DNA from: Gordonibacter sp. 28C
GTDB lineage: Bacteria > Actinomycetota > Coriobacteriia > Coriobacteriales > Eggerthellaceae
Length of the DNA: 64,000 nt
Reading direction: 5' to 3'
NCBI RefSeq assembly: GCF_003339845.1
Contig: NZ_PPTR01000007.1
Span: forward strand, 1-64,000
Shown: positions 1 through 64,000 of the stretch, in pieces
How positions within the stretch are numbered: the first letter of the stretch is position 1
How the letters are laid out: every line of letters starts with the position of its first letter
Made by a program: the position numbers and the translations under genes
The notes under the pieces: generated by a model
The model's input: only the letters and a program-made list of their open reading frames with translations
What the model was told of the DNA's origin: nothing
The model's database searches: none

Positions 1-342
1 GTATATGTGGCAACCTGGGAAGAATTGCCGGTTGTATGGACGCGACCATTATCAGCCCAAAGATCCACGGTCAAATGAGAAGACGATATGAAGTAGGGGC
101 TCACAATGTTCTACTCATATCGTCTTTCGTTCCAGACAATCTTGTCCCGCGGACGGGACCCTCCGGAAACCCGGACTCCCTAATATTACGGTTCAATGAC
201 TTTTTCTCTCCGCTTCGTTCGCCCGAACCATTATTCATATACTGCGAGTTAGGGCAACCGAAACGCGATCGGCGTTCTCACCCCGGCGGGAACGCCAGCG
301 CACGCCGGCATGGCGAAAGCGCATCGAGGGGAAGGAACTTCT
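1..342. other. Left-edge intergenic region
   Basis: No convincing gene is present; the open frames here are random readings. It holds a strong hairpin (about 80-126) and a possible promoter for the radical SAM gene, with a TATACT hexamer at 238-243 and no good -35. The stretch at 130-235 is less G+C-rich than its surroundings, as promoter regions in this window tend to be. Confidence 0.5.
80..126. terminator. Hairpin, possible terminator of an upstream gene
   Basis: The left arm agacgatatg-a-agtag pairs with the right arm ctact-catatcgtct, leaving a single bulged A and a loop of about 14 nt. A short T-rich stretch (tttcgtt) follows on the plus strand. It could end transcription from a gene lying left of the window or act as a leader hairpin; the T run is weak, so the role is uncertain. 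Confidence 0.4.
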
Positions 343-1731
343 ATGGCGGGCACGAAGAAGACTATCGCGGAAAGCGCGCAGACGGCCGTCGCGCGCAAGA
401 TCCTCGACTACGCGCAAGGGGGCGACCCGGCCGTCCAGCTACCCAAAATGCTCAAGGCCGTGGACACGCTGCTCCCCAACGACTACCTGGTGGAGCAGCG
501 CGCTCTGTTCCACCAGGTCATCGACAACCCCGACAACAACTGGATGGTGCTGCTGAAAAGCCTGTGGACCGACGTCGACGACGGCGTGCGCACGAAGGCC
601 GTCGAGAACCTCCTGGTGAACGCCAGCCTCATCGGCCTCAAGCGCCAGGACAATGCGGCGGCCGAATACGGCTGCAACGTGCCGTGGGCCATGCTCGTCG
701 ATCCGACGAGCGCCTGCAACCTGCATTGCACGGGCTGCTGGGCCGCCGAGTACGGTGACAAGCTGAACCTTTCGTTCGACGAGCTGGACGGCATCATCGA
801 GCAGGGCAAGGAGCTGGGCGTGTTCTTCTACCTGTTCTCGGGCGGCGAGCCGCTCGTGCGCAAAAGGGACATCGTCCGTTTGTGCGAGAAGCACGGCGAC
901 TGCGCGTTCACCGCGTTCACGAACGCCACGCTCATCGACGACGCGTTCGCGGAGGACCTGCTGCGCGTGAAGAACTTCATCCCCGCCATATCGGTGGAAG
1001 GTTTCGAAGAGGCCACCGACGCCCGCCGCGGCGACGGCACGTACCGGGCCGTTCTGCGCGCCATGGACGTGCTGAAGGCGCACCGCCTGCCCTTCGGCGT
1101 GTCGTGCTGCTACACGCACGACAACGCGCGCTCCGTGGGCAGCGAGGAATTCGTCGACGACCTCGTGGCGCGCGGGGCCAAGTTCGCCTGGTTCTTCACC
1201 TACATGCCCGTGGGATGCTCCGCGCCCACCGACCTGCTGGCCACGGCGGAGGACCGCGCGTTCATGTACCGGCAAGTGAGGAAGTTCCGCGAGACGAAGC
1301 CGCTGTTCACCATGGACTTCTGGAACGACGGCGAGTTCACGCAGGGCTGCATCGCGGGCGGGCGGCGCTACCTGCACATCAACGCGAACGGCGATATAGA
1401 GCCGTGCGCCTTCATCCATTACTCCGACTCGAACATCCGCGACACCACCGTCCTCGAGGCGCTGCGGCGCCCCCTGTTCATGGCCTACCACGACAGCCAG
1501 CCGTTCAACGACAACCACCTGCGCCCCTGCCCGGTGCTCGACAACAAGGACAAGCTGGCCGAGATGGTGGCCTCGTCCGGCGCGCGCTCCACCGACCTCG
1601 AACAACCCGAAGACGCAGCGGCCCTCTGTGCCAAGACGCACGCCACGGCCGACAAATGGGCCCCGGTGGCGCAGGAGATATGGGAGGACGGCCACTGGAC
1701 GACCGGCCCGAACAAGGGCCGGCGCAAGTAG
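343..1731 (+). CDS. Radical SAM protein with SPASM-like C-terminus
   Basis: Predicted radical S-adenosylmethionine enzyme of 462 aa; substrate unknown. The [4Fe-4S] motif CxxxCxxC is present as CNLHCTGC near residue 126, followed by a GGEP motif (SGGEPLV) as in SAM-binding radical SAM folds. The C-terminal half has further cysteines (GCIAGG, EPCAF, RPCPV) spaced like an auxiliary-cluster (SPASM-type) domain. The N-terminal 110 residues are helical with no known domain that I recognise. I chose the ATG at 343 because gaggggaagg lies just upstream; an in-frame ATG at 310 has no ribosome site. It stands alone, converging on mgtC 31 nt downstream, and no small precursor peptide gene is obvious beside it, so a peptide-modifying role is not supported. 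Confidence 0.85.
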   Translation: MAGTKKTIAESAQTAVARKILDYAQGGDPAVQLPKMLKAVDTLLPNDYLVEQRALFHQVIDNPDNNWMVLLKSLWTDVDDGVRTKAVENLLVNASLIGLKRQDNAAAEYGCNVPWAMLVDPTSACNLHCTGCWAAEYGDKLNLSFDELDGIIEQGKELGVFFYLFSGGEPLVRKRDIVRLCEKHGDCAFTAFTNATLIDDAFAEDLLRVKNFIPAISVEGFEEATDARRGDGTYRAVLRAMDVLKAHRLPFGVSCCYTHDNARSVGSEEFVDDLVARGAKFAWFFTYMPVGCSAPTDLLATAEDRAFMYRQVRKFRETKPLFTMDFWNDGEFTQGCIAGGRRYLHINANGDIEPCAFIHYSDSNIRDTTVLEALRRPLFMAYHDSQPFNDNHLRPCPVLDNKDKLAEMVASSGARSTDLEQPEDAAALCAKTHATADKWAPVAQEIWEDGHWTTGPNKGRRK

Positions 1732-1762
1732 CCGCGAACGCCAGGGAGCCGGCGACAACCCC

Positions 1763-2488
1763 CTAGTCCCCGCTCTCCACGCTTTCCGCCTCCCACCGTA
1801 TGCCGAGCACCTCGGGCATCGAGAGCAGCTGGGCGAGCGCGTCCTCGATGTTCTCGTCGTCGCGGGAAAGCGTGAACACGGTCGCCGAGACCACGACGAT
1901 GTCGCCCGGCTGGTCGGTCGAGGAGATGGACCGCACGACGAAGCCGGGCCGATGGACCGCGTCGAACACGATGTCGCGGATGACGAGCTCGTCGTCGCGC
2001 ATGCAGCGGACCTCGAACGTGTACTCCGTTCCCATCGACTCGCGCGCCTCCGGGGCGGTCTCGCGGCCGTCGAGCAGGGACGCCACGGGGCGCAGCAGCA
2101 TGTTGGCGCCCATGACGAGAACGCTCCCCAACGCCGCGAGCCACATGAGGCCCGCCCCTGCCAGCGTCCCCACGGCCGCCGACGCCCACAGCGTGGCGGC
2201 CGTGTTGATGCCCGACACGGCCGCGCCGTGCTTCATGATGACGCCTGCGCCCAGAAAGCCGATGCCGGAAACCACCTGGGCGGCGACGCGCGACGGGTCG
2301 CCGTACCCCATGCCCTCCGGCACCATCAAGGCCCCGGCCGACGTGAACAGCGCCGCGCCGAGGCAGACGAGCGCGTTCGTTCGAATGCCCGCCGCTCGCC
2401 CGCGCCACTGCCGTTCGAAGCCTATCAGGGCCCCGAACACCAAGCCGGCGAGCACGCGCGATACGATCTCTAAGTCCAAAACGTCCAC
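1763..2488 (-). CDS. mgtC: MgtC/SapB family membrane protein
   Basis: MgtC-type inner membrane protein, 241 aa. The N-terminal half carries the family signature (GALIGFERQWRGRAAGIRTN, then GIGFLGAGVIMK) and about five membrane segments in residues 1-135; the C-terminal soluble domain (about 150-235) is of the ACT-like kind usual for longer MgtC proteins. The family is linked to growth in low magnesium and, in pathogens, to control of ATP synthase and survival in host cells. It is the last gene of a minus-strand run mgtA - 50-aa protein - mgtC. The start is GTG at 2488, preceded by AAGGAGG at good spacing. Confidence 0.9.
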   Translation of the reverse strand: MDVLDLEIVSRVLAGLVFGALIGFERQWRGRAAGIRTNALVCLGAALFTSAGALMVPEGMGYGDPSRVAAQVVSGIGFLGAGVIMKHGAAVSGINTAATLWASAAVGTLAGAGLMWLAALGSVLVMGANMLLRPVASLLDGRETAPEARESMGTEYTFEVRCMRDDELVIRDIVFDAVHRPGFVVRSISSTDQPGDIVVVSATVFTLSRDDENIEDALAQLLSMPEVLGIRWEAESVESGD

Positions 2489-2532
2489 GTGCGCCTCCTT
2501 GCGCGTCGTTTTCGTTCACGCCGCAGAGCAGG

Positions 2533-2685
2533 TCAGCCCTCGAACGGTTTGAACGCGAGCCAGAAAACCAGGTTCTCCGCCACGACGATCACGGCGACCG
2601 CCGCCATGCCGACCCAGAACCCCATGTTCAATCCCATGAAGTCGACGGTGCCGAACAGCGCCGTCCACAATTCCTTCCAATCCAT
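2533..2685 (-). CDS. 50-aa membrane protein between mgtA and mgtC
   Basis: Small ORF of 50 residues. It starts at an ATG preceded by GGAGGTAGAGAG, a strong ribosome site, and ends 44 nt before mgtC. The sequence begins MDWKELWTALFGTVDFMG and then has one hydrophobic segment (about residues 21-44, GFWVGMAAVAVIVVAENLVF) before a short charged tail. It is unrelated in sequence, as far as I can see, to the enterobacterial MgtR/MgtS small proteins, but has the same kind of size, topology and neighbours. By context it is a candidate partner or regulator of MgtA or MgtC; function is inferred only from position. Confidence 0.75.
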   Translation of the reverse strand: MDWKELWTALFGTVDFMGLNMGFWVGMAAVAVIVVAENLVFWLAFKPFEG

Positions 2686-2793
2686 CTCTCTACCTCCTCG
2701 GTGTCCAGGTCGCCGAGCGCGTCGGCGACGGTGCGCCGGGACGGCTGGGGAGCCGCCCCGGCATCGGTTACGACGTCGATCCCGTCCGCCCGC

Positions 2794-5571
2794 TCACAAA
2801 AGCTCTCCGTAGTGGCGCACGTACGCCTTCTTGAGACTGGTCGCCAGCGCCATGTACAGCAGGATGCAGGGGATCAGGTAGGCGAAGTACGCGCCGGGCA
2901 GGGGCGCCAAGCCGATGGCCGCGCCGAACCCGGTGAACGGGATGCAGGTGAGCACGGCGATGCCGGTCATGGTGAGCAGCATGACCGGGGCCGACGCGCG
3001 GCTCTGGATGAACGGCAGCTTCGGCGTGCGGATCATGTGGATGACCAGGGTCTGGCTCCACATGGACTCGACGAACCAGCCTGCCTGGAACAAGGCCACG
3101 TAGGCGGTCTGCATGTCGAGCAGCTGCGCCCCGCTGTACACGGTCGCCAAATCGTTGTACAGCACGCCGCCCGAGACGAACGCCGGGCAGAACACGAAGT
3201 ACATGAACAGGTAGGTGGTGAAGTCGAAGATGGAGCTGGTGGGGCCGATCCATATCATGAAGCTCTCGATGGACGATGCGTCCCACTTGCGCGGCTTCTC
3301 CAGGAACTCCTTGTCCACGTTGTCCCACGGGATGGCCATGCACGACAGGTCGTAGATCAGGTTCAGCAAGATGAGGTGCACGCTCTCCATCGGCAAGAAC
3401 GGCAGCAGGGCCGACGCGGCCAGCACCGAGAACATGTTGCCGAAGTTCGAGCTCGCCGTCATCTTGATGTACTTGATCATGTTCGCGTAGGTCTTGCGCC
3501 CCTCGACGATGCCCTCCTCGAGCACCATGAGGTCCTTCTCCAGCAAAATGATGTCGGCCGACTCCTTCGCCACGTCCACCGCCGTGTCCACGGAGATGCC
3601 CACGTCCGCCGCCTTCATGGCGGCGGCGTCGTTGATGCCGTCGCCCATGAACCCCACGGTGCGGCCGCCCGCGCGCAGCGCCGTTACCACGCGCGCCTTC
3701 TGGTCGGGAGAGAGCTTCGCGAACACCTGCACGACCTCGGCGGCCGCGGTCAGTTGGGCGTCGGTCAGCCTATCGACGTCGGAGCCCAGCAGCATCCGGT
3801 CCACCTCGAGGCCCACCTGGCGGCAGACGGTGCGCGCCACCTTGTCGTTGTCGCCCGTCAGTATCTTCACCGAGACGCCGTGCTGCCGCAACGCGGCGAT
3901 GGCGTCCGCCGTGGACTCCTTCGGCGGGTCGAGGAACGCCAGGTACCCCATGAGCACCATGTCCGACTCGTCGGCCACGCTCAGCACGCCCACGGGGGCG
4001 GGGTCGCTCTTCTGCGCCAGGGCGATGACGCGGAACCCGTCCTCGTTCAGATCGTCCACGGTGCGCAGGATGTCGGCCTTCACGTCGTCGGTCAGCGGCA
4101 TGACCTCTCCGTGGTACTCGGCGTGCGAGCACACCGCGAGCATCTCCTCCACGGCGCCCTTGGTGACCATCTGCACCTTGCCGCACCCGTCCCGCACCAC
4201 GGTGGACAGGCGGCGCCGGGCGAAGTCGAAGGGCAGCTCGTCGATCTTCTCGTACGCGCTCGACAGGTCGACGAGCTGCGGGTTGGCCGCCTCCTCCTCT
4301 TCGGTCTTCTGGATGATGGCCACGTCCATGAGGTTCTTGTACCCGGTCTGGAAGTAGCTGTTCAGGTACGCGTGGCGCAGCACGCGCACGTCCTCGTTGC
4401 CGTGCACGTCCAGGTGGTACTCCAGCACGACCTTGTCCTGCGTCAGCGTTCCGGTCTTGTCGGTGCACAGCACGTCGATGGCCCCGAAGTTCTGTATGGA
4501 GTTCAGGTTCTTGACGATGGTCTTCTTCTTGCTCATGGACACGGCGCCCTTGGCAAGGCAGGTGGTCACGATCATGGGCAGCATCTCGGGCGTCAGCCCC
4601 ACGGCGATGGAGATGCCGAACAGGAACGCCGACAGCCAGTCGCCCTTCGTCAAGCCGTTGATCACGAACACCAGCGGCACCATGACCAGCATGAAGCGGA
4701 TGAGGACCCACGACACCGCGTTGACGCCCTTGCTGAAGCTGGTCTCCACGGCCTCGCCTGCGGCGCCGGCCGTTATGGAGCCGAAAAGCGTGTCGTCGCC
4801 GGTCGCCACGACGACCGCCGTCGCGCTGCCGGAGATGACGTTCGTTCCCATGAAGGCGAGGTCCCTGCAGTCGGTGAGGTTCTCGAAGTCCTCTACGGGC
4901 TCCGGCGTCTTCTCGATGGGCTCGCTCTCGCCGGTGAGGGACGACTGGGCCACGAAGAGGTCCTTCGCTTCGAGCACGCGCACGTCCGCGGGGATCATGT
5001 CGCCCGCCGACAGCTTGACGATATCGCCCACGACCACGTCGTCGAGCTCGAGCTCCTGCTCCCCGCCCGGCTGGCGCACGACGGTGCAGGTGGTGGTTAT
5101 CATGGCAAGCAGCTTCTCCGCCGCGTTGCCGCTGCGCGTCTCCTGCACGAAGCGGAGCGTGCCCGAAAGGATCACCATGACGGAGATGATGACCACCGTG
5201 GTGGGGTCGACGTCTTCGGGCGTGCCGTCGAACAGAGACAGCGCCGGGAACAGCACGTCGGTGCAGACGGACACCAGAACCAACACGGTCAGAATGGCCG
5301 TGAAAGGGTTGACGAACGCCTCGACGAGGCGCCGCCCCAAAGACTTGCGCTTCTCGTGGGTGACCTTGTTCGAGCCGTATTCGGCCCGTGCGCGCACGAC
5401 CCCTTCGTCGCCCAGCCCGGCCATCGACGAGCTTGTGCTGCGGAGCACGACGTCGGAGCTATGCTGGGCCGCATAGCGCAGACGCGCTTCGCATGCCTCG
5501 CGCCAGGGCTGGAGCGCGCTTTTCTTGTCGGCCGCTTCCCTACGGGTAACGACCTGCTTCTCCAAATTCAT
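2794..5571 (-). CDS. mgtA: Magnesium-translocating P-type ATPase (P3B)
   Basis: P-type ATPase importing Mg2+ at the cost of ATP, 925 aa, full length for MgtA/MgtB. It shows the actuator loop SLTGES (about residue 212), the phosphorylation motif DKTGTLT (Asp about 371), the hinge motif [19 protein letters not shown] and about ten membrane helices. The C-terminal helices include the MgtA-like AIPWDNVD segment. I place the start at the ATG at 5571, preceded by GGAGACAAGG. The frame stays open for 50 more codons upstream, but that stretch is better read as leader: it overlaps a short ORF with its own strong ribosome site. It is followed by a 50-aa membrane protein and mgtC, presumably one transcript responding to magnesium. 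Confidence 0.95.
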
Positions 5572-5674
5572 ATCCTTGTCTCCTTCTCCGAGAGAATGCA
5601 AGGCGCGCATGCCGAGGCAAGGAGAGGGCCGAGAGGGACGCGCCGAAGAGGGCGGGTTCCGCACAGCCGTTCCG
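5572..5674 (-). promoter_or_regulatory. C-rich mgtA leader, candidate Rho-dependent attenuator
   Basis: On the minus strand the roughly 100 nt between the leader ORF stop and mgtA are rich in C and CT runs and poor in A (about 5600-5660). That is the composition expected of a Rho-loading (rut) region. No intrinsic terminator hairpin with a U run is visible. Together with the leader ORF upstream this fits the architecture known for enterobacterial mgtA, where leader translation controls Rho termination. This is inference from layout. Confidence 0.4.
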
Positions 5675-5734
5675 TCACCTGAGCAACACGCACAGCATTG
5701 CGTTGCTAGGTCCAGGTCCATCGTCCGATTTCAT
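5675..5734 (-). CDS. 19-aa leader ORF upstream of mgtA
   Basis: ATG ORF of 19 codons reading [19 protein letters not shown], with an AGGAGG ribosome site 8 nt upstream, one of the best in the window. It starts 43 nt after the end of the 108-aa gene and stops 103 nt before mgtA. The early part is acidic and proline-containing (SDDGPGP). In Salmonella the mgtL leader also begins with Asp/Glu and Pro codons, where low Mg2+ makes ribosomes unstable and this switches on mgtA. Here the resemblance is in position, length and residue type, not in alignable sequence. Confidence 0.6.
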
Positions 5735-5777
5735 GATGCCCACCTCCTCTGGTTGGCGGTTTCGTATGCCGAACGCT

Positions 5778-6104
5778 CTAACGGGCGAGCGCAGCGGTGT
5801 TGACGTAGCGCTTCGACTTGCTGATGAACACGGCGTCGGCGCAGGCCGCGACGGACCACAGCGCCATCAGCGGACCGAGCGCCGCTTCGCGAAGCCCGGG
5901 CACCAAGCCGCAGGCCAGCAATACGGCGCCGCACAGCATGACGATGCAGCCGAGGTTCCTGTTGACGCGGCGCAGGTTGACGCGCGCCTTCTCGCTTTCG
6001 GGAACGGCCCTCCATGCGCGGGAACGGGACAGCGCGCTGCCCCGCAAAAACGCCGCGCCTGCGACGAATACCGGGACGGCGAACAAGATGCACAGGGTGC
6101 CCAT
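5778..6104 (-). CDS. Small membrane protein, DUF3784-like
   Basis: A 108-aa protein with a hydrophobic N-terminal helix (MGTLCILFAVPVFVAGAAFL), a basic middle stretch with RVNLRRVNRNLG, and two further hydrophobic segments. Size and layout recall DUF3784 membrane proteins; the assignment is tentative and function is unknown. The ATG at 6104 has GGAGG 7 nt upstream; an in-frame ATG 29 codons earlier lacks a ribosome site. It lies just upstream of the mgtA leader ORF on the same strand, so it probably belongs to the magnesium transcript. Confidence 0.7.
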   Translation of the reverse strand: MGTLCILFAVPVFVAGAAFLRGSALSRSRAWRAVPESEKARVNLRRVNRNLGCIVMLCGAVLLACGLVPGLREAALGPLMALWSVAACADAVFISKSKRYVNTAALAR

Positions 6105-6336
6105 GAAAAACCTCCGTTCGTTTCGCGCGCACCGGATAGGAGCGCGCGGCGGGACGACGGCTCGCCGCCAGCGTAGGAAAGCGCACGGCACGTCCGCCCT
6201 TCTCGTCGAAGGGCTCGTGCGGGGGCGCGTTCCGTCAACGCGGGCGCGACTGTCGGTCGTGATGCCTGCGGAAAAGAAGGAGCGTATGCGGTTGCGTTAG
6301 GAAGCGGTTATTCGGAATGGTCTTGCATAGAGCAGA

Positions 6337-6435
6337 TCAACGTAAGGGGAATCTGACCGAGGCAAGGCATACACGAAACCGTCCCGTGCAAAGCACGTAG
6401 CTTCTACTTCGACCAGAGCTACTGTCGGTACTCAT
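6337..6435 (-). CDS. Possible 32-aa leader ORF
   Basis: ATG ORF of 32 codons, beginning MSTDSSSGRSRSY and rich in Ser, Arg and Cys. GAGGTGAGG precedes the ATG at suitable spacing. It is the first ORF after a promoter-like TATACT at 6511-6516, and lies 232 nt before the 108-aa gene. It may be a second leader peptide of the magnesium transcript. Codon use is not informative at this length, so it could be chance. Confidence 0.35.
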   Translation of the reverse strand: MSTDSSSGRSRSYVLCTGRFRVCLASVRFPLR

Positions 6436-6474
6436 GAGCCCTCACCTCTTTTCTTTGCGTGCCGAATGTTCGAT

Positions 6475-6516
6475 GCCGTGTTCGAGAGCGAGGCCCCGAA
6501 CACGGCTCGCAGTATA
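6475..6516 (-). promoter_or_regulatory. Promoter with 5'-terminal hairpin
   Basis: On the minus strand a TATACT -10 (6516-6511) is followed within about 5 nt by a perfect 10-bp stem, gccgtgttcg / cgaacacggc (6475-6484 with 6497-6506), with a 12-nt loop. A transcript starting here would begin with this stem, a layout that often stabilises mRNA. The -35 is weak (TTCGCA, 19-nt spacer). It likely serves the 108-aa gene and mgtA. Confidence 0.5.
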
Positions 6517-6686
6517 ACCCTACCTTGGCGAGATTTGCGAATTTTGTTACTAAACTTTACAGAGGGGTTCCGTGAAGGGACGCGAAGGCTCGCGCGCCGC
6601 CATGTCCGGTAAGAGCCCGGCGCGGGGCTCCGTCGGGTCTTTCGGCTGGCGGGATGCGCGTCCGGCCCCGCGCGGAGCCCTTGCTC

Positions 6687-7385
6687 TCACTCCTCCAGCA
6701 GCTTCGGCACGTCGGTGAGCGTTTCAACGACGTCGTAGCCGCACCCCGCCTCGACGCCGTGGCGGTCGACGATGACGGGCCTTACGCCCGCCGCACGAGC
6801 TCCGTCCCCGTCGGCGTCGGGACGATCCCCCACGTGCACGACGCGGGACGCCTCCACACCCAGCTCTTCGCACGCCAGGTCGAATATGACGGGGTCGGGC
6901 TTGCGGTAGCCCACGACGGCCGAGGAGACGACGGCGTCGAAGTACGGCAGCAGCCTCAGATCGCGCAGGAGCCCTTCGAGGCCCGCATCCCAGTTCGACA
7001 CCACGCCCAGCATGAGCCCGCGCCGCTTGAGCGTTCTCAGGCAGCCCGCGACGTCGGGATAGAGCGCCCAATGGTCCCCTTTGCGGTACGATTCGTGCAC
7101 GGCGGCGGCCATGCCGTCGGCATCGTGCGCGATGCCGGCCAGATGGCACACGTAGCGGTACTGGTCGAGCCAAATGGCCACCGAGCCCTCGTGCGAGCAC
7201 CAGAAGTCGCCGTCGCGCAGGTACTCGGCCTCGTAGTAGGCGTCCATCGCCGGCATGTGGGGCTCCACGTCGCGCACGGTCAGGCGATGGCCGCGCTCGC
7301 GCGCCACGCGCGCGAACGTCTCGGCCACGGAGGGGCTCGGGTAAAGGAGCGTCGACCCCACGTCGAACAAAACGGCTTCCACCAT
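6687..7385 (-). CDS. HAD superfamily hydrolase
   Basis: Haloacid dehalogenase-type phosphatase, 232 aa. Motif I is FDVGSTLL at residues 7-14 (DxG instead of the usual DxD, as in the HDHD3-like branch), motif II SNWD, motif III the Lys of YRKPDP, and motif IV VGDRPDAD. The second Asp of motif I is the usual acid/base, so its loss suggests altered or weak phosphatase activity. A helical cap is present between motifs I and II. The ATG at 7385 follows GAAGGGGGA; a start 12 codons upstream is possible. It is downstream of the cation exporter on the same strand, 78 nt apart; substrate unknown. Confidence 0.85.
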   Translation of the reverse strand: MVEAVLFDVGSTLLYPSPSVAETFARVARERGHRLTVRDVEPHMPAMDAYYEAEYLRDGDFWCSHEGSVAIWLDQYRYVCHLAGIAHDADGMAAAVHESYRKGDHWALYPDVAGCLRTLKRRGLMLGVVSNWDAGLEGLLRDLRLLPYFDAVVSSAVVGYRKPDPVIFDLACEELGVEASRVVHVGDRPDADGDGARAAGVRPVIVDRHGVEAGCGYDVVETLTDVPKLLEE

Positions 7386-7463
7386 GTCGAATCCCCCTTC
7401 GCGGGTCCAACCGGCTGACAAGGGACGCCGAGGCGTCCGGGCCCGCGCCAGCCGGCGGAGCCC

Positions 7464-8369
7464 CTATTCCGTATGGCCGTCGTCGGGCTCGATGTGCACG
7501 AGCGTGTCCGCCACGTTCGGGAAGCGCGCCCGCACGGCGTCTTCCACCTCGTCGGCAAGGGCGTGGGCCTCCCCCACGGTCATGGAGGGGTCCACGAGCA
7601 CGTGCAGGTCGGCGTACACCTCCCCCTCCGTGCCGCGCGTGCGGATGCGGTGGGCGTCGCGCACGCCGGGAACCGCGACCGCCGCCGCCCTCACGTCTTC
7701 CTCGGGTATGCGGGCGCGATCCGACAGCGTGGCGAGCGCGTGCTTGAACACGTCGTAGGCGGTCGCCAGGATGGCGACGGTCACGACCAGCGCCATGACG
7801 GGGTCGGCCACGGGAAAGCCCAGCGCCACGGCCGCCAAGCCGACGATGACGCCGACGGACACGAGCGCGTCGGACAGCGTGTGGTTCGCGTCGGCCGCCA
7901 GCACCTCGCTCTTGAGGCGCTTCGCGCAGCGCCGCTCGTAGGTGGTCACGCCCAGGTTCACGGCCAACGTGCCCACCATGACCGCGAACGAGACGACGGT
8001 CACCTCGGCCGTGTACACCCCGGACATGAGCTTGCCCACGGCGCTCGAGCCCACCTCGAAGGCCGCCAGGAGCAGCAGCACGCCGATGACGAGGCTGGCG
8101 TACGTCTCGAACTTAGCATGGCCGTACGGGTGCCCCTCGTCGGCGGGACGGGCGGCCAGCGCGATGCCGACGAGCCCCACGACGTTGCCGGCGGAATCGA
8201 ACACGGAATGGATGCCGTCGGCCTGCATGGACGCCGACCCGCTGACGGTGCCGTACGCGTACTTAGCCGCCGCCACGGCCAAGTTGAGGAAAAGGACGAC
8301 CCACAGCACGCGGCGGATCGATCCCATGCGCTCCGAAACGGGGCCTTTCGTCGCCAGCGTTCTGGTCAT
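7464..8369 (-). CDS. Cation diffusion facilitator family transporter
   Basis: CDF metal/proton antiporter, 301 aa. Six membrane segments cover about residues 15-210. The metal-site motifs are ADGIHSVFDSAGN (first HxxxD-type site) in helix 2 and ADANHTLSDALVS (HxxxD) in helix 5. The C-terminal cytoplasmic domain ends with VHIEPDDGH. Members export Zn2+, Fe2+, Mn2+ or similar; the ion cannot be told from sequence by eye. The ATG at 8369 follows GGAGGTG; the open frame runs upstream into the tRNA, which is clearly not coding. Confidence 0.9.
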   Translation of the reverse strand: MTRTLATKGPVSERMGSIRRVLWVVLFLNLAVAAAKYAYGTVSGSASMQADGIHSVFDSAGNVVGLVGIALAARPADEGHPYGHAKFETYASLVIGVLLLLAAFEVGSSAVGKLMSGVYTAEVTVVSFAVMVGTLAVNLGVTTYERRCAKRLKSEVLAADANHTLSDALVSVGVIVGLAAVALGFPVADPVMALVVTVAILATAYDVFKHALATLSDRARIPEEDVRAAAVAVPGVRDAHRIRTRGTEGEVYADLHVLVDPSMTVGEAHALADEVEDAVRARFPNVADTLVHIEPDDGHTE

Positions 8370-8404
8370 GGGGCACCTCCGTCCAAACGAGCCGATATAC
8401 GAAA

Positions 8405-8427
8405 AGGAGAGCCACTCGGACTCTCCT
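8405..8427 (-). terminator. Intrinsic terminator after tRNA-Leu
   Basis: On the minus strand ggagag pairs with ctctcc (8406-8411 with 8421-8426) around a 9-nt loop, directly followed by TTTTC. It lies 12 nt beyond the tRNA 3' end and ahead of the CDF gene, so it most likely ends the tRNA transcript. Confidence 0.75.
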
Positions 8428-8438
8428 TCTAGCTTTTC

Positions 8439-8527
8439 TGGTGTCGGAGGCGGGATTTGAACCCGCACACCCGTTGTGTGGGCACTAGCACCTCAAGCTA
8501 GCGTGTCTGCCGTTCCACCACTCCGAC
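8439..8527 (-). tRNA. tRNA-Leu (GAG anticodon)
   Basis: Class II tRNA with a long variable arm. The acceptor stem pairs GTCGGAG with CTCCGAC; the anticodon stem CTAGC/GCTAG encloses TTGAGGT, giving anticodon GAG (reads CUC/CUU). The T arm is GCGGG-TTCAAAT-CCCGC. The discriminator is A and the CCA end is encoded (8441-8439). An intrinsic terminator follows. Confidence 0.97.
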
Positions 8528-8601
8528 GTATGTATGCTGCCTTGCAAGCAACGGAGGTTATTCTACCTGAACCGTTGCAGCTTGTGAAGAGCGAATTTCC
8601 T

Positions 8602-8856
8602 CTATTTTGCGATCGTGCCCTGCGGGTAGATGATCATGAGCACGATGAGCGAGAGCAGGAACACCACCGCGAAGATGATGGTGATGCGATCGAGGTTCTT
8701 CTCCACGATGCTCGTGCCGGTTTGCGTGGAGTACACCGAGCTGGCGATCATGTCGGATATGCCCGTGCCCTTGCCGGAATGCAGCAGGATGAACACGATG
8801 AGGCCCAAGCCCGACACGACGAGCAGGATGAGCATGATGATAAGGAACGGGTTCAA
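8602..8856 (-). CDS. secG: Preprotein translocase subunit SecG
   Basis: Small membrane subunit that aids SecYEG protein export. The 84-residue product has two hydrophobic segments (about 4-24 and 57-77) joined by a loop with HSGKGTGISDMI, matching the SecG loop LxxGKGxG. No ATG sits at the N-terminus; the TTG at 8856 (then NPFLIIM) is the best start, with AAGAAGAGAG upstream. It follows gpmI, a frequent neighbour in Gram-positive genomes, but has its own promoter. Confidence 0.9.
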   Translation of the reverse strand: MNPFLIIMLILLVVSGLGLIVFILLHSGKGTGISDMIASSVYSTQTGTSIVEKNLDRITIIFAVVFLLSLIVLMIIYPQGTIAK

Positions 8857-8905
8857 GGCGTCTCTCTTCTTTCCACGTGAGGACAATCGTTTACACAAGT
8901 TATGA

Positions 8906-8935
8906 AGTATACCCGAAAGGAGCCCGTCATGGCAA
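8906..8935 (-). promoter_or_regulatory. Promoter of secG
   Basis: Minus-strand -35 TTGCCA (8935-8930), 18-nt spacer, -10 TATACT (8911-8906), giving a leader of about 45 nt to the TTG start. This is the best two-hexamer match I found in the window. Confidence 0.6.
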
Positions 8936-9050
8936 GCGCATCGCCAAGCGACGTCGCAAGCGCCGCAAAACGTCCAGACGACCCGCGCGCATCGGCCCGC
9001 TCGCCGCATCGTTCGCCCCTTCGTGCGCCTTCCCCGGAAACCGCTACGCC

Positions 9051-9070
9051 GGGCGGGCAGCAGCCCGCCC
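9051..9070 (-). terminator. Hairpin after gpmI
   Basis: gggcgggcag/cagcccgccc forms a near-perfect stem 16 nt downstream of the gpmI stop. No U run follows, so termination may be weak or the hairpin may protect the 3' end. Confidence 0.45.
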
Positions 9071-9086
9071 TTACCGAAAGACGCCC

Positions 9087-10658
9087 TTACGCCAGCAGGC
9101 TTCTTCCCGTCATGACGAAGGGTGCCGGAAGGCCCACGAGCTCCAACAGCGTGGGCGCGATGTCGCAGAGCGCGCCTTGGGAGCCGTCGAGCGTGCGCCC
9201 CGTGCCCGCGAAGTCCACGAACGCGAGCGGCACGGGGGCCGTGGTGTGGGCCGTGAAGGGGCTGCCGTCCTCGGCGAGCATCTTGTCGGCGTTGCCGTGG
9301 TCGGCCGTGATCAGCGCCACGCCGCCCTTGCGCTCGAGCGCCGAGAGCACCTGGGACACGCCCGCGTCCACCGCCTCGACGGCGGCTGCGGCGGCCGGGA
9401 TGACGCCCGTGTGGCCCACCATGTCGGGGTTCGCGAAGTTCACGATGTACACGTCGGCCTCGTCGGCGTCGATGGCCGCGGCAAGCGTGGCGGCCACGTC
9501 GGGCTCGCTCATCTCGGGTTGCAGGTCGTAGGTGGCCACCTTGGGGCTGGGGATGAGCGCGCGCTCCTCCCCTTCCTTCGGCTCCTCGCGCCCGCCGTTC
9601 AGGAAGAACGTCACATGGGCGTACTTCTCGGTCTCGGCGATGTGGTACTGGCGCAGGCCCGCCTCGGCCAGCACGTCGGCCAGCACCTCGCTGGGGAACT
9701 CCTTGGGGAAGGCCACCGGCGCGGGGATCTCGGGGTCGTACTCGGTCAGGCACACGAAGCTCACCTGCGGGTACGCTCCGCGCTCGAAAACGGAGAACGC
9801 CGGGTCCGCCAACGCGCGCGTGATCTCGCGCGCGCGGTCGGGGCGGAAGTTGAAGAACACGACCGCGTCGCCGTCGCGCACGCCGCGTTCGGTCAGCGCC
9901 ACGGGCGCGACGAACTCGTCGGTGACGTCGTCGGCGTAGGAGGCGGCCATGACTTCGGCCGACGTCGCGTCCGTGCGCGGTTCGGAGGCCACGACGGCGC
10001 GCCAGGCACGCTCGACGCGCTCCCAGCGGTTATCGCGGTCCATGGCGTAATAGCGGCCCGAGATGCTGCCGACTTCCGCCGTGCAGCCCTCGTCGGACAA
10101 TTCGGCCAGCACGCCTTCGAGCTCTTCCAAGTAGCCGGCACCGCTCTTGGGCGGCACGTCGCGACCGTCCATGAAGCAATGAACCGCGATATGCGCCACG
10201 CCCGCCGTCTTCGCGGCGCGGGCGAGCGCGTAGAGATGCTCGTTGGAGGAGTGGACGCCGCCGTCGGACACGAGCCCCATGAGGTGCAGCGCCGCGCCTG
10301 GCTGCGATGCGGCGGAGAACGCCTCGTTCAGCACGGGGTTCGCCGCCAGCGAGCCGTCGGCGCAGGCGCGGTTGATGCGCGTGAGCTCTTGGAACACCAC
10401 GCGACCGGCTCCGATGTTGAGGTGGCCCACTTCGGAGTTGCCCATCTGCCCGTCGGGCAGGCCCACGGCCTCGCCCGACGCCTCGAGCTTCGTCCACGGA
10501 CGGGTGGCGAACACCTCGTCCAAGCACGGCGTGCGCGCCTGCGAGATGGCGTTGCCGGGGCCCGGTTCGGCCAAGCCGAAGCCGTCCATGATGACGAGGC
10601 ACGCGGGAAGGGTAAGGTTTTCGGCTGACGCCGCACGGGATTCTTCGACTGCACTCAC
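9087..10658 (-). CDS. gpmI: 2,3-bisphosphoglycerate-independent phosphoglycerate mutase
   Basis: Interconverts 3- and 2-phosphoglycerate in glycolysis using two Mn2+ ions; about 523 aa, the normal length. The metal-site motif VIMDGFG is near the N-terminus, the catalytic serine lies in DGQMGNSEVGHLNIGAG, and ALITADHGNADKM and FTAHTT give the C-terminal metal ligands. No ATG is available near the N-terminus. The best start is GTG at 10658, with GGAG 8 nt upstream; both lie inside a dispersed repeat unit, so the repeat appears to supply the ribosome site. It is the fourth gene of the glycolytic run. Confidence 0.92.
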   Translation of the reverse strand: MSAVEESRAASAENLTLPACLVIMDGFGLAEPGPGNAISQARTPCLDEVFATRPWTKLEASGEAVGLPDGQMGNSEVGHLNIGAGRVVFQELTRINRACADGSLAANPVLNEAFSAASQPGAALHLMGLVSDGGVHSSNEHLYALARAAKTAGVAHIAVHCFMDGRDVPPKSGAGYLEELEGVLAELSDEGCTAEVGSISGRYYAMDRDNRWERVERAWRAVVASEPRTDATSAEVMAASYADDVTDEFVAPVALTERGVRDGDAVVFFNFRPDRAREITRALADPAFSVFERGAYPQVSFVCLTEYDPEIPAPVAFPKEFPSEVLADVLAEAGLRQYHIAETEKYAHVTFFLNGGREEPKEGEERALIPSPKVATYDLQPEMSEPDVAATLAAAIDADEADVYIVNFANPDMVGHTGVIPAAAAAVEAVDAGVSQVLSALERKGGVALITADHGNADKMLAEDGSPFTAHTTAPVPLAFVDFAGTGRTLDGSQGALCDIAPTLLELVGLPAPFVMTGRSLLA

Positions 10659-10892
10659 TTCGTTCGCTCCGCTCAGAATGACAGGAGGCGGCGCGGATCC
10701 CGCGCCGCCAGGACAACAGGGTATTGCAGGTTGCCATCCTGAGCGCAGGCCGAAGGTCGAAGTCGAAGGATCTCCGCTTGTCGAAAGATCCTTCGTCCCC
10801 GCTTCGCGGGGCCTCCCTGCGCTCGCTTCGCGTGCTCGGGGTCTCGACCGTCCGCTGGACTGTCGTATGCTTTGCTCGCTCAGGATGACAGC
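10638..10892. repeat. Cluster of dispersed intergenic repeats between tpiA and gpmI
   Basis: Three related units sit here: 10638-10683 (ends cgctcagaatgacag), 10735-10773 (catcctgagcgcagg ... gtcgaaggatct) and 10787-10889 (gatccttcg ... gctcgctcaggatgacag). Each is bounded by a form of atCCTGAGCG at one end and GAAGGATC at the other; units two and three are inverted relative to each other. A further related stretch is at 42818-42890, which shares caggttgccatcc and atcctgagcgca. These look like short mobile or REP-like intergenic repeats. Confidence 0.7.
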
Positions 10893-10900
10893 AGGGGGGT

Positions 10901-11671
10901 TTACAGGCACGCCTCGATCAGCTGCACGAACGATTCGCACTTGAGGCTCGCGCCGCCCACGAGCCCGCCGTCGATGTTCGGCTGGGCCAGCAGGCCCTCC
11001 ACGTTGCCCGGATTCATGGAGCCGCCGTACAGCACGCGCATGTCCTCGGCCGTCTCGCTGCCGTACAGCTCGGCCAGCGTGGCGCGGATGGCTGCGCACA
11101 CGGCTTCGGCCTGCTCGGGCGTGGCCGTGCGGCCCGTGCCGATGGCCCAGATGGGCTCGTAGGCCACGACGCACTTCGCGGCGTCGCGCCCGTCCACGCC
11201 GGCGAAGGCCGCGCGCACCTGGGCGGTGACGTACTCGTCGGTCGTGCCCTCGTCGCGCACGGCGAGCGACTCGCCCACGCACACGATGGCGTACATATCC
11301 GCATCCACCAGCGCCTTCACCTTGCGGTTCACGTCCTCGTTCGTCTCTCCGAACAGCTCGCGGCGCTCGGAGTGGCCGACGATGGAGCACGCGCAGCCTA
11401 TCTCCTTGATCATGGGAACGGAGATCTCCCCCGTGTAGGCGCCCGACGCCTCCCAGTACACGTTCTGCGCGCCCACGGATATCTTCGTCTTGTCGAAGTC
11501 GAGCACCGTCTTGGCGGGCTTGAGGTCCACGTAGGGCGGGCAGATGACGATGTCCACGTCTTCCGGCCACTCCTTCTCGTATTGGTTCGAAATCTCCTGC
11601 GTGAGCACCACGGCCTCGCCGACGGTGTTGTTCATCTTCCAATTTCCCGCCATCATGGGCTTGCGTGCCAT
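10901..11671 (-). CDS. tpiA: Triose-phosphate isomerase
   Basis: TIM-barrel enzyme interconverting dihydroxyacetone phosphate and glyceraldehyde 3-phosphate; 256 aa, usual length. It has GNWKMN (Lys of the active site), the catalytic His in SIVGHSERR, the catalytic Glu in VAYEPIWAIGTG, and the phosphate-binding GGS and GGLVGGASL stretches. The ATG follows AAGAAGG. It is the third gene of gap-pgk-tpiA-gpmI, separated from pgk by a large palindrome. Confidence 0.97.
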   Translation of the reverse strand: MARKPMMAGNWKMNNTVGEAVVLTQEISNQYEKEWPEDVDIVICPPYVDLKPAKTVLDFDKTKISVGAQNVYWEASGAYTGEISVPMIKEIGCACSIVGHSERRELFGETNEDVNRKVKALVDADMYAIVCVGESLAVRDEGTTDEYVTAQVRAAFAGVDGRDAAKCVVAYEPIWAIGTGRTATPEQAEAVCAAIRATLAELYGSETAEDMRVLYGGSMNPGNVEGLLAQPNIDGGLVGGASLKCESFVQLIEACL

Positions 11672-11704
11672 GTCAACCTTCTTTCACTCTCGAAGCATCC
11701 GTGA

Positions 11705-11741
11705 AACGTCCCGAAAGGGGACGGTCCCCTTTCGGGACGTT
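11705..11741. repeat. REP-type palindrome between pgk and tpiA
   Basis: A perfect inverted repeat with 18-bp arms (aacgtcccgaaaggggac) and a single central G. Its core ggggac-N-gtcccc is shared with the two palindromes flanking the transposase at 14-15 kb. As RNA it would form a very stable stem between pgk and tpiA and could adjust the relative expression of the two genes. Confidence 0.8.
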
Positions 11742-11751
11742 CGCCAACCTG

Positions 11752-12936
<1,185 letters not shown>

Positions 12937-12956
12937 GGGCCCTCCTGCCTAAACGA

Positions 12957-12986
12957 GAAACGAGCCTGCCAAGGCAGGCTCGTTTC
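12957..12986 (-). terminator. Intercistronic hairpin between gap and pgk
   Basis: The 14-nt arms gaaacgagcctgcc / ggcaggctcgtttc are perfectly complementary, with a 2-nt centre. On the minus strand the stem ends in a T-rich arm (CGTTTC) but no long U run follows. It may partly terminate gap transcripts, giving more gap than pgk, or serve as a processing site. Confidence 0.6.
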
Positions 12987-12997
12987 AATGAATGCTG

Positions 12998-14011
<1,014 letters not shown>

Positions 14012-14048
14012 TCATGAAAGATACTTGGTTGCCCATCGTAACGGGCTG

Positions 14049-14074
14049 ATCATACCACGCAAGCCGCCAGCAGG
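14049..14074 (-). promoter_or_regulatory. Possible gap promoter
   Basis: A minus-strand TATGAT -10 (14054-14049) lies about 50 nt upstream of gap; the -35 region is poor (TGTGCC or TTGTGC with an 18-19 nt spacer). No other promoter-like site is seen between gap and the transposase. Confidence 0.4.
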
Positions 14075-14258
14075 CACAACCTTGCCGTTCTCTCCCGAGA
14101 AAAAGCCGACGAACGGTTCTTCCTCCGTCATCCATCGGAAAACCCCCGGGCGAAGGCCGACGCGAAAAGCCCCGTTCCGAACCCTTCGCCCTCCCCCGTT
14201 TCGACGTGCGGAAAACGCCCCACAAGGGCGCCGCCGCCCTCCCGGGACGTCAGCCGCG

Positions 14259-14291
14259 TGTCCTAATTGGGGACAGTCCCCAATTAGGACA
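14259..14291. repeat. REP-type palindrome at the 3' end of the transposase
   Basis: Perfect 16-bp arms (tgtcctaattggggac) around a central A. It overlaps the transposase stop codon, which lies in the right arm. The core ggggac-N-gtcccc matches the copies at 15088-15120 and 11705-11741. Confidence 0.85.
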
Positions 14292-15048
14292 TTTTGGAAG
14301 AGGTCGCGCGGGCGATGGTTTTGCCGCCGATGCCCGTCAGGCGCTCGATCTGCCTTATCGACAGGCCGGCGTCGCGAAGGGCCGCGAGGCATTCGTTCCT
14401 TCTCGCTTTTGGAAGCGCCTTCACCTCGACGGGCGCGCACTCGAACGACTCCGACAGAACGGCGCTGGCAACCTCGCCCATCCCGTCATCCGTGACGCGA
14501 TGCCCGCCGGCGAAACAATAGCGCCCCGCAGCGTCCTCGGAATGGAACGCCGCGAACGCGTCGACCCCGCCGAGCATGTCCAAGACGGTCGACGTGGCTG
14601 TGATCTGCGGCCTTCCCACGTACTCGTGGTAACTGCTCCACCAGTACTCTGCCGCAGTGGAAACGCCCGCTTTCGCAGGGTTGTTATGGATGTAGCGAAC
14701 CGCCTCGAGCAGATAGGAGTCGCCGTCAACGGGAAAGCTGGCGTATCGCCCTTGGAAAACGTGTCCCGCATGCCCGCTTTTCCGGTTGAAGTGCTGGGCG
14801 TATCTCGTCGCGATGACGCGCATCGCGCTGCTCAACCGCAAGCCCTCGTCTCGAAGCAGCAGGTGCGCATGATTGTCCATAAGGCACCACGCGATGATGT
14901 CGATGCCCTTCTCTGCAAACTGCGCCGCCGCCGTATCGACGAAAACCCCTCTGTCGGCGTTGTCTTCGAAGATAAGCTGCCTGCCGTTCCCTCGCAGCAC
15001 CACGTGGTAGTAGCCGGATTCCGAGACGGCCCTTGCCGAACGCGCCAT
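14284..15048 (-). CDS. REP-associated tyrosine transposase (RAYT/Y1 family)
   Basis: Single-strand HUH nuclease-like transposase, 254 aa. The HUH metal motif is HAH in CLMDNHAHLLL (about residue 60) and the candidate catalytic tyrosine lies in the helix of LEAVRYIHNNPAKAG. The Y1 domain occupies residues 1-150; the rest ends with a helix-turn-helix-like segment (LSIRQIERLTGIGGKTIARAT). Flanking palindromes with the same core on both sides fit the known pairing of RAYT proteins with REP elements. Such genes are usually single-copy and domesticated. The start follows AGGGGAGGCG. It sits between whiA and gap and is probably an insertion in otherwise conserved surroundings. Confidence 0.92.
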   Translation of the reverse strand: MARSARAVSESGYYHVVLRGNGRQLIFEDNADRGVFVDTAAAQFAEKGIDIIAWCLMDNHAHLLLRDEGLRLSSAMRVIATRYAQHFNRKSGHAGHVFQGRYASFPVDGDSYLLEAVRYIHNNPAKAGVSTAAEYWWSSYHEYVGRPQITATSTVLDMLGGVDAFAAFHSEDAAGRYCFAGGHRVTDDGMGEVASAVLSESFECAPVEVKALPKARRNECLAALRDAGLSIRQIERLTGIGGKTIARATSSKMS

Positions 15049-15087
15049 AACGCCTCCCCTTCCGATCTCCGTTTCCTTTTTTCAAAA

Positions 15088-15120
15088 TGTCCCAATTGGG
15101 GACTGTCCCCAATTGGGACA
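15088..15120. repeat. REP-type palindrome upstream of the transposase
   Basis: Perfect 16-bp arms (tgtcccaattggggac) around a central T, ending one base before the whiA stop codon region. It is the second palindrome bracketing the transposase; both inner edges carry aaaatgtcc in opposite orientations, so the gene is bounded by inverted copies. Confidence 0.85.
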
Positions 15121-15121
15121 T

Positions 15122-16029
15122 TCAGCCGCGGATCTCGCGGGCCATCTGCTCGATGCGGCGGACGCGGTGGTAGACGGCGGATTTGGACAGGGGCGGGGTC
15201 GCGCGCTCCCCCAGCTCCTTGAGCGTGGCGTCGGGGTAGGTGACGCGCAGGCGGATGAACTCCTGCAGGGCCGGCGGCAGGTTCTCCATGCCGTGGGTCT
15301 CCAGCACCGCGCGTATGGCGTATATCTGGTCGACCGACGCGTTGGCGGCCTTGGCCTGGTTGGCTATCTCGGCGTTCGTCATGCGGTTCACGTCGTTGCG
15401 CACGCTCTTGATGACGCGGGCGTTCTCCATGGAGAGTGCGCTTTGGTGCGCGCCGGTGAACGCGAGGAACTCCAAGATGGCGGCGCCGCTCTTGAGGTAG
15501 ACCATGTACGAGCTGCGGCGCTGCATGACGCGCGCGTTGATGTCCTTGCGCTCGAGCAGCTCCACCAGCCCCTCGGCCAAATCCTCGTTCTCCACGGTGA
15601 TCTCGAAGTGGAAGTCGCCGCGGGGGTCGGACACGAAGCCGCTGCCGAGGAACGCGCCGCGCAGGTAGGCCGCCGTGCAGCATTCCTTCGCCACGAGCTC
15701 GTCCTTGATGCCCAGTTCGAGCCCCTCGCCCGACAGCACGCCCATGTCGCGCAGCGAGTCCGCCAGATGCGGCTGCGCGGGCACCTCGATAAGGTAGTTC
15801 GGCGTTTTGTGCAGCACGCTGCGGCGCACCGTGAGCTCGGTCTTCAGGTGGTAGAGCTCGTGGAGCAGCTTGATGATGAGGCGCGCCACGCTGGGCGCGT
15901 CGGTGGCCACCTCGATGCGGTACGTGCCCTGGCCGCTGAAGAACAACGTGCCCTCGATGCGAACGAGCGCCGCCAGCGTGGCCTTCTCGCAGTGCGAGCA
16001 CACGGGAGGGACGCGGGCGAGCTCGTCTT

Positions 16030-16051
<22 letters not shown>
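15122..16051 (-). CDS. whiA: DNA-binding protein WhiA
   Basis: 309-aa WhiA: an N-terminal LAGLIDADG homing-endonuclease-like fold without nuclease function plus a C-terminal HTH (about 225-300, with ELGERATPPLSKSAVYHRVRRI). In Streptomyces WhiA works with WhiB to switch on sporulation septation genes; in other Gram-positives it affects division and chromosome segregation. The start at 16051 lies inside the end of yvcK (22-nt overlap), implying translational coupling. The stop codon abuts the REP palindrome. Confidence 0.95.
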
Positions 16052-17154
<1,103 letters not shown>

Positions 17155-17164
17155 GAGAGCCGCC

Positions 17165-18133
17165 TTACGCCTGGGGGGCGGCCGGCTCGGGCGCGGCCTT
17201 CTGCGGCACGCCCGTGATGCGCCCGTCGGCGCCCTCGGCGAGCGCGAGGTCGCGATGCGCGATGCTCACGCGGTAGCCCTTCGTCTTCAGGTAGTCTCCC
17301 GTCGACTCGGCGAGCGCCACGGAACGGTGCTGGCCGCCCGTGCAGCCCACGGCGATGGCGAGCTGCTGCTTGCCCTCGGCCACGTAACCCGGCATGACGC
17401 AGTCCAGAAGCGCGCGCCAGCGCTGCTCGAACTCCTCGGTCTCGGGGCGGTAGAGCACGAAATCGCGCACCGGCTTGTCCAGGCCCGTGAGGGCGCGCAG
17501 CTGCGGCTCGTAGTAGGGGTTCGGCAGGAAGCGCACGTCCATGACCAGGTCGGCGTCGAGCGGGGCGCCGTGCTTGAAGCCGAAGGAGTACACGGTCACG
17601 GCCAGCCCCTGCTGCTCGGTTCCGGGCGCGAAAAGCGCGCGGATGGCAGCACGCAACTGAGCCGGCAGCATGTCGGTGGTGTCGATGACGTGGTGGGCCG
17701 CCTCGCGCACCTCGAACAGCAGGTCGCGTTCCCGCTCGATGCCCTGCACGATGGAGGCGCCGTCCGCGCACAGCGGGTGGCGCCGGCGGCTGGACTTGTA
17801 GCGCGCGACGAGCTTGTCGTCGGCCGCGTCCAGGAACAGGATGCGGTAGTCGATGCCCTGCTTCTTCAGCTTGCCGAGCTCCGCCGTGAGGCTGGCGAAG
17901 AAGTCGCGGTTGCGCGCGTCGCACACCACGGCCAGGCGGCGGTGCTCGTCGGGCTGCCCCGGCATGCCCGTGAGCTCCAGCAGGTTCCCGATGAGGCTCG
18001 AGGGGAGGTTGTCCACGCAGAAGTAGCCCAGGTCCTCGAACGAGTGCATGGCCTCGGTGCGTCCGGCCCCGCTCATGCCGCTCACGATGACCAGTTCGGG
18101 CATGCTCGCCAAGTCGGCGGTTTCGTCAGTCAT
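17165..18133 (-). CDS. rapZ: RNase adapter protein RapZ / YvcJ-like nucleotide-binding protein
   Basis: 322-aa protein with an N-terminal P-loop in the form VSGMSGAGRTEAM (Arg in place of the usual Lys of GKS/T, as in some actinobacterial members), DLGYFCVDNLP, and the C-terminal VGCTGGQHRSVALAE region. In E. coli RapZ directs RNase E to the GlmZ sRNA; in Gram-positives (YvcJ) it is tied to competence and cell-envelope sensing. It overlaps the uvrC end by 8 nt and is followed by yvcK and whiA, the conserved order. Confidence 0.94.
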   Translation of the reverse strand: MTDETADLASMPELVIVSGMSGAGRTEAMHSFEDLGYFCVDNLPSSLIGNLLELTGMPGQPDEHRRLAVVCDARNRDFFASLTAELGKLKKQGIDYRILFLDAADDKLVARYKSSRRRHPLCADGASIVQGIERERDLLFEVREAAHHVIDTTDMLPAQLRAAIRALFAPGTEQQGLAVTVYSFGFKHGAPLDADLVMDVRFLPNPYYEPQLRALTGLDKPVRDFVLYRPETEEFEQRWRALLDCVMPGYVAEGKQQLAIAVGCTGGQHRSVALAESTGDYLKTKGYRVSIAHRDLALAEGADGRITGVPQKAAPEPAAPQA

Positions 18134-20321
18134 GCTGTCGTCCTTCCCTCGTCGTTTCCGCGCCTTGCACGACCGCCTCCACCGCCGCGTCCACGACGGG
18201 CGACGAGGCTGCCGCCGCGCCCGTGCCGGGCGGCGGGCAAGCCGCCTGCGCGGCGGAGGCGGCTTGCGCCTCGGCCTCGCCGCCCACGACGCGCTCGTCT
18301 TTTCGCTCCCTATTATACTGCTGCAGCACGCGGTAGAGCTCCTCGGCCACCTCTTCGGGCACGACGCGCGCCTCCTTGATCTCGTCGAGCGCGGCCGCTT
18401 TCAGGTTCCTGAACGACTTGAAGTGCTTGAGCAGCGCCTTCTTGCGCACGGGGCCCATGCCGACCACGTCGTCGAGGATGGAGGCGGTCATGCCCTTGCC
18501 GCGCAGCTCGCGGTGGAACGTGATGGCGAAGCGGTGCGCCTCGTCGCGAACCTGCTTCACCAGGTAGAGCGACGCGGAGCCCGAGGGGAGCACCACGGGA
18601 CCCGTGTCCTGCCAGGGCACGAACAGCTCCTCGTCGCGCTTGGCCAGGCCGCACATCGCGATGTCGTCGATGCCCATCCGCTCGAACATCTCGAGCGCCG
18701 CCGACAGCTGCGGCTTGCCGCCGTCGAGGATGACGAGGTCGGGCTTGCTGCCGAAGCGCTCGTCGGCCATGCGCTCGGGCGCGTAGCGGCGGCCCATGAC
18801 CTCCTGCATGGACAGGAAGTCGTTCGCCTCGTCGAGCGGCGTCTTGATCTTGAAGCGGCGGTACTGGTTCTTGTCGGGCTTGCCGTTCGTGAACACCACC
18901 ATCGAGGCCACCGTGTAGGAGCCGTGGATGGTGGAGATGTCGAAGCACTCGATGCGCATGGGCGGCTCGTCCAGAGCCAGCGCGCTCTCCAGCTGCAGAA
19001 GCGCGTTGTTGATGCGCTTGTCGTCGTAGTTCGTGCGCACCTTGTAGCGCATGAGCGTGTGCTTCGCGTTCGTCTCGGCCATGCCCACGAGCTCGGCCTT
19101 CTCGCCCTTCTGCGGCGCGGTGATGCGCACCTTGGCGCCGTAGGGGCTGGCCAGCTTGCTCGTGAGCCACGCCTCCATGGCCTCGCGGTCCTCGGGCTCG
19201 TCGCGCAGGATGACCTCGTGCGGAATGGACGTGGTGGCGTCGTAGTAGCGCAGCAGGAACATGTGCAAGAGGTCGTCGTCGGGGACGTCCTTTCCGCGGT
19301 CGAGCACGAACTCGTTGGAGTTCATGATGCGGCCCTCGCGCACCATGAACACGTGCACGCCCGCCACCGTCTCCTCGCGGAACAGGCCCACGACGTCGGC
19401 GTCGAGGTTGCGCGCGGACACGGCGTGCTGCTTGTCGGTGAGGCTGTTGATGGTGTCGACGCGCGCCTTGATGCGCGCGGCGCGCTCGAAGTCCAGCTCG
19501 GCGGCGGCCTCCTGCATCTCGGCCGTCAGCTCCTCCACGAACTCGCGGTGCTGCCCCGAGAGGAACCGCTCGATCCGCTTGACGTTGACCTGGTACTCCT
19601 CGGGCGCGATGCCGCCGCAGCACGCGCCGGGGCCCAGGCCCACGTGCGCGTCGAAGCACGGGCGCGCGTCGTGCGACATGAGCGCGAGCGGATCCTTCTC
19701 CAAGCGGCGCTTGAGCTGGCGCCAGTCGGCGCACGACGTGGCGCACAGAGGCACCACGCGGCGCGCGATGTCCACCATGTCGCGGGCGGCGCGGCTGTCG
19801 GTGTAAGGGCCGAAGTACCTCGTGTCGGCGCGGTGCTTCTCGCGCGTGTACTTGATGGCGGGGAACACGTCGCCTTTCGTGAGCGCGATGAACGGATAGG
19901 ACTTGTCGTCCTTGAAGTCGGCGTTGAAGAACGGCGCGTGCTGGTTGATGAGGTTCTTCTCCAGCACGAGCGACTCGTGCTCGTTCTCCACCACCAGGTA
20001 GTCGAAGCTGTCGATCTGGTCGACCAGCAGGGGTATCTTCGCGCGCTCGTCCTGGAAGTTCACGTACTGGCGCATGCGAGCGCGCAGCTGCTTGGCCTTG
20101 CCCACGTAGATGACCTGGCCCGACTTGTCCTTCCAGAGGTACACGCCCGGCAGCGCGGGCACGGCATTCAGCTCCTGCTTGATGCGCGCGAGCTTGGCGG
20201 CGAGCGTCTCGTCGGCGGTACCGTCGCCCAGGCGCTCGAAGCCGCCGGCGTCGGCAGCTTCGAGGTCGTCGCCGTCGAACGGGAACTCGTCTTCGGGAAT
20301 GATGTCGGTGGGATCGTCCAT
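18126..20321 (-). CDS. uvrC: UvrABC excision nuclease subunit C
   Basis: Makes both incisions in nucleotide excision repair. At 731 aa it is longer than usual (about 600). The order is an acidic N-terminal extension (1-50), the GIY-YIG domain (VPALPGVYLWKDKSGQVIYVGKAKQLRAR is split here by about 12 residues; about 52-140), a Cys-rich patch (GPGACCGG), a UVR domain (about 215-260), the RNase H-like nuclease with IECFDISTIHGSYTVASMVVF, and HhH motifs near 630. An Ala-rich tail of about 60 residues ends the protein. The start is ATG at 20321, with no ribosome site but a TATACT hexamer 6 nt upstream. Its end overlaps rapZ. Confidence 0.95.
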   Translation of the reverse strand: MDDPTDIIPEDEFPFDGDDLEAADAGGFERLGDGTADETLAAKLARIKQELNAVPALPGVYLWKDKSGQVIYVGKAKQLRARMRQYVNFQDERAKIPLLVDQIDSFDYLVVENEHESLVLEKNLINQHAPFFNADFKDDKSYPFIALTKGDVFPAIKYTREKHRADTRYFGPYTDSRAARDMVDIARRVVPLCATSCADWRQLKRRLEKDPLALMSHDARPCFDAHVGLGPGACCGGIAPEEYQVNVKRIERFLSGQHREFVEELTAEMQEAAAELDFERAARIKARVDTINSLTDKQHAVSARNLDADVVGLFREETVAGVHVFMVREGRIMNSNEFVLDRGKDVPDDDLLHMFLLRYYDATTSIPHEVILRDEPEDREAMEAWLTSKLASPYGAKVRITAPQKGEKAELVGMAETNAKHTLMRYKVRTNYDDKRINNALLQLESALALDEPPMRIECFDISTIHGSYTVASMVVFTNGKPDKNQYRRFKIKTPLDEANDFLSMQEVMGRRYAPERMADERFGSKPDLVILDGGKPQLSAALEMFERMGIDDIAMCGLAKRDEELFVPWQDTGPVVLPSGSASLYLVKQVRDEAHRFAITFHRELRGKGMTASILDDVVGMGPVRKKALLKHFKSFRNLKAAALDEIKEARVVPEEVAEELYRVLQQYNRERKDERVVGGEAEAQAASAAQAACPPPGTGAAAASSPVVDAAVEAVVQGAETTREGRQHD

Positions 20322-20626
20322 GCGGTCAGTATAGCAAACCGCACAGGCGTTCCCCTGAGCGCGCCCCCGCTCCACGCGGTTTGCAAAAGCGGGCGGTGCG
20401 GGAGGGGCGGGAGCGCTTCGTCCGGGCAACGCCTCCATGAGCTGCGGCACCGAATCGACGTAACCCTTGCGTAACCTTCGGCATACGTCGATCGCAACGC
20501 AATTGGTGAAGTCGAGCGAAGAGTGCCTCCCCTCGCCGTTCTGCAGAACGAGGATCTCCGGCTCGCCGCAGTAACGTCGCTTCGTTCGCGCCGGGATTGC
20601 GCGGCGCAAGGGAAGCGAGGGCAGGC
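20322..20626. other. uvrC-uvrD intergenic region with a protein-like open stretch
   Basis: 305 nt between uvrD stop and uvrC start. On the minus strand an uninterrupted frame reads like real protein (PEILVLQNGEGRHSSLDF, then DVCRRLRKGYVDSVPQ) yet has no ATG with a ribosome site, and runs on into uvrC in the same frame. The middle contains a short stem around ctgcag (cgttctgcagaacg). It may be a relic gene or a dispersed repeat that happens to be open. Confidence 0.4.
20328..20337 (-). promoter_or_regulatory. Extended -10 promoter of uvrC (leaderless)
   Basis: On the minus strand TTTGC-TATACT (TATACT at 20333-20328) is an extended -10. Six nucleotides separate it from the uvrC ATG, so transcription should begin at the A of the start codon. 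No -35 and no Shine-Dalgarno sequence are visible. Confidence 0.6.
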
Positions 20627-22831
20627 TTATCGGGCCTCGTCCAGCTTGGCCTTGAACGAGATCGTGCGGGGCGTGTCCAGATCGTCGAACGCCACCTCGT
20701 AGGCCCGCTTCTCGGTGTCGACGGCCTCCACCCGCCCCGCGCCGAACACCGCATGGGACACGCGGTCGCCTACGGCGAAGCGCGCGTCGCGAACGAGGTC
20801 GGCCATCCAGCGATCGGCAAGCGCGTAGGCGGCGCGGGCATCGTCGAGCTGCTGTTCGGCGGGCCTGTTCGAGAACTCGAGCGCCGCCGGGTCGATGTCG
20901 AGCAGGAAGCGCGACGGGTAGCGCGGCGCGCCCTCGTGCGAACGCCCTTCCGCCTCGGTGAGGTACAGCCCGTCGCGCGCCCGCGTCATGGCCACGAACG
21001 CCAACCGGCGCTCCTCCTCCATGCCCTGCGGGGTGCTCGTCTTGCGCGACGGGAGAATGCCCTCGTTCATCGAACAGAGGAACACGTGCGCGAATTCCAG
21101 GCCCTTGGCCGCATGGACGGTCATGAGCCGAACTTTGTCCTGCGCGTCGTCCATCGCGTCGGCGTTTGAGAGAAGGGCCGTATGCGCCAGGTAGTGTTCG
21201 AGCGTCACTTCCTCCCCGCACGTCGTCTCGAACTCGTAGACGGACTGCTTCAGCTCGGCCAGGTTGTCGAGCCGCTCCTGGCTGCCCTCGGTGCGCAGCG
21301 CGCGCTCGTAGCCGCTTTCCGACAGCACGGCCGCCAGGACCTCGGACACCGGACGGCCCTCGTACGACGAGCGGAAGCGGTCGACCAGCTGCAGCAGTTG
21401 GCGCGCCTTCGTGCGCTTGAACAGCTCGTCGTCCACGAAGCGCTCGAGCGCCTCGTACAGGCTGCATCCCAGCTCGTCGGCCTTCTCGCGCAGAAACGCC
21501 ATGCGCCGGGCGCCCAGGTTGCGCTTGGGCGCGTTCGCCACGCGCGCGAAGTCGAGATCGTCCTGGTATGCGACGAGGCGCAGGTACGACAGCGCGTCCT
21601 TGATCTCGCGGCGGCCGAAGAACGGCACGCCGCTGTACACCGCGTGCGGCACCTCCGCGCGCAGAAGCGCCTCCTCCACCGGCCGCGACGCGTAGTGGGC
21701 GCGGTAGAGCACCGCCATGTCGCGGTACGCCACGCCCTCGCCGTGCAGCGCGAGGGCGCCCTGGGCGATCCACGCGGCCTCGTCGTCCGAGCTCTTGGCG
21801 TGGTGCCACACCGTGGGGCCGTGGACCGCGCGCATGGCGACGAGCCGTTTGGGCACGCGCTCGCGGTTCTTCTCGATGAGCGAGTTGGCCACGGCCACCA
21901 CGCGCGGCGCCGACCGGTAGTTCTCCAGCATCATGACGGTGCGCGTGCCGGGGAACCGCTTGTCGAAGTCCAGCAGGTAGCGCACGTTGGCGCCGCGCCA
22001 GGTGTAGATGGTCTGGTCGGGGTCGCCCACCACGAACAGGTTCTTGTGGTAGCCGGCCAGCACCTCCATGAGCTCGTGCTGCAAGCCGTCGATGTCCTGG
22101 AACTCGTCCACCATGACGTATTCGAGCCGCTTCTGCCACTTCAACCGGATGTCGGGGTTCTGCTCGAAGAGGTGCAGCACGAACACGATGAGGTCGTTGT
22201 AGTCCAGCCCGAAGCACTTCTTCTCCTGGTAAAGGTACCCGCAGAAGATGACGTCGCGGGCGTCCGTCGCATCGAGATACTTCTGCCGCAGGCCCTCGAG
22301 CGGCATGGCCAGCATGTCGCGGTAGTAGTCCGGGCGCTCCTTCAGCTTCATGATCTCGATCATGTCGCGCGCCTTGGAGAACGTCATGTCCCGCAGCGTG
22401 AGCCCGCGCTCCTCGTAGATCGTCTGCAGCATGGCGTCCACGTCGGCGTTGTCCAGCACGAGGAAGCTCTTCGGGTACTGGACGGCGTGGGAATCCTCCT
22501 GCAGCACCGACACGCAGAAGCCGTGGAACGTGTTGATGTAGCCGGTGTCGGCATCTCCCGTGAGACGCCGGATGCGCCGCCTCATCTCGTTCGCCGCCTT
22601 GTTCGTGAACGTGGCGCACAGGATGTTGCCGGGCATGATGCCCAGGTCGTTCACCAGGTAGGCGAAGCGGTGCGCCAGCGCCCGCGTCTTGCCCGTGCCC
22701 GCGCCGGCTATCACGCGCACGTACCCTTCGGTGGCCGTGACGGCCTCGCGCTGCGCGGCGTTCAGGCGCGGGGCGCCGTCCCCGTCGTCGCCGGGCCGGG
22801 CGCTCGTTGCGATATCGATCATCTGTTCCAT
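20627..22831 (-). CDS. uvrD: UvrD/PcrA-type ATP-dependent DNA helicase
   Basis: Superfamily 1A 3'-5' helicase for excision repair and fork clearance, 734 aa. Motifs: Q-motif LNAAQREAV, I VIAGAGTGKTRA, Ia CATFTNKAANEMRRR, II YVMVDEFQDI, III VVGDPDQTIYTWRGA, IV LENYRS, V VRLMTVHAAKGLEF, VI RLAFVAMTRARDGLYL. The C-terminal Tudor-like segment (VGDRVSHAVFGAGRVEAVD) is the RNA-polymerase-binding module of PcrA. The start is ATG at 22831 with no ribosome site but an extended -10 directly upstream, as in uvrC. Confidence 0.95.
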   Translation of the reverse strand: MEQMIDIATSARPGDDGDGAPRLNAAQREAVTATEGYVRVIAGAGTGKTRALAHRFAYLVNDLGIMPGNILCATFTNKAANEMRRRIRRLTGDADTGYINTFHGFCVSVLQEDSHAVQYPKSFLVLDNADVDAMLQTIYEERGLTLRDMTFSKARDMIEIMKLKERPDYYRDMLAMPLEGLRQKYLDATDARDVIFCGYLYQEKKCFGLDYNDLIVFVLHLFEQNPDIRLKWQKRLEYVMVDEFQDIDGLQHELMEVLAGYHKNLFVVGDPDQTIYTWRGANVRYLLDFDKRFPGTRTVMMLENYRSAPRVVAVANSLIEKNRERVPKRLVAMRAVHGPTVWHHAKSSDDEAAWIAQGALALHGEGVAYRDMAVLYRAHYASRPVEEALLRAEVPHAVYSGVPFFGRREIKDALSYLRLVAYQDDLDFARVANAPKRNLGARRMAFLREKADELGCSLYEALERFVDDELFKRTKARQLLQLVDRFRSSYEGRPVSEVLAAVLSESGYERALRTEGSQERLDNLAELKQSVYEFETTCGEEVTLEHYLAHTALLSNADAMDDAQDKVRLMTVHAAKGLEFAHVFLCSMNEGILPSRKTSTPQGMEEERRLAFVAMTRARDGLYLTEAEGRSHEGAPRYPSRFLLDIDPAALEFSNRPAEQQLDDARAAYALADRWMADLVRDARFAVGDRVSHAVFGAGRVEAVDTEKRAYEVAFDDLDTPRTISFKAKLDEAR

Positions 22832-22837
22832 AAATAC

Positions 22838-22847
22838 AGTATATCAA
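22838..22847 (-). promoter_or_regulatory. Extended -10 promoter of uvrD (leaderless)
   Basis: TTGA-TATACT on the minus strand (TATACT at 22843-22838), with the TG of an extended -10. Exactly 6 nt separate it from the uvrD ATG, the same as in uvrC. The site lies in the 33-nt gap after the hydrolase gene. Confidence 0.6.
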
Positions 22848-22864
22848 AAACGTACGGATGTTTC

Positions 22865-24487
22865 TCATGTAGTGCAGATTGTTTTCGCAACGGAGTTGCT
22901 TCGAGAGCCGTCGCCGCGCGCGCTCTTGGCAACGAGCACCAGCTTCGCGGCCCCGGCGGCGGCGAGCAGCGCCGCGCAAACCAGGAGCACGGCGGACACG
23001 TCGGGGGCGAACGTGAGCAGGTCGCGCCAGGGAACGCCCCAGACGAGCGGCAGCCCGAGCAAGGCCAGGGGAGCGGCGACGTGCAGCAGGACGGCACGCG
23101 CGGCCCGGAAGGCCCTTCCCCGTCCGCCGGATCCGCGGGACACCGGCCCGTCCCCCCTGCCCGCATTCCACCGCCGAAGCGCGAGGAGCGGCAGGGCGCA
23201 GGCCGACAGGGCGCACACGTACAGCGCGTCGTCGCGCCGGTGCGCCTGCCGCACCCAAGCGGCGTCCACCGGCTCCGGATCGGCGCCCACCGCCGCGGCC
23301 ACCACGCCGCCCGCCATATCGAAGAACAGGCCGTCTCCCCCGGCATGGTCGCTCGCATCCCCCAGCACCACCACACCCAGGTCGCGCTCGGGCAGCAGGC
23401 ACATGCTGGCCACGTAGTTCTCCACCTGGCCGTCGTGAGACAGCACCAGCTCGCCGTCGTCCCAGCAAAACGACGTCCACCCCATGCCGTAGAATGTGTC
23501 GCCGTCGGGGTCGGGCACGCGGTCGAGGAACATGCTCGCCACGCCCTCGGGCGACAGCACGCGCGCCCCGTTCGCGCCCTCGCCGCCGTTCAGGTACATC
23601 TGCAGGTAGCGCGCCATGTCCCCCGCGCTGGCCGCCACGTACCCCGACGGGGCCGCTCCCCACGCCTCGTCGCCCGAACGGTGCACGAACCCGTCCGCAA
23701 CGGGAACGCCGAACCAGGTGCGGTGCCCCGGCGCCATGCCGAGCGAGGCCGCCCGCGCCGGGTCCGCGCTCGAGGCCGTCATGCCGAGGGGGCCGAGCAC
23801 CCGGCTGTCCAGGTAGTCGGCGTAGCTCAGCCCCGACACGGCTTCGACGATGCGCCCGAGCAGGTCGTAGTTCGCGTTCGCGTAGGAGAACTCCCCGAAC
23901 GCCTCCCCCACGCGCGCGTCGGCGAGCGAATCGTAGTACCCGAACCCGCTCGTCTGGTTGAGCAGGTCGCGCACCGTGACGGCGGCGGGCACGTCGTACG
24001 CGGGCGCGTAGGCCGATGCCGGGGCATCGAGGTCCACCGCGCCCTCTTCGACGAGCTGCATGACCGCGAGGGCCGTGAAGGACTTGCTCAGCGATCCGAC
24101 GACGAACGGCGCGTCGGCGCCGGGGCAGTCTCCCAGCGTGCGCAGGTAGAGCACCTCCCGCCCGTCGACCACGGCGACGGCGCCGCCGGGCACGCCCGTG
24201 GCCGCAAAGCTCTGGTCCAGGTACGCGTCGATACGCGCGGCGAGCGCGGCGCCTTCGGGCTCTTGCCCTTCCGGAGGCGCCTCGGCCCCCAAATCGCCCA
24301 GGTCGCTCCCGACAAAGCCGTCGCCCCCGTCGTCGGGCTCGGCAGCGGCGGCGTCCGGCTCCGGCGCGGGGACCGGCCCGCATCCCGGAAGCAAGAGGCA
24401 CGCAAGAGCCAGCGCCAGCGCCGCGCACCATGCGGCGGCGAGGGCCGTCGGCCCGCCGCGCTGCCGTTCCGCTATCCGTTTCCGCAT
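22865..24487 (-). CDS. Membrane-anchored SxxK serine hydrolase, candidate D-Ala esterase (DltE-like)
   Basis: 540-aa class C beta-lactamase/PBP-fold protein. A lipobox-like LLLPGC (Cys36) follows a hydrophobic N-terminus, so it is probably a lipoprotein facing outward. The active-site motifs are SLSK (Ser132, Lys135), YAN (Tyr202-Asn204) and a third box SHDGQ near residue 350. Residues about 420-525 add three or four membrane helices. It starts 13 nt after the DltX-like gene, at the end of the dlt operon. In Lactiplantibacillus a dlt-encoded SxxK protein (DltE) removes D-alanine from lipoteichoic acid, and FmtA does so in Staphylococcus; by fold and place this gene is a candidate for that role. 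A plain beta-lactamase or peptidase cannot be excluded. Confidence 0.75.
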   Translation of the reverse strand: MRKRIAERQRGGPTALAAAWCAALALALACLLLPGCGPVPAPEPDAAAAEPDDGGDGFVGSDLGDLGAEAPPEGQEPEGAALAARIDAYLDQSFAATGVPGGAVAVVDGREVLYLRTLGDCPGADAPFVVGSLSKSFTALAVMQLVEEGAVDLDAPASAYAPAYDVPAAVTVRDLLNQTSGFGYYDSLADARVGEAFGEFSYANANYDLLGRIVEAVSGLSYADYLDSRVLGPLGMTASSADPARAASLGMAPGHRTWFGVPVADGFVHRSGDEAWGAAPSGYVAASAGDMARYLQMYLNGGEGANGARVLSPEGVASMFLDRVPDPDGDTFYGMGWTSFCWDDGELVLSHDGQVENYVASMCLLPERDLGVVVLGDASDHAGGDGLFFDMAGGVVAAAVGADPEPVDAAWVRQAHRRDDALYVCALSACALPLLALRRWNAGRGDGPVSRGSGGRGRAFRAARAVLLHVAAPLALLGLPLVWGVPWRDLLTFAPDVSAVLLVCAALLAAAGAAKLVLVAKSARGDGSRSNSVAKTICTT

Positions 24488-24500
24488 GAGACGCCTCGCC

Positions 24501-24674
24501 CTAGAAGTTGCCGTAGACGAACTGCACGGGCCCGCTCAGGCCCGAGAACAGGACGAACCACGCGAGCAGCGCCGCAAGGAGCGCCGTCGCGGCGAATGCG
24601 AGCGCGGCCGCCAGCAAAGGGCGCGCCTCGACCGCGCGGCGCACTCCGTCAGCCGCTGCATGCAGCCGCTCCAT
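24501..24674 (-). CDS. dltX: DltX-like teichoic acid D-alanylation peptide
   Basis: 57-aa protein with one hydrophobic helix (about 19-43) and the C-terminus GPVQFVYGNF. DltX proteins are about 50 aa, single-pass, and end in a conserved FxYxxF-type motif (commonly FIYNEF); FVYGNF fits this exactly. Its ATG overlaps the dltD stop (TGATG). In Bacillus and lactobacilli dltX lies upstream of dltA; here it is at the other end of the operon. The length, topology, terminal motif and context together make the call good despite low similarity elsewhere. Confidence 0.8.
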   Translation of the reverse strand: MERLHAAADGVRRAVEARPLLAAALAFAATALLAALLAWFVLFSGLSGPVQFVYGNF

Positions 24675-25987
24675 CACGCACCCCCTTCCGCCGCGCCGGC
24701 CAAGGACGCGCCCGCGTCGCCCGCCGCGTCGAGCCCTTCGGCCGGCCCGAACGCGCCGCCGCCCAGAAACGCGTCGTCGCGGCCGTGAACGTAATCGTAG
24801 AAGGCCCGCTCGGTGCGCACCCAGCCGCGCCAGCCGGGGTGCACGGTGTCGCACAGGAAGTACTTCTCGTACTCGCAGCTCGAGAAGTCGGCGTAGGCCG
24901 CGCCCGCGTCGTCACAGATCGAGCGGACCCGCTCGTAGAACACGCTCCGCGTGCCGGCGTCGACGCCCTCGCGGTCGTACCAGGCGCCGTGCATCGGCAG
25001 GATGACCACGAGCGGCTCGATGCCCGTCTCGCGGCACACGTCCAAGAAGCACGCGAGGTCGCCGTACTCCTCGTCGGCGTGCTCGAAGTCCTGCCCGCGC
25101 TCCGCGTCGTATCGGGAGTTCTTCTGCCAGTACGCGTCGTAGACCCCGTAGGGGTTCGTGGTGCAGGCGGCGTCCCCCGACGCGTCGGCCTGCGCCAGCA
25201 GCGCCTTCCAGTCGGGCTCGCCCGTGGGCTTGCCGGACGACCGGACGGCGCTTTTGAGCGGCGACTGCGCGATCACCTGCGGCAGCCGACTGCGGATGCG
25301 CAAATCCTCCGCGAAGGAGAACGCCGCGTCGTTGGCCGCGTCCACCACCGAGTCGCGGTTGGCGGCGGCGACGTGCGCGGCGTCCGCGCCGAGCGCCTCC
25401 ACGCGGGAGCGCACGTAGGCTTTCGTCTCGTCGGACACGCGGGGGTTCGCGACGAACTGCCGGTACAGGCTGTACGAGAACTTCGAGGAGAACTTGTCCT
25501 GCGCGCCGTTGCCCTTGAAGAACCATTGCGGAGACACCACGATCATGGCCTTCCCGTTCTTCGCCGCGCCTCCGTAGGCCCCAGCCGCGACGGCCTGCCA
25601 CAGGCTCTGGTCGTAGGCCTCCCCGATGTAGGTGAGGTCCACGCCGCACGCGTTCTCGCCGAACACCGCCTGCGGGCATTGCGCCACCTTGTCCTTCGAG
25701 ATGTAGAACTCGGACGACCCGAACGCCAGGTAGCCGTCGTCGCTCATGGCGGACAGCGTGAACGCGGTGCTCTCGGACTTCGCGTCCGAGTAGACGTAGT
25801 CGTAGAGCCGCGCCGGATCGTGGTCGGTCGGGCTCGGCAAGAGGAACGCGTCGAACCCCGCGAACGCGAGCGCGGCCGCCAACAGGCCCGCCAGCACGCC
25901 GCGGAGCAGCAGGCGGCCTTTCCCGCCGTCGCGTCCCCCGCGCGCGGGGGACGCGGCCGATACGGATGTCGAAGGGCTCGAAGCCAT
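24674..25987 (-). CDS. dltD: D-alanyl transfer protein DltD
   Basis: 437-aa membrane-anchored protein of the SGNH-like fold that transfers D-alanine to teichoic acid outside the cell. One N-terminal membrane helix (about 27-50) precedes the catalytic domain. The nucleophile lies in AFGSSEFYI (about residue 90) and the Asp/His pair in CDTVHPGWRGW near residue 385. The Gly/Ala-rich C-terminal tail of about 35 residues looks disordered. It follows dltC by 15 nt. Confidence 0.93.
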   Translation of the reverse strand: MASSPSTSVSAASPARGGRDGGKGRLLLRGVLAGLLAAALAFAGFDAFLLPSPTDHDPARLYDYVYSDAKSESTAFTLSAMSDDGYLAFGSSEFYISKDKVAQCPQAVFGENACGVDLTYIGEAYDQSLWQAVAAGAYGGAAKNGKAMIVVSPQWFFKGNGAQDKFSSKFSYSLYRQFVANPRVSDETKAYVRSRVEALGADAAHVAAANRDSVVDAANDAAFSFAEDLRIRSRLPQVIAQSPLKSAVRSSGKPTGEPDWKALLAQADASGDAACTTNPYGVYDAYWQKNSRYDAERGQDFEHADEEYGDLACFLDVCRETGIEPLVVILPMHGAWYDREGVDAGTRSVFYERVRSICDDAGAAYADFSSCEYEKYFLCDTVHPGWRGWVRTERAFYDYVHGRDDAFLGGGAFGPAEGLDAAGDAGASLAGAAEGGA

Positions 25988-26002
25988 GGGCCTTCCCTCC
26001 GC

Positions 26003-26257
26003 CTACAGGCGTATCTCCACCTGGTGGACGATGAGGTTCACCGTGTTCATCTCGTCGCGCTCCACCTCGGTGGGGGCGATGGACACGCCGAACTCCTCCT
26101 CGATGGTCACCAGAAGCTCGATGGCCCCCATCGAGTCCAAGAGGCCCAGCGCGAACAGGTCCTCGTCTCGGCGGGCGCGCACTTCGTCGTCCTCGCAGAT
26201 GTCCTCCAGGATGTCGAGCATCCGCTCCTCGAGCTCCTCGTGCGTGATCTCAGCCAT
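26003..26257 (-). CDS. dltC: D-alanyl carrier protein DltC
   Basis: 84-aa acyl-carrier-like protein. The phosphopantetheine attachment serine is in LGLLDSMGAIELL (Ser about 42). It accepts D-alanine from DltA and presents it to DltB. The start overlaps the dltB end by 8 nt, giving coupled translation. Confidence 0.95.
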   Translation of the reverse strand: MAEITHEELEERMLDILEDICEDDEVRARRDEDLFALGLLDSMGAIELLVTIEEEFGVSIAPTEVERDEMNTVNLIVHQVEIRL

Positions 26258-27422
26258 GGAACGCTCCTTTCACGAGCATCGTTACCTGCCCCGAGAACAG
26301 GGCGAACCCGAACATCACCAGCTGCAGCGTGACGAACCAGGACGCCGCCCTGAACAGAGGGCTCTTCTTGTGGGCCTTGTAGAACCCCGACTTCTTCTGG
26401 AACGCCTCGGTTCCCGCCAGCAGCAGGCCGTGGTACAGGCCGTACAGCAGGTAGTCCGCCGTCAGGCCGTGCCAGGCGCCCATGAGCGCCATGTCGAACA
26501 CGAAGCCCCAGCACGCCGTGGTCAGGCGGCTCTTGAACCAGCGGTGCCGAAGCGCCAGGCGCGAGAACCGCATGAACACGAAGTCGCGCAGCCAGAACGA
26601 CAGCGTGATGTTCCACCGGTTCCAGAAGTCCTTGACGTCGACCGACGCGAACGGCGCGCGGAAGTTGCGGGGCGTGCGGATGCCGAAGCAGTAGCTGGCG
26701 CCCATGGCCATGAGGCTGTAGCCTGCGAAGTCGAAGAACAGGTACAGCCCGTACACGTACGCCGTCCGGACCTGCGCGCCCAGTTCCGCGACGAACGGTC
26801 CCGAGCCCCACGCGGCGGGCGCGTAGAACCGGTGCAGCCACACAGCCACCACGAACGCGTAGACGGCGCCCGCGAGCAGCAACAGGATGCCGCGCGCGAG
26901 CAGCCCTGCGTACTCGTCGCGCGGGCGCACCGCGTTCGCGTCCTCCAGAAAGCGGCGCGAGCGGTCGATAGGCCCGGAGGTGAGCACCGGGAAGAACAGC
27001 AGGAAGTACAGGTAGTCGAGAACGCCTGTCTTACCGACGACGCCGTCGCGCACTTCGAACAGCACCTGCAGCGCCTTGAACGTGACGTAGGACACGCCCG
27101 CGAACCCGAGCAGGTTCTGGTCGAACACCGCCCCGACCTTGGCGGAAAGGAGCGGGACGAGCACGACTCCGACGGACGCGTAGAAGCGCGCGTTCGACGA
27201 GGGCTTCGCCAGAAGCCACTTCGCGGCCAGCACCGCCGCGGCCGTGAAGCCCGCCGCCACGGCGAGGCCCGGCAGGTCCTTGCAGAACAGGCACGCCAGG
27301 AACGCGGCGGACGCGGCCAGGCCGTAGCGTTTGAGCGGCCTTTCGCGCAGGCCGAGGAAGGCCGCGCCCGCGACGGCGGCTGCCAGCAGCATGAAGAAGC
27401 TCGGATCGACGTAGAACGACAT
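26250..27422 (-). CDS. dltB: D-alanyl transfer protein DltB (MBOAT family)
   Basis: 390-aa polytopic membrane-bound O-acyltransferase with about ten or more hydrophobic segments. The catalytic histidine is in MGAWHGLTADYLLYGLYHG near residue 320, after FWNRWNITLSFWLRDFVF. It moves D-alanine from DltC across the membrane. The start ATG at 27422 lies 13 nt after dltA; the open frame upstream overlaps dltA and is not used. Confidence 0.95.
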   Translation of the reverse strand: MSFYVDPSFFMLLAAAVAGAAFLGLRERPLKRYGLAASAAFLACLFCKDLPGLAVAAGFTAAAVLAAKWLLAKPSSNARFYASVGVVLVPLLSAKVGAVFDQNLLGFAGVSYVTFKALQVLFEVRDGVVGKTGVLDYLYFLLFFPVLTSGPIDRSRRFLEDANAVRPRDEYAGLLARGILLLLAGAVYAFVVAVWLHRFYAPAAWGSGPFVAELGAQVRTAYVYGLYLFFDFAGYSLMAMGASYCFGIRTPRNFRAPFASVDVKDFWNRWNITLSFWLRDFVFMRFSRLALRHRWFKSRLTTACWGFVFDMALMGAWHGLTADYLLYGLYHGLLLAGTEAFQKKSGFYKAHKKSPLFRAASWFVTLQLVMFGFALFSGQVTMLVKGAFHG

Positions 27423-27435
27423 GGCGGCCCGGCCC

Positions 27436-28986
27436 CTACGCCTCGGCGAGGGCCTTGCGGTCCACCTTGCCGTTGCACGTGAGCGGCAGCTCATCCAGCA
27501 GCTTCACCGTGCGCGGGACCATATAGGAGGGCACGCGTTCGGCAAGCCCGCGCTTGATGGCCTGGCGCACCTCGAACTCGTCGCGCGCGCGGCGCTCGAG
27601 CACGACGCACGCCTTCAGATGCGACACCCGGCCGCGGCGCACGACGGGCACGACGGCCGCCTGTTTAACCGAAGGCAGCGCGCCGATGTTCTCCTCGATG
27701 TCCTCGAGCTCGATGCGGAACCCGTTCACCTTCACGAGCGTGTCGAAGCGCCCTTCGCAGTGCAGCACCCCCGCAGCGTCCACGTGCCCCGCGTCGCCCG
27801 TGCGGTAGGCGCGCACCGCCCGCCCGTCGGACAGGCGCGTCTCGAAGAACGCCGCGGCGGTCTTCTCGGGATTGCGGAAATAGCCCTTCGCCACCGTGTC
27901 GCCGACTATGACGATCTCGCCCGTTCGGCCCGCCGCGCACGGCTCGCCCGTCTCCCGGTCCACGATGCGGATCTCGGTGCCCGGGCGCGGCCGACCCACC
28001 GGAAGCGGGGCGGGATCGGCCAGTTCCGCCGCGCCGATCTCGCCGTACGTGACGGCCACCGTCGATTCCGTGGGCCCGTAGGTGTTCGCGATGCGGGCGC
28101 GCGGGAACCGCTGCGCGAGCGCCGCGGCCGTGCCGTGGTGCAGCGCCTCTCCGCAGAACAGGAACAGGCGCACATCGGGCAGGAGATCCTGGTCGAACGC
28201 CTTGTCCGCCAGGCAGAGATCGGCGAAGGACGGCGTAGAAACCCACACCTCCACCTGGGAGGCGCGCAGGTCGGCGAACAGGGCGCGCGCGTCCTCCGCC
28301 ACCTCGCGGGGGACGGCGTACAGGCAACCGCCCGTCGCCAACGCCCCCGCCACCTCGTATTCGGACAGGTCGAACGAGTACGGCGGCTGGTCGAGGAACA
28401 CGCAGCCGCCATCGGCGACGACGGGGAACGAGCGCACCCATTCCGCGAAGCGCGCGACGTTGTCGGCGCTCACCTCGATGCCCTTGGGCCGTCCCGTGGA
28501 ACCCGACGTGAAGATGACGTACTGCGTTTCCTCGCCCGCCACCCAGCGGGATCGGTCGGGCGGGCACGCGGGCTCCGGCCGATCCGCCCCGACCAGGGCG
28601 CGCAGATCGATCGCGCGGCCGTCGGGCGCGAGCGCGCGCAGAGCCTCGGGCACCCCTTCGGCCGCCAGCAGCAAAGGCTCCCCCAGCTGACCGATTATGT
28701 CCGCCAGCCGCGAAGCCGGCATCTCCACGTCCACCGGCACGAAGGCGTGACCGCTCTTCAGGCAGCCGAGGAAGCCCGCCGCCATGAGCGCCGACTTGTG
28801 ACCGAGCACCACCACCGGTTCGCGGCCGCCCGTGCGCTCGGCCAAGGTCGCGGCGATGGCGTCCGACAGCTTCCACAGCTCCCCGTACGTCATCGTCGCC
28901 CCGTCGCCCGATCGATACGCCGGCGCATCGGGACGATCCAAGGCCCATCGTTCGACCACCGCCAGCAATTCGTTCTCGCCCGCCAT
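27436..28986 (-). CDS. dltA: D-alanine--D-alanyl carrier protein ligase
   Basis: Adenylates D-alanine and loads it onto DltC; 516 aa, usual length. Adenylation motifs: YVIFTSGSTGRPKGIEV (A3), NTYGPTEST (A5), YRTGDAG (A7), GRFDTLVKVNGFRIELEDIE (A8) and the C-terminal Lys in CNGKVDRKAL (A10). The start is ATG at 28986 with GGAGAAG upstream. It is the first gene of dltABCD-dltX-hydrolase, which sets the positive charge of the cell wall and so resistance to cationic peptides. Confidence 0.96.
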   Translation of the reverse strand: MAGENELLAVVERWALDRPDAPAYRSGDGATMTYGELWKLSDAIAATLAERTGGREPVVVLGHKSALMAAGFLGCLKSGHAFVPVDVEMPASRLADIIGQLGEPLLLAAEGVPEALRALAPDGRAIDLRALVGADRPEPACPPDRSRWVAGEETQYVIFTSGSTGRPKGIEVSADNVARFAEWVRSFPVVADGGCVFLDQPPYSFDLSEYEVAGALATGGCLYAVPREVAEDARALFADLRASQVEVWVSTPSFADLCLADKAFDQDLLPDVRLFLFCGEALHHGTAAALAQRFPRARIANTYGPTESTVAVTYGEIGAAELADPAPLPVGRPRPGTEIRIVDRETGEPCAAGRTGEIVIVGDTVAKGYFRNPEKTAAAFFETRLSDGRAVRAYRTGDAGHVDAAGVLHCEGRFDTLVKVNGFRIELEDIEENIGALPSVKQAAVVPVVRRGRVSHLKACVVLERRARDEFEVRQAIKRGLAERVPSYMVPRTVKLLDELPLTCNGKVDRKALAEA

Positions 28987-29057
28987 GCTTCTCCGCCTGT
29001 CTCTTCGAACCTTCGCCCAACCCTTCCCTGCTGCCTGGGCGGGTTCAAAAATAGTCG

Positions 29058-29097
29058 TAGAATATGTGCGTGCCGTAGCGATCACCAACTACGCACA
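29058..29097 (-). promoter_or_regulatory. dlt operon promoter with inverted repeat
   Basis: On the minus strand a -35-like TTGGTG and a -10-like TATTCT are separated by 18 nt. An imperfect inverted repeat, TGTGCGTAG / CTACggcACGCACA (29065-29097), spans the -35 and spacer. It could be an operator for a regulator of dlt expression. No known binding motif was recognised. Confidence 0.45.
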
Positions 29098-29222
29098 TTT
29101 TGATAACCAAGTTGGCGCACAAGCCGCACAAAGCCTCTAGAATTCGCCGCAACGCCGCCCGTGCGCCGTATAATCGAGAGCACCCCCACCGTTTCCGCAA
29201 CCGCATGAAAGGACGATCCGCC

Positions 29223-29744
29223 ATGCCGCCCACCATCTACATCGACGCGGACGCCTGCCCGGTCACCTCCGAGGCGCTCGTCGTCGCGCGCAAGAGCAAG
29301 GTGCCTGTGGTCGTCGCGGGCAACTCCACGCAGAACCTGGCGCGCCACATCCGGCGCGGCGACCCGCGCGAGCCCACAGGCGGGTTCTGGGTGGACACGC
29401 TCGCCGTGGGCGTGGGCGCCGACGCGGCCGACTTCGCCATCGTGCAGGAGCTCGAGCCCGGAGACATCGTGGTCACGCAGGACATCGGCCTGGCCGCCAT
29501 GGCCCTCGGCCGCGGCGCGCGCGCCATCGGCGTGCGCGGGCGCGTGTTCACCCTGGCCACCATCGATCTGGACATGCACATCCGCCACGAGGAGAAGAAG
29601 GTGCGCCGCCAAGGCGGCCGTACGCACGGCCCCGCCGCCTTCGAAGAGGACGACCGCGAGCGCTTCGTCGCGAATCTCCAACGCCTGGTGAACGAGGCGC
29701 TGCGGGAAGAGGGAAAGCCTAGTCCGAGAGACGCCATTTTCTGA
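29223..29744 (+). CDS. YaiI/YqxD family protein (DUF188)
   Basis: 173-aa protein of the UPF0178 family, related to PIN-like nucleases. It begins IYIDADACPV, has DFAIVQELEPGDIVVTQDIGLA with the conserved acidic residues, and GRVFTLATIDLDM. Function is not established, though acidic residues suggest a metal-dependent nuclease. The ATG at 29223 follows AAAGGA; a TATAAT at 29169 gives a plausible promoter. Its 3' end overlaps the convergent frameshifted gene by 26 nt. Confidence 0.9.
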   Translation: MPPTIYIDADACPVTSEALVVARKSKVPVVVAGNSTQNLARHIRRGDPREPTGGFWVDTLAVGVGADAADFAIVQELEPGDIVVTQDIGLAAMALGRGARAIGVRGRVFTLATIDLDMHIRHEEKKVRRQGGRTHGPAAFEEDDRERFVANLQRLVNEALREEGKPSPRDAIF

Positions 29745-30158
29745 AAAGCGGCCCGACGGGATCGGCGCGCGCGACACGATCTTTGTCGAGCCACACGGGC
29801 GTCGTAACCTCTATCGTGCCGTCCTCGAGGACCTGTTCGGCGGGCACCTCGCCACGAGCCAGCGCGCACGCTCCGCAGACGAGTGCGAGAACGGTTGCGA
29901 AGAGGGCGGTAAGGACGAACAAACGCCAGTCTTGCGGCTTTCCGCCCAACGCAGCCGTGGCGCACAGCGGAGCCGCGATAAGAGCGAGATGGCGGAAATC
30001 CACATCGGCACGTCGTACACCACGTTCATAAGCTGCAACCCGTTCACAACTGCCAGCCCATGGCAAACGGCAAAAAATGCAAAGGCCGCGACGTTAGCGC
30101 ACAAGCAAAAAACTCCCGCCGCCGCTGCCGCGCGGGCGGAGCGAGATACGCATTCCAT
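29719..30158 (-). pseudogene. Frameshifted small membrane protein
   Basis: Two frames together make one sensible protein of about 146 aa. The first frame starts at ATG 30158 with AGGTGAT upstream and reads through ANVAAFAFFAVCHGLAVV to VPMWISAIS. Around 29985-30000 the protein-like reading moves to the -1 frame, continuing ALIAAPLCATAALGG, WRLFVLTALFATVLALVC and ending FRKWRLSD at 29719. Three membrane segments result. Either one base is missing here (pseudogene or assembly error) or a -1 frameshift is used; no classic slippery heptamer is evident. It starts 7 nt after the upstream 339-aa membrane protein gene, so the two form an operon. Family unknown. Confidence 0.65.
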
Positions 30159-30165
30159 CCAAAGA

Positions 30166-31185
30166 TCACCTGCTCTCCCAGTAAGCCGATGAAGTGTCGT
30201 CGTTGCCCACGATCACGCCGGCGAGAAGCACGTTGTCCGTCGGAAGCTCGGAAAAGCCGACGACGACCCCGTCCATCCCCCATTGCAGGCCCTTCATGCC
30301 GAAGAGGCGGCGGACGTCCGCCCTTTCCCTCACCTGGTACGTCGCGCCGTTCTGCAACACGCCCTGCCCGTCGTCGACGCGGAACGAGAACCCTCCGTCT
30401 CCGATCTGCGAGGTCACGGTCCCCGTGACGCGGTACGCGCTTCCCGTCTCCTCGAACGCGGCCTCCGTCTCGGCCAGCGCTTCGGCCGCCTGCTCCTCCT
30501 CGGAGCGCGGCGCCTCGACGCTCGGCGCGGCTTCGGGCGGCGCCGGGGCCCTTTCTCCAAACTGTTCGACGGTCCACTCGCCGTTCGCATCGCGGCGCTC
30601 TCGACGTCGCGGCTCGGGCAGGGTATCCAGCTCGAAAGGATCGTAACCGCCGCTGCCGTACCACTCGCTTCCGATCAACGCGCCCTTGAACAAAGGTCCC
30701 TGGTACTCGTAATAGCTCACGTTCACATCGAGGAAGGCGTCGACCTCCGCGACGGCCCGCTCCCCTTCGAACTCGACTTCGTGCTCGATATCCGAGAAAC
30801 CGAGCAGGAGGAAAAGGTAGAGCTCCAACAAGAGCGTTGCAACCCACACGATCAGGATGGCGCCCCCTTTGGCGAACTCCCCCAGCACGCTGGCAAGGCG
30901 ATCCGTCGTCCTCGCCCACCACGTGAACCACGTGGCAACGAACAGCGAACCGCCTACCAGGGGAAAGATGGCGAGCGCCGAAAACGCCCCGACCCGCAGC
31001 TGCCACCCGCGCTGCGCGGCATAAGCGGACAATGCGAGCATCATGCAAACGGAAAGCGCGACGAGCAGCAAAACGAGCCAGCGAACAGCGCACGCCGTCG
31101 CGCTGACAGTTTTGCGCAGGCGCCGCGGGGATTTGCACGGCGGGCTGGCGTCTATGGGGCGCTCGTCTTTTCCCCGCTCAGTCAT
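30166..31185 (-). CDS. Uncharacterised membrane protein with three N-terminal helices
   Basis: 339 aa, family not recognised. Hydrophobic segments lie near residues 30-52, 60-84 and 95-117; the rest is soluble and probably outside, including an acidic Pro/Glu-rich stretch (about 210-245) and a C-terminal beta-rich part (FRVDDGQGVLQNGATYQV, then PTDNVLLAGVIVGND). The ATG at 31185 follows TTGGAG at short spacing; the frame remains open far upstream through what looks like repeat DNA, so that extension is not used. It precedes the frameshifted membrane gene. Confidence 0.65.
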   Translation of the reverse strand: MTERGKDERPIDASPPCKSPRRLRKTVSATACAVRWLVLLLVALSVCMMLALSAYAAQRGWQLRVGAFSALAIFPLVGGSLFVATWFTWWARTTDRLASVLGEFAKGGAILIVWVATLLLELYLFLLLGFSDIEHEVEFEGERAVAEVDAFLDVNVSYYEYQGPLFKGALIGSEWYGSGGYDPFELDTLPEPRRRERRDANGEWTVEQFGERAPAPPEAAPSVEAPRSEEEQAAEALAETEAAFEETGSAYRVTGTVTSQIGDGGFSFRVDDGQGVLQNGATYQVRERADVRRLFGMKGLQWGMDGVVVGFSELPTDNVLLAGVIVGNDDTSSAYWESR

Positions 31186-31684
31186 ATCACTCCAACAGGT
31201 CGGAATCGGCCAGGGACGAAAGCTCGCTTTGCTTCGCAGACGAACCTCTCGAACCGCCACCATACCCTTCGGCGCACCGGTTATCAACATGCTCCGCGCA
31301 AGCGCCAAGAGAAACGGACACGTCGCCGAAGATGCAATCCCAAGGATGCAAGCAGACGAAGGGGCGCGCAGAGAGAGCCCTGGTGCACGAAAGAGTCTTC
31401 GAAAGACACGAAATTCACCGCTCTGAAGCTCTTCGGCCGCTCCAAGCGTGAATTTCGGGTCCTCTTTCGGGACGCCCCCTTTCCCGAGCAGGCCTTTTCT
31501 CAAAGAGCAAAGGCCGCAGACGGGATAATCGTTGCCCTGACGCTTCACAGCGGTGAATTTCGTGCTTCAAGGGCATCGTTTGCCGCATCTAGGCAACGAG
31601 GACGTCGCCAACGCCGCAACGTAGATCGAACGTAGCTTTCAGCGCTTCGCGCTCGCGCGCTCCGGCTCGACTGGTTCCCCGGCG
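31186..31684. other. 500-nt intergenic region with inverted repeat
   Basis: There is no convincing gene. G+C is lower than in the neighbours. It contains a 16-bp inverted repeat pair (listed separately), a related direct copy of gtgaatttcg at 31450-31459, and stem-forming stretches near 31390-31405 (gaaagagtcttcgaaagac). The minus frame is open across it but without a start or family match. Confidence 0.5.
31408..31564. repeat. MITE-like element with 16-bp terminal inverted repeats
   Basis: The sequence cacgaaattcaccgct (31408-31423) is repeated exactly inverted as agcggtgaatttcgtg (31549-31564), bounding 157 nt with no ORF. Size and structure resemble a small non-autonomous element. No clear target-site duplication is visible. 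Confidence 0.45.
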
Positions 31685-33034
31685 CTACGACTCATCGTTC
31701 TCCTTCGCCAACTCCTCGAAGGCCGCCTTCATGGTGGGGTTGTTGCGGGTCAGGCGCTTGATGGTGAGGTCCTGGGCCTTGTTGTTCGCCAGGCGCAGGT
31801 TGTTCTCGGAGGACAGCAGGGCGTCCTTCGTCTTCTGCAGGTGGGTGATGGTCTTGTCGATCTCGTCGATGGCCGTTTGGAAGCGCCTGCTGGCCAGGTC
31901 GTAATTGCGCGCGAACCCGGTTTTAAACGACTCCATCTGCTCTTCGAAGCGCGTGATGTCGATGTTCTGGTTGCGCACGGCCGCGAGCTCGGCCTTGTAC
32001 GTCATCGAGTTCAGCGCCGCGTTGCGCAAAATGGATATGATGGGAAGGAAGAACTGCGGTCGGACGACGTACATCTTCTCGTAGCGGTACGACACGTCCA
32101 CGATGCCCTGGTTGTACAGCTCGCTCTCCGGTTCGAGCAGCGTGACCAGCACGGCGTATTCGCAACCCTTCTTCACGCGGTCGGCGTCGAGCTTCTTGAA
32201 GAAGTCCTCGTTGCGGTGCCGGTGCGTCGACTCGTCGGACTCGTTCTTCATCTCGAACATGATGGACACGATCTCGTTGCCCTCGCCGTCGCACTCGCGG
32301 AACACGAAGTCCCCCTTGGAGCCCTCCGAGGCGTCGTTGTCCTTCTCGAAATAGGCGTGCGGGAACGCCGTCGACCGTATCTTGTTGAACTCGGTCTCGC
32401 AGTGCTGCTCGAGCGACTCGCCCACCATCTTGGTGGACAGGCGCGCCTTCATGTCCTTGTAGCGCTCGATCTCGCCGTCCTTGTAGGCGATGATGTCGTC
32501 CTTCGCCTTGAGCTCGATGGCCAGCTGCTCCTTGAGGGCGCTCTCGCACTGGCTCTTCTCGGCCTCCTTAAGCGCCACCTGCGCGGCCAGCGCGTCGCGC
32601 TCGCGCTCCACGGCCGAGCGCGCCTGCTCCACGGCCAGCTGCTTCTCCGTCTCGAAGGCGCTTCCCTGCGCGGCGATGCGCTGCTCGAGCTCGGCAATGC
32701 GCGCGTCCTTGGCCGCGGCGGCGTCGGCCAGGGCGCGCTCGAGCTCGGCCTGCGCCACGCGCGCCTGGCTCTCGCGCTCGCGCCGCTCCGCTTCCAGACG
32801 AGCCTCCAGTTCGGCGACCCGGGCGGCTTTCTCGGCTGCGGCGTCCTGCGCCTCGGCCAAAGCCTGGGCGACGGCGAGCTCCACGGCCTGCCGCTTCTCG
32901 GTTTCGAGCAGATCCGCATGGCGGCGGATCTCCTTGTCGAACTCGCTGTCGCGCACCTGCTTCACGATGGCGGCGAAACCGGCCTCGTCGATTTGGAACG
33001 CCGTTCCGCAATGGGGACACTTGATATCGTTCAT
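31685..33034 (-). CDS. DUF2130 domain protein
   Basis: 449-aa protein. It starts [16 protein letters not shown], a small Cys-containing knuckle, followed by a long coiled coil (about 45-215) and a C-terminal globular domain holding [25 protein letters not shown], the D...ExK pattern of PD-(D/E)XK nucleases. DUF2130 proteins are thought to be DNA-associated nucleases; their biological role is unclear. A second helical stretch ends the protein. The ATG at 33034 follows AAGAAGGAGCG. It is divergent from gdhA. Confidence 0.85.
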
Positions 33035-33239
33035 GCTCGCTCCTTCTTTCCTTGCATTCGATTCTACCCTATCGGCATGCGCATGCAGGCCCGTGTTCGG
33101 GACAGTCGCGCGGGGACGAGCGTCGACGCCGTCGGGTCGCAGGGTTTCCCACCGAACGCCCGTCCGCCTTCGTCCGCATGTTTCCCATCGACCACCTGCG
33201 CCTTCCGCAGGTTCGTTTTGTTTCAAAACGTTTAAATAA

Positions 33240-34640
<1,401 letters not shown>

Positions 34641-34675
34641 GCCCGAAAGCCTTCGAAGCGCATCGCGAAGAAGCG

Positions 34676-34707
34676 AGCGGCTCCGTCTTGTGACGGAGCC
34701 GCTTTTT
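34676..34707 (+). terminator. Intrinsic terminator of gdhA
   Basis: agcggctccgtc pairs with gacggagccgct (34676-34687 with 34692-34703), a 12-bp stem with a 4-nt loop and a T run (tttttc). It may also work for the converging minus-strand operon. Confidence 0.9.
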
Positions 34708-34772
34708 CATGCACGCCGGCTTCTCGCTTGCACGGGCGGGTGGGAGAACGCGCGGCCGCCCGCGATCGAGCG

Positions 34773-36107
34773 CTAGCTCCGGCGACGGCGGCCGAAGCCC
34801 TCGGGCCTGTCGCGCTCGAGCAGCGACACCATGCGCTCGACGAGCGCGGCCGGATCGTCGCCGTCCTCCGGATAGCGCACGGCGGCCGAGCGAACCCGGC
34901 AGAACACCTTCTTGCCGTCGATGCGCGCCTTCCACAGCAACGCGAGCTCCAGCCCGCGCATGAGGTCGCCAAGCGCGCGCTTCTCCACGCGCTCGCGCAG
35001 GGCGATGACGAAGCACCCGGCCCCGCTCACGCGCGCGGCGAAGTAATCGCCCTCGACCACATGAGCTATCTCGTCGCCCACCTCCTGCAGGTAGCTGCGG
35101 CGAGCATCCCAGCCCAACGAAAGCGCGGTGCGCTCGAAGTCGTCGACCATGAGGCAGACCAACGTCAAGGGTTGGGGGCCTTTGCGCCGCGAGGCCTCCT
35201 TGCCCAACTGCTCCACGAACCCCCCGTAGGTGAGCAATCCCGTCTCGGGATCGAGGCGGCGCTCCTCGTCGAGCTGCCGGCGCATACGGCGCAACCGCAG
35301 AACCGCCACGACGATCCCTATCGTCAGCAAAGAGAGCACCGTGAAGGCGGCCGCGAGGGCAACCGTCCAGTTGGAAGGCACCCATCCGTCCGTCGGCATG
35401 ATGGACAGGGTCCAGAGCGTCGGCATGTTGAAGGACATCTTCGCCGCGTTGGAGAAGTCGCACCCGCCCTCGGACGCGGCGATGACGTCTTTGCTGCCGT
35501 CCTGCGGGCTGACCGCCCACAGCTCGTAACGGTAACCCGCCTCCTCCAAGGACGCGAAGTCCAGCTGCTCGATGACGTAGTCGGCCTTCAAGGCCATAAC
35601 GGCCTCGCCGTAGTATGCGCCGTCGACGTCGATAGGCTGCACGAACAGGAAAACCCTCTCGCCGTTGGAGAGCTCGGTCGGCCCCTCCACGACGAAGTCG
35701 TCGGTCACCTTCGCCAGCGTGTAGAGGTAGGAGAACTCGCTGATGTTCCGGCCGACCATGTCGCCGAACGCGTCCTCGGGGTACGCGGCCCGCATCGTCT
35801 CGCCCTGCACGTAGGCGACATAGGCCACTTCGTCGCGCGCGAGCAGCTCGCCGGACGCCTCGGCGAGCCACGCCTCGTCGTCCGGGTCGGCTTCCAGCTT
35901 CACGGCAAGGCCGCCCGCCTCGCTCAGGTCGCCCCGCAGCTTCAGCGTCATGGTCTGCTGGTAGAACGAGAGCACGTTGGCCGCCTCGGCGCGGCGGAAG
36001 TTGTGGATCTCGCCGTGGACGAACATCCCCAAAGAAGCGGCCGCCACGCACACAGCCAGGGAAAACGCCGCGAAGGCAAGGACGGTGCGCGCGCTCGGCC
36101 GTCTCAC
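34773..36107 (-). CDS. Membrane sensor with degenerate GGDEF domain
   Basis: 444-aa protein. An N-terminal helix (about 8-30), an extracytoplasmic sensor region of about 220 residues (Cache-like in size) and a second helix (about 240-270) precede a GGDEF-fold domain. That domain keeps the early LDPETGLLTYGGF and VDDFE motifs but the signature is SGAGCF instead of GGDEF, so it should not make c-di-GMP. It may bind GTP or act as partner to the intact cyclase encoded just upstream. The GTG start at 36107 overlaps that gene's TGA (GTGA), so translation is coupled. Confidence 0.8.
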   Translation of the reverse strand: MRRPSARTVLAFAAFSLAVCVAAASLGMFVHGEIHNFRRAEAANVLSFYQQTMTLKLRGDLSEAGGLAVKLEADPDDEAWLAEASGELLARDEVAYVAYVQGETMRAAYPEDAFGDMVGRNISEFSYLYTLAKVTDDFVVEGPTELSNGERVFLFVQPIDVDGAYYGEAVMALKADYVIEQLDFASLEEAGYRYELWAVSPQDGSKDVIAASEGGCDFSNAAKMSFNMPTLWTLSIMPTDGWVPSNWTVALAAAFTVLSLLTIGIVVAVLRLRRMRRQLDEERRLDPETGLLTYGGFVEQLGKEASRRKGPQPLTLVCLMVDDFERTALSLGWDARRSYLQEVGDEIAHVVEGDYFAARVSGAGCFVIALRERVEKRALGDLMRGLELALLWKARIDGKKVFCRVRSAAVRYPEDGDDPAALVERMVSLLERDRPEGFGRRRRS

Positions 36108-37663
36108 TTCTCCCCACCGTCCTGGTACACGCGGTACCCGTGCTTCCCGCTCTGCTTGACGTCGTACAGCGCCTGGTCGGCCTGCTCCATGAGCTCGTCG
36201 GCCCCCACGCGATGGTCCCACACCGAAACGCCCACGCTGCAGCCCACCGAGAACACGGAATCGCCCGACTGGACGTCGACCTGCAGGCCCGCCGTCAGGT
36301 CCCCGAGCACGTCGCGCAGCTCTTCCTCGTCGTCGAAGTCGGTCATGAGCAGCACGAACTCGTCGCCGCCGTAGCGGCCAACCAGGCCCTCGTAGCGCCG
36401 CTCGTACTCGCGCAGCAGGTATCCGACGCTCTTGAGCGCGATGTCGCCGGTCGCATGGCCGTACGTGTCGTTGATGATTTTGAAGTCGTCGAGGTCCACG
36501 AAGCACAGGGCGTACATCTCTTCGTCGTCGGCGTTCTCCAGCACGGTCTCCAGCCTGCTGGAGAACACGGAGCGCGTGACGGTGCCCGTCAGGCCGTCGG
36601 ACAGGCCCGACGAGGTCAGCTCCAGGATGTCCTCGATGTCGGCGCCGGAGGGGCGCTCGTCGCTGTACACCTTCTTCTGCAGCTCCTCGACCGATTTCTC
36701 AAGCGAGCGCGCGGAGTTCATCTGGTACAGGAAGTTTCGGTACATGAGCAGGAAGCCGCCCGCCAGGATGAAGAGCCCGACGACGATCATCGGCAGCAGG
36801 TTCCACATGATCTTCGCGTAGGAGTCCCAGAAACCGACGACGCACACCGCGTCCCACTTGGTGTTGGCGATGGGCGCCGCGGCGTAGTAGCGCACGTCGA
36901 GCCCGTCGACGGTCCAGAAGCTCACGGGATTCAGCGACAGCAGCTCCGCCTCCACCTTGTCGGCCGACATGTCGAACGCGATGTTCTGGCGGATGGGGTC
37001 GAGGAAGAAGTCGTCGTACACGTAACCGCTCGTCGCCGACATGACCTGGCCCTCGCTGCCGATGAGCACCGAATCGACGTACGGGCTCGCCAAGCCGTCG
37101 TTCAGCATGCCGACGATCTCGTCGAAGTACACCGCCGCGAACAGCGTGCCCGTCATGGCGCCCTGCTCGTCGCGCAGCGGAACGACCACGGTGTAGTTGA
37201 GCGTGGAGCCGTCGGCGCCGGCAGCGAAGCTGTCGGTGACCGTGCGCTCGCCGGTGGAGTAGACCTGCTGCATGTAGTCGCGGCTGGCCAGGCTGGCGGG
37301 CCCCGTGGCGTCCCACACGTTGATGTCCCTGTCGACGTAGCAGATAAGGTAATACCCGAAATGCTCGTTGACCTGGTCGAGCATGTTGACCTTGTCCATG
37401 ATGGGAACGGAGGGGTCGTACAGCGTGGGCTGCTCGGCCAGCGACTCCAGCATGTTGAACGTCTCGGCGATGCGCGACTCGATGCGAGGCTGGGCGGCGG
37501 CGAGGGACAGGTCGCCCTCGTGCCGCATGTCGCGCACGGCCATGGCGACCGCCGTCGCGCTGACGACCAGCAGGAACAGCACGGCGAGAACGACGCCGCA
37601 GGCGGCCATGCGCCTGAACGAGAACCGAGACTTTTTTCGCGATGCGCCCCTACCGCTCCCCAT
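36104..37663 (-). CDS. Membrane-bound diguanylate cyclase (dCache-GGDEF)
   Basis: 519-aa sensor enzyme predicted to make cyclic di-GMP from GTP. The layout is a membrane helix (about 18-42), a large extracytoplasmic region (43-290) with dCache-like features, a second helix (about 295-318), a short coiled linker and a GGDEF domain (about 355-515) with DGLTGTVTR, FVDLDDFKIIND and intact GRYGGDEFVLL. A possible product-inhibition RxxD is not evident. The ATG at 37663 follows AAAGGGTG. It is the first gene of a two-gene operon with the degenerate GGDEF protein. Confidence 0.9.
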   Translation of the reverse strand: MGSGRGASRKKSRFSFRRMAACGVVLAVLFLLVVSATAVAMAVRDMRHEGDLSLAAAQPRIESRIAETFNMLESLAEQPTLYDPSVPIMDKVNMLDQVNEHFGYYLICYVDRDINVWDATGPASLASRDYMQQVYSTGERTVTDSFAAGADGSTLNYTVVVPLRDEQGAMTGTLFAAVYFDEIVGMLNDGLASPYVDSVLIGSEGQVMSATSGYVYDDFFLDPIRQNIAFDMSADKVEAELLSLNPVSFWTVDGLDVRYYAAAPIANTKWDAVCVVGFWDSYAKIMWNLLPMIVVGLFILAGGFLLMYRNFLYQMNSARSLEKSVEELQKKVYSDERPSGADIEDILELTSSGLSDGLTGTVTRSVFSSRLETVLENADDEEMYALCFVDLDDFKIINDTYGHATGDIALKSVGYLLREYERRYEGLVGRYGGDEFVLLMTDFDDEEELRDVLGDLTAGLQVDVQSGDSVFSVGCSVGVSVWDHRVGADELMEQADQALYDVKQSGKHGYRVYQDGGEK

Positions 37664-37699
37664 GACACCCTTTCTTGCTTTCAAGGCAATGATAGCATT

Positions 37700-37729
37700 A
37701 TTGTAGCATAGCACCCCCCCCCCGGTCAG
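37700..37729 (-). promoter_or_regulatory. Promoter with a 10-G tract in the spacer
   Basis: On the minus strand a -35-like CTGACC (37729-37724) is followed by ten consecutive G residues (37723-37714), TGCTATGC, and a -10-like TACAAT (37705-37700). The spacer is 18 nt. Homopolymeric tracts of this length are prone to slippage, and loss of one G would give the optimal 17-nt spacer. About 30 nt separate the predicted start site from the cyclase ATG. Confidence 0.55.
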
Positions 37730-37824
37730 GCCCTTTGCCCGAAATTGGCCGGACGACAAAAGAATCGCAGGCGAAAACGCGGTTTCGGAGAACCAGGGAG
37801 GAGCGCTTCGTGTTGCGCAACCGC

Positions 37825-38670
37825 TTAGGCCGCTTGCAGCACTTTCGCGGACACGACGTTGCTGGGGGAAATGAGGATGGCGCCCACCGAGCCCACGGCC
37901 GGGGCGTCCACGTAGAACGTGCCGTCGATGGTCTCGCCCATGACGAACAGGTCCTCGTCCTGCGTCGACACGACGATGTCGATGCCCGCAACCCCCTCGG
38001 CGTACTCCTTGTCGGGCGTGACGAGCACGATGAAATCGACTTTGTAGCGCTTGAAGTAGGCTATCTGCTTCTCCAGCACGATGCTGGACGTGGGCGCGTC
38101 GATGCTGAACACGCCGAAACGGTGCCCGCCCTTCTTGAGGATGACGCCCTCGCTGTACGCGTCGAGGTCGGTGGTGTCGAGCGAGAACACCGTGGCCCCC
38201 TTGTCCTCGTACCCTTCCTTGGCCTCGTCCACGCTGAGCGCCTTCTTCTTAGGGGTCAGAGAGCCGTCGGTCGATCCGACGGCGGCGGTCGCGTCCGTCG
38301 GGATCGCAGGGTCGCCGACGTCGTCGGAGGGCGGCGTTGCGGAGGCGCCCTCCGCGGCTTTCGCGTCGCTCGGCAGGTCGGCCCCGGGAACGGACGCCCC
38401 GGCCGCGCCCTCGTCCGCGTCTTTCTCGGAGCGCGCGCCCTCGGCCGCCTCCGGCGGCGCCGGGGCCTTCTCGTCTTGGGACGCGACGGCGGTGCCGGGG
38501 TACACGATGGCCGTGTAGCCGTCCATGCTGCCGAACGTGTCGTCGAGGTTCGAGGCCGCGACGTTCCAGGAGTGGCCGGCCAGCAAGTACCACCCCAAGC
38601 CGCACAAGCTCAGGACGATCAGGCCCAGGAACACGACGAGCGCTATTTTCTCGCGAGATTTCACCGACAT
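37825..38670 (-). CDS. Uncharacterised membrane-anchored protein
   Basis: 281 aa, family not recognised. It has one N-terminal helix (about 8-30), a low-complexity Ala/Asp/Glu/Pro-rich linker (about 60-140) and a C-terminal domain (about 140-281) with alternating hydrophobic strands (HRFGVFSIDAP, VDFIVLVTPDK, GIDIVVSTQDEDLFVMGE), faintly like a degenerate metallophosphatase or 5'-nucleotidase fold. The ATG at 38670 lies 10 nt after a TATAAT at 38686-38681, so the mRNA leader would be only a few nucleotides. An ATG four codons earlier overlaps that hexamer. Confidence 0.65.
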   Translation of the reverse strand: MSVKSREKIALVVFLGLIVLSLCGLGWYLLAGHSWNVAASNLDDTFGSMDGYTAIVYPGTAVASQDEKAPAPPEAAEGARSEKDADEGAAGASVPGADLPSDAKAAEGASATPPSDDVGDPAIPTDATAAVGSTDGSLTPKKKALSVDEAKEGYEDKGATVFSLDTTDLDAYSEGVILKKGGHRFGVFSIDAPTSSIVLEKQIAYFKRYKVDFIVLVTPDKEYAEGVAGIDIVVSTQDEDLFVMGETIDGTFYVDAPAVGSVGAILISPSNVVSAKVLQAA

Positions 38671-38747
38671 AGTGCCCACCATTATAGCGTCTTGCGTCGC
38701 CGCGGTCGCCGTGACGGGCAACCGACAGAATTTCGACAGCCGAGCTT

Positions 38748-39281
38748 CTACACGAGCTTCTCGTAGGCGATGCGATCGGGCGTGGCCCCTTCGGCATGGG
38801 TGATGTATATGGTGCCGCACGCCGCATAGCCCCGCTTCTCCAAAAGGCGGCGCATGGGCAGGTTGCCGGGATGGGTGTCGATGCGCACGCTCGCGCACCC
38901 GCGCTCGCGCGCCAGGCGCTCGGCGCTCTCCAGCAGAAGCGAGGCGGCCCCCCTTCCCTTGCACGCCGCCGACACGGCAACGCGGTGCATGACGCCGTAG
39001 CATGGATCGTCCGAACGCGAGTCCGTGAGCCACGAGCCCTGCTCGATGAGATCGTAGTCTTGCTCGCCGGAGAAGCCGACCATGGCCGTGGCCACGACGA
39101 CGCCGTCCTCGTCGACCGCAACGTAGGAATCGCCTCGGGCCACGTCGGCCTCGATGGCCTCGCGATGGGGATAGCCGCCCTGCCACTGGTCGATGCCGAG
39201 CGCGGCGAGCGCCCGGCGGCCGTCGGCGAGGATGTCCATGATGCGGTCGATGTCCGACGCGCGGGTTAGGCGGAATTGCAC
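38748..39281 (-). CDS. GNAT family N-acetyltransferase
   Basis: 177-aa acetyl-CoA-dependent acetyltransferase. The acetyl-CoA loop is in HRVAVSAACKGRGAASLLLESAE, and the domain ends RRLLEKRGYAACGTIYI. The start is probably GTG at 39281 (VQFRLTRASDIDRI), with only a weak ribosome site. Its C-terminal segment resembles the GNAT domains fused to the two EamA transporters next door, so the three likely share origin. Substrate unknown. Confidence 0.85.
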   Translation of the reverse strand: MQFRLTRASDIDRIMDILADGRRALAALGIDQWQGGYPHREAIEADVARGDSYVAVDEDGVVVATAMVGFSGEQDYDLIEQGSWLTDSRSDDPCYGVMHRVAVSAACKGRGAASLLLESAERLARERGCASVRIDTHPGNLPMRRLLEKRGYAACGTIYITHAEGATPDRIAYEKLV

Positions 39282-39320
39282 GTGAGTGTTCGCTTTCTTC
39301 TCGAAATGCGGCCGTTCGGG

Positions 39321-39345
39321 AAAAGACGGCGGCCAAAGGCCGCCG
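39321..39345 (-). terminator. Intrinsic terminator after the first EamA-GNAT gene
   Basis: ggcggcc-TTT-ggccgcc on the minus strand (39328-39334 with 39338-39344), followed by GTCTTTTCCC. It lies about 55 nt beyond the stop at 39399. Confidence 0.75.
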
Positions 39346-39398
39346 CAGGTGGTTCGTAGAGCGTCATGAGGCCTGACGGCCGGAAGGTCCAACCGCCG

Positions 39399-40985
39399 TC
39401 ACCATATGCGCTCGAACACGTCGCGTCGTCTCTCGCGGCCCAGGCGGTCGCGGATGGCGATGGACCCGCATGGCGAGAAGCCGTACTCCACGAGCAGCGC
39501 CCGCATAGGTTCGTTGCCCTCGTACACGTCGCAACGGAGGCTTCGCTTGCCCGCCGCCTTCGCGATGCGCTCGGCCTCGCCCAGGATGAACATGCCCACG
39601 CCGCGCCGGCGCGCCTCCGAGGCCACCGTCACCCAATGCAGAGCCGCGTATGAGGCCTCGCCGTCCGGCGGATCGGGCGACTCGGTGAGCCAATGGGCGC
39701 CCGACGAGCGGGCGTAGGCCGCGTCGCCGCGCGCATCGACGGCGAACACGCCGATGATGCGCTCGCCTTCGGCGGCGGCGTCTTCGGAACCGCTGCGGTC
39801 GGGGATCGTGACCACGTAGGCCGTCCCCCAGTCGATGGCGCGCATGACGCGGCGCTCGGAGGGGTACTTCTTCGACCCCTTCTCCTCGATGCCGAGCGCC
39901 TCGAGCGCCTCGTGGCCGTCCTCCAGCACCTCTTGGAAGCGCACGAAGTCGTCGTGCACGGCCGGCCTCACGCTGTAATACCCCAGAAGCGAGGCGCGCC
40001 CCTCGAAGGGCGGCAGGTCGTCGGGGGACCCGTCCAAGCCACCCTCGCCCTTGGCCGGCGCCTCCTCGCGCTGCGTCACGAGCAGCACCATGACCACGAT
40101 CATGGCGATGCCCACCACGTCCACGGGCGTGACGGGCGTGCCCAGCCACACGGCCGAGATGACCGTGGCCGACACGGGCTCCACGCAGCCCACGAGGCCG
40201 GCGCGCACCGGGCCGGCGTCGGTGATGCCCTGCAGGTAGAACAGGTACGCGGCGAACGTGCCGATGAGCACCATGGCCGCCATGACGCCCACGAGATCGG
40301 GCGTGACGTGCACGGGGATGTTCCACGGCTGCACGAACACGGTGGCCACCGTGCCGCCCAGCAGCATGGCCAGGCCCGTGACGATGAAGCTGCCCCATTT
40401 CGCCAACGCCTTGCCGGGGATGAGCGTGTAGGCGGCCAGCGCGAAGGCCGACACGACGCCCCACATGAGCCCTTCGGCCGGTATGGCCAACGCGCCGACG
40501 TTGCCCTTCGTGGCGATGAGGAACGTGCCTCCGAGCGCGAACACGAGCCCGAACAGCTCGCGAGGTTTGGGCCAGCGCCGCACGCGCACGCACACGATGA
40601 ACATGATGACCACGAGGCCCAGGCGCTCGAGCACCGTGCCGGTGCCCGCGTTCGTGTACGAGATGGCCGACAGGTAGCTCATCTGGGTGAGCAGCACGCC
40701 GAACATCGAGAAGGCGGCGATGCGCAGAAGCGAGCGCTTGTCCCGCAGCACGGCACGCAGGCTGCGCCAGTTCTTGAAGAGGCACGCCACGAGGAAGATG
40801 GCCGCGCCCAGCAGCAGGCGCACGCAGGTGATCCAGGTGACCGGCACGCCGAGCTCGCTCGTCATGAGCTGGGCGCACGTGCCCGAGAAACCCCAGCAGA
40901 TGCCGCCGAGCGCCGCGAACGCGATGCCGCGCGCCACATGGCTCTTCCGCGGCGCCGCCTGCGCTACCGCCGTCTGACCGGCCAT
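39399..40985 (-). CDS. EamA transporter fused to GNAT acetyltransferase (copy 1)
   Basis: 528-aa two-domain protein. Residues about 20-305 are a ten-helix EamA/DMT transporter (two EamA repeats; ALGGICWGFSGTCAQLM, SYTNAGTGTVLERLGLVVI, CVEPVSATVISAVWLGTPVT). After a charged linker, residues about 340-528 form a GNAT domain with WVTVASEARRRGVGMFILGEAERIAKAAGKRSLRCDV. EamA proteins export amino acids or other metabolites; a cytoplasmic acetyltransferase on the same chain could modify the cargo. ATG at 40985 follows AAAGGGGGAG. It is a tandem paralogue of the next gene. Confidence 0.88.
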   Translation of the reverse strand: MAGQTAVAQAAPRKSHVARGIAFAALGGICWGFSGTCAQLMTSELGVPVTWITCVRLLLGAAIFLVACLFKNWRSLRAVLRDKRSLLRIAAFSMFGVLLTQMSYLSAISYTNAGTGTVLERLGLVVIMFIVCVRVRRWPKPRELFGLVFALGGTFLIATKGNVGALAIPAEGLMWGVVSAFALAAYTLIPGKALAKWGSFIVTGLAMLLGGTVATVFVQPWNIPVHVTPDLVGVMAAMVLIGTFAAYLFYLQGITDAGPVRAGLVGCVEPVSATVISAVWLGTPVTPVDVVGIAMIVVMVLLVTQREEAPAKGEGGLDGSPDDLPPFEGRASLLGYYSVRPAVHDDFVRFQEVLEDGHEALEALGIEEKGSKKYPSERRVMRAIDWGTAYVVTIPDRSGSEDAAAEGERIIGVFAVDARGDAAYARSSGAHWLTESPDPPDGEASYAALHWVTVASEARRRGVGMFILGEAERIAKAAGKRSLRCDVYEGNEPMRALLVEYGFSPCGSIAIRDRLGRERRRDVFERIW

Positions 40986-41147
40986 GGCTCCCCCTTTCCT
41001 CGTCTCGCGGGAACTCGCGTCCCCGTTGCGGTCCATCAGCGCATTGTCGCATGGAAGCGCACCCCGGTAAAGGGCTTTGACGAGTCTTTTACCGTGTTTT
41101 TGAGCGAGTGCGCAAAACAGCGCGCGGGCGATGCGCGCGGGCGACGC

Positions 41148-42680
41148 CTACAGCATGCGCTCGTAGGCGGCACGGGTCTTGCGACGACCGAACACGTCCT
41201 TAATGGAGATGGTGCCGCACGGCGTGTAACCGTGCTTCTCGAGAAGCTTTTGGATGGGCTCGTTCCGCTCGTACACGTCGGCGCGGAGGCTCTGCCGGCC
41301 GCCTGCGCGCGCTATGCGGTCGGCCGTCTCCAAGATGAACATGCCAACGCCGCGCCGGCGCGCCTCGGGCGCCACCGACACCCAGTGCAGCTCCGCGTAG
41401 GGCTGGGGATCGGCGTCGGAATCGGTGAGCCAGGCGGCGCCCGCCCCGCCCGCGTAGTTCTTCTCGGGCGAGAACGACACGGCGAACACGGCTATCATGC
41501 GGCCGTGCGCGTCCTCCACCACGTGCGTGGTGCCGTTCTTGATGCTGTGCATGAGGCGGCGCGCCGAGGGGTACTTCTTGCGCCCCTCGTCGATGCCGAG
41601 CGCGGCGAACGTCTCGTGGCCCGCATCGAGCAGCGCGGACACCTGGTCGAAGTCCTCGCGGGCGGCCGGGCGGCTCGTGTAGTAGCCCAGCACCGACGCG
41701 CGACCGGCGAACAGCGGCGGGTCGTCGTAGGCCGCGGGGGCCGGAGCAGGGGCTCCCCCCTCCGCCGCCTTCGGCCTCTTCTCCCGCTCGGTGACGAGGA
41801 AGATCATGACCACGATGAGGCCGCAGCCCGCGATATCCCACATCGACACGGGGGTGTGCAGCCAGAACAGGGCCAGCACCATGGCCGACACCGGCTCGAC
41901 GCAGCACAAAAGGCTCGCCTTGACCGGGCCGGCGTCGGCCACGCCCTGCAGGTAGAGCATGTAGGCGCCGAGCGTGCCCACCAGCACGATGGCGACGAGG
42001 GCCGCGAGCGCCCCGCCCGACAGCTGGACCGGGATCGCCCACGGCTGCACGACCAGCGAGGCCGCCGAGCCGCCGAACAGCATGGCGAGTCCCGTGACCA
42101 GCATGGCGCCCCACTTCTTGAGCACGCGCACGGGCATGAGCGTGTAGAACGCCAGCGCCACGGCCGACACGAGCCCCCACCCCAGGCCCTCGGGCGGGAT
42201 GGCCAGCTGGTCGAGCTCCCCCTGCGTGGCAATGAGGAGCATGCCGCCGAGCGCGCACGCCAGCCCCAGCGCCTCGCGCAGGCGCGGAAGCCGCTTGGCG
42301 CGCACGCACACGTAGAGCATGATGATAACGAGCCCGATCTGCTCGATGGTGGTGCCCACGCCGGCGCTCGTGTACTTGATGGCGTTCAGGTAGCTCATCT
42401 GGGTGAGCAGCACGCCGAACACGGCGAACAGCGCGATCTGGAGAAGGGAGCGGCGATCACGGAACACCGCAACGAGGTCGCGCCAGTCCTTGACCGCGGT
42501 GAGGAACAGGAAGAACACCGCGGCGATGACCATGCGCACGCAGGTGATCCACTCGGCCGGAGCGCCGTAGTCGTGCATGAGCAGCTGCGCGCACGTGCCC
42601 GAGAAGCCCCAGCACACCCCGCCCGCCAACGCGCATACGATGCCGCGCGCCAGATGCCGGCCCTCCGTCGTTTCAGCCAC
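41148..42680 (-). CDS. EamA transporter fused to GNAT acetyltransferase (copy 2)
   Basis: 510-aa paralogue of copy 1 with the same layout: EamA repeats (about 8-290; GGVCWGFSGTCAQLLM, KYTSAGVGTTIEQIGLVII, CVEPVSAMVLALFWLHTPVS), linker with KRPKAAEGGAPAPAP, then GNAT (about 320-510; WVSVAPEARRRGVGMFILETADRIARAGGRQSLRADV). No ATG fits the N-terminus; GTG at 42680 (VAETTEGRHLARG) aligns with the start of copy 1. The two genes are 162 nt apart on the same strand, evidently a tandem duplication that has diverged. Confidence 0.88.
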   Translation of the reverse strand: MAETTEGRHLARGIVCALAGGVCWGFSGTCAQLLMHDYGAPAEWITCVRMVIAAVFFLFLTAVKDWRDLVAVFRDRRSLLQIALFAVFGVLLTQMSYLNAIKYTSAGVGTTIEQIGLVIIMLYVCVRAKRLPRLREALGLACALGGMLLIATQGELDQLAIPPEGLGWGLVSAVALAFYTLMPVRVLKKWGAMLVTGLAMLFGGSAASLVVQPWAIPVQLSGGALAALVAIVLVGTLGAYMLYLQGVADAGPVKASLLCCVEPVSAMVLALFWLHTPVSMWDIAGCGLIVVMIFLVTEREKRPKAAEGGAPAPAPAAYDDPPLFAGRASVLGYYTSRPAAREDFDQVSALLDAGHETFAALGIDEGRKKYPSARRLMHSIKNGTTHVVEDAHGRMIAVFAVSFSPEKNYAGGAGAAWLTDSDADPQPYAELHWVSVAPEARRRGVGMFILETADRIARAGGRQSLRADVYERNEPIQKLLEKHGYTPCGTISIKDVFGRRKTRAAYERML

Positions 42681-42817
42681 GTGCCCCGCCCTTTCGCTTT
42701 GGATGATTTCGATGGGCCGGAAAAGGCCGCACGGCATTGTCGCACGAGCGCGCCCGCAGGTAAAGGAGGTATTCGGCAAGATTCCGGTAAAATCCGAAGC
42801 GGAGCCCCGCACGCCGC

Positions 42818-42890
42818 CAGGTTGCCATCCCGGGCAGAGGTTGGAAGGCCCAGCGCGCTTTGCAATCCTGAGCGCAACACGCAGGATGAA
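42818..42890. repeat. Dispersed repeat related to the tpiA-gpmI cluster
   Basis: caggttgccatcc (42818-42830) and atcctgagcgca (42865-42876) match stretches at 10727-10749. It occupies the gap between the XRE gene and copy 2 of EamA-GNAT. Confidence 0.5.
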
Positions 42891-42963
42891 GGGGGACCGC
42901 CCGCTTGAAGAACGCCGCCGGATCGCGCTTCTCGAGCGGGCGGGTTCCGCCTCCCAGCGGGCC

Positions 42964-43179
42964 TTAAAAGGTGAACAGTTGGCGCACCTCTATGTCGAGG
43001 GCATCGGCGATGCGGCCAAGGTCGTCAAGCCCCACGCTCACGCGCCCCGATTCGATCCGCCAGATATGGGACTTGCTGCTGCCCACCATCAGGGCGAGCT
43101 TGTGCTGCGACAGACCCTGCGCCTCGCGGCGGTCGCGGATGGCGGCACCTAAGCGCAATCTTTTGTCTTCTGGAGTCAT
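42964..43179 (-). CDS. XRE-family transcriptional regulator
   Basis: 71-aa protein that is essentially one helix-turn-helix domain (AAIRDRREAQGLSQHKLALMVGSSKSHIWRIESGRVSVGLDDLGRIADAL). No ribosome site precedes the ATG at 43179. A TATACA -10 at 43200-43195 would give a very short leader of about 9 nt. It is divergent from the CpsD-like gene, with a perfect 40-bp palindrome between, which is the natural candidate for its operator. Confidence 0.9.
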   Translation of the reverse strand: MTPEDKRLRLGAAIRDRREAQGLSQHKLALMVGSSKSHIWRIESGRVSVGLDDLGRIADALDIEVRQLFTF

Positions 43180-43194
43180 TTTTTCAGAGTATTC

Positions 43195-43240
43195 TGTATA
43201 ATCGGCTTAACGGCTTCATATATGAAGCCGTTAAGCCGAT
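43195..43240. promoter_or_regulatory. Divergent promoters overlapping a perfect 40-bp palindrome
   Basis: atcggcttaacggcttcata (43201-43220) is followed directly by its exact reverse complement (43221-43240). Plus-strand TATAAT (43197-43202) and minus-strand TATACA (43200-43195) overlap at its left edge. The palindrome covers the -35 zone of the XRE gene and the predicted start site of the plus-strand unit, so a bound dimer or tetramer could block both. No U run follows, so it is not a typical terminator. Confidence 0.7.
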
Positions 43241-43330
43241 GTAGACAGACGGTCGCCGCGTACTTGCCCGAGACGCCGCATTGCGGCGCGCTCCACCAAG
43301 CGAATCGGCGGCGCAACGCACGAAGCGAAG

Positions 43331-43990
43331 GTGGGACGGTTGAACGAAAAGCGCAAGCGGCTACCGAGGGAACGGCTCGACGAGGGCGCAGCGGTCGCCA
43401 ACGCGGCGAGCACGCTCTATGCAAATATCGGTTTCATGGGCGTGGACCGCCCGCTTCGCTCCGTTGTCGTCACGAGCACCGTTCCCAACGAGGGAAAGTC
43501 CACGATTGCCGTCGAGCTGGCGCGAGCGATGGCATCGTCGGGAAAGCGCACGCTTTTGCTGGAATGCGACCTGCGCCGCCGCTCGCTCGCGCGCTTGCTG
43601 GGCGTCAGGCCGACTGCGGGTTGGTGGGCGGTCGTCATGGGCGAAGCCGAGCTAAGCCGGGCGATGACGCACACCGGCGAGGGCAACCTGTTCCTGCTCG
43701 ATGCCGAACCAGGCCTTCCCAGTCCGACGGACCTGCTGGATTCCAAGCGGTTCCGTGCGCTCTTCGACGCGCTGTCGCGATCGTTCGCCTACGTGGTGGT
43801 CGACACGCCGCCGGTGGGCATGTTCGTGGACGCAGCCGTCGTCGCCGCGCAAGCCGACGCCACCGTGATGGTCGTGCGCGAAGGGTTCGCGAAACGCAAG
43901 GGAGTCGTGCGTGCACGCGGTCAACTCGAACAGGCCGGAGCGAACGTCGTGGGCATCGTGATGAGCTTCTGTCGCGAGAACCCCTCCTGA
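43331..43990 (+). CDS. CpsD/CapB-like capsular-type P-loop ATPase
   Basis: 219-aa member of the BY-kinase/Wzz-partner ATPase family (ParA-like fold). Walker A is TSTVPNEGKST (about 50-60), Walker A' LLLECDLRRRS, and Walker B YVVVDTPPVG. The C-terminal Tyr cluster normal for autophosphorylating BY-kinases is missing; the protein ends FCRENPS. No transmembrane activator or glycosyltransferase genes lie nearby. Start: GTG at 43331, or more likely TTG at 43340, which has AAGGTGG at good spacing. It could be a remnant of a polysaccharide locus or a regulator without kinase activity. Confidence 0.8.
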   Translation: MGRLNEKRKRLPRERLDEGAAVANAASTLYANIGFMGVDRPLRSVVVTSTVPNEGKSTIAVELARAMASSGKRTLLLECDLRRRSLARLLGVRPTAGWWAVVMGEAELSRAMTHTGEGNLFLLDAEPGLPSPTDLLDSKRFRALFDALSRSFAYVVVDTPPVGMFVDAAVVAAQADATVMVVREGFAKRKGVVRARGQLEQAGANVVGIVMSFCRENPS

Positions 43991-44009
43991 GTCGACCGCA
44001 ACGTCGACG

Positions 44010-44037
44010 GGTTCCGCTGGCCGCAAACCAGCGGAAC

Positions 44038-44038
<1 letters not shown>
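44010..44038. terminator. Hairpin between convergent genes
   Basis: ggttccgctgg / ccagcggaacc with a 7-nt loop, lying between the CpsD-like gene and uvrA, which converge. It touches the uvrA stop codon. No U run on either strand; probably a bidirectional 3'-end hairpin. Confidence 0.6.
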
Positions 44039-46914
<2,876 letters not shown>

Positions 46915-47138
46915 GTTGCTTGTCGCTCTTTCTCGTATCGCCCGCCGCCGTGCCGGCGCGCTCCAAGATTCCAGGTCCCGTATATGGATACCGGAATACT
47001 ATCATTTCCGTGCAATCGTTCATTCTAGCGCAGCGCGGGGATCGAATTTGCGAAAACATCCGTTCGTGTTCAAGCGTTCAAACGATGCGCACAATTCGTT
47101 CGCTTTCTGCCGGGCGGGAACCCGGGCGAAGCGGCGCG

Positions 47139-49277
47139 TCAGGCGGCCGGAACCGCCCGGGACGTCCCGGCAAGCTCGACCATCTCGTCGAACGACAGCG
47201 CGGGCGCGTACAGATAGCCCTGGAAGTACGAGCAGCCCAGCGCGGCAAGGCGGTCGCGCTGCTCGGCCGTCTCCACGTACTCCGCCAGCACCGTGAAGCC
47301 CAGCTGCTCGGACAGGCGCGTGATGGACGCCACGATCTCGGCGTAGCGCTCGTTCTCCATGACGCCCTTGGCGATGGTGCCGTCCAGCTTCACGACGGTG
47401 AACACGCTGGTCTCCAGGTACTGGAACGACGTGCGCCCCATGGAGAAGTCGTCGATGGCCAGCGGGATGCCCGCGTCCGCCAAACGGTGCAGCAGCGCCG
47501 AGGCGCCCTCGTCCCAGCGCAGCGCCTCGCGCTCCGTCGCCTCCACCACCACGCGCCCCTCGTCGAGGCCGCGCGCGCGGAACGCGGCGATGATGAAGTC
47601 GACGCACGCCTCGTCCTGCAGCATCGCGGCCGTGGCGTTCACGCTGACGCCGAATCCCGGGCGAAGGGCGCCGGCGTGCGCGAGGGCCTCCACCCGCTGC
47701 GCGTCGTCGAGGGCCCGGTCGAACACGGCGCGCTCCAGATCGCCGCCGATGCCCGCCTCCTTCGCCAGCTCGATGACGATGGGAGGGTACAGCGCGCCGT
47801 AGACGGGGTGCTCGAACCGCAGCAGCGCCTCCGCGCCGACCGCCTTGCCAGACGCGTCGAACTGCGGCTGGTAGCGCAGCTCGAACGTGCGCTCGAGCAC
47901 GAGCCGGCGCACGTCCTCCGCAAGCGAGCGGGCCACGGCGCCCAGCGAGCCGGGCGCCGTCATGAGCTTCGCGTCGCGGCCCGTGCGCTCGTCCTCCTGG
48001 AAGGAGGCCAGCAACGCGACGTACCCCGCCCGGGCGCGATCGTCGGCCACGCGCTCGTAGCGGCGCAGGAACGGCAGGTACAGCGCGGTTCCCAGGGCGA
48101 TGCACACCAGCTGCAGCACCGCGCCTGCCGGCGAGCCCGTGGCCACGTAGCCGCCCACGATCGGCGGCGTCGTCCACGACACGTCCACGATCACGGGCGG
48201 CACGAGGCCGACGGCCATGGCCGCGTAGGACACCACCATGTTCACCAGAGGCACGACGATGAACGGCACGAACAGCGCCGGGTTCCACACGACCGGCAAG
48301 CCGAACATCATGATCTCGCTGATGTTGAAGAACATGGGCACGGCCGCGAACGAGGACAGGCGACGGAAGCTGCGGCGCCGGCCGAACAGCAGGATGGCCA
48401 CGAGCAGCGACAGCAGGGCCCCGGCGCCGCCGATGGAGGCGAACACGTCCAGGAAGGTCTTCGTGACGATCTGCGCGGGCTCGCCCCCCGCTGCGAGCGC
48501 CGCCGCGTTGGCGGCCGTGCCGGGCACGAACACGCTCTGGGCGACGCTGTCGAGCATGTTGCCCCCGTGTATGCCGAAGAACCACATGACGTTGTTCATG
48601 AGCAGGTACAGAAGCCCGCTCGCCAACGTCGCGGTGGCCAACGGGAACAGCGCGCTGACGCCTTGGAAGAACAGCTCCTCCACGCTGTCCACGTTCGCGA
48701 TCTGCGCCACGGTGGCGTTCGCCACCCCGAACAGCACGATGACGACCGCGATGGGCATGAGCCCCGCGACGGCGTGGTTGAACACGTTGTCCACGCCGTC
48801 GCCGTACAGCCGCTGAGAGCGCTTCATGCGCACGAGCCGGCAGTACAGCATCGACGAGAGCAGCCCGCACACGATGGCGATGAACAGCGAGCGCGTGCTG
48901 AGCACCGCCCAGTCGAAGCCCTCGGAGCCGAATCCCACGAACATGAGGTAGGCCGCGAGCGCGGCGAAGGGCGCGCCTTGCACGAAGAAGTCGCCGAATC
49001 GGTCGGAGCACGCCTTCGCGTAGCGAAGGGCTATGGCCACGGCCACGTACAGGGAGAAGATGCCCATCGTGGCGCTGTACACGAGCCGCAGCACGCTTTC
49101 GAGCCAAGGCAGCGACACGAGCAGGTCCTGGTACGGAGCGAGGGGGAGGTTGAGGAAGATGAGGCAGAAGGACCCCACGAGCAGCACGGGTATGGTGAGG
49201 ATGAGTCCCTGGCGGATGGCCTGGAACGCCATGACGTCCTCCAACCGAGCGAACCACGCGTTGACCTTGTTGAACAT
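47139..49277 (-). CDS. PTS EIIC-like membrane domain fused to EAL phosphodiesterase
   Basis: 712-aa protein. Residues about 1-430 form a cellobiose/lactose-type PTS EIIC channel (FVQGAPFAALAAYLMFVGF, FFGIHGGNMLDSV, PMFFNISEIMMFGLPVVWNP), without EIIA or EIIB domains. Residues about 465-712 form an EAL domain that hydrolyses c-di-GMP. The catalytic set appears complete: AEALLRF, VSVNATA, VEATERE, IDDFSMGRTSF, VKLDGTI, AEYVET and FQGYLYAP. The membrane part may act as a sugar or oligosaccharide sensor rather than a transporter. The ATG at 49277 follows AAGGGTGGGA. It is transcribed alone. Confidence 0.9.
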   Translation of the reverse strand: MFNKVNAWFARLEDVMAFQAIRQGLILTIPVLLVGSFCLIFLNLPLAPYQDLLVSLPWLESVLRLVYSATMGIFSLYVAVAIALRYAKACSDRFGDFFVQGAPFAALAAYLMFVGFGSEGFDWAVLSTRSLFIAIVCGLLSSMLYCRLVRMKRSQRLYGDGVDNVFNHAVAGLMPIAVVIVLFGVANATVAQIANVDSVEELFFQGVSALFPLATATLASGLLYLLMNNVMWFFGIHGGNMLDSVAQSVFVPGTAANAAALAAGGEPAQIVTKTFLDVFASIGGAGALLSLLVAILLFGRRRSFRRLSSFAAVPMFFNISEIMMFGLPVVWNPALFVPFIVVPLVNMVVSYAAMAVGLVPPVIVDVSWTTPPIVGGYVATGSPAGAVLQLVCIALGTALYLPFLRRYERVADDRARAGYVALLASFQEDERTGRDAKLMTAPGSLGAVARSLAEDVRRLVLERTFELRYQPQFDASGKAVGAEALLRFEHPVYGALYPPIVIELAKEAGIGGDLERAVFDRALDDAQRVEALAHAGALRPGFGVSVNATAAMLQDEACVDFIIAAFRARGLDEGRVVVEATEREALRWDEGASALLHRLADAGIPLAIDDFSMGRTSFQYLETSVFTVVKLDGTIAKGVMENERYAEIVASITRLSEQLGFTVLAEYVETAEQRDRLAALGCSYFQGYLYAPALSFDEMVELAGTSRAVPAA

Positions 49278-49407
49278 TCCCACCCTTCCGCCGTCGACGA
49301 CCTCCCGCAAACCATTCCGACCATTGTACCTTGAACGAAACGCCCAGGCGACACGCAAGGAAACGGGAAGGAAACGATTTAGGAAACGGAAGGAAACATC
49401 GAGCGCG

Positions 49408-49752
49408 TCAGCATCCCAGCAGGTGGCGCACGGCGGCGACGGGGTGGCTTGTGAGCATGCGCGGCCCGGCGTAGCGCATGACGGACCGTATCTCCTCGCG
49501 CTTCTCGGGAGCGTAGCAGTGGTTCCCGCACTGCTCGCACGACGTCTTGACCTCCATCTTGCGGCAGCGCTCGGTGCGCAGCACGGCGTACGCGTCGACG
49601 GCGGCGCACGCGGGGCACACCGGCTCGCCGCAGTGCGCCGACTCGGTGCGGTCGGCGGCCTCGTGGTTGCCGGCGCAGTACAGCGCCACCATCTGCGAGA
49701 TGGTGCGCTTCTCGCGCGCGCGGCGCTTCGCTGTTTTCGGTGAATCGCCCAT
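49408..49752 (-). CDS. YgbA-type (nitrous oxide-stimulated promoter) family protein
   Basis: 114-aa Cys-rich protein of the YgbA_NO family. It has a basic N-terminus (KTAKRRAREKRTISQMVALYC), CPAC, and a second group TSCEQCGNHCYAPEKREEIRSVMRYAGPRML. The cysteines suggest a metal or iron-sulphur site. In enterobacteria ygbA is induced by nitric oxide through NsrR; whether that holds here is unknown. It stands alone. Confidence 0.85.
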   Translation of the reverse strand: MGDSPKTAKRRAREKRTISQMVALYCAGNHEAADRTESAHCGEPVCPACAAVDAYAVLRTERCRKMEVKTSCEQCGNHCYAPEKREEIRSVMRYAGPRMLTSHPVAAVRHLLGC

Positions 49753-49769
49753 GGCAACAGGCTATCAGA

Positions 49770-49850
49770 AGCGCCGCGCCGCGGCGAGAGGGGTTTCCCC
49801 TCGCCGCGGCGGACGGCGCGCCGGGCGGAACGGCCGTCCGGCGCGCGAAA
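49770..49850. terminator. Double G+C-rich hairpin
   Basis: Two adjacent stems: gccgcggcgag...ctcgccgcggc around ttt (about 49778-49810), and ggcgcgcc/ggccgtccggcgcg (about 49815-49846). They lie between the Bce-like operon's end and the YgbA gene and probably end the former. Confidence 0.5.
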
Positions 49851-49852
49851 GC

Positions 49853-50027
49853 TTACCGGGCAATGAGGAACCCGACGAACGCAAGCACGTACACGCCGAA
49901 CACCGCGTACACACGCCCCCATCTTCGCCAAGCCGGCAAGGCCCCGCTCGAGCACGGCGCGGGCTCCCGCGACCAGCACGACGGCGAGCGCGATCACCGA
50001 CACGACCAACAACGCGTTCGAAAGCAT
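49853..50027 (-). pseudogene. Frameshifted small membrane protein at the end of the Bce-like operon
   Basis: The ATG at 50027 starts 8 nt after the permease stop, preceded by GGGGGAGG. It reads MLSNALLVVSVIALAVVL and on to LAGLAKMG, then a run of five G residues shifts the frame. With four G the protein would continue RVYAVFGVYVLAFVGFLIAR and stop at 49853, giving 57 aa with two membrane helices. With five G it runs on into low-quality sequence. The second half is so clearly membrane-protein-like that the intact form must have existed recently. Slippage at the G run, a sequencing error or a fresh mutation are all possible. Confidence 0.65.
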
Positions 50028-50035
50028 GCCTCCCC

Positions 50036-52220
50036 CTATCCCACGAGCTTCTTGCCGAGCGACGCGCGGATGATGCCCTTGCTGGCGTAGTAGGTGACCA
50101 GCAGGTACGCCCCGTACACGACGCCGGCGAGCACGGCGGTCATGAGGGCGGGCTCGAACACCGACACGCCCAGCTGCGCGAGCACCGCGTCGCTGATGAC
50201 GCCCACGGCGCACACCGTGTGGCACACCGCCAACCCGAGCGGCACGAGGAAGTACACGAGCACCTGGGTGCGCAGCGAGCGGAAGATCATGCGGCGGTCG
50301 CAGCCGATCTCGGCGAGCACCTTGTAGCGCGGCAGCGAGTCGCTCGTTTCCGACAGCTGCTGGATGGCCAGGACGGCCGCCGTGGCGATGAGGAACACGA
50401 AGCCGATGTAGAGCGCCAGATACGAGATCATCATGTTCATGCCGCTCGACTGGACGATGACCTCCTCCGCCGTGAAGGAAACGGTCACCGGCCAGGGCTT
50501 CGGGCCGAACGTCCACCCCGACGCCGCCACCTCCGCGCTGGCGGGCGACGCCTCGGCCAGCAGCTGTTCGAGCAGCTTGTCGCCCTCGGCGCGGTCCGTC
50601 TTGTACATGACGTTCAGGCGGCTCGTGTCGGGCACCGCGCCCTGGGCGCGCAGGTCCTCTATCACGGCGTCGGGCACGATAAGCTCGGCCCCGCCGGAGA
50701 AGAAGGAGGTCGTCTCGAGCGGCTGGTTCAGCACCTTGCCCGTCGAGGTCAGCTCGCGCCCGGCTATCTCGATGGTCTGGCCCTCGCGCACCATGCCCTC
50801 CGCCAGGCTCGCCGTCATGTCAAGCATGTTGTTCACCGCGTAGCCGCTCTCCCCCACATCGGCCGTGGGCCGGCCCGTAAGCTCGGCAAGCGCGTTGAAC
50901 TGCGATGCGCCCATAAGCGCCACGCCCTGCGGGGCCACCGACTCGTCCTGCTTCTCGTTGCCAACCGAGATGCCGAAACGCTCCATGAACATGCCGTAGG
51001 TCACCTCGGCGCTCTGGTACACGTCCAGCTGCAGCGCACGGTCAACCAACTGCTCCCAAAGCGCAGGCGACGCGGCCGCGAGCCTCGCCGCGATATCCCA
51101 GTCGTAGGCCTCGGCGTCGGCCAGCACCGCGGCCGCCCTCGCGTCGGCCACCGCCTGGTACTCGCGGTCCTCCTCGTCCATGGCCGCCAGCTCGTCGGGA
51201 TCGTGCGTCCCGCCCTTGTTCAGGTACACGTTCGCCGTGAGCGTGGCGTCGTAGATCGTGCCGTTCTCGATGTCCCCGGTGAACGCGCGCGTCAGGCCCA
51301 TGCCCGTGGAGAACACGGTGAGCGAGAAGAACAGCATGACGCACACCACCGACAGCGAGACGAACGCGGTGTTCACCTTGCTGGCGATCTGGCGCATGGT
51401 GAACATAGCCAGGCCCTTGAAGTAGACCCCGCGCGTGCGCTCGATCACCGCGAGCGCGAAACCCGCGAGCGACCAGAAGAACAGGAACGTGCCTGCCACC
51501 ATGAGCGCGGTGGCCCGCCAGAACCCCTCGTCGAACTGCAGGAGCCCGTTGTCGATAAGCGTGACGTAGGCCCACGCGATCACGACCACCGCCGCGACGA
51601 ACCCGACGAGGCTGATCCACGGGTTGCGCACGCGGAAGCGCGCGTTCCTGCTGCGCGCCGAGAGCAGGTCGATGAGCTTGTAACGGCGGATCGACAGCGT
51701 GTTGAACAGGGCCGTCACCACGAAGATGAGCGCGAAGCACCCCAGCGTGAGCAGGAACGCGTCGGCTGAGAAGATGAAGCGGTACTGCGTCATCTGGATG
51801 TTGAACAGCCCCGCCGTGACGAACGACAGCCCCTGCGACAGCGCGAAGCCGAGCACGAGGCCCACGACCAGCGACACGAGGCCCACCGTCACCGTCTCCA
51901 AGAGCACGATGGCCGACACGCCGCGGGGGTTCATGCCCAACATGAGGTACGTGCCGAACTCCTGCTTGCGCCGGCGGATGAGGAACCCGTTCGCGTACAG
52001 CACGAGAAATCCCAGCACGCAGGCGATGACCACGCTGAACATGCCCAGCATCTGCCCGGTCATGTCGAACACGCTGGCCGACGCCGTGTCCTCGAGGTCG
52101 AACAGGATGGACTGGCCCGTCACCGAGTTGAACGCGTAGAACACCGCCACGCCGAACACGAGCGTGACGAAGTACACGCCGTAGTCCTTGACCGAGCGGC
52201 GGATGTTGCGGAAGGCGAGT

Positions 52221-52231
<11 letters not shown>
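50036..52231 (-). CDS. BceB-like ABC transporter permease
   Basis: 731-aa FtsX-family permease with about ten membrane helices (four or more in residues 15-170, more at 205-330, three at the C-terminus) and a large extracytoplasmic domain (about 330-590), the hallmark of antimicrobial-peptide detoxification transporters (BceB/VraG). The motif RRRKQEFGTYLMLGMNPR is typical of the first cytoplasmic loop. The ATG at 52231 overlaps the ATPase stop by 11 nt; a GTG four codons earlier is also possible. Confidence 0.92.
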
Positions 52232-53045
<814 letters not shown>

Positions 53046-53059
53046 TGGTGTCTCCTTCT

Positions 53060-53142
53060 CTTGCGTACGACCCCATGATACGGACCTGCCCGAACGGCAG
53101 CCATCGAAGGAACTTACCGCAACCTTACGCTTTCGAAAGGTT
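53060..53142 (-). promoter_or_regulatory. Regulated promoter of the Bce-like transporter
   Basis: The 106-nt gap upstream of the ATPase holds an inverted repeat aacctt-N10-aaggtt (53121-53142) and a direct near-repeat ggtaagtt/gtaaggtt next to it. A TATCAT -10 lies near 53080 without a clear -35, as is usual for activated promoters. The repeats are the likely response-regulator site. Confidence 0.5.
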
Positions 53143-53151
53143 GACGGCGAC

Positions 53152-54177
53152 CTACCGCGCGTCCATGCGCCTGCGGTCGTGGGGGAACGTCAGCAGCACG
53201 CGGGTGCCCGCGCCCTCCTCGGAGGCCAAGCCCACGCCCAGCCCCATCTTCTCGCAGAGCATGGCCACGAGGTAGAGGCCCATGCCGGTGGCCGAGCCCT
53301 GGGCGCGGCCGTTTTCGCCGGTGAAGCCGCGGTCGAAGACGCGCGGCACGTCGGCGGCCGGAATGCCCTGCCCGTCGTCGGCCACCTCCAGCACGGTGCG
53401 CGCCGCGCTCGTGCCCGCGTCCTCCTCGCGAGCCGAGAACCGCACGGCGGTCGCCCCGTACTTCGCCGCGTTCACCACGATCTGCCCCAAGATGAAGGCG
53501 AGCCACGAGGCGTCGGCGAACACGGTCGCGTCCTCGTCCACCTCGACAAAGGGAGTGGCACCGCGCTCGATGAGGTAGCGCGCGTTCTTCTTGCAGGCCG
53601 TGCGCACGGCATCGGCCAGCGGGATCTCGCGGATGGCGTAGTCGTGGGCGAGCGACGCGGAGCGCGCGTAGAAGAGCGCCTGCTCGACATGGGACTCGAT
53701 GCGGTCGAGCTCGCCTTTGAGCTTGGCCGCCTGCGGGCCGTGCAGGTCGGCCACCATGAGGTGCGCGGCGGCGATGGGCGTTTTGATCTCGTGGATCCAC
53801 AGCTCGATGTAGTCGCGGTACGACTCGGCCTGCTGCCGGTGGAACGCCACGTCGTCGGCGGCGGCCTTCCCCACCGCCTCGAGGGCCTCGTGGGCGAGGC
53901 GGCCCTCCAAGAAGTCGGGCGCGTCCACGAGCTCGGAAGCGAAGTACGTGCGGTCGAGGTCCTCCACGATGCGCGCGAGCTCGGCGTAGAAGCGACGACG
54001 ACGGACGTAGCCGACGCCGAGCGCCACCGCGCCGCACGCCGCCACGAAGCACGGCACGAGCGCCGTGGCGTCCGGGCCCGTGCCGAGCGCGGCCATCATG
54101 CCGGCCACGCCCAGGCAGCACAGCACGCCCGTGACGATGGCCGCGAGGTTGTCGCGCAGGTAGGCGGACAGGCTCAT
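53152..54177 (-). CDS. Intramembrane-sensing histidine kinase (BceS-like)
   Basis: 341-aa kinase with two close N-terminal helices (about 12-55) and almost no extracytoplasmic loop, the pattern of kinases that sense through a Bce transporter. The phospho-accepting His is in WIHEIKTPIAAAHLM (about 131). ATP-binding boxes are NAAKYG, VADDGQGIP and GMGLYLVAML. It starts 16 nt after the response regulator gene. Confidence 0.93.
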   Translation of the reverse strand: MSLSAYLRDNLAAIVTGVLCCLGVAGMMAALGTGPDATALVPCFVAACGAVALGVGYVRRRRFYAELARIVEDLDRTYFASELVDAPDFLEGRLAHEALEAVGKAAADDVAFHRQQAESYRDYIELWIHEIKTPIAAAHLMVADLHGPQAAKLKGELDRIESHVEQALFYARSASLAHDYAIREIPLADAVRTACKKNARYLIERGATPFVEVDEDATVFADASWLAFILGQIVVNAAKYGATAVRFSAREEDAGTSAARTVLEVADDGQGIPAADVPRVFDRGFTGENGRAQGSATGMGLYLVAMLCEKMGLGVGLASEEGAGTRVLLTFPHDRRRMDAR

Positions 54178-54193
54178 AGCCGCACGCCGCCCA

Positions 54194-54862
54194 TCAGACG
54201 AGGTAGCCCTGTCCGCGGCGCGTGACCAGGAAGTCCTCGGGCACGCCGATGGAGGCGAGGCTCTTGCGCAGGCGGTTCACGTTCACCGTGAGCGTGTTGT
54301 CGTCGATGAAGGCGTCCGACTGCCACAGCTCCATCATGAGCTCCTGCCGCGTGATGATGCCCCCCTTGCCCTCCATGAGCAGGTGCAGGATGCGGAACTC
54401 GTTGCGCGTGAGCTCCGCCCCGCGCCCTTCGTACTCCACGCGGCTCTTCGCCACGTCGAGCGTCACGCCCTTGTGCTCGATGCGCGAGGGAGGCTCGGTG
54501 CGGGCCGCTCGGCGCAGCACCGATTGGATGCGCGCCAGCAGCACGGCGGGGTTGTAGGGCTTGGTGACGTAGTCGTCGGCCCCCAGGTTCATGCTCATGA
54601 CCTCGTCGAACTCGTTGTCGGACGACGTGAGCATGACGATGGGAACGTCGCTCGCGCGACGCAGGTCGCGGCACACGGCATGGCCGCCCTCGCCGGGCAG
54701 CTTGAGGTCCAAAAGGACGCAGTCGGGGTCGGCTGCCAGCGCCTCTTCCGCGATGCGGTCGAACTCCGTGCTGGCGAGCGCCACGTGCCCCTGCAGCTCG
54801 AGCAGGCGCATGACCTCGCTGCGCAGCGCAGCATCGTCTTCCACGACGAATATCCTGGCCAC
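54194..54862 (-). CDS. OmpR-family response regulator (BceR-like)
   Basis: 222-aa regulator. The receiver domain has the acidic pair VEDD, phospho-acceptor in CVLLDLKLPG (about Asp 51), IVMLTSSD and DDYVTKPY. The DNA-binding winged helix (about 125-222) ends VTRRGQGYLV. The start is GTG at 54862 with AAGGGGGT upstream; the 12-codon upstream extension is unlikely. It is the first gene of the regulator-kinase pair and presumably controls the ABC genes downstream. Confidence 0.94.
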   Translation of the reverse strand: MARIFVVEDDAALRSEVMRLLELQGHVALASTEFDRIAEEALAADPDCVLLDLKLPGEGGHAVCRDLRRASDVPIVMLTSSDNEFDEVMSMNLGADDYVTKPYNPAVLLARIQSVLRRAARTEPPSRIEHKGVTLDVAKSRVEYEGRGAELTRNEFRILHLLMEGKGGIITRQELMMELWQSDAFIDDNTLTVNVNRLRKSLASIGVPEDFLVTRRGQGYLV

Positions 54863-54994
54863 AGGACCCCCTTCGCACTCGATGTGCGCGTCGGGCACCT
54901 GGAGCCCGACGCCTCGGTTCTTCCATCATACTATGGCAAGAGGGCGCGAGCGCCCCCCAGCCGTAACCATTTCTTCATAGAAGAACCGTCGCCG

Positions 54995-55459
54995 CTAACC
55001 GCGTTTCGCGTAGGTGCGCGGCAGCACGGGGCATCCCGGCTCCACGTTCATGAAGTAGCGCAGCAGGAACGTGAGCCCCGCCACCGTGAGCGCGATGCCC
55101 AGGCCCGTGTAGAAGAAGGCGATGAACCAGTCGGGCACGAGCCCCGACATGCGAAGCGCGATGCCGCCGCCCATCATGATGGCCATCATGAGGTAGCCCT
55201 TCTTGTCGAAGAACTTGAGGACGTTCGTCTTGGCCTCCTCGTAGCCGCCGATGCGCTTGGCGTGCTTTCCCACCATCTTCTGGAAGATGCGCGAGTGGAA
55301 CAGCACGAAAATGAGCGCCGAACCCGCCAGCAGCGCCCAAAGCACCCAGCCCCACTCGTGCCGGTAAGCCGTGAGCCCGATGTTGGCTATGTTCGCGCCC
55401 GCGATGGCCCACACGATGCCGGCCACGAGCATGAGCTTGTTCGTTGCGATCTTAAGCAT
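54995..55459 (-). CDS. Uncharacterised four-helix membrane protein
   Basis: 154 aa with hydrophobic segments near 8-32, 38-58, 90-108 and 112-135; family not recognised. It ends PGCPVLPRTYAKRG. The ATG at 55459 uses AAAAGGTG, which lies inside the last codons of the TetR gene 5 nt upstream, so the two form one operon. By this link it is the most likely target of that regulator, perhaps a transporter or stress protein. Confidence 0.75.
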   Translation of the reverse strand: MLKIATNKLMLVAGIVWAIAGANIANIGLTAYRHEWGWVLWALLAGSALIFVLFHSRIFQKMVGKHAKRIGGYEEAKTNVLKFFDKKGYLMMAIMMGGGIALRMSGLVPDWFIAFFYTGLGIALTVAGLTFLLRYFMNVEPGCPVLPRTYAKRG

Positions 55460-55464
55460 GGATA

Positions 55465-56070
55465 TCACCTTTTCCCGGCGGCGAGCGCCGCCCTTTCCCT
55501 ACCGTTTCCGTCCCCGCCGTAGAGGGCCGCGCGCAAAAGCGCGGCGAGCACGTGACAATCGGCCTCGCCGGCGCATAGGCTGGCCACCATGCTCTCCAGC
55601 GCGAAGGCGACCAGCTCGACGGGCTCCACGCCCGCGCGGGCGGGGTCGGCCAGCGCGTCGGCCTCCAGCACGGCCAGCATGCCGGCGCGGATGTGGTCGA
55701 ACGTTTCCGATTCGCGCATCTTGCCCTCGTCGCGGCCCTGGATGGACAGCGCGCTGATCTGGGGCAGCCAGTCGGATCGGAAGGCCGCGAGCGCCGAGCA
55801 CATGGCGGCGTACACGCGGCTGACAAAGGCGTCGAAGCGCTCCCCCTCGACGATACGGCAAAGGTCGTCGTGGAAGGCGCGCTGCCAAAACGTGCCGATG
55901 ACCTCCACGAGGAGGTCGTCTTTCGTCGGGAAGTGGTTGTATATCGTGCCCACGGACACCCCGCACGCCTCGGCCACGCCGCGGATGTCGAGGCCCGCCA
56001 AGCCGCGCTCCTCGGCCAGCGCGTACGCGGCCTCGGCTATCGCCGCTCGGCTGACGCCCTGTCGCGCCAT
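55465..56070 (-). CDS. TetR-family transcriptional regulator
   Basis: 201-aa regulator. The N-terminal HTH is GVSRAAIAEAAYALAEERG followed by GVAEACGVSVGTIYNHFPTKDDLL. The C-terminal ligand domain is unassigned. GGGAGGTG precedes the ATG. Two TGAAC-N3-GTTCA sites lie upstream, one just past its predicted transcription start, indicating self-repression. Confidence 0.93.
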   Translation of the reverse strand: MARQGVSRAAIAEAAYALAEERGLAGLDIRGVAEACGVSVGTIYNHFPTKDDLLVEVIGTFWQRAFHDDLCRIVEGERFDAFVSRVYAAMCSALAAFRSDWLPQISALSIQGRDEGKMRESETFDHIRAGMLAVLEADALADPARAGVEPVELVAFALESMVASLCAGEADCHVLAALLRAALYGGDGNGRERAALAAGKR

Positions 56071-56093
56071 GGCGCACCTCCCGTTCGTCTGGT

Positions 56094-56123
56094 TGAACCT
56101 CGTTCATTGACGAACCTATTATA
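56094..56123 (-). promoter_or_regulatory. tetR-type promoter and operator 1
   Basis: A TATAAT -10 on the minus strand (56123-56118), with the palindrome TGAAC-CTC-GTTCA (56094-56106) a few nucleotides downstream of the predicted start site. The same palindrome form recurs 60 bp away at 56154-56166. Confidence 0.65.
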
Positions 56124-56141
56124 GCCGAGCGCCGAAACGAA

Positions 56142-56178
56142 GCAAGCGGTTTATGAACGATGTTCATAAACCGCTTGC
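56142..56178. promoter_or_regulatory. Operator 2 inside a 17-bp inverted repeat
   Basis: gcaagcggtttatgaac / gttcataaaccgcttgc are perfect 17-bp arms with a 3-nt centre. The middle is TGAAC-GAT-GTTCA (56154-56166), the same form as operator 1. As RNA from the lipoprotein gene upstream it would also be a strong hairpin, so it may double as that gene's terminator (TTCGTTT follows). Confidence 0.65.
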
Positions 56179-56224
56179 AAACGATGGTAAGGAGGAGGGC
56201 CGGGCCTCTCGGCCGAGGGGCCCG

Positions 56225-56725
56225 CTACGCGGCGTCCTGGGACGCGCTCGGAGCGGCTTCCTCCACGCCGTTCTCCACCACGTCGACGATCTCCACCTTC
56301 GAGGGCCGGTAGTCGGTGCCCTCTCCCGTCCCGCTCATGACGATGACGTCGTCGGCTGCGAGCATGGGGTCGTCGATCACGGCGCCGGACTCGTCCACGA
56401 TGACGACGTCGCCCTTGTTGAACGTGATCTCGTCCTCGTCGGCCTCGAACGTCTTCTTGCCGCTGCCGTCCTGCGCGTCCTTCATCTCGCCCAGCACGAC
56501 GGTGATCTCGTCGCCGTTGACGGCCATGACCTGGCCGTAATGCACGACGTCGGTCTGGCTGCCGGTGTTCTGCTGCTCGGAGCCGTTCTGCTGCTGCTCG
56601 GTCGAGTTCTGCGAGCCGTTGCCGTTCGAGGCGCCGTCGTCGGTGGCGCACCCGTGCAAGAACGGCGTCAAGGCCAGAACGCCGGCCAGAACCATGCCCA
56701 TCATCCTCATCTTACGCTTGTTCAT
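56225..56725 (-). CDS. Putative lipoprotein
   Basis: 166 aa. The signal sequence MNKRKMRMMGMVLAGVLALT leads to a lipobox FLHGC (Cys about 26). A Gln/Asn/Ser-rich linker follows, then a domain of about 100 residues with VVHYGQVMAVNGDEITVVLGE and DEITFNKGDVVIVDE, a beta-rich pattern like DUF5666-type OB folds. Function unknown; probably cell-surface. Confidence 0.8.
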   Translation of the reverse strand: MNKRKMRMMGMVLAGVLALTPFLHGCATDDGASNGNGSQNSTEQQQNGSEQQNTGSQTDVVHYGQVMAVNGDEITVVLGEMKDAQDGSGKKTFEADEDEITFNKGDVVIVDESGAVIDDPMLAADDVIVMSGTGEGTDYRPSKVEIVDVVENGVEEAAPSASQDAA

Positions 56726-56878
56726 AATCGTGTCCCTTCGACGCAGGTTTGCCGCGCGGCGTGGCGCGCGCTGTTTCGGGTACCGATTGTGAGGGACGCG
56801 GGGCGCGGGCGCGAGGGGTTCGCGCCAACCGTCAGGCAGCGGTTGCGGCGTTGCAACCTTCGCGCAAGGGACGGGGCT

Positions 56879-57844
56879 TCAGCCGCGCGGATGGGCGCGG
56901 TGGTGCACTTGCTTCAAACGGCTCGGGGAGAGGTGCGTGTATATCTGCGTGGTGGACAGGCTCGCGTGCCCGAGCATCTCCTGCACGCTGCGCAGGTCGG
57001 CGCCGCCGTCCAAGAGGTCGGTGGCGAACGTGTGGCGCATGTCGTGCGGCGAGAGCGTCTCGTCGAGCCCCGCCGCGCGCAGCGCCTCCTTGAACATCTT
57101 GCGGATGGCGTCGGTGGTCATGCCGTTGCCGCGCGTGGACACGAAGAAGAACTCGCTCTCCCGGTCTTTGAGCATCTTGGGCCGGCCGAGCAGCAGATAG
57201 GTGCGCATGGACGAAAGGGCCAGGTCGTGCAACGGGATGATGCGCTCCTTCGACCCCTTGCCGAACACCTTCACCTGCCCGCGCTCGAAGTCGACGTTGG
57301 AGGTGGCCAGCCCCGAGGCCTCGGACACGCGCGCGCCGCACGCGTAGAGGAACTCGAGCAGGGCCAGGTTGCGCATGTCGACGGGCGTCTGCGTGCGCGG
57401 GTTGCCGGCCGCGTCCCGTTTGCCGTACACGCTCAGCAGCTTCACCATGTCGGCCGCGCGGATGACGTGGGGCAGGCTCTTCTGCTGGCGGGGGCCCTGC
57501 AGCACGCTCGCCGGGTCGCAGTCGGTCACGTTCGTGACGTTGAGCCAGCGGAAGAAGCTGCGCAGCGCCGAGAGGCGCCGGTTGATGGTGGTGCGCGAGT
57601 ACTGGGCGCGGTCGAGCTCCCCCAGGTAGCGGCGCAGCTGCTTGTGGGTGGCCGCCAAGGGGTCGATGCCCTCGCGCGCCGTCCAGCGCAGGTAGTCCAT
57701 GAGGTCGATGCGGTAGGCGCGCAGCGTGTGGACCGAGGCGTTGTGCTCGACCCGCATGGCGTCGCAGAAGCCCTCGACCAGGTTCTGCGCGCGCGGGTCG
57801 ACGGGCTCTGCGCCGTCTTCCGGCGACGGGGCCGCGTCAGCCAT
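56879..57844 (-). CDS. xerD: Tyrosine recombinase XerC/XerD-like
   Basis: 321-aa recombinase for resolving chromosome dimers at dif. The catalytic set is complete: Arg in YACGARVSEASGL, Lys in GKGSKERI, HxxR in LSPHDMRHTFATDLL, His in LGHASLSTTQIYTHL and the nucleophile Tyr of IYTHL. The N-terminal SAM-like domain is normal. The start ATG at 57844 overlaps the trmFO end by 8 nt. It is in the trmFO-xer order known from many Gram-positives, so it is the chromosomal Xer rather than an integrase. Confidence 0.92.
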   Translation of the reverse strand: MADAAPSPEDGAEPVDPRAQNLVEGFCDAMRVEHNASVHTLRAYRIDLMDYLRWTAREGIDPLAATHKQLRRYLGELDRAQYSRTTINRRLSALRSFFRWLNVTNVTDCDPASVLQGPRQQKSLPHVIRAADMVKLLSVYGKRDAAGNPRTQTPVDMRNLALLEFLYACGARVSEASGLATSNVDFERGQVKVFGKGSKERIIPLHDLALSSMRTYLLLGRPKMLKDRESEFFFVSTRGNGMTTDAIRKMFKEALRAAGLDETLSPHDMRHTFATDLLDGGADLRSVQEMLGHASLSTTQIYTHLSPSRLKQVHHRAHPRG

Positions 57845-59267
57845 GGGAGGCGCCTTCGACAGGCCCGTCGTCGCGGCGCGCCTGCGACGGCGGCGCTCCG
57901 GCGGGCATGAGCCCCCGCTCGGCCAAGCTGGCGCGGTAGCCCTCGATCGCCTCGGCTCCGCGGGCGGCGTAGGCGGCGTACCGGTCGCGCTTGTTGCGCA
58001 CGCGCGTCGCAAGCGGCTCCATGATGCCGAAGTTCACGTGCATGGGCTGGTAGTCCCTCGTTTCCGGGTTCGAGGCGTAGGCGAGCAGCGCGCCGAAGGC
58101 CGTCTCGCGCGGGAGCGGGGGCAGCTCGGCGCCCGTCAGCTCGACCGCAACGCAGACGGCGGCGTGCAGGCCGGAGCGCACCGCCTCGCAGTACCCCTCC
58201 GTGCCCGTCAGCTGGCCGGCCGCGAACACGGGCGCGCCCAGCGCGGCGGCTCCGGGAGCCACGAGGCGCAGGCGCTCGTCGAGCAGGCGAGGGGCGTCGA
58301 GGAACGTGTTGCGGTGCATGACGCCGAAGCGCGCGAACTCGGCGCGCTCCAAGCCGGGGATCATGCGGAACACGCGGCGCTGCTCGGGGAACGTGAGGTT
58401 CGTTTGGAAGCCCACCAGGTTGTAGCACGATCCGTGCGCGTCCTCCGCCCTAAGCTGCAGCGCGGCCCACGGGCGCTTCCCCGTGCGGGGGTCGACGAGG
58501 CCCACGGGCTTGAGCGGGCCGAAGCGCGGGGCGTCGTGGCCCTTGCGCGCGATCTCCTCGATGGGTTGGCAGGCCTGGAACAGGTCGCGGGACTCGAAGT
58601 CGCGCAGGACCGCGCGCTCGGCGGCCACGAGCTCGCCGATGAAGGCGTCGTACTCCTCGCGCGAGAACGGGGCGTTCAGGTAGTCGCCTTGCCCTTCCGA
58701 GCCGTCTTCATAGCGACTTTGGCGGAACAGGAGGCCCTCGTCGAGCGAGTCGGCCATGACGATGGGAGCGGCCGCGTCGTAGAACGCGAGGCGCGCGCCG
58801 CCCGCGACGGCGGCGAGGTCGGCGGCGAGCGCGTCGCTCGTCAGCGGCCCCGTGGCAACCACGAGCGCGTCGGCGCCGCGCGCGGCGTCCGCCAGGCTCG
58901 TCGCTTCCTCGCGCACGAGGTCTATGAGCGGATGGGACTCTATGCGCTCCGTGACGTCGCGGGCGAACGCGGCGCGGTCGACGGCGAGGGCTCCGCCGGC
59001 GGGCACGGCGTGGCGGCGGGCGGCGGCCATCAGGCGCGAGCCCAGAGCCTCGAGCTCGACCTTGAGCATGCCGGCGGCGCTCTCCGGCTTCGTGCTCTTG
59101 AGCGAGTTCGAGCACACGAGCTCGGCGCATGCGTCGGTGGCGTGCACGGGCGTGGGCGTGCCGGGGCGCATCTCCACGAGGCGCACGCGGAAGCCGCGGT
59201 CGGCGAGCTGGAGCGCCGCCTCGCTCCCCGCGAGCCCGGCGCCGAGTATGGTCACGTTTTCAGGCAT
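57837..59267 (-). CDS. trmFO: Folate/FAD-dependent tRNA (uracil-54) methyltransferase
   Basis: 476-aa flavoprotein that makes m5U54 in tRNA using methylene-tetrahydrofolate and FADH2. The FAD motif is VTILGAGLAGSEAALQLADRG, followed by LVCSNSLKS, ALVVATGPLTSDALA, and FAAGQLTGTEGYCEAVRSGL. It is slightly longer than usual (about 440) because of the C-terminal 35 residues. ATG at 59267; the open frame upstream is not coding. It is co-transcribed with xerD. Confidence 0.95.
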   Translation of the reverse strand: MPENVTILGAGLAGSEAALQLADRGFRVRLVEMRPGTPTPVHATDACAELVCSNSLKSTKPESAAGMLKVELEALGSRLMAAARRHAVPAGGALAVDRAAFARDVTERIESHPLIDLVREEATSLADAARGADALVVATGPLTSDALAADLAAVAGGARLAFYDAAAPIVMADSLDEGLLFRQSRYEDGSEGQGDYLNAPFSREEYDAFIGELVAAERAVLRDFESRDLFQACQPIEEIARKGHDAPRFGPLKPVGLVDPRTGKRPWAALQLRAEDAHGSCYNLVGFQTNLTFPEQRRVFRMIPGLERAEFARFGVMHRNTFLDAPRLLDERLRLVAPGAAALGAPVFAAGQLTGTEGYCEAVRSGLHAAVCVAVELTGAELPPLPRETAFGALLAYASNPETRDYQPMHVNFGIMEPLATRVRNKRDRYAAYAARGAEAIEGYRASLAERGLMPAGAPPSQARRDDGPVEGASHG

Positions 59268-59460
59268 GCCTGCAAGGATACCAAACCCGAGGGCCGCAGG
59301 CGGCGGCGAAGGGGAAAAATCGAGGGATCGCCCGAGGGGGCACCGTGAAGCGAAATCGGAGAGCGGGCGGTGGAGGGGTAAAGGCATCTCCGATGCGGCT
59401 TGACCGGAGCAGGGGCACGGGCGCGGCACCCCCCTCCTCGCAGAAGCGCAAAGCCGCTCG

Positions 59461-59754
59461 CTAGACGGGTTCGCTCATCTCGAACAGGGCTTCGGGGTAC
59501 ACCTCTTGACCCCCTGGCCAGCCAAGGGCCATCCCGCCGTCGATGATGCGCACTTGCTCGAAATACCGTTCGTCCCTGAGAAGTTCGTAGGAGCCGCCGC
59601 GCTCGATGAACGGAGCGGCGTCGAACAGGCGTTTCTGCCCCGTCTCGAACTCGAGAAGAAGGCGGCTTCCGCCCTTCGGCACAACCCGCGTCAAGTCGGG
59701 CTGGCTCTTGTTCATCCCGAGGGCAACCCCGTCCATCTCAACGAGCTCCCACAT
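59461..59754 (-). CDS. DUF2442 protein
   Basis: 97-aa protein with the DUF2442 pattern (LLLEFETGQKRLFDAAPFIERGGSYELLRDERYFEQVRI, then LGWPGGQEVYPEALFE). These small proteins are nearly always paired with a DUF4160 gene, as here. It starts 16 nt after that gene, with GGAGG upstream of the ATG. The pair has been thought toxin-antitoxin-like, but no function is settled. Confidence 0.88.
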   Translation of the reverse strand: MWELVEMDGVALGMNKSQPDLTRVVPKGGSRLLLEFETGQKRLFDAAPFIERGGSYELLRDERYFEQVRIIDGGMALGWPGGQEVYPEALFEMSEPV

Positions 59755-59770
59755 GAGCGTCACCGCCTCC

Positions 59771-60037
59771 CTAGCGCAACGGATCGATCTTGAAAGCATC
59801 GAGCCCCTCCGACAGCAACCGCCAATCTGCTTCCAATTCTTCCCGATGCAGGACGACCCATGCGCGCAGCAGGGTAAGCCTCTTCGGCGGAAGATACCCG
59901 TCGAGCACACGGCCGTCGAAGTCGAGCGAGCAGCTGAATTCGGCGTAACGCGCATGGACGTGCGGAGCGTGATGCCTTCCATCCGACTCATTATACATGA
60001 TGACCACTATGCCGAAAAACATGGAGATCGTAGCCAT
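59771..60037 (-). CDS. DUF4160 protein
   Basis: 88-aa protein with the DUF4160 signature: ISMFFGIVVIMY, HHAPHVHARYAEF, GYLPPKRLTLLRAWVVLHREEL. The HxxHxH residues look like a metal or catalytic site. ATG at 60037 follows AAAGGATG. It is the first of a two-gene unit with DUF2442, lying between dprA and trmFO where topA often lies in other Gram-positives. Confidence 0.9.
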   Translation of the reverse strand: MATISMFFGIVVIMYNESDGRHHAPHVHARYAEFSCSLDFDGRVLDGYLPPKRLTLLRAWVVLHREELEADWRLLSEGLDAFKIDPLR

Positions 60038-60088
60038 GTCGCATCCTTTCGCACTCCCCTGCACGGAGGCTGCAGCCCTCCCGCGCCC

Positions 60089-61108
60089 TCACCCCACGGG
60101 CCCCCAGCGGCCGTCGGGGTAGCGGGCGGCGACGCCGGCGCGCTCGGCTTCGGCAAGGCGCTCCATGAGCCAGGCGCGCGGCTCGACGGTGCCGCAGGCG
60201 TCGCGGGCGACGGCGTAGAGGTCCTCCATTCCCAGCGGCTCGGCGGCCAGCGCGGCCGCGACGGGGTCGCACGCCGCGGCCCCGCGCGGTTTCGAGCGTC
60301 CGGATGCGCCGCGGCGGCGTGCCCGGCCGATACCGGAGGCGCCGTCCGCTCCGCCGGCTCCGTCCCTTTCCGCGCTTGCGCAGGCGGCGTCCAGGGCCGA
60401 GGACTCCCTCCCCTCAGGCGGCCATTGCTCCTGCCTCAGGCATCCGAACAGCGAGAACAGCGCGTCCTCGAACGTCTCGTCGTCCACGACGGGCACCGCG
60501 CCCTGGTACAGCAGGCGGTTCGCGCCGCGCGAGGAGGCCGAGGCGATCGAGCCCGGTACCACGAGCACGTCGCGGCCCGCCGCGAGCGCCTCGTCGGCCG
60601 TGGAGAATGTGCCCGACGGCAGCCCGGCCTCCACGATGAGCACGGCGCGCGCGAGACCCGCGATGAGGCGGTTGCGCAGCCTGAACATGTAGGGCCGCGG
60701 CTTCTGGGCCCACGGCTGCTCGGACACGACCGATCCCCCGCCGTCGACGATGCGCTGGAACAGGCCCGCATGGGCGGCCGGATACGGCTCGTCGCATCCC
60801 CCTCCCAGAAACGCCACCGTGGGCGCGCCCGCCTCGAGCGCGGCGCGGTGGGCGGCCGCGTCGCACCCGCGCGCCCCTCCCGATATCACCGTCACGCCGC
60901 GCTTCGCCGCCGCGCCGGCGAAGCGGCGCGCGCAGCCTATGCCGTAGGGAGTCGCCTTGCGCGCGCCCACCACGGCGAGCCCCGCGCGCAAGGCACCCGG
61001 GTCGCCCACCACGTAGAGCCTCTTCGGCGGGTCGGGCACGTCCGCCAACGCCGAGGGATAGAGCCCGTCGCCGGGCGCGAGCTCCGTGCGGGGCCCCGTC
61101 AACCGCAT
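60089..61108 (-). CDS. dprA: DNA-processing protein DprA/Smf
   Basis: 339-aa protein that binds incoming single-stranded DNA and loads RecA in natural transformation. The Rossmann-like DprA domain (about 25-235) has VVGARKATPYG, VISGGARGCDAAAH, EPYPAAHAGLF and MFRLRNRLIAGLARAVLIVEAG. A low-complexity Gly/Ala/Arg linker precedes a C-terminal winged helix (about 275-335). The start at 61108 overlaps comM by 10 nt, with GGGAGGGGGTGGGA upstream. Confidence 0.94.
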   Translation of the reverse strand: MRLTGPRTELAPGDGLYPSALADVPDPPKRLYVVGDPGALRAGLAVVGARKATPYGIGCARRFAGAAAKRGVTVISGGARGCDAAAHRAALEAGAPTVAFLGGGCDEPYPAAHAGLFQRIVDGGGSVVSEQPWAQKPRPYMFRLRNRLIAGLARAVLIVEAGLPSGTFSTADEALAAGRDVLVVPGSIASASSRGANRLLYQGAVPVVDDETFEDALFSLFGCLRQEQWPPEGRESSALDAACASAERDGAGGADGASGIGRARRRGASGRSKPRGAAACDPVAAALAAEPLGMEDLYAVARDACGTVEPRAWLMERLAEAERAGVAARYPDGRWGPVG

Positions 61109-62601
61109 GGTCCCACCCCCTCCCGTAAGCGGAAGGCGAGCGCCTCGCACAGATGGCCCCGGTTCACCGACGCCGCCTCCTCCATGTCGGCGACGGTGCG
61201 CGCCACCGCGAGCGTGCGCATGATGGCGCGCCCGCTCATGCGGGCCGCCCGGGCGGCGTCCTCGAAGAACCCCTCGTCATCGGCCGCCATCGCGCACGAG
61301 CGCACGAGGGCCTCGGCGCTTCCGTCGTCCCCGGCCCGCGCGCGGCGCCACGACGCGTACTCGCGCGCTCCCAGAACCGCGGCGCGCATGTCGTCCGACG
61401 ACGTTCCGCCGCCCGTGCCCAGCACGTCGCGCGGCAGTATGCGCCTCACGTCGATATGCAGGTCGATGCGGTCGACGAGCGGCCCCCCGATGCGGTTCTG
61501 GTAGGTGCTCACCTGCGCGAGCGTGCACGAGCATGCGCGCTCTGCGTCGCCGTAGTAGCCGCAGGGGCACGGGTTCGCCGCCGCCACGAGCATGAACCGG
61601 GCGGGGAACGACACGTTGCCGTCGGCGCGCGTCACCGTCACGCGCCCCGATTCCATGGGCTGGCGTATGCCCTGCAGCACGGAGGGCCTGAACTCGGGCA
61701 GCTCGTCCAAGAACAGCACGCCGTGATGCGCCAGCGATATCTCCCCCGGCCGAGGAGGCGTCCCGCCGCCCACGAGCCCGGCGGTCGTGGCGGAGTGGTG
61801 GGGGCTGCGGAACGGCCGCGCGCCGCCGAGCAGGGAGCCCACGTCCTCGCCCGCCACCGAGTGGATGAGCGCCGCCTCGAGCGCCTCGTCCTCCTCGAGC
61901 GGCGGCAGGATGGACGGCAGCCGCGAGGCGAGCATCGTCTTTCCCGAACCGGGCGGCCCCATCATGAGCACGCCGTGCCGGCCTGCGGCGGCGATCTGCA
62001 GCGCGCGTTTCGCCATGTCGTGGCCGGCCACGTCGCGGAAATCGAGGGACGCGCGCGTTCGGGAGGGACGCACGGGGGCCAGGGCCGCGAACTCGCCCGT
62101 GCGGAAGTCGGCGAGCGTGCGGGCGGCGCGCAGCTCGAGGCCGTCGATGGCCACGAGCCGCTCCGGCGCCGCGGCGCACACGAGCCGCGCCCCCAGGTCC
62201 CGGGCGCGCAACGCGTAGGCCAGAAGCCCGTCGACGGGCCGAACGGCTCCCTCGAGCGAGAGCTCGCCCACGAAGAGCGCGCCCTCGGCGACGCGCGGGT
62301 CCACCTGGCCCGTCGCCGCGAGCAGGCTCACCGCGATGGGCAGGTCGAAGCCCGACCCGGTCTTGCGCAGCGATCCGGGCGCGAGGTTCACCACCACCCG
62401 CTCGTTCGGCATGGAGAACCCCGTCGCCCGCAGGGCGGCGCGCACGCGCTCGCGGGCCTCCTGCACGGCGGCGTCGGGCATGCCCACGATGCAGAACGCC
62501 GGGATGCCGCTTCCCACGACCACCTCCACGTCCACCGGCACGGCCTCCACGCCGCGCAGCGTGGCGCCCTGCACGGCGAACCTTCCGTACACGCCGCTCA
62601 C
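61099..62601 (-). CDS. comM: YifB/ComM family Mg-chelatase-like AAA ATPase
   Basis: 500-aa protein, usual length. An N-terminal Lon-protease-like fold (about 5-165; VVVGSGIPAFCIVGMPDAAVQEARERV) is followed by an AAA+ domain with MMGPPGSGKTMLASRLPSILPPL, FRSPHHSATTAGLVGGG and GVLFLDELPEF, a Cys-rich insert (NPCPCGYYGD, CSC) and a C-terminal helical domain. ComM is a hexameric helicase that moves branches during transformation. The GTG at 62601 overlaps the yraN stop (GTGA). Confidence 0.94.
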   Translation of the reverse strand: MSGVYGRFAVQGATLRGVEAVPVDVEVVVGSGIPAFCIVGMPDAAVQEARERVRAALRATGFSMPNERVVVNLAPGSLRKTGSGFDLPIAVSLLAATGQVDPRVAEGALFVGELSLEGAVRPVDGLLAYALRARDLGARLVCAAAPERLVAIDGLELRAARTLADFRTGEFAALAPVRPSRTRASLDFRDVAGHDMAKRALQIAAAGRHGVLMMGPPGSGKTMLASRLPSILPPLEEDEALEAALIHSVAGEDVGSLLGGARPFRSPHHSATTAGLVGGGTPPRPGEISLAHHGVLFLDELPEFRPSVLQGIRQPMESGRVTVTRADGNVSFPARFMLVAAANPCPCGYYGDAERACSCTLAQVSTYQNRIGGPLVDRIDLHIDVRRILPRDVLGTGGGTSSDDMRAAVLGAREYASWRRARAGDDGSAEALVRSCAMAADDEGFFEDAARAARMSGRAIMRTLAVARTVADMEEAASVNRGHLCEALAFRLREGVGPCG

Positions 62602-63128
62602 CCCGCCGAGAACGCGCTTATATGGTGGCGCACGAGCGCGCGGTCGGGAGCCACCGCCACGAGCGAAACCACGTCGAAGCGCACCGGCACGTCGACCACG
62701 TCGTAATCTTGCAGGAAAAGCGCCGCTATGCGCTCGTAGCGGTTGCGCTTGGCCGCGTCCACCGCCTCGGACGGCAACCCCTTCTCGGTGTTCGATCGCG
62801 TCTTGACCTCCACGAACACGAGCGCGTCGCCGTCCCGCGCGATGATGTCGGCCTCGCCGGCGGCGCACGTCCAGTTGCGCTCGATGATCTCGTAGCCCAG
62901 CCGGTCGAGGAAGCGCGCGGCGGCGTCCTCCCCGCGCCGCCCGAGCTCCTGGTTGCGCCGGCCCTGCGAACGCGCGTCCCCGCCGGCCGCTTTCTTCTTC
63001 CGATTCCCCCTCGAACCCGACGTCCGTCGCTTGCCGGACCCGGAGGTGCCGCTCGGACCCTCCCCTTCCCTGCCTGCAACGTCTTCTTGCGGCCGTTCCC
63101 TCACGGCCGCGGTGCCGATCTCTTCCAT
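62598..63128 (-). CDS. YraN family endonuclease-like protein (UPF0102)
   Basis: 176 aa. The C-terminal 120 residues are the UPF0102 domain, a Holliday-junction-resolvase-like PD-(D/E)XK fold: NQELGRRGEDAAARFL, then AAGEADIIARDGDALVFVEVKTRS with the D and ExK catalytic residues. The N-terminal 55 residues are a basic, low-complexity extension (KRRTSGSRGNRKKK) not usual for the family. The ATG follows AAAGGGG, and a TATGAT hexamer lies at 63160-63155. First gene of yraN-comM-dprA. Confidence 0.9.
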   Translation of the reverse strand: MEEIGTAAVRERPQEDVAGREGEGPSGTSGSGKRRTSGSRGNRKKKAAGGDARSQGRRNQELGRRGEDAAARFLDRLGYEIIERNWTCAAGEADIIARDGDALVFVEVKTRSNTEKGLPSEAVDAAKRNRYERIAALFLQDYDVVDVPVRFDVVSLVAVAPDRALVRHHISAFSAG

Positions 63129-63456
63129 GCGATGCCCCTTTCTTCTCTACGGGCATCATAGAGCCGCAACCTTGCCGGGGAACCGTCGCGGAGACCTGCC
63201 GGGAGCCGGTCGAAGCCTGCACGTACCTTGCACGTCCGCCGTGCGAAGCTTTCGCGAACCTTGCACGGATCCAACGCGGATCTAGCGCGTTTTCGCCGCC
63301 GGGTGCGACCTCTTGCGATCGCCGCAGGTCAAACAGGGGAATGGGGGAAGCTGCGCGGTTGGAAGCCCATGCGGGGAACCTGCGGTCGCGCCGGTGGAAA
63401 ACACGGCGCGCGACGCGAGCCGGGGCGGATGCGGCCGCAGGACCGGGAAAAAGCGC
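63129..63456. other. Intergenic region upstream of yraN
   Basis: No gene. It contains two copies of accttgcacg (63225-63234 and 63258-63267), 33 bp or about three helix turns apart, and a partial third (accttgccgg) at 63169-63178. They flank the zone upstream of the yraN -10 and might bind a regulator. A few other copies of cctgc are present. Confidence 0.45.
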
Positions 63457-64000
63457 CTAGAACAGGGTGGGCTGCGTGAAGGCCGCGCAGAACGAGACGC
63501 GGTGGATGGGCGTGAGCCCGTGGCGCTTGATGGCCTCGATGTGCGCGGGGCTCGCGTACCCTTTGCAGGCGTCGAAGCCGTACTCGGGGTACTCTTCAGC
63601 GTAGCGGCACATGAGCGCGTCGCGCTCGACCTTCGCCACGACGGAGGCGGCGGCTATGGAGGCGCAGCGCGCGTCGCCTTTGACCACGTTGACCTCGCGC
63701 TCGTCGAGGCGCAGCGGGTTGCCGTCGAGCAGGACGACGTCGGGCCGCACGCCGGACGCCTCGATGCGCGCCACGGCGCGCCTGAAAGCCGTGACGAGCG
63801 AGGCCGTCATGCCCGCCGCGTCGATGTCGGCCGCTTCCACGTACTCGACGCACCACGCCACGGCCACCCGCTTGACCTCGAGCGCGATGCGCTCGCGCAC
63901 CTCGGGTTTGAGCTGCTTGGAATCGTTGAGGCCGTCCACGGCGGGCTCGAAGGGCAGCACCACGGCGCCAACCGCGAGGGGCCCCGCGAGGGGCCCGCGG
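63457..64000 (-). CDS. rnhB: Ribonuclease HII (partial, 5' end outside window)
   Basis: Cleaves the RNA of RNA-DNA hybrids and removes single ribonucleotides. The visible 181 codons include RGPLAGPLAVGAVVLP at the right edge (after the missing VDEAGRG motif), LNDSKQLKPEVRERI, the acidic VVLLDGNPLRLD, VVKGDARCASIAAASVVAKVERDALM and GFDACKGYASPAHIEAIKRHGLTPIHRVSF. The start lies beyond position 64000. It precedes yraN-comM-dprA, the order common in Gram-positives. Confidence 0.93.
   Translation of the reverse strand, partial: RGPLAGPLAVGAVVLPFEPAVDGLNDSKQLKPEVRERIALEVKRVAVAWCVEYVEAADIDAAGMTASLVTAFRRAVARIEASGVRPDVVLLDGNPLRLDEREVNVVKGDARCASIAAASVVAKVERDALMCRYAEEYPEYGFDACKGYASPAHIEAIKRHGLTPIHRVSFCAAFTQPTLF

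Follow-up and report, generated by a model that had tools for sequence, protein, structure and literature searches.

Acidic nascent chains that destabilize ribosomes are known as a Mg2+ sensor from E. coli and Salmonella. In the leader peptide MgtL, ribosomes drop off at low Mg2+ at Glu2 and Asp4 of an EPDP sequence, and the output of mgtA depends on these two residues (PMC11282234). Rho-dependent termination in the 5' leader also has its precedent in MgtL (PMC11282234, PMC11552253). Salmonella mgtQ is an 8-codon upstream open reading frame (uORF) with Asp2 and Glu5 that is located between mgtC and mgtB. Its RNA forms either helices 1:2 and 3:4, the latter enclosing the mgtB ribosome site, or helix 2:3, with energies of −12.3 kcal/mol for 3:4 and −16.4 kcal/mol for 2:3 (PMC8092293). 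The M-box riboswitch (ykoK, RF00380) is likewise a Mg2+-responsive leader element 5' of Mg2+ transporter genes, and in M. tuberculosis it controls a uORF (PMC12810186). The closest known system to the locus described here is Salmonella mgtQ, with acidic codons of the MgtL type. In the open-licence papers searched, no precedent for control by acidic codons in Gram-positive bacteria was found, the M. tuberculosis M-box uORF being the only case that turned up, and this absence is weak evidence of novelty.

The window, i.e. the whole stretch of 64,000 nucleotides that was analysed, encodes a Mg2+-translocating P-type ATPase, MgtA, which scored 1136 bits against TIGR01524 (cut-off 611). The gene begins at 5571, which differs by one base from the 5572 given in a preliminary description, and its start is preceded by AAGGAGA (Table 1). 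The short ORF directly 5' of this Mg2+ transporter gene, ORF2, has a ribosome site of its own. It runs on the minus strand from an ATG at 5734-5732 to a TGA at 5677-5675 and has the Shine-Dalgarno (SD) match AGGAGGTG just 5' of the ATG, in agreement with the 19-codon ORF and strong ribosome site described earlier. Its early acidic residues are Asp4 and Asp5, and these open the sequence Asp-Asp-Gly-Pro-Gly-Pro at positions 4-9. The ORF2 stop is separated from the mgtA start by 103 nt. Judged from conservation, ORF2 is likely a regulatory leader linked to mgtA. The earlier statements that the leader has no intrinsic terminator and no M-box also held: no terminator-like site was found in the window leader, and neither an M-box (RF00380) nor another credible Rfam family was detected 5' of mgtA in the window. 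A mir-763 match in the window (E 0.1) was weak and dismissed as a chance hit. The predicted folding stability of the window leader was not unusual (z +1.3).

Table 1. Positions of the leader, the mgtA operon and putative regulatory segments in the window.
Feature	Position	Strand	Remarks
mgtC family gene, 3' of mgtA	1763..2488	-	Pfam PF02308, 1.2e-36
mgtA, Mg2+-translocating P-type ATPase	2794..5571	-	TIGR01524/NF011702 above cut-off
mgtA Shine-Dalgarno region (AGAAGGAGACAAG)	5575..5587	-	predicted target of a switch (buried or exposed)
Pyrimidine-rich anti-SD segments UCUCCUUGCCUC (5625-5614) and CCUUG (5603-5599)	5592..5625	-	pairing probabilities, duplex prediction
C-rich, A-free stretch, putative Rho loading site	5611..5656	-	25 C, 10 G, 0 A
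Leader ORF2	5675..5734	-	19 codons; acidic/proline codons 4-9; class recurs 5' of mgtA in relatives
Shine-Dalgarno region of ORF2 (AGAGGAGGTGGGCATC)	5735..5750	-	
Small membrane protein gene, DUF3784	5778..6104	-	Pfam PF12650; sits 5' of the leader in many Clostridia
ORF1, second candidate leader ORF (MSTDSSSGRSRSYVLCTGRFRVCLASVRFPLR)	6337..6435	-	SD GAGGTGA; 5' of the DUF3784 gene
Candidate operon promoter region with TATACT	6511..6550	-	by eye only

The operon contains further small genes. The DUF3784 gene matched PF12650 with an E-value of 8.8e-7 in the window and 2.4e-24 in Clostridia. ORF1 resembles a Collinsella mgtA leader, MSGSDSTSNAGRS, a likeness that is nominal only (21/500 shuffles), and the window operon may carry two acidic leaders, ORF1 and ORF2. 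The candidate promoter was not recovered by a consensus promoter scan. Between mgtA and mgtC there is a 50-codon ORF for a membrane peptide (MDWKELWTALFGTVDFMGLNMGF...; 2685-2533, minus strand) with a good SD, which had no match in Pfam or NCBIfam and whose placement is reminiscent of Salmonella mgtR/mgtU.

To compare the leader with its relatives we collected a set of 189 regions (171 distinct over 200 nt) that lie 5' of mgtA in Clostridia and Coriobacteriia, and called leaders solely from the start codon, an SD match of at least 6, the distance and the length, with no peptide criterion. A short SD-called ORF was present in 120 of the 189 regions, giving 95 distinct starts, while about one third of the regions had no SD-called leader. 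Asp or Glu occurred within codons 2-5 of 90 of the 95 distinct starts, against a background, under the same SD rule elsewhere, of 23% of 231 short ORFs and 39% of 332 long ORFs. The binomial probability of this enrichment is 5e-51 with relatedness ignored; the leaders are nevertheless widely different in sequence. The pattern M[DE]x[DE] was found in 34 of the 95 leaders vs about 0.5% of the background, and the few leaders that lack early acidic codons include MKKGVR and MKPRKPPP. The alignment of mgtA upstream regions that had been proposed as a check therefore shows a recurring class of ORF and gives good support to a leader peptide of the Mg2+ type whose early codons are acidic. The acidic start is kept, but leader length (mostly about 19-37 codons) and the C-terminal parts vary. 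In mixed sampling of the wider phylum few clear leaders appeared, and mgtA starts are badly defined there. At one locus (L117) a leader-like sequence 5' of mgtA, GAGGTGAGACCAACGGAACCTGACAGTACC, reads T-E-P-D-S-T with ACG at the position of the start codon, which has apparently been lost or is non-standard.

This variability bears on simple translational coupling, in which ORF2 would be a reinitiation feeder or encode a small functional protein without any sensing of Mg2+. The ORF of several Clostridia stops at the mgtA SD or extends into it, as such a role would predict. However, the acidic start is retained while the C-terminal parts and length vary widely, and in the window 103 nt lie between the ORF2 stop and the mgtA start, so that we consider coupling of this kind highly improbable.

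Whether the leader is conserved as peptide or as RNA was addressed with 34 Clostridial leaders, selected without a peptide filter, by permuting alignment columns. These leaders have the consensus M-D-S-D-G-S-P; 30 of them have an acidic codon 2 and 32 an acidic codon 4, the latter written as GAC, GAT, GAA or GAG. The protein-level score was reached by 0/1000 column permutations. On this alignment the start of the Clostridial leader is conserved as a peptide; the coding signal was not significant in any of the three Coriobacterial groups. If the leader instead acted as RNA alone, it would be the RNA structure that keeps the ATG region conserved, and the peptide would be incidental. A GGACU...AGUCC hairpin over codons 2-7 could indeed form in 94% of cells of the alignment, and coding bases take part in the switch helices described below. 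The hairpin showed no double changes, and the RNA-only reading based on it was rejected. Third codon positions vary, all four acidic codons occur at codon 4, and a strong SD precedes the ATG, leaving a pure RNA element very improbable.

The prolines allow for another signal, i.e. attenuation by an amino acid or tRNA, with the leader responding to proline or charged tRNA and not to Mg2+ via acidic codons; such sensing of proline or charged tRNA has been described for Salmonella mgtP (PMC8092293). Proline is found in the first 10 residues of 28/34 Clostridial leaders and 53/95 of all leaders, and ORF2 of the window has two Gly-Pro pairs. Acidic residues are more constant than proline, though, and 42/95 leaders have no early proline, which makes this kind of attenuation quite improbable.

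The RNA structure of the Clostridial leaders was examined with RNAalifold on an alignment of 20 leaders (A1). The segments involved are, in order, the leader start ACAUGGA (1), leader codons ca. 9-15 (2a), UCCRUGU (2b), the anti-SD segment CUUGCCUC (3) and the mgtA SD GAGGUAAG (4). Segment 3 pairs either with the mgtA ribosome site (4) or with leader codons 9-15 (2a). Pairing of helix 3:4 was seen in 92% of cells, compared to 37-62% when slid, and that of helix 1:2b in 96%, compared to 21-54%. Neither of these two helices showed covariation, as expected because one side of each is a ribosome site. In helix 2a:3 double changes occurred at 9 of the 12 pairs, in 18 cells (counts uncorrected for relatedness); 18 cells were reached by 0/500 shuffles and 9 pairs by 14/500. 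Among 40 leaders, cognate 2a:3 duplexes had a mean energy of −18.2 kcal/mol vs −14.9 kcal/mol for non-cognate ones (permutation 0/20000). Helix 2a:3 crosses 1:2b and also overlaps with 3:4, which would make the two states mutually exclusive; alternatively, 1:2b and 2a:3 might coexist as a pseudoknot. The covarying structure of the Clostridial leaders suggests that mgtA is controlled at the level of translation, through its ribosome site, as with mgtQ. Two loci (L046 and L092) have very long or strong alternative leader helices 5' of mgtA that end at the anti-SD. These helices lack a U-run and are therefore not intrinsic terminators.

To predict how translation of the leader affects the mgtA SD, a 29-nt ribosome footprint was blocked codon by codon, with dinucleotide shuffles as control. 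In 42 leaders near mgtA the SD was more exposed with the ribosome on codons 1-3 and buried with the ribosome at codons 7-15. The exposure contrast was 0.195, compared to −0.033 in shuffles, and 29 of these loci beat all 12 shuffles. No ribosome-dependent exposure of the SD was predicted for 46 leaders far from mgtA, mostly from Coriobacteriia. For the window, predicted exposure of the mgtA SD was 0.32 without a ribosome, 0.80-0.86 with a ribosome at codons 5-11 and 0.23-0.24 at codons 15-17. A maximum statistic, in which the early and the later position are both free, was reached by 0/400 shuffles, in what is a thermodynamic prediction for one sequence. The anti-SD segments of the window, UCUCCUUGCCUC and CCUUG, are complementary to parts of AAGGAGACAAGG. 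Because the helices predicted for the window are unlike the Clostridial ones, the likeness is one of common behaviour and not of demonstrated structural homology.

The preliminary description had suggested an MgtL-like output, in which Rho would end transcription before mgtA. At high Mg2+, full translation of ORF2 would expose the C-rich stretch at 5656-5611 to Rho, and at low Mg2+, upon loss of the ribosome, RNA structure would hide it. The leader was called C-rich and A-poor, which does not apply to the whole 103-nt gap (C minus G of 8, reached by 18% of 103-mers) but does to this 46-nt stretch, which contains no A and is in the top 0.2% of window 46-mers before correction for choosing the best segment. 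The genome has a rho gene, MgtL is a precedent, and the SD switch is absent from the far Coriobacterial leaders. On the other hand, the stretch is only mildly unusual at the given GC content, the covarying helices in Clostridia contact the mgtA SD directly, and in the window SD exposure is predicted to vary with ribosome position. Rho-dependent termination is thus not the best-supported output and we consider it unlikely, yet the rho gene and the C-rich stretch keep it a candidate.

The leaders considered here share with mgtQ a short intergenic ORF with a strong SD and acidic codons near the start, ahead of a Mg2+ P-type ATPase gene and in an operon with mgtC. Clostridial leaders furthermore resemble mgtQ in that alternative helices set the access to the transporter ribosome site, with similar helix energies (cognate 2a:3 mean given above), whereas for the window the likeness is confined to a predicted ribosome-dependent exposure. 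The present leaders differ in being longer, in using leader codons 9-15 for the alternative helix and in belonging to other phyla; the sequence relation shown is limited to the acidic start. Some members of the class are accompanied by an M-box, and in the window mgtC comes after mgtA. MgtL is similar in being 5' of mgtA and in the acidic codons 2 and 4 of EPDP, which compare with D-S-D-G-S-P in Clostridia and DDGPGP at positions 4-9 in the window. It differs in its placement, as MgtL is encoded in a 5' leader and the present ORF lies between genes, and in the Rho-dependent termination reported for it, whereas exposure of the SD is better supported here. By inference from these comparisons, the present class would work like mgtQ and MgtL.

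The best named relatives of the window mgtA are from Clostridia, at up to ca. 75% identity, which makes it most likely that the gene was transferred between phyla. Comparable mgtA sequences were found in 0 of 4 other genomes of the genus and in 4 of 138 genomes of the family, with its own genome included. Given the identity to Clostridial mgtA, the earlier suggestion that the leader evolved independently in this actinobacterium does not hold; the leader class is common to Clostridia and other Coriobacteriia. The usual gene order in Clostridia is mgtA1, a DNA-binding regulator (Trans_reg_C only), mgtC, DUF3784, the leader ORF and mgtA2, with variants. In 52 of the 189 mgtA upstream regions (among L033-L112, e.g. 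L049, L062 and L109) a direct repeat TCGCAAG-N4-TCGCAAG was located ca. 35 nt 5' of a TATACT promoter element. The gene 5' of these repeats encodes an OmpR-type DNA-binding protein in which no receiver domain was matched, and the promoters are candidates for a Mg2+ regulon. The repeat was not convincing in the window, where spacings differ.

At eight loci (L032, L119, L197, L199, L200, L208, L209 and L211) both an M-box and a called leader are found near the mgtA start. The M-box, which the window lacks, is thus additional to the acidic leader in these related loci and precedes it where positions were checked. In L032, a member of the window's family, the M-box is at 336-493, the leader MDGDEPSRR at 592 and the mgtA ATG at 862. 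The co-occurrence supports the view that the gene is under Mg2+ control but does not bear out the leader mechanism. At such loci (L032:336-900 and the seven others) a single gene would have two putative Mg2+ sensors.

We consider it fairly probable that ORF2 is a uORF which couples Mg2+ to mgtA via acidic codons, with SD exposure as the output. From E. coli and Salmonella we infer that the acidic codons of ORF2 may drop ribosomes at low Mg2+. The Ser-Asp-Asp-Gly-Pro-Gly-Pro codons near its start would then destabilize or pause ribosomes, and with the ribosome held or lost there the leader RNA would fold with the mgtA ribosome site exposed. With ample Mg2+ the ribosome would complete ORF2, the anti-SD would pair with the mgtA SD and mgtA would stay off.

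More broadly, we see about an even chance that ribosome destabilization by acidic codons is a widespread Mg2+ sensor of Gram-positive gut bacteria of the Clostridia and Coriobacteriia, which spreads across phyla with mgtA operons and acts as a translational attenuator, in some lineages together with an M-box. If so, conservation of the class in both Clostridia and Coriobacteriia would turn this into a general bacterial strategy, provide dozens of natural variants for dissecting which codons sense, and account for control of mgtA in gut commensals that have no M-box there. Whether the mechanism is of ancient or convergent origin would become directly testable.
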